Assembly: GCA_008933635.1 (NCBI GenBank)
Contig: WBUQ01000029.1
Span: 1-37,355, forward strand
DNA length: 37,355 nt
Source: Desulfobulbaceae bacterium
Lineage (GTDB): Bacteria; Desulfobacterota; Desulfobulbia; Desulfobulbales; Desulfocapsaceae
Reading direction: 5' to 3'
Shown here: positions 1-37,355 of the stretch, piece by piece
Layout: every line of letters begins with the position of its first letter
How positions within the stretch are numbered: the first letter of the stretch is position 1
Made by a program: the position numbers and the translations under genes
The notes under the pieces: generated by a model
Seen by the model: only the letters and a program-made list of their open reading frames with translations
The model's database searches: none
Told to the model about the DNA's origin: nothing

Positions 1-307
1 GCTGCAGTTCGCCGGTCAGGGCCCGATTCAGGACGGACTGGTGGTCGCCGATGACGAAATCGACGACCCGGATCTTCTTCCAGGTCAGGAACTGGTAGTG
101 CCGCTCCTCGATGCCGCCGCAGATCACCAGTGACACATCCTCCTCCATGATCATGTTGCTCAGTTCCTCGGCGGAAGCACGGTCCATGATGATCGTCCGC
201 GGTTTGCCCGCGAGCGCCCCGTTTTCGACAGTGGCGATCACCACTTCCGAAGTCAGGTCAAAGCGCGAGGCGACGAAATCGCCCTGGGCGGTAATGAGTA
301 TCTTCAT
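1..307 (-). CDS. NifX/NifB-like iron-molybdenum cofactor-binding family protein (partial, C-terminus beyond the window)
   Basis: The 102 visible residues begin MKILITAQGDFVASRFDL and contain a short beta-strand/turn pattern with LVICGGIEERHYQFL, which resembles the dinitrogenase iron-molybdenum cofactor biosynthesis domain (NifX/NifY/NifB C-terminal family). Members bind metal-sulfur cofactors or act in redox or regulatory roles; most copies outside nif clusters have no known function. An excellent AGGAGGAG ribosome site sits just before the ATG at 307, 24 bases after the stop of the sigma-54 activator, so it is very likely co-transcribed with it. The gene runs off the left edge, so the full domain and any fusion cannot be judged. 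No other nif gene is present. The family call is by eye. Confidence 0.7.
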   Translation of the reverse strand, partial: MKILITAQGDFVASRFDLTSEVVIATVENGALAGKPRTIIMDRASAEELSNMIMEEDVSLVICGGIEERHYQFLTWKKIRVVDFVIGDHQSVLNRALTGELQ

Positions 308-331
308 TCTCCTCCTCCAATCGCCGCTGGC

Positions 332-1747
332 TCAACCCAGGCCGTGCTGGATGATCTTGCGCCACAGGGTCGTCCGACCCCAGCCGAGCATGCCTGCCGC
401 CTTCGAGCGATTGCCTCGCGAGGCCTTGAGGGCCTGGAGAATCATCTCGCGCTCGACCGCCGGCCAGTTCTCGCCGCCGGCCCTCACACCGCCAGCCGCG
501 CCGACGGCAGTGGCCGGTCTTTCGTTCCGCCTGGAAACGGCGGGCGGGCTCGCGACGATCGGACTTTCCGCGCTGCGGTCGAAGAGGTAGCGCGGCAGGT
601 CATCCCTGTCGATGGTCGTGCAGCGGCAGACGTTGGCGCAGTATTCGACAATATTGCGCAACTCTCTGATATTGCCTGGAAAATGATATTTCAGCAGGAG
701 ATCGAGGGCGTCGGCCGAAAAGGTCTGCACCTCCTTGCCGAGCCGGTTCGCATAATCCTTGAGGAAATAGTCGAGGAGAAAACGGATGTCACCGTCCCGT
801 TCCCGCAGAGGCGGCAGATGGATGTGCAGGACATTGAGGCGGTAGAACAGGTCCTCGCGGAAGGCCCCGCGCTCCACCTGCTCCCTGAGCGAGCGATGGG
901 TGGCGGCGATGACCCGGACATCGACCGTTTCCTTGCGTTCGCCACCGACCGGGTAAAAGGCCCGGTCGTCAAGCACCGACAGCAGCTTGACCTGCAGCGG
1001 CAATGGCATATCGCCGATTTCGGTGAGAAAGATCGTTCCGCGGTCGGCCAGCTTGAACATGCCCGGCTTGTCCCGCACCGCCCCGGTAAAGGCCCCCTTG
1101 ACATGCCCGAACAGCTCGGATTCAAGCAGGTCCGGCGGCAGGGCGCCGCAGTTGATCTTGATGAACTGGTATTTGCCGCGCGGCGAGTTGCGGTGGATCG
1201 TTTCGGCGATCTTGTCCTTGCCGGTGCCGGTCTCGCCGGTGATCAGGATCGAGGCCTCGGTGCGGGCCATCAGCGGCATGATCTCGAACACCGCCTGCAT
1301 CTTCGGGCTGTGGCCGATGATATCGGTCGTCCAGTCCCGGTACAGGGTGGTCTGGATGGTGGCCTGCAGGGCGGAGATATCCTCCACCACCAGCAGCAGC
1401 CCTCTGGCCTGCTGCCCCTTCCGGGTGTGGACGAGCGAAATGGTGAAGCGGACGAGGACCTTTTTCCGGCTGCGGTTGATGATATCACCCTCGCTGATCA
1501 CCGTCTCGCCGGTCTCCAGCACCCGCTGGAAGACCTGGCCGCGGCTGTTGCCCATATTGCTGCGGAGGATGAAATCGGCATAGACGCCGACAGCGACGTC
1601 ATGGCCGTATCCGGTCAGGGCCTCGAACAGCCGGTTCAGGGTGACGATCTTGAAGCCTTCGTCGAGGACCGCCGACGCATGAGGAAAACCGGCCAGCAGG
1701 TCATCGAGGACTACTTCGCCCGGAACGGCGAAGGTTTTCTTCATCAT
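332..1747 (-). CDS. PAS-domain sigma-54-dependent transcriptional activator (NtrC family, no receiver)
   Basis: This enhancer-binding protein should activate sigma-54 RNA polymerase. An N-terminal PAS-like sensor (about residues 15-130, ending LLLVVEDIS) replaces a receiver domain. It is followed by an AAA+ domain with Walker A GETGTGKD, the sigma-54-contacting GAFTGA loop and the GNIRELRN motif, then a C-terminal Fis-type helix-turn-helix (GNRSKAAGMLGWGRTTLWRK). The Walker B region reads FLTEIGD, with Thr where most NtrC proteins have Asp; the adjacent Glu is kept. The start is uncertain: ATGs at 1747 and 1744 or a GTG at 1759, none with a good ribosome site. It lies downstream of cassette A and just ahead of the NifX-like gene. 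It could regulate the two sigma-54 promoters in this window or distant targets. Confidence 0.9.
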   Translation of the reverse strand: MMKKTFAVPGEVVLDDLLAGFPHASAVLDEGFKIVTLNRLFEALTGYGHDVAVGVYADFILRSNMGNSRGQVFQRVLETGETVISEGDIINRSRKKVLVRFTISLVHTRKGQQARGLLLVVEDISALQATIQTTLYRDWTTDIIGHSPKMQAVFEIMPLMARTEASILITGETGTGKDKIAETIHRNSPRGKYQFIKINCGALPPDLLESELFGHVKGAFTGAVRDKPGMFKLADRGTIFLTEIGDMPLPLQVKLLSVLDDRAFYPVGGERKETVDVRVIAATHRSLREQVERGAFREDLFYRLNVLHIHLPPLRERDGDIRFLLDYFLKDYANRLGKEVQTFSADALDLLLKYHFPGNIRELRNIVEYCANVCRCTTIDRDDLPRYLFDRSAESPIVASPPAVSRRNERPATAVGAAGGVRAGGENWPAVEREMILQALKASRGNRSKAAGMLGWGRTTLWRKIIQHGLG

Positions 1748-1915
1748 AGGCGGACACACAGTGAGAGGATGACAGGCCCGCCGGGTGACGGCGGCAGGGA
1801 CATCGGCCCGGCCGGCAGACTTTCCGTTAACAAATCAGAGAACGGATGGCGGTGCAAGCGGAAAAGGCGGACCGGGAGAGAAGAAACGGGAAAAGGGGGG
1901 AGGTGTGCTCCAGCG

Positions 1916-1944
1916 GGCGGGTGAACTTGCCGGGTTCACCTGCC
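1916..1944 (-). other. Strong hairpin overlapping the end of the alpha receiver gene
   Basis: An inverted repeat (GGTGAAC at 1920-1926 pairing with GTTCACC at 1934-1940) extends outward through one G-U and three G-C pairs to an 11-bp stem with a 7-base loop. It covers the stop codon of the receiver gene (1936-1938). No clean U-tract follows on the minus strand (a C-rich stretch with TTTT comes about 15 bases later), so it may be a weak terminator, a pause, or a 3'-end stabiliser between cassette A and the downstream activator. Confidence 0.45.
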
Positions 1945-2313
1945 GCGGAGCTTTTGCAGGCAGGCTGATTCGATCGTCTCCAGAAGCTGATCGAGATCGA
2001 CCGGTTTCATCAGGTAATCGAATGCGCCGAGCTGCATGCATTCGATGCCGACATCGAACGAACCGTTGCCGGTCAGGACGATGACCTCGACGGCCGGTTC
2101 GCTCCCCCTGATCCGGGACAGCACCTCCACCCCGTTCATGTCCGGCATCTGGATATCGAGGATGACGACATCAGGCCGGAAATCGCTGACGGCGGCAAGG
2201 GCATCCCTGCCGGAGTAGACGCTGCCGGCATCGATCCCCTTCATCTTCAGATGATCCGCCAGGATCGAGGCGAATCCCTTTTCGTTGTCGACGACCAGGA
2301 CTTTCATTTTCAT
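1936..2313 (-). CDS. Stand-alone response-regulator receiver (type alpha, cassette A)
   Basis: This 125-residue CheY-like protein consists of a receiver domain only. Asp53 in VVILDIQMPD is the expected phosphorylation site, Lys103 in LMKPVD is the conserved lysine, and VVDNE supplies the acidic pocket with Asn in place of the second acidic residue. There is no DNA-binding or enzymatic output domain, so it probably acts by protein-protein contact or as a phosphate sink. It is the last gene of cassette A and matches the protein at 10176-10565, though the two differ far more than the beta receivers do. Start ATG 2313 (MKMKVLVVD) is preferred over 2307; the ribosome site is weak. Two hairpins lie in the gap to the upstream carrier gene. 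Confidence 0.88.
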   Translation of the reverse strand: MKMKVLVVDNEKGFASILADHLKMKGIDAGSVYSGRDALAAVSDFRPDVVILDIQMPDMNGVEVLSRIRGSEPAVEVIVLTGNGSFDVGIECMQLGAFDYLMKPVDLDQLLETIESACLQKLRGR

Positions 2314-2374
2314 GGCATGTCCGCACCCGGATGGCAAGAGTCTATCGGAAACAGAGAGTGGCGTTCGGGCAAGA

Positions 2375-2436
2375 CCGGGTTCAGTGCGTAACCCGGCAGG
2401 GAGAAGCGGCAGGACCGCAGCCCCGCAGCTTCTCCC
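2375..2436 (-). other. Two tandem hairpins between the DASS carrier and the alpha receiver (copy A)
   Basis: Just after the DASS stop (2447) the transcript can form a perfect 9-bp stem (GGGAGAAGC 2399-2407 with GCTTCTCCC 2428-2436, 20-base loop) and then a perfect 7-bp stem (CCGGGTT 2375-2381 with AACCCGG 2390-2396). No U-tract follows either. A hairpin of different sequence sits at the equivalent place in copy B (10623-10655), so a structured barrier here may tune expression of the last cassette gene. Confidence 0.5.
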
Positions 2437-2446
2437 TCGATACCGG

Positions 2447-3928
2447 TTACTTTGCCAGCAGGATCGGCAGGCCCATGACCGGCCAGATAACCGATACGCA
2501 GAGCCAGACCGCGAACATCAGCACGACGCTGGCCATGATGCCGTAGCGGAAGAACTCGCCGGCGGTGAACTGCTTCGAGCCGTAGGCGATGGCATTCGGC
2601 GCCGCGCCGATCAGCAGGAAGAACGGCATACCGGCAGTTGCCAGCGAGGAGAAGAAGATGACCTCGCCAGCCACGCCCAGGTACGGGGCGATGACCAGGG
2701 CCACCGGCAGCGAGATGGCGATCGCCGCCACATTCATGATGAAGTTGGTCATGATCATGACAAAGAAGGCGATGCCGAGGATAAAGACAACGGCCGGGGC
2801 CTCCTTGAACAGGGCCAGCCAGTTGACCGCCAGCCATTCGGCGGCATGGGTCTGCCACAGGCAGAAGCCGATGGACATCGCACCGCCGAAGAGCAGGATG
2901 ATGTTCCAGGGGATATCTTCGAGATCCTCGACCTTGAGGATATTGAGAACGAAGAACAGCAGGGTCGAGGACAGCAGGATGGCGGTCTTGTCGATGGTCT
3001 TCAAGGCCGGCACCCAGTTCTTGGCGGCTATCAGGACAATGACGGACAGAACGATCACCAGGGTCATGATCTCGTTCCGGCTCCAGCCGCCCAGTTCGGT
3101 GTACATCCGCTTGGCCCGGTCCTTGAGTCCCGGGATAACCGCTTTTTCGGGTTTACAGAAGACCATCATCATGCCCCAGATCAGGGCGACCATCAGCCAG
3201 CCCAGCGGGAACAGGTAGTAAGTCAACTCGAAGAAACTGATCTCCTTGCCGGTCATCTCCTTGAAGAAGGCAATGGCGACGGCGGCCCGGGCCGAACCGA
3301 GCAGGGTGATGATCGAACCGGCGCCGGCGACGTAGGCCATGCCGATGAAGAGCCCCTTGCCGAACTTGGTCGGTTTGTCGTCATCGGAATAGAGGGCGTT
3401 GATCGCCATCAGCAGCGGGAACATCGTCGCAGCCACCGCGGTGTGAGCCATCAGATGGGTCAGGGCCACGGTCATCACGAAACAGCCGAGGTAGATCATG
3501 CTGGTCCGCTCGCCGACGATCGACAGCATCTTGTAGGCCATCCGCTTGGTCAGCCCGCTCTTGGTGAAGACCAGGCCGATGACGATCGAGCCGAAGATGA
3601 AGAGGACCGACGGGTCCATGAAATCCTTGAAGGCCACCTCGGGCTTGCGGATCAGGAACATGGCCTGGACCACGCCGATGGCGATGCCGGTGACGCCGAT
3701 CGGCAGCACCTCGAAGATCCACCAGGTGGCGGCCAGGGCAAACAGGGCCAGCGCCCCCTTGCCTTCCGGGGAAAGGGTAAAATGCTTGCCCATGGGGTCG
3801 ATGGCATCCGGCCAGGGCGGAGCGTAGTAGATGATGCTGAACAGAGCGACTCCCAGGAAAAGGAAAAGCACCCTTTTCCAGTCAAACGGAGTTTTGACCT
3901 CCGCTGCTTCGACGTATGTTGATGACAT
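2447..3928 (-). CDS. DASS/SLC13-family anion carrier (cassette A)
   Basis: This integral inner-membrane protein of about 493 residues has 11 or more hydrophobic segments and belongs by overall pattern to the divalent anion:Na+ symporter family (sulfate, dicarboxylates and similar). The two hairpin-tip motifs, usually SNT in this family, read AHT (in MAHTAVAATMFP) and MNV (in NFIMNVAAIAISLP), so the ion/substrate site is unusual. The start is placed at ATG 3928 (MSSTY) because AGAGAGAGG lies 9 bases upstream; ATG 3937 (MENMSS) abuts that sequence and is less likely. The CBS gene ends only 16 bases upstream. The nearby NhaD antiporter suggests Na+ coupling. The substrate cannot be read from sequence; sulfate would suit a sulfate reducer. 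Confidence 0.88.
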   Translation of the reverse strand: MSSTYVEAAEVKTPFDWKRVLFLFLGVALFSIIYYAPPWPDAIDPMGKHFTLSPEGKGALALFALAATWWIFEVLPIGVTGIAIGVVQAMFLIRKPEVAFKDFMDPSVLFIFGSIVIGLVFTKSGLTKRMAYKMLSIVGERTSMIYLGCFVMTVALTHLMAHTAVAATMFPLLMAINALYSDDDKPTKFGKGLFIGMAYVAGAGSIITLLGSARAAVAIAFFKEMTGKEISFFELTYYLFPLGWLMVALIWGMMMVFCKPEKAVIPGLKDRAKRMYTELGGWSRNEIMTLVIVLSVIVLIAAKNWVPALKTIDKTAILLSSTLLFFVLNILKVEDLEDIPWNIILLFGGAMSIGFCLWQTHAAEWLAVNWLALFKEAPAVVFILGIAFFVMIMTNFIMNVAAIAISLPVALVIAPYLGVAGEVIFFSSLATAGMPFFLLIGAAPNAIAYGSKQFTAGEFFRYGIMASVVLMFAVWLCVSVIWPVMGLPILLAK

Positions 3929-3944
3929 ATTCTCCATCCTCTCT

Positions 3945-4484
3945 CTATTTCGTATTCAGGGAAATGAGCTTGTCGCCGATGGCCCCGAAGACCTCGGAAA
4001 GCTTCACCACACCGACCAGTTTGCCGTTAAGCTCGACCGGCAGGACCGTCTCCCGGCCGATGACCATCACCGCCATGGCGCGGATGAGGTCCGCATTGAC
4101 CGGCAGGGTCCTGATGCCCTTTTCGATCACCCCGGCGACAGAGGCGTTGAGATGGTTGATCCCTTCTCTGATCAGCACCCCGTTCAGCAGCGTCGACAGG
4201 TCGCTGTACTCGAAAGTCCGGCCTTCAAACGCCTTGATGTCCATCGGCTCCAGCAGCGACGAGAAGAGGACCTTGAGGATCCCCTGCTGGGTCACCCTGC
4301 CGACCAGTCCTCCCCTGTCATCCACCACCAGCAGTTCGCTGTACCCGCAGGGTTCGGTGCCGCCGACCGGGCAGAACGACCGCAGCTGCCGGATCGCCTC
4401 CTCCACCGTGTCGCTCTCCTTCAGACAGGGGAAGGCGGACAGGGGGATCATGATGTCACGTACTGTCTGTTTTTCCGTGCTCAC
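3945..4484 (-). CDS. CBS-domain pair protein (cassette A)
   Basis: This 179-residue soluble protein starts at a GTG with an AAGGAG ribosome site 7 bases upstream. The first CBS unit starts MSTEKQTVRDIMIPLSAFPCLKES and ends LVVDDRGGLVGRVTQQGIL; the second covers about residues 115-175 with TVLPVELNGKLVGVVKLSEVFGA. Between them is a longer insert (LEPMDIKAFEGRTFEYSDLSTLLNGVLI). CBS pairs usually bind adenine nucleotides and gate transporters or enzymes, so a nucleotide-sensing control of the DASS carrier or NhaD is a reasonable inference. Its gene is 7-16 bases ahead of the DASS start, consistent with translational coupling. The paralogue is at 12166-12705. Confidence 0.87.
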   Translation of the reverse strand: MSTEKQTVRDIMIPLSAFPCLKESDTVEEAIRQLRSFCPVGGTEPCGYSELLVVDDRGGLVGRVTQQGILKVLFSSLLEPMDIKAFEGRTFEYSDLSTLLNGVLIREGINHLNASVAGVIEKGIRTLPVNADLIRAMAVMVIGRETVLPVELNGKLVGVVKLSEVFGAIGDKLISLNTK

Positions 4485-4525
4485 AGATATTCTCCTTCTA
4501 CATAGATGCCTGTATCGTTGTGGCC

Positions 4526-4550
4526 GCCGGCAGCGTTCAACCCTGCCGGC
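4526..4550 (-). other. Perfect 8-bp hairpin between the beta receiver and CBS genes (copy A)
   Basis: GCCGGCAG at 4526-4533 pairs with CTGCCGGC at 4543-4550 across a 9-base loop, in the 80-base gap after the receiver stop (4565) and before the CBS start (4484). There is no U-tract. It may be an intra-operon RNA processing or stability element; the equivalent gap in copy B lacks a comparably strong stem. Confidence 0.4.
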
Positions 4551-4564
4551 AACCGCTGTTTTCG

Positions 4565-5005
4565 TTACCAGCCCTTGGTGTGCAGGATCTTCTCGATCTC
4601 GGCGACACTCTTCGACTCCAGCATCAGCATCCGCTTCTCCTTGGCCTCGCTGATCTTGTTCATCAGTTCGCCGATGTCCACCGGTTTCTGCAGGAAATCG
4701 CAGGCGCCCAGCTTCATCGCCTCGATGCTGGTCCTGATCGAGCCCTGGCCGGAGAGCATGATGATCTCGGCCTCCGGCTGTCTGGCCTTGATCCGCTTCA
4801 GGGTCTCCAGCCCGTCCAGGCCCGGCATCGCCAGATCGAGGACGACCAGGTCAAACACCTCGGCCTCGATGCTGGCCAGAGCATTCTCGCCGTTGCTGGC
4901 GGTACTGACCTTCAGTCCCCGTGCCTCCAGGCGTTCAGCCAGAGTTGTGAGAAAGTCCTCTTCATCATCCACCAGCAATACTTTGGCCTTCAGTTCCTCT
5001 GTCAT
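4565..5005 (-). CDS. Stand-alone response-regulator receiver (type beta, cassette A)
   Basis: This 146-residue protein contains one receiver domain (VLLVDDEEDF acidic pocket, phospho-acceptor Asp57 in LVVLDLAMPG, Lys107 in LQKPVD) and a charged helical tail of about 30 residues (ISEAKEKRMLMLESKSVAEIEKILHTKGW) instead of an output domain. The start is ATG 5005 with a GAGG ribosome site. The tail is nearly the same in the paralogue at 12788-13228, so it is likely a binding or docking surface. The kinase partner is not proven; the nearby KinB-like kinase is the obvious candidate, although that kinase also has an adjacent full-length regulator. Confidence 0.9.
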   Translation of the reverse strand: MTEELKAKVLLVDDEEDFLTTLAERLEARGLKVSTASNGENALASIEAEVFDLVVLDLAMPGLDGLETLKRIKARQPEAEIIMLSGQGSIRTSIEAMKLGACDFLQKPVDIGELMNKISEAKEKRMLMLESKSVAEIEKILHTKGW

Positions 5006-5095
5006 TTTCCTCTCCTCACTCCTTGAAGTATCGGTCAAGCCACCTCTCCATCTTCTGCTACGCTGGAAGGCGGCTTACATCATGCTTTTCTCTCA

Positions 5096-6382
5096 TCAAC
5101 CGTGAAACATCTTGTACTGCGCAATATAGACAAAGATTCCGGCGAAGTAGCCAAGAGCAGCCAGCCCGCCTATCTTCCTCGCGTACCAGAAGAAATGGAT
5201 CTTCTCGAGGCCCATGGCAGCAACACCGGCCGCCGACCCGATGATCAGGATGGAACCGCCGGTACCGGCGCAGTAGGCCATGAACTCCCAGAGAAAACTG
5301 TCGGTCGGATAGGTCGCCATGTCGTACATCCCCATCGAGGCGGCGACCAGCGGTACGTTATCGACGACGGCGCTGGCCAGTCCGATCAGCGTGACAATGA
5401 TATCCTGGCGACCGACAACCTTATCGAGCCACTGGGCGAGGGCGGTGAGGATGTGGGTGTGTTCGAGGGTGGCGACCGCGAGCAGGATGCCGATGAAAAA
5501 CACAATGCAGCTCATGTCGATCCGGGTGAGGGCGGCGACCAGCGTCAGATGCTCCTTGTCCTCATGCTCCTTTTTGCGATGCAGCAGCTCGCCGACCAGC
5601 CACAGGATTCCCAGGCCGAAAAGGATCCCCATGAAAGGGGGGAGATGGGTCACGCCTTTGAAAACCGGTACGGCAATCAAGGTACCAATACCCATGCAGA
5701 ACATCAGGTTCTGTTCGAACGATGTTGTTTTGATATCATTGCCATTGTCGACTGAGGGCGGGCTGACGACCTTTTTCCCCCGCAGAGTGAGGGAGAGAAG
5801 TGTCAGAGGGATGACGAGACACGCCAGCGACGGCAGGAAGACCCCTTTCATGATCGCCAGGGTGGTAATCTGCCCGCCAATCCACAGCATGGTGGTTGTC
5901 ACATCGCCGATAGGGGTCCAGGCTCCGCCCGCATTAGCGGCGATGACAATAATACCGGCAAAGAACAGCCGGTCTTCATGACGGTCCAGTAGCTTCTTCA
6001 TCAGCGAAATCATGACGATGGTGGTGGTCAGGTTGTCAAGGATCGAACTGAGGAAAAAACTGACGAAACCGACCAGCCAGAGCAGCGAGGTGATTTTCGT
6101 GGTCTTGATGCGCGAGGTTATGACATAGAAGCCATTGTGGGCATCGACCACTTCGACGATGGTCATGGCACCCATCAGAAAAAAGACGATCTGGGCGGTG
6201 GCCGCCACCGACTCAGTCAGGTTTTCTGCAACCAGGTGGTGATCGCCGCTCAGCAGGGCGTAGACCGTCCAGAGCAGACCGGCACCGATCAGTGCCGAAG
6301 CCGATTTGTTGACCCCGAGCGGATGTTCGAGGGCAATGGATGCGTAAGCAAGTACAAAGATCAAGACCAGGGCGGTTAGCAT
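5096..6382 (-). CDS. nhaD: NhaD-type Na+/H+ antiporter (cassette A)
   Basis: This 428-residue membrane protein has about 12 hydrophobic segments and NhaD/ArsB-fold family motifs: LDNLTTTIVMISLMKKLLDRHEDRLFF, ANAGGAWTPIGDVTTTMLW and DNVPLVAASMGMYDM. NhaD proteins exchange cytoplasmic Na+ (or Li+) for external H+. The ATG at 6382 is preceded by AAGGAG at 5-base spacing. It opens cassette A and lies 111 bases downstream of the kinase gene with no sigma-54 promoter in that gap, so it may be transcribed from the promoter ahead of the kinase. An antiporter paired with a probable Na+-coupled anion carrier suggests it returns the sodium that enters with the anion. The paralogue is at 13326-14612. Confidence 0.92.
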   Translation of the reverse strand: MLTALVLIFVLAYASIALEHPLGVNKSASALIGAGLLWTVYALLSGDHHLVAENLTESVAATAQIVFFLMGAMTIVEVVDAHNGFYVITSRIKTTKITSLLWLVGFVSFFLSSILDNLTTTIVMISLMKKLLDRHEDRLFFAGIIVIAANAGGAWTPIGDVTTTMLWIGGQITTLAIMKGVFLPSLACLVIPLTLLSLTLRGKKVVSPPSVDNGNDIKTTSFEQNLMFCMGIGTLIAVPVFKGVTHLPPFMGILFGLGILWLVGELLHRKKEHEDKEHLTLVAALTRIDMSCIVFFIGILLAVATLEHTHILTALAQWLDKVVGRQDIIVTLIGLASAVVDNVPLVAASMGMYDMATYPTDSFLWEFMAYCAGTGGSILIIGSAAGVAAMGLEKIHFFWYARKIGGLAALGYFAGIFVYIAQYKMFHG

Positions 6383-6493
6383 GACATCTCCTTTTCATTA
6401 AACATGTTCATCCCTATTCAAACCTCTTCCCAAAACAGAACCCTTCTCTATGCATTGCCGATCACCGGATCGGCTTTGGCCTTCTGCCACGTA

Positions 6494-8347
6494 TCACTTG
6501 CCCCCGCCCGGATCAGCCACAGGAACGGTAAACATAAAGGTGCTGCCCGATCTCTGATCCGATTCGACCCAGATGGTCCCGCCATGGGCCCGGACGATCT
6601 CCTTGCAGATCGCCAGCCCCAGACCGGTCCGGCCGCTCTCCTTCTTGTTGACGCGGACAAACTTCTGGAAAATACGGGTCTGGTACTCCTCAGGAATGCC
6701 GATGCCGTCATCCTGCACCGATATCCGGATATGGTCGCCGGCCTTATCAGCCATCAGATGAATATGCCCTCCCTCCTCGACATAGCGCAGCGCATTGGAG
6801 ACCAGGTTGGAGAGGACCCAGACGATCTTGTTGGTATCGGCCACAACCGGGGGCAACTGCTCCACGTTGTCGACCTGCAGCTCGACCCGCTTCATGCCGA
6901 CCTGGCCCTTGAAGATGTCCTGGGCATGTTCGAACAGGGTGGCCACTGCGATCCTCTCGAACTCCAGGTCGATCCGTCCGGCCTCGATCTTCGAGAGATC
7001 GAGCAGGTCGTGGACCATCGCCTTCATCCGGTGCACTTCGTCATGGGCGGCCAGAAGGAGTTCGTTTTCCCGTTCCGGCAGATACCGGGCGGCATGCTCG
7101 ATCAGGAGATCGATGCTCATGCCCAGGCTGGTGAGCGGGGTCCGCAATTCATGGGACGCGGCCATCACGAATTCGCTCTTCAGCCGCTCCAGTTCCCGGA
7201 GCTGGGTAATATCCTTGAGCAGCAGGACCACGCCGGTCAGCCTCTGCCCCTTCTGGCCGATGGCCGTCGCCGAAAACAGGAAATACCGGGTCTCGGCCCC
7301 GCAGGTCAGGGCGATGATCCGCCGGTCATCGGGAATTTCCGGCTGACTGCCGGAGCGGATCGTCTCGGCGACCACCTCGCAGACGTTGCGGACCGGCAGG
7401 ATCTGCTCGCAGGGCATGCTCCTCACGACCTGCGGTTCGAGTTCGAGGATGCGGCAGCCGGCCGGGTTGATGCCGGTCACTTTGCGTTCTGTGTCGAAGA
7501 CCACCAGGCCGTCCTCGATACTGGCGAGGATGGCGTCGGCCTTGTTCTTCTCGGTCACGATCCGATCGACATTCATCAGGTGATAACGCCGGAGTTCACT
7601 TGTCATCCGGTTGAACTCGCCAGCCAGTTCTCCCAGTTCGTCATCGGTTTCGGCCGACACCTGCACCGCGAACTCGCCGGCGGAGATTTTCTTGGCCGCC
7701 TCGACGAAGCGCCGCAGCGGCAGCACCAGCTTCTCGGCAAAGAGCAGACTGAAAATGAAGGCGAAGAACGATCCGAGTGAGGCGACGAGAATTGTCGACC
7801 AGATCGCCCACCTGGCGATCTGCCTCTCCCGTTCGCTGACCGCATACATCGTCTCCTCGTTCATCGTCCGCAGCGCGATGCACGATGCCTTGACCTTGTT
7901 GTACACCGGCAGGATCGACTTCCTGTAGCTGTCAAGGGTCAGGGAGGAGGTTCCCTTCTCGGCGACGCTCCTCGGAGACAGTTGTTGGACCTGTCTGCGG
8001 AATTCGCCGTACCTCGCCTCGATATCCTGGATGGCCGCCGATTCACCCTCCGCGGCGATACTGTCCTTCGACCGTCCCAGCCATTCGAGGAACAGGACCT
8101 CGTTCTCCCGGTACTGGCCGATTCCCTTTTCCACATCACCCATCAAAATCAGGAGGATGCCGCTGTCCTGCCGACCGAGGGCATCGACCATGTTCTCGAC
8201 GGCTAGGATGCTGCGGTAATAGTCGCGCAGGATCGCATCGGTTGTCTTCGCCAGCGACCAGACATGGAAGATCGCCCAGGCCACCACCAGTCCCATCAGG
8301 GAGAAGGAGACACCATAACCGATCAGTATTTTTTTCTTCAGATTCAT
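6494..8347 (-). CDS. KinB-like membrane sensor histidine kinase
   Basis: This 617-residue protein has TM1 (about 7-29), an extracytoplasmic helical domain (30-178), TM2 (180-204), HAMP (205-257), PAS (about 270-375), a HisKA box with phospho-acceptor His399 in ASHELRTPLTSL, and a HATPase domain with N box (SNLVSNAL), G1 (DDGIGIP) and G2 (GRTGLGLA). Layout and partner gene recall the Pseudomonas KinB/AlgB pair. It follows the AlgB-like regulator by 188 bases, and that gap holds a consensus sigma-54 promoter (8397-8412), so kinase expression itself appears to be activator-dependent. The signal is unknown; location between two Na+/anion transport cassettes suggests an ion, anion or envelope cue. 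The start at ATG 8347 has GAGG upstream. Confidence 0.93.
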   Translation of the reverse strand: MNLKKKILIGYGVSFSLMGLVVAWAIFHVWSLAKTTDAILRDYYRSILAVENMVDALGRQDSGILLILMGDVEKGIGQYRENEVLFLEWLGRSKDSIAAEGESAAIQDIEARYGEFRRQVQQLSPRSVAEKGTSSLTLDSYRKSILPVYNKVKASCIALRTMNEETMYAVSERERQIARWAIWSTILVASLGSFFAFIFSLLFAEKLVLPLRRFVEAAKKISAGEFAVQVSAETDDELGELAGEFNRMTSELRRYHLMNVDRIVTEKNKADAILASIEDGLVVFDTERKVTGINPAGCRILELEPQVVRSMPCEQILPVRNVCEVVAETIRSGSQPEIPDDRRIIALTCGAETRYFLFSATAIGQKGQRLTGVVLLLKDITQLRELERLKSEFVMAASHELRTPLTSLGMSIDLLIEHAARYLPERENELLLAAHDEVHRMKAMVHDLLDLSKIEAGRIDLEFERIAVATLFEHAQDIFKGQVGMKRVELQVDNVEQLPPVVADTNKIVWVLSNLVSNALRYVEEGGHIHLMADKAGDHIRISVQDDGIGIPEEYQTRIFQKFVRVNKKESGRTGLGLAICKEIVRAHGGTIWVESDQRSGSTFMFTVPVADPGGGK

Positions 8348-8396
8348 CCCATGGACCTCAAATCAGCCCGGAGGCGGAAGCGGTTGACGCCAGTAA

Positions 8397-8412
8397 CGCA
8401 AAAGGCGTGCCA
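8397..8412 (-). promoter_or_regulatory. Sigma-54 (-24/-12) promoter ahead of the histidine kinase and cassette A
   Basis: On the minus strand the sequence is TGGCACGCCTTTTGCG, matching the sigma-54 consensus TGGCACG-N4-TTGC at every fixed position with the required 10 bases between GG and GC. Transcription would start near 8386, giving a leader of about 39 bases to the kinase ATG at 8347. A sigma-54 activator gene lies immediately upstream, and candidate enhancer repeats are at 8467-8509. Confidence 0.82.
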
Positions 8413-8466
8413 GTTGACATGCTGCTGTATTTACAGAATATTTATAAACTCAATCGAGTGGGAATG

Positions 8467-8509
8467 TGCAGAATGAAAGGCGCAGGAAAGGCCGATCTTG
8501 CAGAATGCA
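8467..8509 (-). promoter_or_regulatory. Candidate enhancer (UAS): direct repeat TGCAGAATG, 32-bp period
   Basis: TGCAGAATG occurs at 8467-8475 and at 8499-8507, exactly 32 bases apart, or three helical turns. The second copy extends into the palindrome TGCA-GAA-TGCA (8499-8509). Relative to the predicted start near 8386 the repeats centre at about -85 and -117, the usual range for NtrC-type activator sites. Binding by the adjacent AlgB-like protein is an inference. Confidence 0.5.
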
Positions 8510-8535
8510 CGATCGCGGAAAAAGGCGGGAGCGAC

Positions 8536-9897
8536 TCAGATGCCGTAGGCCTTGCGTCGCCGCCAGAGGGTGGCCTGGTCGATGCCGAGGACGGTTGCGG
8601 CCTCCTGGATCGACGAGGTCTTCTCGAGGATCTTCTTGATATGGATTTCTTCGAGAATGGAAAGAGGGATGGGGTCCCCGACCATCGGCAGCCCGACCGC
8701 CGGGACGATATTCTCCGGCAGGTCGCCGGCGGTGATGCGATCGCCGGAGCCGAGGATCACCGCCCGCTCGACGGCGTTGCGCAGCTCCCGGACATTGCCC
8801 GGCCAGGGGTAGGACATCATGGCCTTCTCCGCCGCCGCATCGAAGCCGGCAATGTTCTTGTGATTGGTAAGGCAGAAGAACCGGCGGAAATCCTCGGCGA
8901 TGGCCATGATGTCCTCGCGCCGTTCCCTGAGCGGCAGGACGCTGACGCTGATGACGTTGATCCGGTAGAACAGGTCCTCCCGGAACCGCCCCTCCGCCAC
9001 CCGCTGTTCAAGGTTGACGTTGGTGGCGGTGATGATCCGCACGTTGGCCTTGCGCGACATCGTCTCACCCAGGCGCTCGTATTCCTTATCCTGGATGAAG
9101 CGGAGCAGTTTGGCCTGGGTCGGCAGAGCCATATCGCCGATCTCGTCGAGGAACAGCGTCCCGCCCTCGCAGGCGGCGATACGGCCGGGGTTTTCCTTCA
9201 CCGCACCGGTGAAGGCCCCTTTGGCGTGCCCGAACAGTTCGCTCTCGAGCAGTTCGTTCGGCACGGCGGGGCAGGAGACGATCATCATCGGCTTCTTGGC
9301 CCGCGAGCTCCAGCTGTGGATCGCCCTGGCAAAGATCGACTTGCCGGTGCCGCTCTCGCCCCTGAGCAGGATCATCGCCTCGGAGGTCGCCGCCCTGAAC
9401 AGCGTCTCGATGATCCGCTGCATCTCCGCGTTGCGGCTCTGCATCAGGGATTCCGGCGAGAAGCGGCGGCGGTCCTCCTTGAGCACCGCGATTTCGTTCT
9501 CGAGATCGCGGATATGGCCGAGTGTCCGTATCAAGAGCCGCACCTGGGCGCTGGTGAAGGGTTTCTCGATATAGTCGGCGGCACCCCGGCGCATCGCCTC
9601 GACGGCGGTTTCGATCGTCGCGTTGGCGGTGATCACCACCACCTTCATCCAGGGCGATTCGGCAAGGAGCGGCGGGATGAGGTCCATGCCGTTTTCCCCC
9701 TCCAGCCTGAGATCGATGAAGGCGATATCAAACGATCGCCGTTTCGCCTCCCGCATCGCCTCCTGGGACCCGGCGACGGCAAAGACCGTATGGCCCTCGG
9801 TCTCCAGGCAGTAGGACAGGGTCTTGCGGATATTGATCTCATCGTCGACGATGAGCACATTGAGCACGCCACAGGAAGAGTTCATCGCGGACTGCAT
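8536..9897 (-). CDS. AlgB-like sigma-54 response regulator
   Basis: This protein of about 453 residues has a receiver (VLIVDDE pocket, Asp62 in IAFIDLRLEG, YIEKPF lysine), an AAA+ domain with Walker A GESGTGKS, GAFTGA, intact Walker B LFLDEIGD and GNVRELRN, and a Fis-type helix-turn-helix ending VLGIDQATLWRRRKAYGI, close to the AlgB C-terminus. It should activate sigma-54 promoters when its state is set by the kinase encoded just downstream. Candidate starts are ATG 9897, ATG 9885 and TTG 9903; none has a strong ribosome site. A 278-base leader region separates it from cassette B. The consensus sigma-54 promoter just downstream is the likely first target, along with the one ahead of cassette B. 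Confidence 0.93.
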   Translation of the reverse strand: MQSAMNSSCGVLNVLIVDDEINIRKTLSYCLETEGHTVFAVAGSQEAMREAKRRSFDIAFIDLRLEGENGMDLIPPLLAESPWMKVVVITANATIETAVEAMRRGAADYIEKPFTSAQVRLLIRTLGHIRDLENEIAVLKEDRRRFSPESLMQSRNAEMQRIIETLFRAATSEAMILLRGESGTGKSIFARAIHSWSSRAKKPMMIVSCPAVPNELLESELFGHAKGAFTGAVKENPGRIAACEGGTLFLDEIGDMALPTQAKLLRFIQDKEYERLGETMSRKANVRIITATNVNLEQRVAEGRFREDLFYRINVISVSVLPLRERREDIMAIAEDFRRFFCLTNHKNIAGFDAAAEKAMMSYPWPGNVRELRNAVERAVILGSGDRITAGDLPENIVPAVGLPMVGDPIPLSILEEIHIKKILEKTSSIQEAATVLGIDQATLWRRRKAYGI

Positions 9898-10175
9898 CGA
9901 CAAGAAGGTTCACGGGAGCCCGGTTCATCGCCGTGTGTCGCCGGGCCGGTCTGTCGTCAGGAGAATACATCCACTCCGTCATGACGCGGTAACGCTGAGC
10001 AACACTAGCACGATTTTCCGCTCTTCTCCATATCTTCTCTGGAGAAAGATGCGACAGGAGGATGGCGGCTCCGGTTATCCCTGTGTCCGGGAGGCGGGAA
10101 CGTATCCGTTACATGGCGTGTGCGTGATGAAGCGGCACGAGCGTGAGTCGATCAGTACGAGAGGTCTGCAGATGA
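9898..10175 (-). other. Intergenic region between cassette B and the AlgB-like gene
   Basis: No gene is evident here. A possible sigma-70-type promoter for the regulator is on the minus strand: extended -10 TGC-TAGTGT (10002-10009) with TGGAGA 17 bases upstream (10025-10030). A 7-bp stem (TTCTCCA/TGGAGAA) overlaps its -35 side near 10023-10045 and may also act as the end structure for the alpha receiver transcript. A sigma-54-like sequence near 10000 lacks the -24 GG and was not accepted. Confidence 0.35.
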
Positions 10176-10565
10176 TCACTTCCGTTGCGAACGCTTGCGG
10201 CAGGCCTCGGCGATCTTCTCCATCAGCAGCACGAGGTCGATGGGTTTGACGAGATAATCGAAGGCTCCCAGCTCCATGCCGGAGATGCCGTCCTCGAAGC
10301 TGCCGTGGCCGGTCAGCAGGATCACCTCGATGGCCGGATCGAGGGCCTTGACCCTGGACAGGACATCCAGGCCGCCCATGTCCGGCATCCGGAGATCGAG
10401 GAGCATCACGTCGGGATGGAACTCGGCTGCCGCCGCCAGACCTTCTTCGCCGGAAAAGGCGCTCTCCGCCTCGATCTTGCGCAGGCGCAGACGCTCCGCC
10501 AGGGTTGAGGCGAACTCGATTTCGTTGTCGACGATCAGCACCTTCTTTTTTTTCGTCCGAACCAA
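10176..10565 (-). CDS. Stand-alone response-regulator receiver (type alpha, cassette B), TTG start
   Basis: This 129-residue receiver-only protein has IVDNE in the acidic pocket, phospho-acceptor Asp57 in LLDLRMPD and Lys107 in YLVKPID. The most convincing start is TTG at 10565, because AGAGAGGG lies 5 bases upstream; the reading frame stays open further upstream to 10733, but that extension overlaps the end of the carrier gene and is unlike any receiver. A run of eight A (encoding the KKKK stretch) follows the start. It is the counterpart of 1936-2313 but clearly diverged from it, with about half the residues identical by eye, which may reflect different partners for the two cassettes. Confidence 0.85.
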   Translation of the reverse strand: MVRTKKKKVLIVDNEIEFASTLAERLRLRKIEAESAFSGEEGLAAAAEFHPDVMLLDLRMPDMGGLDVLSRVKALDPAIEVILLTGHGSFEDGISGMELGAFDYLVKPIDLVLLMEKIAEACRKRSQRK

Positions 10566-10622
10566 GATGACCCTCTCTGAATATGCACGCTGTTGAAAAG
10601 AAGGAGATGAACAGAAGATCAA

Positions 10623-10655
10623 CGGGAGTGAGCCGGCATTCGCGACCCACTCCCG
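10623..10655 (-). other. 8-bp hairpin between the DASS carrier and the alpha receiver (copy B)
   Basis: CGGGAGTG (10623-10630) pairs perfectly with CACTCCCG (10648-10655) just after the DASS stop (10669). There is no U-tract. It occupies the same place as the stems at 2399-2436 in copy A despite unrelated sequence. Confidence 0.45.
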
Positions 10656-10668
10656 CATATGACGACAA

Positions 10669-12147
10669 CTATTTGAGAAACACCTCCATGCCCATGAGCG
10701 GCCAGATGACGGCAACCGCAAGATATACGACAACCATCAGCATGATGCTCGCGGCAATACCGTACTTGAAGAATTCGCCGGTGGTAAATTGCTTGGAGTT
10801 ATAGGCAATGGCATTCGGTGCTGCGCCGATCAGCAGGATGAACGGCATGCCGGCGGTCATCAGTGCAGAGAAGAAAATGACCTCTCCGGCCACACCGAGA
10901 TAGGGCGCGATGACCAGGGCCACCGGCAGCGAGATGGCGATCGCCGCCACGTTCATGATAAAGTTGGTCATGATCATGACGAAGAAGGCCATGCCAAGGA
11001 TGAAGACGACTGCCGGGGCCGTCTTGAACAGCGCCAGCCAGTTGACCGCCAGCCACTTCGCCGCCTCGGTCTGCCACAGGCAGAAGCCGATGGACATAGC
11101 GCCGCCGAAGAGCAGGATGATGTTCCACGGGATGTCTTCAAGATCCTCGACCTTGAGGATATTGAGGATGAAGAACAGCAGCGTCGAGGACAGCAGGATC
11201 GCCGTCTTGTCGATGGATTTCAGGGCCGGCACCCAGTTCTTCAGGGCGATCAGCAGGATGACCGAAAGGGTGATGACCAGGGTCAGGATTTCCTTGCGGC
11301 TCCAGCCGCCGAGTTCGTTGTACATCCGCCTGGCCTTTTCCTTCAGACCGGGGATCACGGCCTTTTCCGGCTTACAGACCAGCAGCATGAAACCCCAGAG
11401 CATGAAGACCATCAGCCAGCCGATGGGCGCCATGTAGTAAGAGAGCTCGAAGAAACTGATCTCCTTGCCGGTCATCTCCTTGAAGAAACCGATCGCCACC
11501 GCGCCGCGGGCGGCGCCGAGCAGGGTGATGATCGATCCCGCACCGGCAACGTAGGCCATGCCGATGAACAGGCCCTTGCCGAACTTGGTCGGCCGGTCGT
11601 CATCGGAGTAGAGGGCATTGATCGCCAGCAGCAGCGGGAACATCGTCGCCGCCACAGCGGTGTGGGCCATCAGATGGGTCAGCGCGGCGGTCATCACGAA
11701 GCAGCCGAGGTAGATCATGCTGGTCTTCTCGCCGACGATCGACAGCATCTTGTAGGCCATCCGCTTGGTCAGGCCGCTCTTGGTGAAGACCAGGCCGATG
11801 ACGATCGAACCGAAGATGAAGAGGACCGAGGGATCCATGAAGTCCTTGAAAGCCACCTCGGGCTTTCTGATAAGGTACATCGCTTGAGCCACGCCGATGG
11901 CGATGCCGGTGACGCCGATCGGCAACACCTCGAATATCCACCAGGTGGCAGCCAGGGCAAAGACCGCCAGCGCCCCTTTGCCCTCCTTGGTGAGAACGAA
12001 ATGATTGCCCTGGGGATCGACAGCATCCGGCCAGGCTGGAGCATAGTAAATGATAAAGAACAGGGCGACGCCCAGGACCAGGAAGAACGCCCGCTTCCAG
12101 TCGAACGGGGCTTTCGCCTCCGCAACTTCGGTATATGTTGATGACAT
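10669..12147 (-). CDS. DASS/SLC13-family anion carrier (cassette B)
   Basis: This inner-membrane carrier of about 492 residues is a close paralogue of the protein at 2447-3928. It keeps the same altered hairpin motifs, AHT (MAHTAVAATMFP) and MNV (NFIMNVAAIAISLP), so the change is not a random decay. The start at ATG 12147 (MSSTY) is favoured because AAAAGGG lies 9 bases upstream; ATG 12156 directly abuts that ribosome site, exactly as in copy A. Differences between the copies cluster in the N-terminal tail, loops and the final helices (for example MGMEVFLK against MGLPILLAK at the end), consistent with the same transport chemistry and perhaps different affinity or regulation. The substrate is unknown. 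Confidence 0.88.
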   Translation of the reverse strand: MSSTYTEVAEAKAPFDWKRAFFLVLGVALFFIIYYAPAWPDAVDPQGNHFVLTKEGKGALAVFALAATWWIFEVLPIGVTGIAIGVAQAMYLIRKPEVAFKDFMDPSVLFIFGSIVIGLVFTKSGLTKRMAYKMLSIVGEKTSMIYLGCFVMTAALTHLMAHTAVAATMFPLLLAINALYSDDDRPTKFGKGLFIGMAYVAGAGSIITLLGAARGAVAIGFFKEMTGKEISFFELSYYMAPIGWLMVFMLWGFMLLVCKPEKAVIPGLKEKARRMYNELGGWSRKEILTLVITLSVILLIALKNWVPALKSIDKTAILLSSTLLFFILNILKVEDLEDIPWNIILLFGGAMSIGFCLWQTEAAKWLAVNWLALFKTAPAVVFILGMAFFVMIMTNFIMNVAAIAISLPVALVIAPYLGVAGEVIFFSALMTAGMPFILLIGAAPNAIAYNSKQFTTGEFFKYGIAASIMLMVVVYLAVAVIWPLMGMEVFLK

Positions 12148-12165
12148 TTTTTCCATCCCTTTTCT

Positions 12166-12705
12166 CTACTTGGTATTCATTGCAATCAGCTTGTCGCCGA
12201 GGGCCCCGAAGACTTCGGAAAGCTTCACCACCCCCGCCAGTTTACCGTTCTCCTCGACCGGCAGGACCGTTTCCCTGTTTATCACCATGATCGACATGGC
12301 GTGCACAAGGTCGGTCGTCGCCGGAAGAACACGGATGCCTTTTTCGATGACTCTGGTCAGCGATGCGTTCAAATGGTTGACACCTTCCCTGATCAGCACG
12401 CCATTGAGCAGAGTCGTCAGATCGCTGTAAGGAGGAGTCTTTCCCTCAAACGATTTGATGTCAATGGGGTCAAGGAGGGTGGAGAAGAGAACCCGCAGGA
12501 TACCCTGCTGGGTGACCCGGCCGATCAGTCCGCCATGGTCGTCCACCACCATCAGCTCGCTGAAGCCGCAGGGGCCGCTGCTGCCGATCGGACAGAACGA
12601 CCGCAGCTGCTGGATAGCCTCCTGCACGGTGCCGCTTTCCTTCATGCAGGGAAAGGCCGAGAGGGGGAGCATGATGTCACGTACTGTCTGGATTTCCGTG
12701 CTCAC
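12166..12705 (-). CDS. CBS-domain pair protein (cassette B)
   Basis: This 179-residue protein is the same length as its copy-A paralogue and shares its layout (CBS1 with LMVVDDHGGLIGRVTQQGIL, insert with FEGKTPPYSDLTTLLNGVLIREG, CBS2 with TVLPVEENGKLAGVVKLSEVFGA). It starts at a GTG with AAGGAG 7 bases upstream, as in copy A. A role as an adenine-nucleotide-responsive partner of the carrier or antiporter is inferred from the family and context. The insert between the CBS units differs most between the copies. Confidence 0.87.
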   Translation of the reverse strand: MSTEIQTVRDIMLPLSAFPCMKESGTVQEAIQQLRSFCPIGSSGPCGFSELMVVDDHGGLIGRVTQQGILRVLFSTLLDPIDIKSFEGKTPPYSDLTTLLNGVLIREGVNHLNASLTRVIEKGIRVLPATTDLVHAMSIMVINRETVLPVEENGKLAGVVKLSEVFGALGDKLIAMNTK

Positions 12706-12787
12706 AGTTTTTCTCCTTTTTCTGAGGAACTATCGATATCACAATGGCCCGGCCGCACCGCGAGGGCGACAGGTGCCATCCTTTCTT

Positions 12788-13228
12788 CTACCAACCCTTG
12801 GAATGGAGGATCTTCTCGATCTCCTTGATGCTCTTCGACTCCAGCATCAGCATCCGTTTCTCCTTGGCCTCGCTGATCTTTTCGAGCAGGGCAGTGATAT
12901 CGACCGGCTTCTGCAGGAAATCGCAGGCCCCCAGTTTCATCGCCTCGATACTGGTCTTGATCGAACCCTGACCGGAGAGCATGATGATCTCGGCATCCGG
13001 CTGCCTGGCCTTGATCCGCTTGAGCGTCTCGAGCCCGTCGAGACCCGGCATCGCCAAATCCAGCACGATCAGGTCGTACTCCTGCCCCTCGACAAAGGCC
13101 AGGGCGCTTTCGCCGTTGCTGGCCGTGGTCACTTTCAGCCCCCTGGTCTCCAGGCGTTCAGCCAGTGTCTTCAGGAAATCCTCTTCGTCGTCGACCAGCA
13201 GCACCTTGGCCTTCAGTTCTTCCGCCAT
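12788..13228 (-). CDS. Stand-alone response-regulator receiver (type beta, cassette B)
   Basis: This 146-residue protein has a receiver domain with VLLVDDEEDF, Asp57 in LIVLDLAMPG and Lys107 in LQKPVD, and the same helical tail as copy A (KISEAKEKRMLMLESKSIKEIE). It is nearly identical to the protein at 4565-5005, most changes being conservative, and has exactly the same length. Such close conservation next to diverged alpha receivers suggests both beta receivers still use one common partner. The ATG at 13228 follows a weak GGTGAAA ribosome site. Confidence 0.9.
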   Translation of the reverse strand: MAEELKAKVLLVDDEEDFLKTLAERLETRGLKVTTASNGESALAFVEGQEYDLIVLDLAMPGLDGLETLKRIKARQPDAEIIMLSGQGSIKTSIEAMKLGACDFLQKPVDITALLEKISEAKEKRMLMLESKSIKEIEKILHSKGW

Positions 13229-13325
13229 TTCGTTTCACCTCACTGTTGAAATTATCTCCACTGCCATGGCGGAGTCCGTTGTTGCCTGTCGACTCCGGCC
13301 ACGGCCTGTATTCTCTTGATGGATC

Positions 13326-14612
13326 TCAGCCGTGCATCAGCCTGTACTGGACGATGTAGACGATGATGCCGGAGAAGTAACCGAGGGCGGCCAGGGCCCC
13401 GATCTTGCGGGCGTACCAGAAGAAGTGGATCTTCTCGAGGCCCATCGCCGCCACGCCGGCGGCCGAACCGATGACCAGCATCGAGCCGCCGGTCCCGGCG
13501 CAGTAGGCCATGAACTCCCAGAGGAAGCTGTCCTGCGGATAGACGGCCATGTCGTACATGCCCATCGAGGCGGCGACCAGCGGTACGTTGTCGACGATAG
13601 CGCTGAGGATGCCGATCAGGGTGACGATGATCTCCTGACGACCGACCGCCTTGTCGAGCCAGCCGGCCAGGGCAGTGAGGATATGGGTATGTTCGAGGGT
13701 GGCCACCGCCAGCAGGATGCCGATGAAGAAGACGATGCTGGCCATGTCGATACGGCTCAGCGCCGCCACCAGCCGCAGGTGCCGCCGCTTGTCCTCGTGG
13801 GTGTTGCGATGGACGATGTTGCCGACCAGCCAGATGACGCCGAGGCCGAAGAGGATACCCATGAACGGCGGCAGGTGGGTGATGGTCTTGAAGATCGGCA
13901 CGTTGATCAGGGCGCCGACGCCCAGGCAGAACATCAGGTTCTGCTCGAAGGTCGAGGTCTCGACCCCATGGCCGCAGGTGCCGCTCTTCGGGGCGATGAC
14001 CTCCTTGCCCCGCAGGGTGAAGGAGAGGAAGATCAGCGGCACGATCAGACAGGTGAAGGAGGCCAGAAACACGCCCTTGATGATGGCCATCGTGGTGATC
14101 TGGCCGCCGATCCACAGCATCGTCGTGGTCACGTCGCCGATCGGCGACCAGGCCCCCCCGGCGTTGGCGGCGATGACGATGACGCCGGCGAAGAACAGCC
14201 GGTCCTCATGGCGATCGAGCAGCTTCTTCATCAGCGAGACCATGACGATGGTGGTGGTCAGGTTGTCGAGGACGGCGCTGAGGAAGAAGGTGACGAAGCC
14301 GACCAGCCAGAGCAGCGAAGTGATTTTGGTGGTCTTGATCCGCGAGGTGATGACGTTGAAGCCGTTATGGGCGTCGACGACCTCGACGATGGTCATCGCC
14401 CCCATCAGGAAGAAGATGATCTGGGCCGTGGCGGCCAGCGATTCATGCAGATTCTCGGTAACCTTATGGGTATCGCCGCTCATCAGGGCATAGACCGTCC
14501 ACAGCAGGCCGGCGCCAACCAGCGCCGAGGCGGATTTGTTGACCTTGATCGGATGCTCAAGGGCAATGCAGGCATAGGCAAGAATAAAAATCAGGACCAG
14601 GGCGGTTAACAT
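13326..14612 (-). CDS. nhaD: NhaD-type Na+/H+ antiporter (cassette B)
   Basis: This 428-residue membrane antiporter is a close paralogue of the protein at 5096-6382, with the family motifs LDNLTTTIVMVSLMKKLLDR, ANAGGAWSPIGDVTTTMLW and DNVPLVAASMGMYDM. The start is ATG 14612 with AAGGAG upstream; the frame is open to 14714 but that extension would overlap the sigma-54 promoter. It is the first gene after the divergent regulatory region and thus the first gene of the whole minus-strand locus. Differences from copy A are mostly in the cytoplasmic loop around residues 215-235, where copy B carries a Cys/His-containing stretch (SGTCGHGVET). Confidence 0.92.
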   Translation of the reverse strand: MLTALVLIFILAYACIALEHPIKVNKSASALVGAGLLWTVYALMSGDTHKVTENLHESLAATAQIIFFLMGAMTIVEVVDAHNGFNVITSRIKTTKITSLLWLVGFVTFFLSAVLDNLTTTIVMVSLMKKLLDRHEDRLFFAGVIVIAANAGGAWSPIGDVTTTMLWIGGQITTMAIIKGVFLASFTCLIVPLIFLSFTLRGKEVIAPKSGTCGHGVETSTFEQNLMFCLGVGALINVPIFKTITHLPPFMGILFGLGVIWLVGNIVHRNTHEDKRRHLRLVAALSRIDMASIVFFIGILLAVATLEHTHILTALAGWLDKAVGRQEIIVTLIGILSAIVDNVPLVAASMGMYDMAVYPQDSFLWEFMAYCAGTGGSMLVIGSAAGVAAMGLEKIHFFWYARKIGALAALGYFSGIIVYIVQYRLMHG

Positions 14613-14709
14613 GATCACTCCTTTTGATAGCGTGCAACGTTGGTGAAAATGACGAATGTTCTCAACGAATCCTTTCGCCCGATGAAACTGCGCGTACTGA
14701 ACGACTGAG

Positions 14710-14725
14710 AGCAAAACCGATGCCA
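14710..14725 (-). promoter_or_regulatory. Sigma-54 (-24/-12) promoter ahead of cassette B
   Basis: On the minus strand the sequence is TGGCATCGGTTTTGCT, with GG and GC separated by the required 10 bases and TTGCT at -12. Only the last base of TGGCAC differs. Transcription would start near 14699, about 87 bases ahead of the nhaD ATG. It faces the same direction as the promoter at 8397-8412, so both cassettes appear to be under sigma-54 control. Confidence 0.75.
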
Positions 14726-14739
14726 GTTAACGGCAACTC

Positions 14740-14792
14740 GCATAAACAATCTTATCAATTTGATTTAATGTGTTTTTTATTTGTGACACTTT
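14740..14792 (-). promoter_or_regulatory. AT-rich block with palindrome ATCAA-T-TTGAT, possible bending site
   Basis: Directly upstream of the sigma-54 promoter (about -45 to -90) is a strongly AT-rich segment containing the perfect palindrome ATCAATTTGAT (14754-14764). IHF-type bending sites often sit here at sigma-54 promoters; the sequence is IHF-like but not a full consensus match. Further up, CTTGCAG at 14802-14808 resembles part of the repeat at 8499-8507. Confidence 0.3.
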
Positions 14793-15091
14793 TCCCTCGG
14801 CCTTGCAGTGGGCGATCAGCTGAAACGGACTGTTCCCATGTGTTCTTTTTTGTTCACACGCCCCGTCACCTCCGGCCGCCCTGCCCCCGGCACCCCGACA
14901 ACTGCCCCCGTCTCCGTTCTTTGTCAATAACTATCCATGGTATTTGCGACATAGCTACAGCTTCCCGCCGGATCGGCGCCAGACCGACCAGAAAATATCG
15001 AAACGTTATGAAACATTCCCCGCAACAACCCTCTTGCATTTTCTCCGAAACATGTCCCGTTTTTCCATTTTTCTTCACCCGAATGAGTGGT

Positions 15092-15100
15092 ATATAGATT
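15092..15100 (+). promoter_or_regulatory. Possible -10 element for the kup transcript
   Basis: TATATAGAT lies about 40 bases before the first conserved riboswitch bases. The -35 region (15069-15076) is only a T-rich stretch without a TTGACA match, so this is a weak call made mainly from position. Confidence 0.25.
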
Positions 15101-15139
15101 CGTCATCCTCCCCGGTGGCCGGCAGCGGCCTCCACGACA

Positions 15140-15275
15140 GGGCGGACAAGCCGAGTTCCGTCCGGGCGGACGGGAGCGGGGGAACCAATGTTCAGGGGCG
15201 TATCGCCGGCACTGCCGGCGTAGAGCAAACTCTTCGGCTCGAGCCCGTCAGCTAACCTCGCAGGCATCGAAGGGA
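15140..15275 (+). ncRNA. c-di-AMP riboswitch (ydaO/yuaA class) in the kup leader
   Basis: The conserved blocks of this class are present in order: GCGGGGGAACCA (15176-15187), a GGGGNGNAUC-like block (GGGGCGTATC, 15195-15204), and CGTCAGCTAACCTCGCAGGC (15246-15265). Supporting stems are CCGTCCG/CGGACGG (from 15158) and CGCCGGC-ACT-GCCGGCG (from 15204). The class senses cyclic di-AMP and typically switches off K+ uptake and osmoprotection genes when the messenger is high. The next gene is the K+ transporter kup, an expected target. After the aptamer GGGAAAG (15272-15278) can pair with CTTTCCC (15300-15306), enclosing AAGGAGG; no U-tract follows, so control could be at translation or by Rho. Confidence 0.88.
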
Positions 15276-15331
15276 AAGACGACTCTGTGGCAAGGAGGGC
15301 TTTCCCGTTCTCAGCGCCACAGGAGCAGTCC

Positions 15332-17260
15332 ATGTCCTTGTCAGGTCACCTCACCGGAGCCAGCGGAAACGCGTCGACTCCAAGCTTTACCGCACCACAT
15401 CACGGCACCGGCGCCCTCGCCCTGGCGGCCCTCGGCATCATCTACGGCGACATCGGCACCAGTCCGCTGTATACGATCAAGGAATGCTTCTCCGGCAAGC
15501 ACGGTCTTGACCCGAACCCGGTCAACATCCTGGGCGTGATGTCGATGGTCTTCTGGTCCCTTATCATCGTCGTCAGCATCAAATATGTCATCTTCGTCCT
15601 GCGGGCCGACAACAGGGGCGAAGGCGGGACCTTTTCCCTGCTCGCCACCCTCAGCCCGGTACTGCGCGGTGACAACCACAGGTGGACCGTTCTCACCATC
15701 CTCACTGCCACCGGCGCCTCCCTGCTCTATGGCGACGGCGTGATCACCCCGGCCATTTCGGTACTCTCAGCCATTGAAGGTCTCAACATGGCAACCGATG
15801 CGGCGAGCCGCTACGTCGTGCCGATCACCTTCGCCATCCTGGTTTCGCTGTTCCTGGCCCAACGCCACGGCACGGCAGTCATCGGCAGGATTTTCGGACC
15901 GGTGATGATCGTCTGGTTCACCTCCATCGGCCTGCTCGGTCTCAGGGCCATCGTCGGCCGACCGGACATCCTCGCCGCCCTCAACCCGCAGTATGCATTC
16001 ACCTTCTTTGCCGTCAACCACCTGCACGGCATCGTCGCCCTCGCCTCGGTCGTCCTCTGCATCACCGGCTGCGAGGCCCTCTACGCCGACATGGGCCATT
16101 TCGGCCGATTCCCGATCCGCCTGACCTGGTACGACATCGTCCTGCCAGGCTTGATGCTCAACTATTTCGGCCAGTGCGCCCTGCTGCTGCAGGACCCGAA
16201 CATCGCCAGCGTCAACCCGTTTTATGCCCTGGCCCCGAAGGCCTTGCTCTACCCGCTTGTCGGCCTGGCAACCATGTCCACCATCATCGCCTCCCAGGCA
16301 ATGATCTCCGGTGTCTATTCCCTTACCCAGCAGGCCGTGCAGCTCGGTTTCGTGCCGCGCATGCGGATCGTCCACACTTCCGCCCGCGCCAAGGGACAGA
16401 TCTATATGCCGACGGTCAACTGGATGGTGATGCTGGCATGCCTGACCCTGGTCCTGGTATTCAGGGAGTCGGGCAAACTGGCCGCCGCCTATGGCTTTGC
16501 CGTCACCGGCACGATGACCATCACCTCGATCATGTATTTCCAGGTCACCCGCCACAAATGGCGATGGCCGCTCTGGCAGTGCGCGGCGCTGGTGGGGCTG
16601 TTCCTCTTCTTCGACACCTCGTTCCTCGGCGCCAACATCCTGAAGATATTCGACGGCGGCTGGATCACCATCTGCATCGCCACCTTCATCGCCGCCAGCA
16701 TGATCACCTGGCGGGACGGCCGGGAACTCCTCCGCAAGCACTACAGCCTGATGCTGCTGCCAACCGATGTCTTCCTGCAGGACCTCCAGGAGTACAGCCC
16801 GTCGCGAACTGCCGGCACGGCCGTCTTCATGTCCATCTCCCCCGAGGGCATCCCCCACACCCTCCTTCACCACCTGAAACACACCGAGGCCCTGCACGAG
16901 CGGATCCTGCTGCTCTCGGTGCTTTCTGCGGAAACACCAACGGTCGATGATCATGAGCGGGTGGGGCTGGAAGACCTCGGTCAGGGGTTTTTCCGGGTCA
17001 AGGCCAGGTATGGTTTCATGGAGACCCCGAACATGACCGGCATCATCGAGCAGCTCAGCCGCAAGGGCTTGCCGGTTGATATCTATTCCACATCCTTCTT
17101 CCTCGGCCGCGAAACGCTGTTTTCCACCGGAGAAAGCGCGATGGCGCAATGGCGCAAGCTGCTGTTCATCTTCATGTCCCGCAACTCGTGGAACGCCACC
17201 TCCTTCTTCGGCCTGCCGCCGGATCGCGTCGTCGAACTGGGAAACCAGGTGCAGTTGTGA
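15332..17260 (+). CDS. kup: Kup-family potassium uptake transporter
   Basis: This 642-residue protein has an N-terminal membrane domain of about 12 hydrophobic segments (residues 30-450) and a cytoplasmic C-terminal domain, the Kup/HAK layout and length. The signature ALGIIYGDIGTSPLYTIKECF is at about residues 32-52, followed by YGDGVITPAISVLSAIEGL. Kup moves K+ inward, probably with H+. The start is ATG 15332 with AGGAG 6 bases upstream; a GTG at 15287 is in frame but would lie within the riboswitch expression platform. The c-di-AMP riboswitch in its leader predicts repression of K+ uptake at high c-di-AMP. The downstream permease gene begins about 140 bases later and is probably transcribed separately. 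Confidence 0.95.
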   Translation: MSLSGHLTGASGNASTPSFTAPHHGTGALALAALGIIYGDIGTSPLYTIKECFSGKHGLDPNPVNILGVMSMVFWSLIIVVSIKYVIFVLRADNRGEGGTFSLLATLSPVLRGDNHRWTVLTILTATGASLLYGDGVITPAISVLSAIEGLNMATDAASRYVVPITFAILVSLFLAQRHGTAVIGRIFGPVMIVWFTSIGLLGLRAIVGRPDILAALNPQYAFTFFAVNHLHGIVALASVVLCITGCEALYADMGHFGRFPIRLTWYDIVLPGLMLNYFGQCALLLQDPNIASVNPFYALAPKALLYPLVGLATMSTIIASQAMISGVYSLTQQAVQLGFVPRMRIVHTSARAKGQIYMPTVNWMVMLACLTLVLVFRESGKLAAAYGFAVTGTMTITSIMYFQVTRHKWRWPLWQCAALVGLFLFFDTSFLGANILKIFDGGWITICIATFIAASMITWRDGRELLRKHYSLMLLPTDVFLQDLQEYSPSRTAGTAVFMSISPEGIPHTLLHHLKHTEALHERILLLSVLSAETPTVDDHERVGLEDLGQGFFRVKARYGFMETPNMTGIIEQLSRKGLPVDIYSTSFFLGRETLFSTGESAMAQWRKLLFIFMSRNSWNATSFFGLPPDRVVELGNQVQL

Positions 17261-17354
17261 GGCAGCCGCATTTTGACAGGCAGCAACAGATGAATGAAAT
17301 GCAATGTCCCCATCCGAATTGCCAGCCGAACACTGGCGAAAAAGACCTCAACGG

Positions 17355-17363
17355 TGATATAGT
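17355..17363 (+). promoter_or_regulatory. Extended -10 promoter ahead of the AI-2E-family permease
   Basis: TGATATAGT is an extended -10 element (TG-N-TATAGT, one mismatch to TATAAT). No good -35 is seen, which extended -10 promoters can tolerate. Transcription would start near 17370. Confidence 0.4.
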
Positions 17364-17402
17364 TTCTCCGGACTCCCCGTGGAGAGCAAACAACAGACAT
17401 CG

Positions 17403-18644
17403 ATGCCCAGCATGGACCTGATAATGAAGGCCGTTTCAATCCCCGCCGCGGAGAAGCAGGAACCGTCGCCTTCCTCCTCGCCGGTCACAGGCCCGAACCG
17501 CACGCAAACGCGATTCTTCGCCGTTCTCTTCCTCTTTTCCGCCCTGATGCTGGGATGGGTGCTCTGGCCCTTCTGGCAGCTGCTGATCCTGGCCTTCCTG
17601 CTGGCCGGGATCTTCATGCCGGTCTACCGGAAACTCCTCGCCGGGGTCTCGCCATGGATGGCCTCGCTGCTGACCTGCACGCTGATCTTCCTGATCGTCT
17701 TCATCCCGCTGTTCTTCTGCATCGGCACCCTTTCCTCCGAGGCCCTGAACCTCTTCGACAACAGCCGCGACAACGACACCCTGCTCCAGCTGCTGGAACT
17801 GCTGAAAAACAACACCCTCGTCAACCGGGTCGAGGAGACGCTCGCCGAGTTCGGGCTGCGCTTCGATCTCCCGGACATGACCAACATACTCACCGGCATA
17901 AGCAAGACCGCCGGCATGTTCATCTACAGCCACGTCTCCGCCTGGGCCGGCAATGTCATGAGCTTCGCCGCCCAGTTCTGCATCCTGCTGATCGTCGTCT
18001 ACTTCCTCCTGATCGACATGGACGACCTCCTGTTGTTCATCCGCCGGCTGTCGCCGCTGCCGGACGCGCAGAACAGCCTGCTGATGGACAAATTCACCGC
18101 CATCGCCGGGGTCATCCTGGTCGTCAACGGCCTGTTCTGCATCCTCCAGGGCGTGCTCGGCGGTCTGTTTTTCGCCCTGATCGGCATCAAGACCCCTGTC
18201 CTCTGGGGCTTTATCATGGGCATCCTGGCCTTCATCCCGATCCTTGGCATCGGCATGGTCCTGCTGCCGGCAGCCGTCATTCTGCTGGTCTATGGCCATA
18301 TCGGCCAGGCCCTGGCCACCGTCGCGTTCTACCTGATCCTGCACTACACCGTCGAGCTGCTGCTGAAACCGAAATACGTCGGCAGCCAGCTCGAGATGCA
18401 CGCCCTGCTCGTCCTGCTGGCCATCTTCGGCGGCATGAACCTCTTCGGCATCCTGGGCATCATCTACGGCCCGCTGGTGGTCAGCATCTTTCTCACCCTG
18501 TCCGAGATCCACCTGAAGGAATACAGCGCCGCCGGCATCGACGGCGGGGCTGTCGGCCCGGACCCGCCCGGCCTGGCGCAGCCGGCGCTGCAAGGAATAT
18601 CCGACACACCACGTGCAAGTACAGATAAACAACGCCGCAACTGA
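17403..18644 (+). CDS. AI-2E/PerM-family membrane permease
   Basis: This protein of about 413 residues has paired N-terminal hydrophobic helices (LFLFSALMLGWVLWPFWQLLILAFLLAGIFMPVY), a central amphipathic segment and a C-terminal cluster of helices with GILAFIPILGIGMVLLPAAVILL, the pattern of the AI-2E family transporters (PerM/YdiK/TqsA). Some members export autoinducer-2 or act as Na+/H+ antiporters; function is unproven for most. The start is uncertain (ATG 17403, 17412 or 17424, or GTG 17379) because no ribosome site is well spaced. The gene ends 12 bases before the DUF47 gene, so permease, DUF47 and PiT genes probably form one operon. Confidence 0.85.
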   Translation: MPSMDLIMKAVSIPAAEKQEPSPSSSPVTGPNRTQTRFFAVLFLFSALMLGWVLWPFWQLLILAFLLAGIFMPVYRKLLAGVSPWMASLLTCTLIFLIVFIPLFFCIGTLSSEALNLFDNSRDNDTLLQLLELLKNNTLVNRVEETLAEFGLRFDLPDMTNILTGISKTAGMFIYSHVSAWAGNVMSFAAQFCILLIVVYFLLIDMDDLLLFIRRLSPLPDAQNSLLMDKFTAIAGVILVVNGLFCILQGVLGGLFFALIGIKTPVLWGFIMGILAFIPILGIGMVLLPAAVILLVYGHIGQALATVAFYLILHYTVELLLKPKYVGSQLEMHALLVLLAIFGGMNLFGILGIIYGPLVVSIFLTLSEIHLKEYSAAGIDGGAVGPDPPGLAQPALQGISDTPRASTDKQRRN

Positions 18645-18656
18645 CAGGAGCAACCA

Positions 18657-19286
18657 ATGGCCTTCACCCTGTTCCCCAAATCGATCAAATTCTTCGAACT
18701 GCTGATCCGCCAGAATACGATACTCCAGGATGTGGCCGGCGAAGTCCTCCAGATTTTCGAGGACTTCGGCACCGTCGACGAGGCGTGCAAGCGCATCAAC
18801 CTGAAGGAAGTCGAAGGCGACGAGCTGTGCCGGGACATCTCCCACCAGCTGTCCCAGACCTTCATCACCCCCATCGACCGCGAGGACATCTACCGTCTCA
18901 ACCTGGCCCAGGAAGACTCGATCAACTTCTTCAAGAGCATCGCCACCCGCACCCGGTTCTCAGGCATCTCCCACATCCGTTTTCCGGCGAAGAGGATGAT
19001 GCGCAACGTCAACACAATGACCGGCTACACCGGCGAGATGCTCAGGGCCCTGCAGGCCAAGCAGGAAGTCGGCGGGCTGATCCGTGAAATCGGGAGTCTC
19101 AAGGGCGAGTGCGAAATGCTGCTCAGCACCGGCCTCTCCGAGTTGCAGGATGTCGAGATCAGCGAACTGAAGAGCGTCGTCGACATCATCAAATGGATCC
19201 AGGTCTACGACCGGATCGAGCAGGTCATCGAACGGATCGACGACCTGGCCGACGCGATCGAGGAAGTGGTACTGAAAAATGCTTGA
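18657..19286 (+). CDS. DUF47 (PhoU-like) accessory protein of the PiT transporter
   Basis: This 209-residue all-helical protein is of the DUF47/TIGR00153 family (MAFTLFPKSIKFFELLIRQNTILQDVA..., ending in a helix YDRIEQVIERIDDLADAIEEVVLKNA). DUF47 proteins resemble PhoU and are commonly encoded with Pit phosphate transporters, whose activity they are thought to control. The ATG at 18657 has AGGAG upstream. Its last codons overlap the PiT start by 8 bases, implying translational coupling. Confidence 0.92.
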   Translation: MAFTLFPKSIKFFELLIRQNTILQDVAGEVLQIFEDFGTVDEACKRINLKEVEGDELCRDISHQLSQTFITPIDREDIYRLNLAQEDSINFFKSIATRTRFSGISHIRFPAKRMMRNVNTMTGYTGEMLRALQAKQEVGGLIREIGSLKGECEMLLSTGLSELQDVEISELKSVVDIIKWIQVYDRIEQVIERIDDLADAIEEVVLKNA

Positions 19287-20289
19287 TATCCCTCTGCTCC
19301 TTGTCATCATTGTCATCGTCGCCCTGGTCTTCGATTTCACCAACGGAGCTCACGACTGCGCCAACGCCATCGCCACGGTGGTGTCGACCAAGGTCCTGTC
19401 GCCGCGGGTGGCGGTCACCATGGCGGCCGTCCTCAACCTCGTCGGCGCCCTGCTCGGCAGCGAAGTCGCCCACACCCTGGGCAAGGGGATCGTCAACACC
19501 GAGGTGGTGATGGGCAGCCAGATCCTGGTGCTGGCCGCGCTGGTCGGAGCCATCGCCTGGAACCTGATCACCTGGTATTACGGTTTTCCCTCATCCTCCT
19601 CCCATGCCCTGATCGGCGGCCTGATCGGCGCCGCGGTCACCCATGCCGGCTACTCAAGCCTCAATGGCGTCAGCATCTTCAAAAAAGTCATTCTTCCGCT
19701 CATCCTGTCGCCTCTCGCCGGATTTTTTGTCAGTTATGTCATCATGTTCCTTCTGCTGTTCCTTTTCTGTCGAGCCAATCGGCGCACCGTGAACAGGAAC
19801 ATCAAGCACCTTCGGATCCTCTCGGCGGCATTCATGGCCACCAGCCATGGTCTGAACGACGCCCAGAAGACAATGGGGGTGATCGCCCTGGCCCTTTTCC
19901 TGTTCCACCGGATTGATACGATCTATATCCCGTTCTGGGTGAAGCTCTCCTGTGCGCTGGCCATGGCTGTCGGCACCGCTGTTGGCGGATGGAAGATCAT
20001 CAAGACCATGGGCCACCGGATCTTCAAGCTCGAAATGGTGCACGGCCTCGCCGCCGAGACCTCGGCAGCCCTGGTCATCACCGGCGCCTCGCTGGTCGGC
20101 GCGCCGATCTCCACCACCCACACCATCACCGCCTGCATCTTCGGCGTCGGCTCGACCAAGAGGCTCTCCGCCGTCCGCTGGGAGCTGGCCGCCAACCTGG
20201 CGGTGGCCTGGGTCGTCACCATCCCGGCGGCCGCCGTCATCGCCGGCCTGAGTTACCTGCTGCTGCACGTATTTGGCGCAGCGGGTTGA
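19279..20289 (+). CDS. pit: PiT-family inorganic phosphate transporter
   Basis: This 336-residue membrane protein carries the two inverted PiT signature repeats: FTNGAHDCANAIATVVSTKVLSPR near the N-terminus and ATSHGLNDAQKTMGVIALALF in the middle, with GFPSSSSHALIGGLIGA and VGAPISTTHTITACIFGVG in the matching hairpins. The length is typical of short bacterial Pit proteins. It imports phosphate, usually as a metal-phosphate complex with H+ or Na+. It overlaps the DUF47 gene by 8 bases. An 89-base gap follows with only a small GCAGA/TCTGC stem and no clear terminator. Confidence 0.94.
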   Translation: MLDIPLLLVIIVIVALVFDFTNGAHDCANAIATVVSTKVLSPRVAVTMAAVLNLVGALLGSEVAHTLGKGIVNTEVVMGSQILVLAALVGAIAWNLITWYYGFPSSSSHALIGGLIGAAVTHAGYSSLNGVSIFKKVILPLILSPLAGFFVSYVIMFLLLFLFCRANRRTVNRNIKHLRILSAAFMATSHGLNDAQKTMGVIALALFLFHRIDTIYIPFWVKLSCALAMAVGTAVGGWKIIKTMGHRIFKLEMVHGLAAETSAALVITGASLVGAPISTTHTITACIFGVGSTKRLSAVRWELAANLAVAWVVTIPAAAVIAGLSYLLLHVFGAAG

Positions 20290-20378
20290 AATCTGCCGTC
20301 CTTTCGTGCAACAATCAGGGAAAGAGACTCATCAACCCATTGCGGCAGACTGCTCTGCGAGCGCTTTAGGAAGGTCGT

Positions 20379-20954
20379 ATGCGTTACCGTCGTCACCCTG
20401 CCATTGCCCGCCGCTGGCGCATCCTGGCGCTGGTCGGCATCCTGCTCTGCCCGGCGTGCGAACGTCAGGCGCCCGCGCCTCCGCAGACCTCTGCATCCGG
20501 CGAGATCCGCACCTTCACCGGGACCTGGACCACGATCGGCCACCGCCGGACCGTGCACCTCGGCGGAGACCGCCAGGCCTCGATTTTCAACTTCACCGGC
20601 TCGATGCTGCTCGGCGGTCCGCATCGGCTCAAGCGGGGTTTCAAGGCCGAGGTGATCGGCCTTGCCGACAGCCAGAGCGGCATGCAGGCTCGCAGCGTGT
20701 GGACTGACGAAGAGGGAGAAAAGGTGTTCAGCGAATTGCACGGTGCGGCGGCAGGTCCCGACCAGCCGATCACGGGACGGTTCATCGGCGGCACCGGCCG
20801 ATACGCCGGAGTATCCGGCGAGTACTCGTTCAAATGGCTGCGGCTGGTGGACACCGAGGACGGAGAAGTGAGCGGCCGCGTGGTCGACCTGAAGGGATGG
20901 GCCCGTCTCGGACCGGCAGAGGTCCGCCAACCGGCAGCAGGAGGCCAGCAATGA
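20379..20954 (+). CDS. Exported beta-barrel protein, possibly a lipoprotein (allene-oxide-cyclase-like)
   Basis: This 191-residue protein has a basic N-terminus, a hydrophobic segment ending LVGILLCPAC (a poor lipobox, Cys27), and a soluble domain of short beta strands with the motif FIGGTGRYAGVSGEYSFKW, typical of the allene-oxide-cyclase/dirigent eight-stranded barrel fold; such barrels bind small hydrophobic ligands. The start at ATG 20379 has AGGAAGG upstream. Its stop overlaps the start of the DASS carrier (ATGA at 20951-20954), so the two are translated together. The exact role is unknown. Confidence 0.65.
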   Translation: MRYRRHPAIARRWRILALVGILLCPACERQAPAPPQTSASGEIRTFTGTWTTIGHRRTVHLGGDRQASIFNFTGSMLLGGPHRLKRGFKAEVIGLADSQSGMQARSVWTDEEGEKVFSELHGAAAGPDQPITGRFIGGTGRYAGVSGEYSFKWLRLVDTEDGEVSGRVVDLKGWARLGPAEVRQPAAGGQQ

Positions 20955-22366
20955 AACGAGAGGCCTCAGCTGTCCGCAAATCCGTCACGAAGATCGCACC
21001 GTTCGCGCTGGCTGCCGGCATCTGGCTTGCCCCGATCCCCGAAGGGCTGACCAGCCAGGCCTGGCACCTGTTCGCCATCTTCGCGGCCGCCATCTTCGCC
21101 GTCATCATCAATGCCCTGCCACTGCTGACAGCGGCGCTGCTGGCCGGCTCGACCGCGGTGCTGAGCGGCACCCTCGACCCGGTCAAGGTCTTCGGCGGTT
21201 TCGCCAACGCCAGCGTCCTGCTGGTGGTCGTGGCCTTCCTGGTCGCCCAGGCCGTGGTCAAGTGCGGGCTGGGCAGACGGATCAGCCTCTACGTGGTCAG
21301 CATGTTCGGCAAATCCACGCTGGGGCTGGCCTACAGCATCTTCATCACCGACGCCCTGATCGCCCCCGGCTTCCCGAGCAACACCGCCCGCGGGGGCGTG
21401 CTGTACCCGATCATCCTGGCCCTCTCCCAGAGCAGCGGCTCCGTTCCCGGCGATGAAACTCAACGCCGGCTCGGCGGCTATCTGATGTTCTGCGGCATGG
21501 CCAGTCTCAGCGTCTCGTCGGCCCTGTGGCTCACCGCCACCTCGGCCAATCCCATCGGGGTGTCGCTGGCCGCGGAACAAGGTCTTGCGGTCAATTTCGG
21601 TTCCTGGCTGCTGGTAGCCTCGGTCCCGGCGCTATTCACCATCGGCCTGCTGCCGCTCCTGCTTTTCAGGCTCTTTCCGCCGGGCATCTCCGCCACCCCC
21701 GATGCGCCTTGGGCCGCCCGCGAGTCGCTGCGCACCATGGGCCCGCTGTCCCGCGACGAGAAGATCACCGCGGTGGTCTTCGGCCTGATGGTGATCGCCT
21801 GGATCTGTGCCGGCACCCTCGGCCTCAACCTCACGGCGGTGGCCATCGCCGGTCTCGGCACCCTGCTCGCCACCGAGGTGCTGACTCTGGATGACATCTA
21901 CCTGCAGGGCGGGACGCTTGCCACCTTCCTCTGGCTGGCGGTGCTGTTCGCCCTGAGCGGCCAGCTCAACGAGCTGGGCTTCATGGGCCATGTCGGCGAA
22001 CATCTGGCCTCGATGCTCGGGGGGCTTTCCTGGCCCATCGCCTACGTTGTCCTGCTGCTGCTCTACGTCGCCATGCACTACATGTTCGTCAGCCAGTCGG
22101 CCCAGGTCCTGGCCCTGCTCGGGGTCTTCCTCGACGTCGGCATCCAGACCGGCGTACCGGTTCACCTGATGGCCTTCGCCCTGCTTTTTGCCAGCAGCTA
22201 CTTTTCGACCCTGACCCCCCAGGGCGGCAGCCAGAACGTCATCTTCGTCGCCAGCGACTACCTGACCCAGCGCGAGCTGTACCGTCTGGGCCTCTTGACC
22301 ACGATCTTCTGCACCCTGGTATTTCTGCTGATCGGCACGCCATGGATCCTCTGGGTCGGACGATGA
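20951..22366 (+). CDS. DASS/SLC13-family anion carrier (CitT/DIT1-like)
   Basis: This 471-residue membrane protein has about 12 hydrophobic segments. It contains FPSNTARGGVLYPI with an intact SNT and, in the second half, MHYMFVSQSAQVLALLGVF, a pattern seen in the CitT/DIT1/TtdT branch that exchanges di- and tricarboxylates. It differs from the two cassette carriers in motifs and length and is only distantly related to them. The ATG at 20951 is well placed after AGGAGG, overlapping the previous stop. Likely substrates are dicarboxylates such as fumarate, malate or succinate, but this is inferred from the subfamily only. Confidence 0.88.
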   Translation: MKREASAVRKSVTKIAPFALAAGIWLAPIPEGLTSQAWHLFAIFAAAIFAVIINALPLLTAALLAGSTAVLSGTLDPVKVFGGFANASVLLVVVAFLVAQAVVKCGLGRRISLYVVSMFGKSTLGLAYSIFITDALIAPGFPSNTARGGVLYPIILALSQSSGSVPGDETQRRLGGYLMFCGMASLSVSSALWLTATSANPIGVSLAAEQGLAVNFGSWLLVASVPALFTIGLLPLLLFRLFPPGISATPDAPWAARESLRTMGPLSRDEKITAVVFGLMVIAWICAGTLGLNLTAVAIAGLGTLLATEVLTLDDIYLQGGTLATFLWLAVLFALSGQLNELGFMGHVGEHLASMLGGLSWPIAYVVLLLLYVAMHYMFVSQSAQVLALLGVFLDVGIQTGVPVHLMAFALLFASSYFSTLTPQGGSQNVIFVASDYLTQRELYRLGLLTTIFCTLVFLLIGTPWILWVGR

Positions 22367-22368
22367 GG

Positions 22369-22395
22369 CCATCCGACACCCACAACGTCGGATGG
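22369..22395 (+). other. Perfect 9-bp hairpin after the DASS carrier
   Basis: CCATCCGAC (22369-22377) pairs with GTCGGATGG (22387-22395) across a 9-base loop, starting 3 bases after the stop codon. No U-tract follows, so it is either a Rho-assisted end, an mRNA stabiliser, or a U-less terminator. Confidence 0.5.
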
Positions 22396-22470
22396 CAGAC
22401 ACCCCCCGTGACGCATGGATTTTAGCCTTGACCGGCAACAGCACGCCCCTTCCGCAAAAGGAGAACCATC

Positions 22471-24735
22471 ATGAAGCGCATCGGCTTACTCGTCATTGGC
22501 AGTATCCTGGCCCTGCTGGCCGCGGTCGCTCCGCCGGCCGGCGCACAGCCGTCCGACACGGACGATCCCGGCTGGCCGCGGGTCTTCGAGGCCGGCGGCA
22601 AGAGGCTGACCGTTTACCAGCCCCAGATCGATTCCTGGAAAAACTACGCCACCATCCAGTTCCGCTGCGCCATCGCCGTCCAGGATGGCGCCAAGGCCGA
22701 AGAGCGATACGGGGTGGTGGAGGTGGTCGCGGCCACCTCTGTCGACAGCGCAAACCGCCAGGTCATGGCGCACTCGGCGCACCGCGATATCCGTTTCGCC
22801 AATATCCCGGACGACGAGGCCGCACGGCTGCGCGATACCGTCAACATGCTGTACCCTCCCCGCGGCACCATCAGCGTCTCCCTCGACCGGGTGCTCGCCT
22901 ACCTCGACATGCAGCAGCAGAAGAAGCAGCCTGCCGTCGAGGTCAGCCTGCAGCCGCCGAAGATCTTTTACAGCAGCACCCCGGCGATCCTGCTGATGTT
23001 CATGGGCCCGCCTGAATTCAAGCCGGTGGCCGCCGGCCGTACCGACCTGATGTTCGCCGTCAATGCCAACTGGGATATCCTCTACGACACCGCCGGCCGG
23101 AAGTATTACCTGCTCAACGAGTCAAGCTGGCTGACCACCGGCGATCCGCTGAAAGGGACATGGAAGGCGGCCGGAACGCTGCCGAAGGTGCTGTCGTCAC
23201 TGCCGGCCGATGACAACTGGAAAGAAATCCGGAAGAATATCCCCGGCGTGAAGGCCAAATCCGTACCCACCGTCTACTCCGTCAGCGAACCGGCGGAACT
23301 GATCCTCACCGACGGCGAACCGACCTACGACCCGATCGCCGGCACCAGCCTGCTCCGGGTCGTCAACACCGGCAGCCCGGTCTTCCTGCACAGTGCAGAG
23401 AAACGCTACTATTTCCTCGCGGCCGGCCGCTGGTTCCGGTCCGCTTCGCTGTCCGGTCCGTGGTCGTCGGCCAGCACCGATCTCCCCCCCGATTTCGCCA
23501 ATGTCCCAGACGATGACGAGGCGGCCTTCGTCAAGGCGGCGGTGCCCGGCACCCGCGACGCCCAGGACGCCGTCCTGCTGGCCTCGATCCCGAACACCAC
23601 CGCCATCAGCGACAAGACCACCAGCGAGACTGTGACCTACGACGGCAACCCGACCTTCGCGCCGATCGAGGGCACCACGGTCAAATACGCCACCAACACC
23701 TCCAGCCCGGTATTCTATGTCGACAACAACTACTACTGGTGCCTCAACGGCGCCTGGCTCTACAGCGCCTCGCCGGGCGGCCCCTGGTACTACACGGCCA
23801 GCGTGCCCGCGGCGATCTACACCATCCCGCCGAGCCACCCGGCCTACAACGTCACCTATGTCACGGTGCAGAGCGCGACGCCGACCACCATCGTCTACAG
23901 CCAGACCTCCGGCTACAGCGGCGAATACGTCGCCGCCACCGGGGTGGTGATGTTCGGCATGGGGATGCTGGCCGGGGCGATCATCGCCGACGACGACTGG
24001 CACCACCATCATTATTATTATTCACCGCATTACTATTCCTACGGGCATGCCTCCGTCTACCATCACGGCTACGGCGGCTACGTCTCCCATTACGGTTACG
24101 GCGGCTATGCCGCCAGGACCAGTGTCGCCTACGGCCCCTACGGCGGCGCCGGCCGCACCACCGCCTACAACTACCGGACCGGCACCTATTCGCGCAGCGG
24201 GTACGCCTACGGCCCAGGCGGCAGCGCCGGCTATCGCCAGGCCTACAACCCCTACACCGGAGGCTATGCAGAACGGGCGCGGGTCAACACCGCCTACGGC
24301 TCCGCCGGCCGCTTCTACGCCGAAAAGGGCGGACGGTCGGTGCAGGGCGGCTCACGTTCCGGGGCCTACGGCTCGGCCGCCGGAGTGCGCTCGAACACCA
24401 CCGGTGCCGGCGCCGCCGCCTGGGACACCAACAGAAGCCAGGGAGCCGTCGCCCGCGACCGTTCCGGCAACGTCTACGCCGGGCGCAACGGCAATGTCTA
24501 CAAGAAGGATACCGACGGCAACTGGAGTCAGCGCAGCGGCGGCAGCTGGCAGTCGACCGCCCCCAGCCGCAGCCTGGAAAGCCAGGCCCAGGCCCGCAAC
24601 TGGGGCAATACCCAGAGCGCCCGGGTCAACCAGGCCCGATCCTCCGGATACTCGCGTCCATCCGGCTCATACTCCCGGCCGTCCGGTTCAACCTCGCGAC
24701 CGGCACGGTCCGGCGGCGGCGGACGACGCCGCTGA
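22471..24735 (+). CDS. Large secreted protein with three internal repeats and a Gly/Tyr-rich tail
   Basis: This 754-residue protein has a signal peptide (1-25, cleavage after AGA). Three related modules of about 75 residues follow at roughly 183-260, 286-361 and 397-466, each with a core of the form SPVF...YYxLxxGxWxxSxSxxGPW and a closing proline-rich turn. Residues 487-505 are hydrophobic (GVVMFGMGMLAGAIIA), followed by a His/Tyr run (DDDWHHHHYYYSPHYYSYGH) and a 200-residue low-complexity tail rich in Gly, Tyr, Ser and Arg that ends in RPSGS repeats and GGGGRRR. The tail resembles surface or cell-wall-associated proteins; the modules resemble annotated carbohydrate-binding repeats, but I cannot assign a function. 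AAGGAG precedes the ATG. Confidence 0.85.
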   Translation: MKRIGLLVIGSILALLAAVAPPAGAQPSDTDDPGWPRVFEAGGKRLTVYQPQIDSWKNYATIQFRCAIAVQDGAKAEERYGVVEVVAATSVDSANRQVMAHSAHRDIRFANIPDDEAARLRDTVNMLYPPRGTISVSLDRVLAYLDMQQQKKQPAVEVSLQPPKIFYSSTPAILLMFMGPPEFKPVAAGRTDLMFAVNANWDILYDTAGRKYYLLNESSWLTTGDPLKGTWKAAGTLPKVLSSLPADDNWKEIRKNIPGVKAKSVPTVYSVSEPAELILTDGEPTYDPIAGTSLLRVVNTGSPVFLHSAEKRYYFLAAGRWFRSASLSGPWSSASTDLPPDFANVPDDDEAAFVKAAVPGTRDAQDAVLLASIPNTTAISDKTTSETVTYDGNPTFAPIEGTTVKYATNTSSPVFYVDNNYYWCLNGAWLYSASPGGPWYYTASVPAAIYTIPPSHPAYNVTYVTVQSATPTTIVYSQTSGYSGEYVAATGVVMFGMGMLAGAIIADDDWHHHHYYYSPHYYSYGHASVYHHGYGGYVSHYGYGGYAARTSVAYGPYGGAGRTTAYNYRTGTYSRSGYAYGPGGSAGYRQAYNPYTGGYAERARVNTAYGSAGRFYAEKGGRSVQGGSRSGAYGSAAGVRSNTTGAGAAAWDTNRSQGAVARDRSGNVYAGRNGNVYKKDTDGNWSQRSGGSWQSTAPSRSLESQAQARNWGNTQSARVNQARSSGYSRPSGSYSRPSGSTSRPARSGGGGRRR

Positions 24736-24780
24736 GGCTGCGAACTTCGTTCACTCTCAACTCTCAGACAAGGAGAAGAC

Positions 24781-25341
24781 ATGAAAACCACACACGTACG
24801 AATAATGACGGCATTATTCTGCACCCTGGCGATCGGATTTTTCCTTTCAACCACCGTCCAGGCTGCAACCAGGGCAGAAATCGACGCCAGCGTCAAGGCC
24901 GCCAAGGATCGTTTTGTCAAGGATGTCAAAGGTGCCGGTGAATATCTGAAGATCGCCAAAGGCATGCTGGTAATGCCGAACATCACCAAGGCCGGATTCC
25001 TCGTCGGCGGTCAGTACGGCACCGGCGCACTGCAGATCAATGGCACGACCGTCGATTACTACAGCCTTGCCGGAGCCTCGTTCGGTTTTCAGGCCGGGGC
25101 CGAGAAATTCGACATGATCATCCTCTTCATCACCGACGAGGCGCTGAATAAATTCCGGAACAGCAAAGGCTGGGAGGCCGGTGTCGATGCCGAGGTGACG
25201 ATGATCAAGGCCGGTGCCGATGTTTCCCTGGAAACGCTGCGCAGCCAATCGCCGGTGGTCGGCTTCGTCATCGACCAGAAGGGGCTGATGGGCGGCGTCT
25301 CCGTCAAGGGTTCGAAGTTCACCGTCACCCAGCCGAAATAG
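24781..25341 (+). CDS. SYLF/YSC84-domain lipid-binding exported protein
   Basis: This 186-residue protein has an N-terminal signal peptide (1-28, cleaved near VQA). The rest is a SYLF/YSC84 domain (about 35-185): AKGMLVMPNITKAGFLVGGQYGTGAL, YYSLAGASFGFQAGAEKFDMIILF and a C-terminal block GLMGGVSVKGSKFTV. The domain binds phosphoinositides in eukaryotes and is common but uncharacterised in bacterial periplasmic proteins. The ATG at 24781 has AAGGAG 6 bases upstream. The 45-base gap to the previous gene suggests co-transcription. It ends facing the aspartase gene. Confidence 0.9.
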   Translation: MKTTHVRIMTALFCTLAIGFFLSTTVQAATRAEIDASVKAAKDRFVKDVKGAGEYLKIAKGMLVMPNITKAGFLVGGQYGTGALQINGTTVDYYSLAGASFGFQAGAEKFDMIILFITDEALNKFRNSKGWEAGVDAEVTMIKAGADVSLETLRSQSPVVGFVIDQKGLMGGVSVKGSKFTVTQPK

Positions 25342-25448
25342 CTTGCACAGCAGGCGGGGGGAAAATACCCTTCGCCGTATCGTCGCAGTCGGCTTCATCG
25401 GCTGAACGCCTTCGTCCGATAGCCATGACAGCATCCGATACCGACCGC

Positions 25449-25483
25449 AAAAAAATCCCGGCCGGCAGAACGCCGACCGGGAT
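25449..25483 (-). terminator. Intrinsic terminator of the aspartase gene
   Basis: A 12-bp interrupted stem (25455-25466 with 25472-25483, one mismatch, 5-base loop) is followed on the minus strand by seven U residues (A-run 25449-25455 on the plus strand). It starts 24 bases after the aspartase stop codon and lies between convergent genes. Confidence 0.92.
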
Positions 25484-25506
25484 CGTACGGAAGAGGGTGG
25501 AATCCT

Positions 25507-27366
25507 TCAGGAACTTGGGATTTCGCGGGGGTCGGTCATATTCTCCGGTTTCAGCAGGTTGTCGAGCTGTTCCCGGGACAGCAGTCCCTTGTCGAGCAGC
25601 AGCTGATAGACGCTGCCGCCGGTCTTCAACGCCTCCTTGGCAATCGCCGCCGACTGCTCGTAGCCGATGACCGGCACCATCGCCGTCACCAGGCCGATGC
25701 TGTTCTCGACATAGCCGCGGCAGACTTCGCGGTTGGCCTCGATGCCGGTGATGCAGCGGGCGACCAGGGTGATGCAGGCGTTTTTCAGGATCATCATCCC
25801 GTGCAGCAGATCGTAGGCGATGATCGGTTCGGCCATGCACAGTTCCAGTTCGCTGGCCTCGGCCGCCATCGACACCACCGCATCGTACCCCATCACCTGG
25901 TAGCAGACCTGGCTGACCAGTTCGGGAATGACCGGGTTGACCTTGCCCGGCATGATCGACGAACCGGGCTGCATCGGCGGCAGGTTGATCTCGTTGAGAC
26001 CGCAGCGGGGACCGGAGGACAGCCAGCGCAGGTCGTTGCAGATCTTCGAGATCTGCACGGCAGCGCGTTTCAGCGAAGCCGACATCTGGACGAAGGCCCC
26101 GGCGTTCTGGGTGGCCTCGACCAGATTGCCGGCCCGCCGCAGGGCAAAACCGCTGACCTCGGCGAGTCTGGCGGTGACCAGGTCGGCATAGCCGGGCGGG
26201 CTGTTGATGCCGGTGCCGATGGCGGTTGCCCCCATATTGACGTCGAGCAATTCCTCGGCACCCCGCTCGATGGCCCGGATGGCGCTGCCGATCATCACCG
26301 CGTAGGCGCTGAATTCCTGCCCCAGGGTCATCGGCACCGCATCCTGGTTCTCGGTCCGCCCCATCTTCAGCACGTCGGCAAATTCCTCGGCCTTCCTGTC
26401 AAGGGCCTGACGCAGCTCCTCCATGGCCCGGACCAGATTGCGCTTGGCGAGCAGGACCGCCAGCTTGATCGATGTCGGGTAGGCGTCGTTGGTCGACTGG
26501 GAACAGTTGACATGGTCGTTGGGGTGCAGACGGGCGTAATCGCCCTTTTCGTATCCCATCAGCTCAAGGCCGCGGTTGGCGATGACCTCGTTGGCGTTCA
26601 TGTTGGTCGAGGTGCCGGCGCCGCCCTGGAACATGTCGACCGTGAACTGGTCGTGCAATTTTCCCTGCAGCAGCTCGTCGCAGGCGTCGCAGATCGCCCT
26701 GGTTTTCGCTTCGTCGAGCCGCCCCAGTTGATGGTTGGTCAGGGCCGCTGCCTTCTTGACCATCGCCAGCCCCTCGATGAGATGCTCGAAATTGCGGACG
26801 AAGACGCCGGAGATGGCGAAGTTCTCCATCGCCCGCAGCGTCTGCACCCCGTAATAGGCCTGGCTTGCAATCTCCCGCTGGCCGAGCGAGTCGTGCTCGA
26901 GACGGAAGCCGCCGATTTCGCCCGCGTCCTTCTTGCTGTGCAGTTCGTCGGACAGCACCCGCATGCGCCGGTTGAGGATGACCGCCACCCGCGCCACCAG
27001 CCGGTAAAAAACCTCCGGATTCTTCTGGCGGTACGCCGCAACGCCTTCCCGGGTAATCTGCCAGACTGTCGCCCCGCTCCGGGTAAAGGCGCCGGCGGCA
27101 TGGGCCTCGTCGTCGATCAGCAACCCCTCGCTGATCAGCGCCCCCTGGACCAGGGTGGCGATATGCCGCGAGGAGCCGTGCAGCCCCCGGACCAGTTCGA
27201 CATCGCCTTCCATGACCACGCCGGCCCACTCGCGGGGTGTCGACTCCTGAAACAGCCACTCGTTGGGCTGGTACTTCCTCTCGCTGCCGGCGGCGAAAAA
27301 CTCCACCAGATCCTCGGGTCGAATACCGGATGCCTTGGCCGCCTGCTTGATGGTCTTGAGGAACAT
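25507..27366 (-). CDS. aspA: Aspartate ammonia-lyase with an N-terminal CRP-like (cNMP-binding-fold) domain
   Basis: This 619-residue protein is longer than ordinary aspartases (about 470). Residues 1-145 form a CRP-like beta-roll (FFAAGSERKYQPNEWLFQESTPREWAGVVMEGDVELVRG...). The remaining part is a complete aspartase/fumarase-superfamily enzyme, with the signature GSSIMPGKVN at 468-477, TSTNMNANEVIANRGLE and NDHVNCSQSTNDAYPTSI. It should deaminate aspartate to fumarate and ammonia. In the CRP-like part the phosphate-binding cassette lacks the usual Arg (HAAGAFTRSG), so cyclic nucleotide binding is doubtful. The start at ATG 27366 has GGGAGA upstream; the frame is open to 28092 but this is overlap with pqiC. 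The fusion suggests allosteric control of the enzyme. A strong terminator follows. Confidence 0.93.
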   Translation of the reverse strand: MFLKTIKQAAKASGIRPEDLVEFFAAGSERKYQPNEWLFQESTPREWAGVVMEGDVELVRGLHGSSRHIATLVQGALISEGLLIDDEAHAAGAFTRSGATVWQITREGVAAYRQKNPEVFYRLVARVAVILNRRMRVLSDELHSKKDAGEIGGFRLEHDSLGQREIASQAYYGVQTLRAMENFAISGVFVRNFEHLIEGLAMVKKAAALTNHQLGRLDEAKTRAICDACDELLQGKLHDQFTVDMFQGGAGTSTNMNANEVIANRGLELMGYEKGDYARLHPNDHVNCSQSTNDAYPTSIKLAVLLAKRNLVRAMEELRQALDRKAEEFADVLKMGRTENQDAVPMTLGQEFSAYAVMIGSAIRAIERGAEELLDVNMGATAIGTGINSPPGYADLVTARLAEVSGFALRRAGNLVEATQNAGAFVQMSASLKRAAVQISKICNDLRWLSSGPRCGLNEINLPPMQPGSSIMPGKVNPVIPELVSQVCYQVMGYDAVVSMAAEASELELCMAEPIIAYDLLHGMMILKNACITLVARCITGIEANREVCRGYVENSIGLVTAMVPVIGYEQSAAIAKEALKTGGSVYQLLLDKGLLSREQLDNLLKPENMTDPREIPSS

Positions 27367-27475
27367 AGAGGTCTCCCGGTTAAAGGTTGTGAACGTCGAC
27401 TGTGACGCCGGCATCGACAATGCATCTCTCTTGCGCTGCCTGAGGACAGCGGCCGTTGGCTCAGCGCGTCCCCGT

Positions 27476-28111
27476 TTATTGCCCGGATGATGACCGCACC
27501 CGACAGCCGCCGCGGGCGAGCGTGTCTCCGACCTCCTCGCTGAATTCGGCGAGGTTGGCCTGCTGCGCCCGGACCCAGGCGTCATAGCCGGCATCTTCTG
27601 GCTGCCGACCGAAGGCGCTGCGCCGGGCAACAGCCGTTGCCTGATGCCTGCTGTCCAGCAGTGACCAGCTAACCGCCAGCCGCGCCTCCTGCCCCAGTTC
27701 GCCTTCCATCGCCAGGATGTCGACGGCAAGCTGGCAGTCGGCCTTTTGCGGAGCAGGATAAAGGACAACCTGTCCGGCATCCCCTCTGCCAGCCAGCAGC
27801 TCGGCCAGGGCACGGGCGAAATCCTTCTCGACGTCGCCCGCCCAGCGATGGTAATCGCTGAGCCGGTAGCGGCCCGCACCGCTGCCGGTGGCGATCTGCG
27901 AACGCCGGAGGATGTCGGGGGCGGTGACCGGGCCGATCGCCAGCACCGTGGCGGTGTCCTCCGTCTTCCCGGGTTTGACCGGCCCGGCGGTGAAGAGGCT
28001 GTAATAGGACACCTCCGGCGATTTCGAACTGCAGCCGGCGAGCAGCGCAACGAGCAGGCCGACCAGCAGCAGCATGAACGGGCGGCTGTCATCGTTTCGT
28101 TTCATTTTCAT
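27476..28111 (-). CDS. pqiC: PqiC-family lipoprotein (ABC-type transport auxiliary)
   Basis: This 211-residue protein has a lipoprotein signal (LLVGLLVALLAGC, Cys27) and a domain resembling DUF330/PqiC (SYYSLFTAGPVKPG...VLAIGPVTAPDILRRSQIATGSGAGRYRLSDYHRWAGDVEKDFARALAELLA). PqiC is the outer-membrane-anchored partner of the PqiB MCE protein in the lipid-transport PqiABC system. Starts at ATG 28111 or 28105 are both near the AAGGAGAG site; the gene overlaps the end of pqiB. The C-terminal VRSSSGQ end is short and lacks other domains. The aspartase gene follows after 109 bases. Confidence 0.9.
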   Translation of the reverse strand: MKMKRNDDSRPFMLLLVGLLVALLAGCSSKSPEVSYYSLFTAGPVKPGKTEDTATVLAIGPVTAPDILRRSQIATGSGAGRYRLSDYHRWAGDVEKDFARALAELLAGRGDAGQVVLYPAPQKADCQLAVDILAMEGELGQEARLAVSWSLLDSRHQATAVARRSAFGRQPEDAGYDAWVRAQQANLAEFSEEVGDTLARGGCRVRSSSGQ

Positions 28112-29729
28112 TCCTCTCCTTGCCAAAGATGATCGATTGCGGCTGCAGTTCGAGACTGGTGGCCAGTTCACGCAGCGAGCGCAGCGTCAGCGCCAGTTCT
28201 TCCATGGTCTTGCCGGCGTTGAAGACCAGCGGCGAGTCCTTGCCGGCCGCACCCTGCACCTCGGCCAGGGTCTTCTCCAGGGCGGCAAGGGTCTTCTCCA
28301 GCTGCGGCGCCGTCTTCGTATCGACGTTGTGCGCCAGGGCGCCGATATCCTTCAGGCTGCTCCTCGCTTCGCCGAGCAGAGCCTGGAGCTCCGAACCGAT
28401 CTGCTCGAAGGGCACCTTCTCGAGCTTGTCGGTGATCTGGACCAGGTTGTCCTGCAGCCTCTCGAACGCGCCGGGGATGGTGGGAACAACCGGGTAGTCG
28501 CCGATATGGGTCAGATCGGCCTTTTCGGCCTTGGGATGAAAACCCAGGTTGATCATCAGCTGGCCGGTCAGCAGGTTGCCGCTCTGCAGCTGGGCCCTGA
28601 GCCCGCGCTCCTCGATCATCCACTTGAGCAGGGCCTCATGACCGGTGTCGTCGGCCAGCAGCTTCTCTTTGCTATTGACCACCTTGACCCGCTCCGGTTC
28701 GATGGTCACCATCACCGGCACCCGGAAATTCTTGATGGCGGCGTCGTAGACCAGCTCGAGGTTGGTCACCTCCCCGACCTTGATGCCGTAGAGTTCGACC
28801 GGGGCACCGATGCTGAGGCCGCGCACCGACTGATCGAAGACCATGATCCACTGGCGGCGGATTGCATAGCTTTTCTCCATGATGCTGTCACGGTCGGCGT
28901 AGAGCCTGAAGGAGGCGTTTTCCTCGGCCTCCTCGCCGGGCGGGAAATCCTTGGGCAGGTCGAAGGAGATCCCGCCGCGGATGATCGACACCACCGACTC
29001 GGTGTCAACCTTCAGTCCCTGGGCGTTGAGGGAGACGTCGACCCCGCTGGCGTTCCAGAAGCGGGTGTTTTTGGTCACCCGCTGGTGGTGCGGTGCCTCG
29101 ATGAAGATCTGGATGTCGACCTGCTTCCCGTCCTTGCTGAAATCGTAGCCGACGACCTTGCCCACCTGGATCTGCCGGTAGTAGACCGGGACGCCGATAT
29201 CGAGCGAACCGAGACGGTCGGCATGCAGCCAGAAGTGGCGGCCGGGCTGGCCGTGGGTGACGACCGGCGGTCTCTCCAGGCCCTCGAAAGTTCGGGTCGG
29301 TTTGCCGTCCTTGCGGGGGTCGACCCCGATATAGGCCCCGGAGAGGATAGTGCCGAGGCCGGAGACGTTGCCCGCCTTGACCTCGGCCCGCACCACCCAG
29401 AACCTGGTCTTGTCGGTCAGGTACGGCTCGCTCTCCTTGAACAGCCGGGCCTTCACCCTGACCTTGGTGGTGTCCTTGACGAAAGTGATCTCATCCACCT
29501 GGCCGATCTCCACGTCCTTGTACCTGATCTTGGTCTTGCCGGCCTCGAGACCTGCGGCATTCTCGAAGATGATGCTGATGACCGGGCCTTTTTCGTTGAT
29601 GGCCTTGATGGCGAGCCAGCAGCCGACCAGCAGGGCGGCGACCGGCACCACCCAGATGATCGAAAAGCCGCGCCTGGTCTTCATCCTGGCGCTGGCGGCA
29701 TACTGTTCCAGACTGGGCTGATCGGTCAT
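28089..29729 (-). CDS. pqiB: PqiB-family MCE protein
   Basis: This 546-residue protein has one N-terminal TM helix (about 20-37, FSIIWVVPVAALLVGCWLAI) and three MCE domains in tandem, with cores GLEAGKTKIRYKDVEIGQVDEITF, LDIGVPVYYRQIQVGKVVGYDF and LSIGAPVELYGIKVGEVTNLELV, plus a C-terminal helical stretch. PqiB forms a periplasm-spanning hexameric tube that carries lipids between membranes. Its ATG overlaps the pqiA2 stop by 4 bases (ATGA) and pqiC overlaps its end, so the set is a tight operon. The length agrees with E. coli PqiB. Confidence 0.95.
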   Translation of the reverse strand: MTDQPSLEQYAASARMKTRRGFSIIWVVPVAALLVGCWLAIKAINEKGPVISIIFENAAGLEAGKTKIRYKDVEIGQVDEITFVKDTTKVRVKARLFKESEPYLTDKTRFWVVRAEVKAGNVSGLGTILSGAYIGVDPRKDGKPTRTFEGLERPPVVTHGQPGRHFWLHADRLGSLDIGVPVYYRQIQVGKVVGYDFSKDGKQVDIQIFIEAPHHQRVTKNTRFWNASGVDVSLNAQGLKVDTESVVSIIRGGISFDLPKDFPPGEEAEENASFRLYADRDSIMEKSYAIRRQWIMVFDQSVRGLSIGAPVELYGIKVGEVTNLELVYDAAIKNFRVPVMVTIEPERVKVVNSKEKLLADDTGHEALLKWMIEERGLRAQLQSGNLLTGQLMINLGFHPKAEKADLTHIGDYPVVPTIPGAFERLQDNLVQITDKLEKVPFEQIGSELQALLGEARSSLKDIGALAHNVDTKTAPQLEKTLAALEKTLAEVQGAAGKDSPLVFNAGKTMEELALTLRSLRELATSLELQPQSIIFGKERNENETKR

Positions 29730-30361
29730 GCTTCCTCCTCGAGAATATCCCAGATGAGCCGGGGGTCGAAACTCTCCGCGGCGAACATGGTAATGACCAC
29801 CACGGCGGCGAAGTAGACCGCAGCCGGTCCCGCCTCGACGGTGGCGATGGCGCCGAGCTTGACCAGGGCCACCAGGATGGTGACGACGTAGATGTCGACC
29901 ATCGACCAGCGGCCGACCATCTCGGTGAGCCGGTACAGGCTGGTGCGGTCCCTCGGCCGTCGGGTTGACCGGACCTGGACGCTCACCAGTAGATAGACAA
30001 GGGTGATGAGTTTGGCCAGCGGCACGAAGATGCTGGCGATGAAGATGATCGCGGCGATCTCCCAGGACCCGCTCTGCATGAAGTAGATGACGCCGCTGAG
30101 GATGGTGTCGGACTGGCTGCTGCCGAGAGAGGTGGTGACGGTGATCGGCAGGGTGTTGGCCGGAACATAGAGGATCAGGGCGGCGCAGACCAGGGCCCAG
30201 GTCCGGGACAGGCTGTTGGGCTTGCGGGCGTGGAGGACGCTGCCGCAGCGCGGGCAGCAGGCGACGGCATCCTTGTCGGCCGGCGGGGCCTTCAGCAGCA
30301 GGCGGCAGTCGTGGCAGCTGACCAGGCCAAGCCGGCGGGCGGTCGTCGGAGTTGTCTTCAT
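29726..30361 (-). CDS. pqiA: PqiA-like inner-membrane protein, second half (PqiA2)
   Basis: This 211-residue protein has a Cys4 zinc-ribbon-like start (SCHDC...CCPRC) and four hydrophobic segments, ending in a PqiA-type C-terminus (LGAIATVEAGPAAVYFAAVVVITMFAAESFDPRLIW). E. coli PqiA is a single protein of about 417 residues made of two such repeats; here each repeat is its own gene. The start ATG 30361 overlaps the stop of the upstream half (ATGA). It probably forms a complex with the other half and PqiB. Confidence 0.92.
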   Translation of the reverse strand: MKTTPTTARRLGLVSCHDCRLLLKAPPADKDAVACCPRCGSVLHARKPNSLSRTWALVCAALILYVPANTLPITVTTSLGSSQSDTILSGVIYFMQSGSWEIAAIIFIASIFVPLAKLITLVYLLVSVQVRSTRRPRDRTSLYRLTEMVGRWSMVDIYVVTILVALVKLGAIATVEAGPAAVYFAAVVVITMFAAESFDPRLIWDILEEEA

Positions 30362-31044
30362 CGGCGCCGGTCGAGACGGTCCCAGAGTTCGGCCGGGTTC
30401 AGGTTGGAAACGGCCCAGGCCATGACGAAGATCAGCACCACGAAGGAAAAGGCCGAAATGCCGGGGACGATGGTGGCCATCTTGCCGAGTTTGACCAGGG
30501 CCACCAGGATGCCGAGCATGAACACCTCCATCATCCCCCAGGGCGTGGCATGCAGAATCAGGCGAAACACCCGGTGGGCCCGGGGTGCAGGGCGATTTGC
30601 CCACTTCAGCGGGGCGAGGATGTACAGAAGCCCGGTCATCTGGGTCAGCGGCACGGCCAGGCAGGTCAGCATGACCACCGCCGCCAGGGCATAGAGATCC
30701 TGACGCCAGAGCTCGACGATCCCGGATATCAGCGTGGTCTGCTGAATGAAACCGCCGGATTTCATCGCCAGGAAGGGAAAGCTGTTGGAGATGATGAACA
30801 GGACCAGGGCGGCACAGGTCAGGGCCAGGGAACGGTCGATGCTGTCCGGCCGGTGCCGGTAGAGCACGGCGCCGCAGCGCAGACAGATATGCGTACGCTG
30901 CGTCACCGTCGGAAATCGGTTGAGCAGGTCGCAGTCCGGGCAGGCCAGAATGGTCAGCCGGCCATGCTCCGCAGGGCTGGTCGGATCAGCGTCTCCCCCT
31001 GAATCAGCGGGCTGCAGCTCGTGATGTGATCGGATGCTGTCCAT
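30358..31044 (-). CDS. pqiA: PqiA-like inner-membrane protein, first half (PqiA1)
   Basis: This protein of about 228 residues has an N-terminal Cys4 motif (ACPDC...CLRC) and four hydrophobic segments; the SFPFLAMKSGG and MLGILVALVKLGKMATIVPG segments mark it as PqiA-like. It is the first gene of the pqi operon. The start is set at ATG 31044 (MDSIRSHH); the ribosome site AGGGA is unusually close to it, and ATG 31086 is possible. The protein has a longer and polar N-terminus than the second half. Confidence 0.88.
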   Translation of the reverse strand: MDSIRSHHELQPADSGGDADPTSPAEHGRLTILACPDCDLLNRFPTVTQRTHICLRCGAVLYRHRPDSIDRSLALTCAALVLFIISNSFPFLAMKSGGFIQQTTLISGIVELWRQDLYALAAVVMLTCLAVPLTQMTGLLYILAPLKWANRPAPRAHRVFRLILHATPWGMMEVFMLGILVALVKLGKMATIVPGISAFSFVVLIFVMAWAVSNLNPAELWDRLDRRR

Positions 31045-31128
31045 TCCCTGACACAATACTGTTGCACAATGGATTCCGCTCCACATGCCCGGACGGGAGC
31101 GCTGACGGCAGAGGTCTCGGCATGCCCG

Positions 31129-31147
31129 GCTCGGTCCGGCACCGAGC
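31129..31147 (-). other. Leader hairpin of the pqi operon
   Basis: GCTCGGT (31129-31135) pairs with ACCGAGC (31141-31147) around a 5-base loop. It would sit in the leader of a pqi transcript starting near 31158. It may also be a weak end structure for the upstream efflux operon; no U-tract is present. Confidence 0.35.
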
Positions 31148-31164
31148 GGTATGAACTCTGCGCT

Positions 31165-31193
31165 ACTCTATCGGCTGCACAGCGCTTTTGCAA
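31165..31193 (-). promoter_or_regulatory. Possible sigma-70 promoter of the pqi operon
   Basis: On the minus strand TTGCAA (31188-31193) and TAGAGT (31165-31170) are separated by exactly 17 bases; each hexamer matches 4 of 6 consensus positions. Located about 120 bases ahead of the PqiA1 start. Confidence 0.4.
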
Positions 31194-31227
31194 CGACCAC
31201 AGTAACTTTCCGTCGTTATCGCCCCGC

Positions 31228-32628
31228 TCAGGAAGCCTGGTCAAAGCCTCCGCCGAGGGCAAGATGGAGGTTGACCCGCTGGCTCAGCTGCTCGCTCTGC
31301 ACCCGCAGCAGACTCAGGCGGGCGGCCTGGAGGTCGAGCAGCTGCGACTGCACCGCCCGCATGTCGGCCTTGCCGGTCCGGTAGCTGGTCTGCACCAGAT
31401 CCAGGGCCCGCCGGTTGTCGGCCACCGCCCTCTGCAGGAGTTCCTCGCGCTCGGCCAGGTTGCCCCCCGCGGCCAGGGCGTTCTCGACATCACCGAGGGC
31501 CTTCAAGGCACTGGCGGCATAGGCAGCCACTGCCTCCTTCTGCTCCAGGGTGCGGATCTCCACCTGGGACACCAGCGCCCCGCCCTGGTAGACAGGGGCG
31601 ATCAGTCTGGCGCCGGCACCGCTGGTCGGGTTGTCGAAGTCCTCCTTCATTTCGATGATCTCGCTGGTCATCGCGGCGACACTGGCGTTGAGGGTGATCT
31701 TCGGCAGACGGGCAGCCCTGGCCTCGCCGACACGGTTGAAGGCCGCGGCGACACGCCTCTCGGCCGCGACCAGGTCGGGGCGGCGCTCCAGCATCGCCAG
31801 CGGCATGCCGACCGGGACGGGGCGAGGGAGCGTGGTCAGGTCGTGGCGGATTGCCAGCTCGGCGGACGGATATCTGCCGACGAGCAGTTCCAGGGCCCGG
31901 AGCGCCTGCTGATGCGCCAGTTCGATCTGTTTGGCTCCGTCGCGCAGGGAGCCGAGGCTGGCCTGGGCCAGCGCCACGTCCTGTTCGCTGCCGACACCGA
32001 CCTTGTACCGGATCTCCGCCAGCGCCAGCAGCTGTTCGGACGACTGCACCATCTCCGTGGCGATCTGCCCCTGCAGCCATGTCTCGCTGGCCGTGAACCA
32101 GCTCCGTGCCACCGCGGCCGCAAGCGACTGCCGTGCATATTCGAAATCTGCCTGGGCGGCAAGCGACGTCTGTTCGGCGGCATTGCGACCGTACCGCAGC
32201 CGGCCCCAGAGATCGATTTCCCAGGATATCGGCAGGGCAGCACCCTGGATGGCCGAACTGAGATCGCCGCCGCCGGATTTCACCCCGCCGGTGCCGAACA
32301 GGGTGATCGCCGGCAGTAGGGCCGCTTTAGCCTGATTGACATATTCGCCGGCCTGTTCGACCCGGGCGGCGGATACCCGCAGGTCAGGGTTGTGCTGGAG
32401 CGCCTCGTCCACGAGGGCGTTGAGCTGGGGGTCACTGAATCCGGACAGCCAGTTGTCCTTCATTTCCCCGGCCGGGCCGCCCGCCTTCCAGGCAGAGGGC
32501 AGTTCAACCCCCGACAGGGCCTCCTGGCGCACCTCCTCGGAAGAAGGCGGCTCCTTGAGTGCGCAACCGGCAAGCAGGGCCAGCGAGACACCCCCTGCCA
32601 GCGCCATTTTCCATGTTATCTTCCGCAT
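31228..32628 (-). CDS. Outer-membrane factor lipoprotein (OprM/NodT-type efflux)
   Basis: This 466-residue protein begins with a lipoprotein signal (LALLAGC, Cys22) followed by two long alpha-helical repeats typical of outer-membrane efflux proteins: NALVDEALQHNPDLRVSAARVEQAGEYVNQAKAALLP and PLAMLERRPDLVAAERRVAAAFNRVGEARAARLPKI. It forms the trimeric outer-membrane duct of a tripartite exporter. It lies 9 bases downstream of the HlyD-family adaptor gene and is probably in the same operon. No inner-membrane RND, MFS or ABC pump gene is nearby. Confidence 0.92.
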   Translation of the reverse strand: MRKITWKMALAGGVSLALLAGCALKEPPSSEEVRQEALSGVELPSAWKAGGPAGEMKDNWLSGFSDPQLNALVDEALQHNPDLRVSAARVEQAGEYVNQAKAALLPAITLFGTGGVKSGGGDLSSAIQGAALPISWEIDLWGRLRYGRNAAEQTSLAAQADFEYARQSLAAAVARSWFTASETWLQGQIATEMVQSSEQLLALAEIRYKVGVGSEQDVALAQASLGSLRDGAKQIELAHQQALRALELLVGRYPSAELAIRHDLTTLPRPVPVGMPLAMLERRPDLVAAERRVAAAFNRVGEARAARLPKITLNASVAAMTSEIIEMKEDFDNPTSGAGARLIAPVYQGGALVSQVEIRTLEQKEAVAAYAASALKALGDVENALAAGGNLAEREELLQRAVADNRRALDLVQTSYRTGKADMRAVQSQLLDLQAARLSLLRVQSEQLSQRVNLHLALGGGFDQAS

Positions 32629-32637
32629 GGCCGCCTC

Positions 32638-33819
32638 TCAGTGCAGTTTCAGGATCAGCCAGTCGAGCTTGGCACTGACCCGGAGAAAGACCTTGCGGAT
32701 GATATGGATCATCTCGCCGCCGTCGGTATAGATTGCCCCGGCGCCACGGGCACCGGCGGCAAGAAAGATATCCTTGTCCCTGCCTTCTGGCAGTAACCGG
32801 ACCGCCAGGCCATAGGGCGGAATCGGCGCCACCCCGGCGTTCATGTTCATGCTGCCGATCGGCAGCTGGCCCTGGGCCGTCGCCCACATGATCGAATCGA
32901 CCGTGCACTTGACTATCCGTCCCGGATGCATCCGGAAAAACAGTTCGGCTTCCTGCCCCGGCTTGACCTTGCGCACTTCGTTCTGGCCGTAGATGGCGAG
33001 AATCCACTGTTCGTCCTCGACGAAGTTCATCGCCGGCACCATCGGCAGCGGCACCGCCATCGCCCCCGGCCGCAAGGTCAGCGCCACCACCGTGCCGTCG
33101 GCCGGGGCCCGGTAGACGGTCTGCGACAGGTTCCATTTCGCGTTCGCCAGCTGGGCCTCGGCACGGGCGATCTGGGCCTTGATATTGGCCACCGTGTCCT
33201 GTTCCCCCTCCGGGGTCTTCCCCGACAGGGTCTCGCGGATCTGTCCCTCGCTCGCGGCAAGCGACTCCAGTTCGCCTTCAAGATTGGCGACATCGGCCAG
33301 GGCCTGTTCGTAATCGAAACGGTTGCCGGCACCGGTATCGGCCAGCTCCTTCAGTTGCTTCACCCGCAGGCGGGCCAGTTCGAGCCTGGCGGCGGTGGCC
33401 GCCTTCTTGCCGGTGGCTGCCTTCAGCTGCTCCTGCGTGCTGCGGACCCCGGCCTCGGCGGTGATCAGTTGCACCTTCAGCTGGGCCAGCTGGGCTTCGT
33501 AGTTCTGTACCTCGATCTCGTAGGGCACCGGATCGATCTTGAACAGCACCTGGCCCTTTTTGATCGGCCGGTTCGGCTCGATCGGCACCTCGGTGACCAG
33601 CCCGTTGACCCTCGGGTTGATCGGCACCACGTAGTTGACCACCCGCACATCATGGGAGGATGGCGCGTAGATGTTGAGAAAGAGAATCAGGCAGGTGATG
33701 CCGATGATCGGGATGGTGATGGTGATCACCTGGGAGACGATATTCCAGGGCAGCCAGCGGAATTTGAAGAAGATCAGCCAGACAAAGAACGAGTAGATAC
33801 CGAGAAGGATCGCTTCCAT
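32638..33819 (-). CDS. HlyD/EmrA-type adaptor protein (YiaV-like)
   Basis: This 393-residue protein has two N-terminal hydrophobic helices (LLGIYSFFVWLIFFKF and VITITIPIIGITCLILFLNIYA), a lipoyl-like domain (VVPINPRVNGLVTEVPIEPNRPIKKGQVLFKIDP), a long coiled-coil hairpin and a beta-barrel region (NLSQTVYRAPADGTVVALTLRPGAMAVP). The helices at the start and the neighbouring DUF3302 gene match the E. coli YiaV-YiaW arrangement. It should link an inner-membrane component to the outer-membrane factor encoded next. The DUF3302 gene ends 1 base upstream of its start. Confidence 0.9.
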   Translation of the reverse strand: MEAILLGIYSFFVWLIFFKFRWLPWNIVSQVITITIPIIGITCLILFLNIYAPSSHDVRVVNYVVPINPRVNGLVTEVPIEPNRPIKKGQVLFKIDPVPYEIEVQNYEAQLAQLKVQLITAEAGVRSTQEQLKAATGKKAATAARLELARLRVKQLKELADTGAGNRFDYEQALADVANLEGELESLAASEGQIRETLSGKTPEGEQDTVANIKAQIARAEAQLANAKWNLSQTVYRAPADGTVVALTLRPGAMAVPLPMVPAMNFVEDEQWILAIYGQNEVRKVKPGQEAELFFRMHPGRIVKCTVDSIMWATAQGQLPIGSMNMNAGVAPIPPYGLAVRLLPEGRDKDIFLAAGARGAGAIYTDGGEMIHIIRKVFLRVSAKLDWLILKLH

Positions 33820-33820
33820 A

Positions 33821-34360
33821 TCAGACCTGGCCTCCCTGTCCAGCGGCCTTGCCGGCCAGCTTCGCTTCCAGCTCCCTCACCTTTGCCCGCAGCAGCTGCA
33901 CTTCGACGGGGTCCACCGCCGATGTCGCCGGTGCCGGCTGTTTACCGTGGTCCGGTTCGACGGTGTCGGTGCCGTAGGCCATCTTGTACAGCACCGGTTT
34001 GGTGTAGGCCCACAGCCAGGCCAGCGGCCAGAGTATGCCGCCGAAGAACAGCGACAGCAGGCAGAGGGTCTGGATCGCTTTTGCCTGGGGATGTTTGCGT
34101 TTCTCGGCGATTTTCTCCGGCAGAATATGGACCAGCCAGAAGGCGATGACGCCTGCAACCGGCACCAGCACCAGAACCACCCAGGACAGGGCGTTGGCCA
34201 CCTTGTCCAGGGTCTCGCCTTTGAAAATCGAGGCCTGTGCCGGATCGGCAGCGATGACCAGGGTCAGCAGCGCAAGCGATAGCGCACTCCGGAACACATG
34301 ACGTCCCCGGAAGGGTTTTCCATCGCCGCCTTCAGGGGGCGGCTGATTGTTTGCTTTCAT
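33821..34360 (-). CDS. DUF3302 (YiaW-like) membrane protein
   Basis: This 179-residue protein has a hydrophobic segment resembling a signal (SALSLALLTLVIAADPAQA), two TM helices (WVVLVLVPVAGVIAFWLVHILP and LCLLSLFFGGILWPLAWLWAY) and a C-terminal coiled coil (EVQLLRAKVRELEAKLAG). It resembles DUF3302/YiaW, usually encoded just ahead of a YiaV-like HlyD protein. The start ATG 34360 has GAGGAG 12 bases upstream, a loose spacing. The function of the family is unknown; the context suggests an envelope or export role. Confidence 0.82.
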   Translation of the reverse strand: MKANNQPPPEGGDGKPFRGRHVFRSALSLALLTLVIAADPAQASIFKGETLDKVANALSWVVLVLVPVAGVIAFWLVHILPEKIAEKRKHPQAKAIQTLCLLSLFFGGILWPLAWLWAYTKPVLYKMAYGTDTVEPDHGKQPAPATSAVDPVEVQLLRAKVRELEAKLAGKAAGQGGQV

Positions 34361-34428
34361 GGGATCGATGTTCTCCTCTCTAGAGTCCCTGCCAGTTGCA
34401 ACACAACTTCCGTTTTTCTGTCTTCCTG

Positions 34429-34875
34429 TCACGGCTTCGGTCCGGCGCCTGCAGCTACCCGTTGCTGTTCCTGAAACATCCTGCTCACCACCGTAAAGAA
34501 AAAACCCGTGGACCAGCCGCACATCAGGATTCCCGTCAACGCCTCGATCCCGCCGACCAGTCGCCACCGCTCCGGCAGGACCAGATCGCCATACCCGGTG
34601 GTGGTATAGGTCACCGAACTGAAATACAGGGCCGATGCCAGATCGGGCATGGCCTGCCCGGCAAGATAGTACAGCGACCACAAGCTGATCTCCAGTAGAT
34701 GCAGCAGCACCAGCTGCCCGGCGACCTTGATCAGGCTCAAGGTCGGCGGCCAGAACCTTCGGTCGGAAAGGTTCGGCGAACCATTCAGCCTGCTCAGCAG
34801 GAAGGTGATTCCGATCGCATGAATGGTAACGCAGACAGCCAGCAGGAAAAAGCTGATGGCGATCTTGCCAATCAT
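34429..34875 (-). CDS. Two-TM potassium channel protein
   Basis: This 148-residue protein has TM helices at about 5-28 and 50-72, a pore helix with the K+ filter TTTGYGDLVLP (Thr-X-Gly-Tyr-Gly-Asp) at about residues 91-101, and a final TM (GGIEALTGILMCGWSTGFFFTVV). It lacks the RCK/TrkA_N regulatory domain of many bacterial channels, so gating is by another mechanism or by partners. It stands 68 bases upstream of the DUF3302 gene. It may complement the riboswitch-controlled Kup transporter in K+ balance. Confidence 0.88.
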   Translation of the reverse strand: MIGKIAISFFLLAVCVTIHAIGITFLLSRLNGSPNLSDRRFWPPTLSLIKVAGQLVLLHLLEISLWSLYYLAGQAMPDLASALYFSSVTYTTTGYGDLVLPERWRLVGGIEALTGILMCGWSTGFFFTVVSRMFQEQQRVAAGAGPKP

Positions 34876-34947
34876 CGCCGCTCATCCCTTCCGGGAACAA
34901 TGGCCGCCACCTTCAGCGGCAGCGACCATCCGTGTAGTGCTCCACAA

Positions 34948-35502
34948 CTACTGGACATTGATGGAAACAGCCTCAGAGTAGGTGATGACGATCCTGTCGC
35001 CGACCCTGACCCTGTCGAGATTGGCGGGGTCCTTGACGTTGACGATCTGCAGGTTGCCGTCCGGCATCTTCAGCGTCGCGGTGTTGACGCTCTTGTCGAT
35101 ATCCTCGATGGTTGCCGTGACCGTCCGCTCTCCGCCGACCACCACCCCCGGCTTGCTGCCCGGAACGGCCCGGGCCACTTCCGCCAGGCTGTCGTCCCAC
35201 TCTTCGCCGGATTCCGCCATCCTGACCTTGACGATGTTGGCATAGGCCACTGTCACGGTATCACCGGCCTTCACCTGCGGCAGGTTGACTACCTCCTTGC
35301 CGGCAAAGAACGTCACCAGTTTGCCCTCAGCCGTTCGCAACGTGACCATTCTGGTCTTTTGATCAACCGCTTCGACCTGGGCGCTGAGCGATGACACTTC
35401 CGCCCGTTCGATATTCAGATCCTTTCTGGCCGATTTCTCTCCGCATGCCGAAAGACCAGCTATGATACATACCAGCACCAGCAATACACAACTTCTCCTC
35501 AT
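34948..35502 (-). CDS. Lipoprotein with two beta-rich repeats
   Basis: This 184-residue protein carries a clear lipoprotein signal (VCIIAGLSAC, Cys20). The mature part contains two similar segments of about 60 residues: VEAVDQKTRMVTLRTAEGKLVTFFAGKEVVNLPQVKAGDTVTVAYANIV and IEDIDKSVNTATLKMPDGNLQIVNVKDPANLDRVRVGDRIVITYSEAV, joined by a linker. Both are beta-strand rich with a 'VxxGDxVxVxY' finish, OB-like or DUF5666-like. I do not recognise a specific function. It is the first of several envelope-related genes in this operon direction. Confidence 0.78.
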   Translation of the reverse strand: MRRSCVLLVLVCIIAGLSACGEKSARKDLNIERAEVSSLSAQVEAVDQKTRMVTLRTAEGKLVTFFAGKEVVNLPQVKAGDTVTVAYANIVKVRMAESGEEWDDSLAEVARAVPGSKPGVVVGGERTVTATIEDIDKSVNTATLKMPDGNLQIVNVKDPANLDRVRVGDRIVITYSEAVSINVQ

Positions 35503-35557
35503 GATTTCCTCCCTGCCATGTAATGAATATGAATTGCCTTACCTTCGAACAGCCTGC

Positions 35558-36868
35558 TCATTGCAGCTTTTGCTTCGTTTCGACGAACAGCCGGCCCTGG
35601 GACCGGGGATGAAGCTGCCAGCCAAGGGCCTTCAGCTCGGCTTGGGCCTTGACGCTGAAATCACCCAGCACCCACATCTGGAAGCCGGTCGGTGCTTTCT
35701 GCCCCTGTACCGGTTCCACCAGCCAGCTGGCGACTCCGGCAACAGCTGTGCTCCACAGGACATGATCGGCCGGGAACGTTAGCACCACCTCACCTTTGAC
35801 GCTTCGGGCATACAGGAACCTGCCCACCGGGGCAAAACCCTGCAGTGCTGCCACGTTCCGGTGGTATCCGGCCATCATTGTCGCAATCTCGGTGATGATC
35901 CTGGCCATCTCATGGGTGTTGGCCTGCAGCGAAATCGTCACGAACAGCTGACGGTTGGCCACCCCCTGCATCTTTTCCAGGGCTTCGACCATGATCGTCT
36001 GCAGGGCCGGGGAGAAGGCGGGGTTGTTGAGGTACAGCTGTACCGTGTCCGGGTCGACCCGCATCGCCGCGAGTTTGTTCTTGTTGCGCACCCACAGTTC
36101 GGAAGCCGGCGTGTTGTTGATCACCTCGTTGAGGAGTCGGGTGGTTCCGGATGCGGTCAGCATCACTCCGCCCGCTCCGGGCACCGCGCTCTGGGCCAGG
36201 GCGACCCCGATGCCGCCGAGATAATCGGCCCATGCCAGCCGCTCCAGTTCTTCCTGCAGCACCGGGTTCAGGGAATAGACGCTGACCCCGTATTTGGTGG
36301 CGATCTCACCCTTGGACTTCGACTTGCCGATGAACTGCTCGAGCTTGTTGTCCTCGGCGTCGGTGGTCTTGCGCCTGCCGACCGCCTGACTGGCCCGGTT
36401 GAACAGGCTGCTGACGCCCGCCGCCGCACCCTCCAGGGTCTCCTTCGGGTCGGTGACCAGATTCGACACCGCGTCGATGGTATTCTTGCCGGATTGCACC
36501 ACCGATTCCTTGGCGGTGTTCTTGGTCTCCACCTTTTTCATCTCGGCAATGGCCCGGATCTCGTGGAGCAGTTGTTTCAGGGCATGGGTCGAATTGATCC
36601 GGAAGACCCCATAGCGCGAACGCACCGTATAGTGGTTGAGCACCCCGTCGTTGACCACCGTTTCATCCACCGTATAGAGGTTGCTCTGCAGCAGTTTCGG
36701 CTCCAGCAGGGCTGAAGCCCGCAGTTCCGTTCGCTGCTCGAACTGGCTCTGCGCCCTGGCCGCCATGGGCTGAACAATGCACACCAGCCAGAAGGCAAGC
36801 AGCAACACCGGGTACATGACCCGGTTTCGGCAACCCAAGCCAATTCCTTGATTTCGTTTCTCTTTCAT
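35558..36868 (-). CDS. Exported protein of unknown function
   Basis: This 436-residue protein has a signal peptide (VMYPVLLLAFWLVCIVQPMAARA, cleavage before QSQFEQ). A central hydrophobic stretch (DYLGGIGVALAQSAVPGAGGVMLTASGTTRLL) may be membrane-associated, and a Lys-rich segment (KSKSKGEIATKYG) precedes it. The C-terminal half is mixed alpha/beta (NPAFSPALQTIMVEALEKMQGVANRQLFVTISLQ). I recognise no family. The start at ATG 36868 has AAGGAG 5 bases upstream; 36871 is too close to it. The neighbour upstream is the PPK2 gene, 69 bases away. Confidence 0.8.
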   Translation of the reverse strand: MKEKRNQGIGLGCRNRVMYPVLLLAFWLVCIVQPMAARAQSQFEQRTELRASALLEPKLLQSNLYTVDETVVNDGVLNHYTVRSRYGVFRINSTHALKQLLHEIRAIAEMKKVETKNTAKESVVQSGKNTIDAVSNLVTDPKETLEGAAAGVSSLFNRASQAVGRRKTTDAEDNKLEQFIGKSKSKGEIATKYGVSVYSLNPVLQEELERLAWADYLGGIGVALAQSAVPGAGGVMLTASGTTRLLNEVINNTPASELWVRNKNKLAAMRVDPDTVQLYLNNPAFSPALQTIMVEALEKMQGVANRQLFVTISLQANTHEMARIITEIATMMAGYHRNVAALQGFAPVGRFLYARSVKGEVVLTFPADHVLWSTAVAGVASWLVEPVQGQKAPTGFQMWVLGDFSVKAQAELKALGWQLHPRSQGRLFVETKQKLQ

Positions 36869-36937
36869 CATCTCTCCTTCACTCTTCATTACTTCCGTTA
36901 TCGCTTCCACCTCTCGCCTCCCCCGCCACCTGCTGTA

Positions 36938-37355
36938 TCAAAACACCTGAGGAATGAATTTGAACGGATACTCCTGCGGCTGGTATTTTTTGTTCACTTT
37001 CCGTTTCGGCAAAACCACCTTTTCGCTCTCGATCTCCTTGTAGTCAATCGAAGCGAGCAGGTGGCTGATGATGTTCAGGCGGGCCCGCTTCTTGTCGTCG
37101 GAGACGGTGACGTGCCACGGCGCCCAGGGGACATCGGTCTTGACGAACATCTCGTCACGGGCCCTGGTATAGTCATCCCACCGGTCGTAAGACTTGAGAT
37201 CCATCGGCGAGAGCTTCCAGATCTTGCGCTGGTCGTCGATCCGCGAGGAGAGGCGCCTGGTCTGTTCGTCAGGGCTGACCTCGAGCCAGTATTTCAGCAG
37301 GATGATCCCCGATTCGATCACCATCTTTTCGAACATCGGGACGATGTTGAGGAAC
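36938..37355 (-). CDS. ppk2: Polyphosphate kinase 2 family protein (partial, N-terminus beyond the window)
   Basis: The 139 C-terminal residues are visible, with the PPK2 motifs SGIILLKYWLEVSPDEQTRRLSSRIDD, KIWKLSPMDLKSYDRWDDYTRARDEMF and WHVTVSDDKKRARLNIISHLLASIDY. PPK2 enzymes move phosphate between polyphosphate and nucleoside di- or monophosphates. The Walker A and B region lies beyond the right edge, so the class (GDP/ADP or AMP-using) cannot be set. Polyphosphate use fits with the PiT phosphate transporter elsewhere in the window. Confidence 0.93.
   Translation of the reverse strand, partial: FLNIVPMFEKMVIESGIILLKYWLEVSPDEQTRRLSSRIDDQRKIWKLSPMDLKSYDRWDDYTRARDEMFVKTDVPWAPWHVTVSDDKKRARLNIISHLLASIDYKEIESEKVVLPKRKVNKKYQPQEYPFKFIPQVF

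Follow-up and report, generated by a model that had tools for sequence, protein, structure and literature searches.

How a c-di-AMP riboswitch might govern potassium uptake in a relative of the sulfate reducers, and by what kind of expression platform, is the question raised by the kup leader in the 37,355-nt stretch of DNA analysed here (the window). A ydaO/yuaA riboswitch had been proposed at nt 15140–15331 ahead of kup, and the covariance model search bore this out: with cmscan, RF00379 (ydaO/yuaA, c-di-AMP) matched with 85.8 bits (E = 8e-19), well over its curated gathering score of 38 bits, and the match spanned model positions 1–134 of 134, i.e. the complete model. It was the sole Rfam match within the window and the only RF00379 copy in the 4.55-Mb genome. 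The aptamer ended about 50 bases 5′ of the Kup ATG and so lies in the leader of a K+ gene; members of RF00379 are typical of the leaders of K+/osmolyte or cell-wall genes. A long-range pseudoknot between a loop and the 3′ tail is a feature of RF00379 aptamers known from crystal structures. The expected partners were present in the window (Table 1) and covaried among relatives (CCTCATCG/CGATGGGG, CTCTCA/TGAGAG, and CTCAACGG/TCGTTGAG); of the 72 leaders, 70 showed loop-tail complementarity over 6–8 bp, the partners being of several types and a minority of the matches a chance register. By covariance score, the aptamer is a genuine RF00379 riboswitch, for which binding of c-di-AMP is predicted by analogy with the family.

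Table 1. Predicted elements of the riboswitch, its expression platform and the kup gene in the window
Feature	Position (nt)	Strand	Basis
c-di-AMP (ydaO/yuaA) riboswitch aptamer	15139..15281	+	RF00379, 85.8 bits, complete model
Aptamer loop CTCTTCGG, pseudoknot 5′ partner	15230..15237	+	8 bp with 15267–15274
Aptamer 3′ tail TCGAAGGG, pseudoknot 3′ partner	15267..15274	+	GGG in common with helix A
Helix A 5′ strand GGGAAAG (candidate anti-sequestor)	15272..15278	+	position; shuffles in group f1 leaders
Candidate anti-Shine-Dalgarno strand CTCTGTGGC, helix B 5′ strand	15283..15291	+	pairs with 15316–15325 in the knot-blocked fold
Shine-Dalgarno-like 'decoy' AAGGAGG	15292..15298	+	GGAG pairs with CUCU once helix A is forced
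Helix A 3′ strand CTTTCCC	15300..15306	+	pairs with GGGAAAG
Helix B 3′ strand GCCACAGGAG	15316..15325	+	contains Shine-Dalgarno AGGAG, 15321–15325
kup, K+ uptake transporter, 642 aa from ATG 15332	15332..17260	+	PF02705, PF22776

The gene directly after the riboswitch encoded a Kup K+ transporter, as originally predicted; the protein was full-length, with the domains PF02705 (K_trans, E = 2.4e-181) and PF22776 (K_trans_C, E = 4.9e-49), and was encoded by the only Kup gene in the genome. A GTG at nt 15287 is also open in frame, but it lies inside the sequestor and lacks a Shine-Dalgarno (SD) sequence of its own; the ATG was therefore preferred. No promoter was recognised for the kup leader. Elsewhere in the same window, four transporter genes of the CitMHS/Na_sulph_symp type (nt 5096–6382, 10669–12156, 13326–14714, and 20834–22366) and a Pit-type phosphate transporter gene with a PhoU_div gene (nt 18657–20289) were observed. 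In the genome collection, the nearest Kup proteins were those of Desulfoprunum sp. (79% identity), Desulfopila aestuarii (79%), and Desulfobulbaceae MAGs. Desulfoprunum and Desulfopila belong to Desulfobulbales, now placed in Thermodesulfobacteriota; the host is thus a member of Desulfobulbales, and deltaproteobacterial in the older sense of the name.

A host that makes c-di-AMP had also been implied, and at the level of gene presence this fits the genome, in which two genes for DAC-domain (PF02457) proteins were found; such genes are frequent among Deltaproteobacteria (PMC7288161). The stronger match (150.2 bits), possessing the motif GTRHRAAIG and followed directly 3′ by a YbbR/CdaR-like gene (named by eye), is by its sequence a CdaA-type diadenylate cyclase. 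The second protein (481 residues, 45.2 bits; L003, G000:C187:10983-14330) has RYN replacing RHR, which makes its activity doubtful; weak-scoring DAC proteins of similar size were widespread in the family. The usual CdaA motif reads HDGA; among L002 (G000:C216) and L184–L191, the CdaA of most of these relatives reads HDGG and that of L185 HDGA, with RHR intact. A search of the genome for a PgpH-type phosphodiesterase gave no 7TM-7TMR_HD match, and an NrnA/DhhP-like DHH-DHHA1 ORF was present (read by eye).

The segment from the aptamer tail to kup contained the parts of two competing helices. GGGAAAG, CTTTCCC, and AAGGAGG were located as in the original prediction; AAGGAGG is followed after 22 bases by the real AGGAG, which in turn is 6 bases 5′ of the ATG. 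Overlooked earlier was helix B, in which CTCTGTGGC pairs with GCCACA(G)GAG, crossing helix A and covering the real SD. The CUC within the anti-SD strand, kept in most f1 relatives (f1 being the family group of the window within Desulfobulbales), is complementary to both the GGAG of AAGGAGG and the real GGAG, while the GGG of the tail is common to the aptamer pseudoknot and helix A. AAGGAGG had been described as decoy-like; its location stands, and it probably has a function as an anti-anti-SD, for in the alternative structure modelled here the anti-SD strand is paired with it.

Judged from the sequence and from folding models, the riboswitch quite probably represses kup translation by hiding the SD. 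At low c-di-AMP, the emerging tail GGGAAAG would pair with CTTTCCC to form helix A, which would put the decoy GGAG onto the anti-SD CUCU; with the anti-SD strand so occupied, the real AGGAG would be free and Kup would be made. At high c-di-AMP, the bound aptamer would keep the tail TCGAAGGG in the pseudoknot with the loop CTCTTCGG, thereby taking the GGG from helix A, and CTCTGTGGC would then pair over the SD, burying it and halting Kup synthesis. High c-di-AMP signals ample K+ in the bacteria studied, and a shut-off of K+ uptake would be the presumed physiological role here as well. The switch in the window joins a known riboswitch family with a platform that is probably of the translational OFF type as modelled, and connects c-di-AMP with K+ uptake in sulfate-reducer relatives.

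Among known systems, B. subtilis kimA and B. thuringiensis kdpFABC resemble the window in aptamer family, K+ transporter target, and presumed OFF direction, the B. thuringiensis kdp riboswitch being a transcriptional OFF switch (PMC6488665). Both terminate transcription intrinsically, whereas in the window no terminator was found and the SD is the apparent target. Another close analogue is the C. glutamicum nlpC riboswitch, for which translational control was measured and said to be the first for the class; it has no terminator, and a toggle was proposed in which CTCC pairs with either an upstream GGAG or the GGAG of the ribosome binding site (PMC9960051). The toggle predicted in the window is essentially equal and likewise would act on translation, but nlpC is an actinobacterial gene for a cell-wall peptidase, and its toggle is a hypothesis from one sequence, whereas the window type is based on covarying recurrence in many kup leaders. 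The kup leader offers a concrete and mutable model for translational c-di-AMP control, of which nlpC was the only measured case in the literature read. The type of target had been regarded as known in Gram-positives; known it is, but not limited to them, since c-di-AMP riboswitches for kup, ktr, trk, and kdp are predicted in several phyla including Proteobacteria, as summarized from earlier surveys in PMC6488665. These predicted switches share with the window the aptamer, the target gene, and Gram-negative hosts, and the sections of that paper that list them give no account of the platform for the phylum of the window. In the library searched, no paper was found on c-di-AMP riboswitches and potassium in Desulfo- taxa.

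The same riboswitch could instead act on transcription, through an unrecognised or Rho-dependent terminator or through polarity after blocked translation. Precedent exists, as B. subtilis ydaO and B. thuringiensis kdp use intrinsic termination (PMC6488665; PMC9960051) and strong terminators made of a hairpin and a U-run occur in several kimA leaders within the same order. Nevertheless, no terminator-like site was observed between nt 14900 and 15420, a second scan likewise detected no intrinsic terminator in this leader, and the sole long hairpin of the leader ends on the SD and not on a U-run; the platform is thus other than a plain terminator, as had been proposed, and transcriptional action is unlikely. 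The genes following 72 RF00379 leaders included 42 kup, 17 kimA-like, and 3 ktrB-like genes. A rough scan found no terminator in 35 of the 42 kup leaders and a hairpin with a U-run in the other 7, versus a strong hairpin with a U-run in 9 of the 17 kimA-like leaders, which have the same aptamer. The platform may therefore follow the gene. The kimA-like leaders concerned include L005, L012, L013, L015, L036, L144, and L145, with the hairpin just 3′ of the aptamer.

Free-energy folding preferred the OFF hairpin even when the tail was free; because this hairpin dominates, the equilibrium openness of the SD was nearly equal with a free and a blocked tail (0.146 vs 0.134). Such folding being uninformative, helix A was tested by comparison with dinucleotide shuffles of the platform and by forcing. 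Since OFF is favoured with a free tail, ON would have to arise kinetically or with the aid of the ribosome or other factors, and the translational model therefore leans on a presumed co-transcriptional order of folding. Helix A outperformed shuffles at p < 0.05 in 9 of 11 f1 leaders, 6 of 13 f12 leaders, and 4 of 14 other leaders; for the window alone, p was 0.056 for helix A and likewise for helix B. The SD strand duplex alone was weak against shuffles (p < 0.05 in 1 of 11 f1 leaders), and the hairpin taken whole and the pairing column by column are both better evidence than this duplex. With the tail blocked as in the bound aptamer, mean SD openness was 0.07, 0.06, and 0.12 in the three groups, compared with 0.19, 0.26, and 0.27 when the platforms were shuffled; once helix A was forced, it rose to 0.25, 0.35, and 0.41, with an increase in 33 of 38 leaders. 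In the window the SD was not opened by forcing helix A (0.22 against 0.25), because pairs from bases after the ATG occupy it. Both folds recur across relatives, but the window taken alone gives borderline values for the two of them and no freeing of the SD in the forced ON fold.

SD positions and start codons in the leaders were assigned by hand, and because the MAFFT alignment moves the SD of the window by one column, pairs were counted by hand anchoring. The layout was repeated in kup leaders of the same family: CGAAGGGAAAG came first, then a strand with CUC, then purines that include GAG and stand directly before CUUUUCCC, and lastly GGAG and ATG; the kup leader of Desulfopila aestuarii DSM 18488 (L045) also has an RF00379 switch. 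The same plan was observed in another family of the order, with AGCCUC:GAGGCU as helix A (GAGCCC:GGGCUU in one member) and CUCC opposite the SD GGAG, whereas GGGUAGA:UCUAUCC was the helix A type of other orders; the sequence of helix A, GGGAAAG:CUUUCCC in the window, therefore varies. When a single register was fixed for the outer stem that covers the SD, each column was paired in 7 to 11 of the 11 leaders, and pairing was kept through double changes from UA to AU (L035) and from GC to AU (L035 and L011); in the window this stem is GAC with GUC, shifted by one in register. Parts of the inner stem varied in sequence between leaders with pairing mostly kept. As the leaders are related, these counts are supportive but not independent.

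Since helices A and B of the window cross and have no bases in common (Table 1), with linkers of 4, 8, and 9 bases that may permit it, they might coexist as an H-type pseudoknot hiding the SD in both states, with switching via pseudoknot stability. This is improbable: L006 and other relatives have a sequestor that draws on the CCC of the helix A 3′ strand, so that there the two helices exclude each other. The opposite direction, in which the ligand would promote helix A or expose the SD and so turn kup ON, is very improbable: although direction is not readable from sequence with certainty, no positive evidence for ON was found, the GGG in common between pseudoknot tail and helix A means that a bound aptamer should disfavour helix A, and known members are OFF switches (PMC6488665, PMC9960051). 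Loss of c-di-AMP binding by a degenerate, non-functional aptamer, as the deviation of block GGGGCGUAUC from the family consensus GGGGUGAAUC might indicate, is scarcely credible, because this block is common to most phylum leaders sampled, the score far exceeds the cut-off, and conservation extends to the platform.

Within the family, DAC genes were found in 88 of 93 genomes, RF00379 in 13, and Kup in 20; Kup was present in 9 of the 13 riboswitch genomes versus 11 of the 80 others (Fisher p = 7.5e-5, relatedness ignored). RF00379 occurred in 38 of 258 genomes of the order and in 52 of 395 genomes of the phylum sample. For Thermodesulfobacteriota as a whole, we would give an even chance to the generalization that kup switches are translational, that an SD mimic and the true SD are rivals for one anti-SD strand, coupled to the ligand via the shared pseudoknot tail, and that kimA leaders of the order, with the same aptamer, often use terminators, the platform following the gene.

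Other arrangements were seen among the leaders. In L017, L020, and L011, the switch precedes ktrB/trkA-like genes and the regulated ATG seems to start a short unrelated ORF ahead of the transporter gene, judged by eye at some 40–50 codons for L017 and L020; this ORF possibly encodes a leader peptide with translational coupling. In L140, RF00379 at nt 1501–1648 is followed by an ORF whose product, as judged by eye, looks like a cell-wall protein of the RlpA type. In L016 and L034, a tail AAGGGCA with a downstream complement (UGCCCUU in L016) lies ahead of a short ATGCAGCC ORF, apparently representing a further kind of platform.
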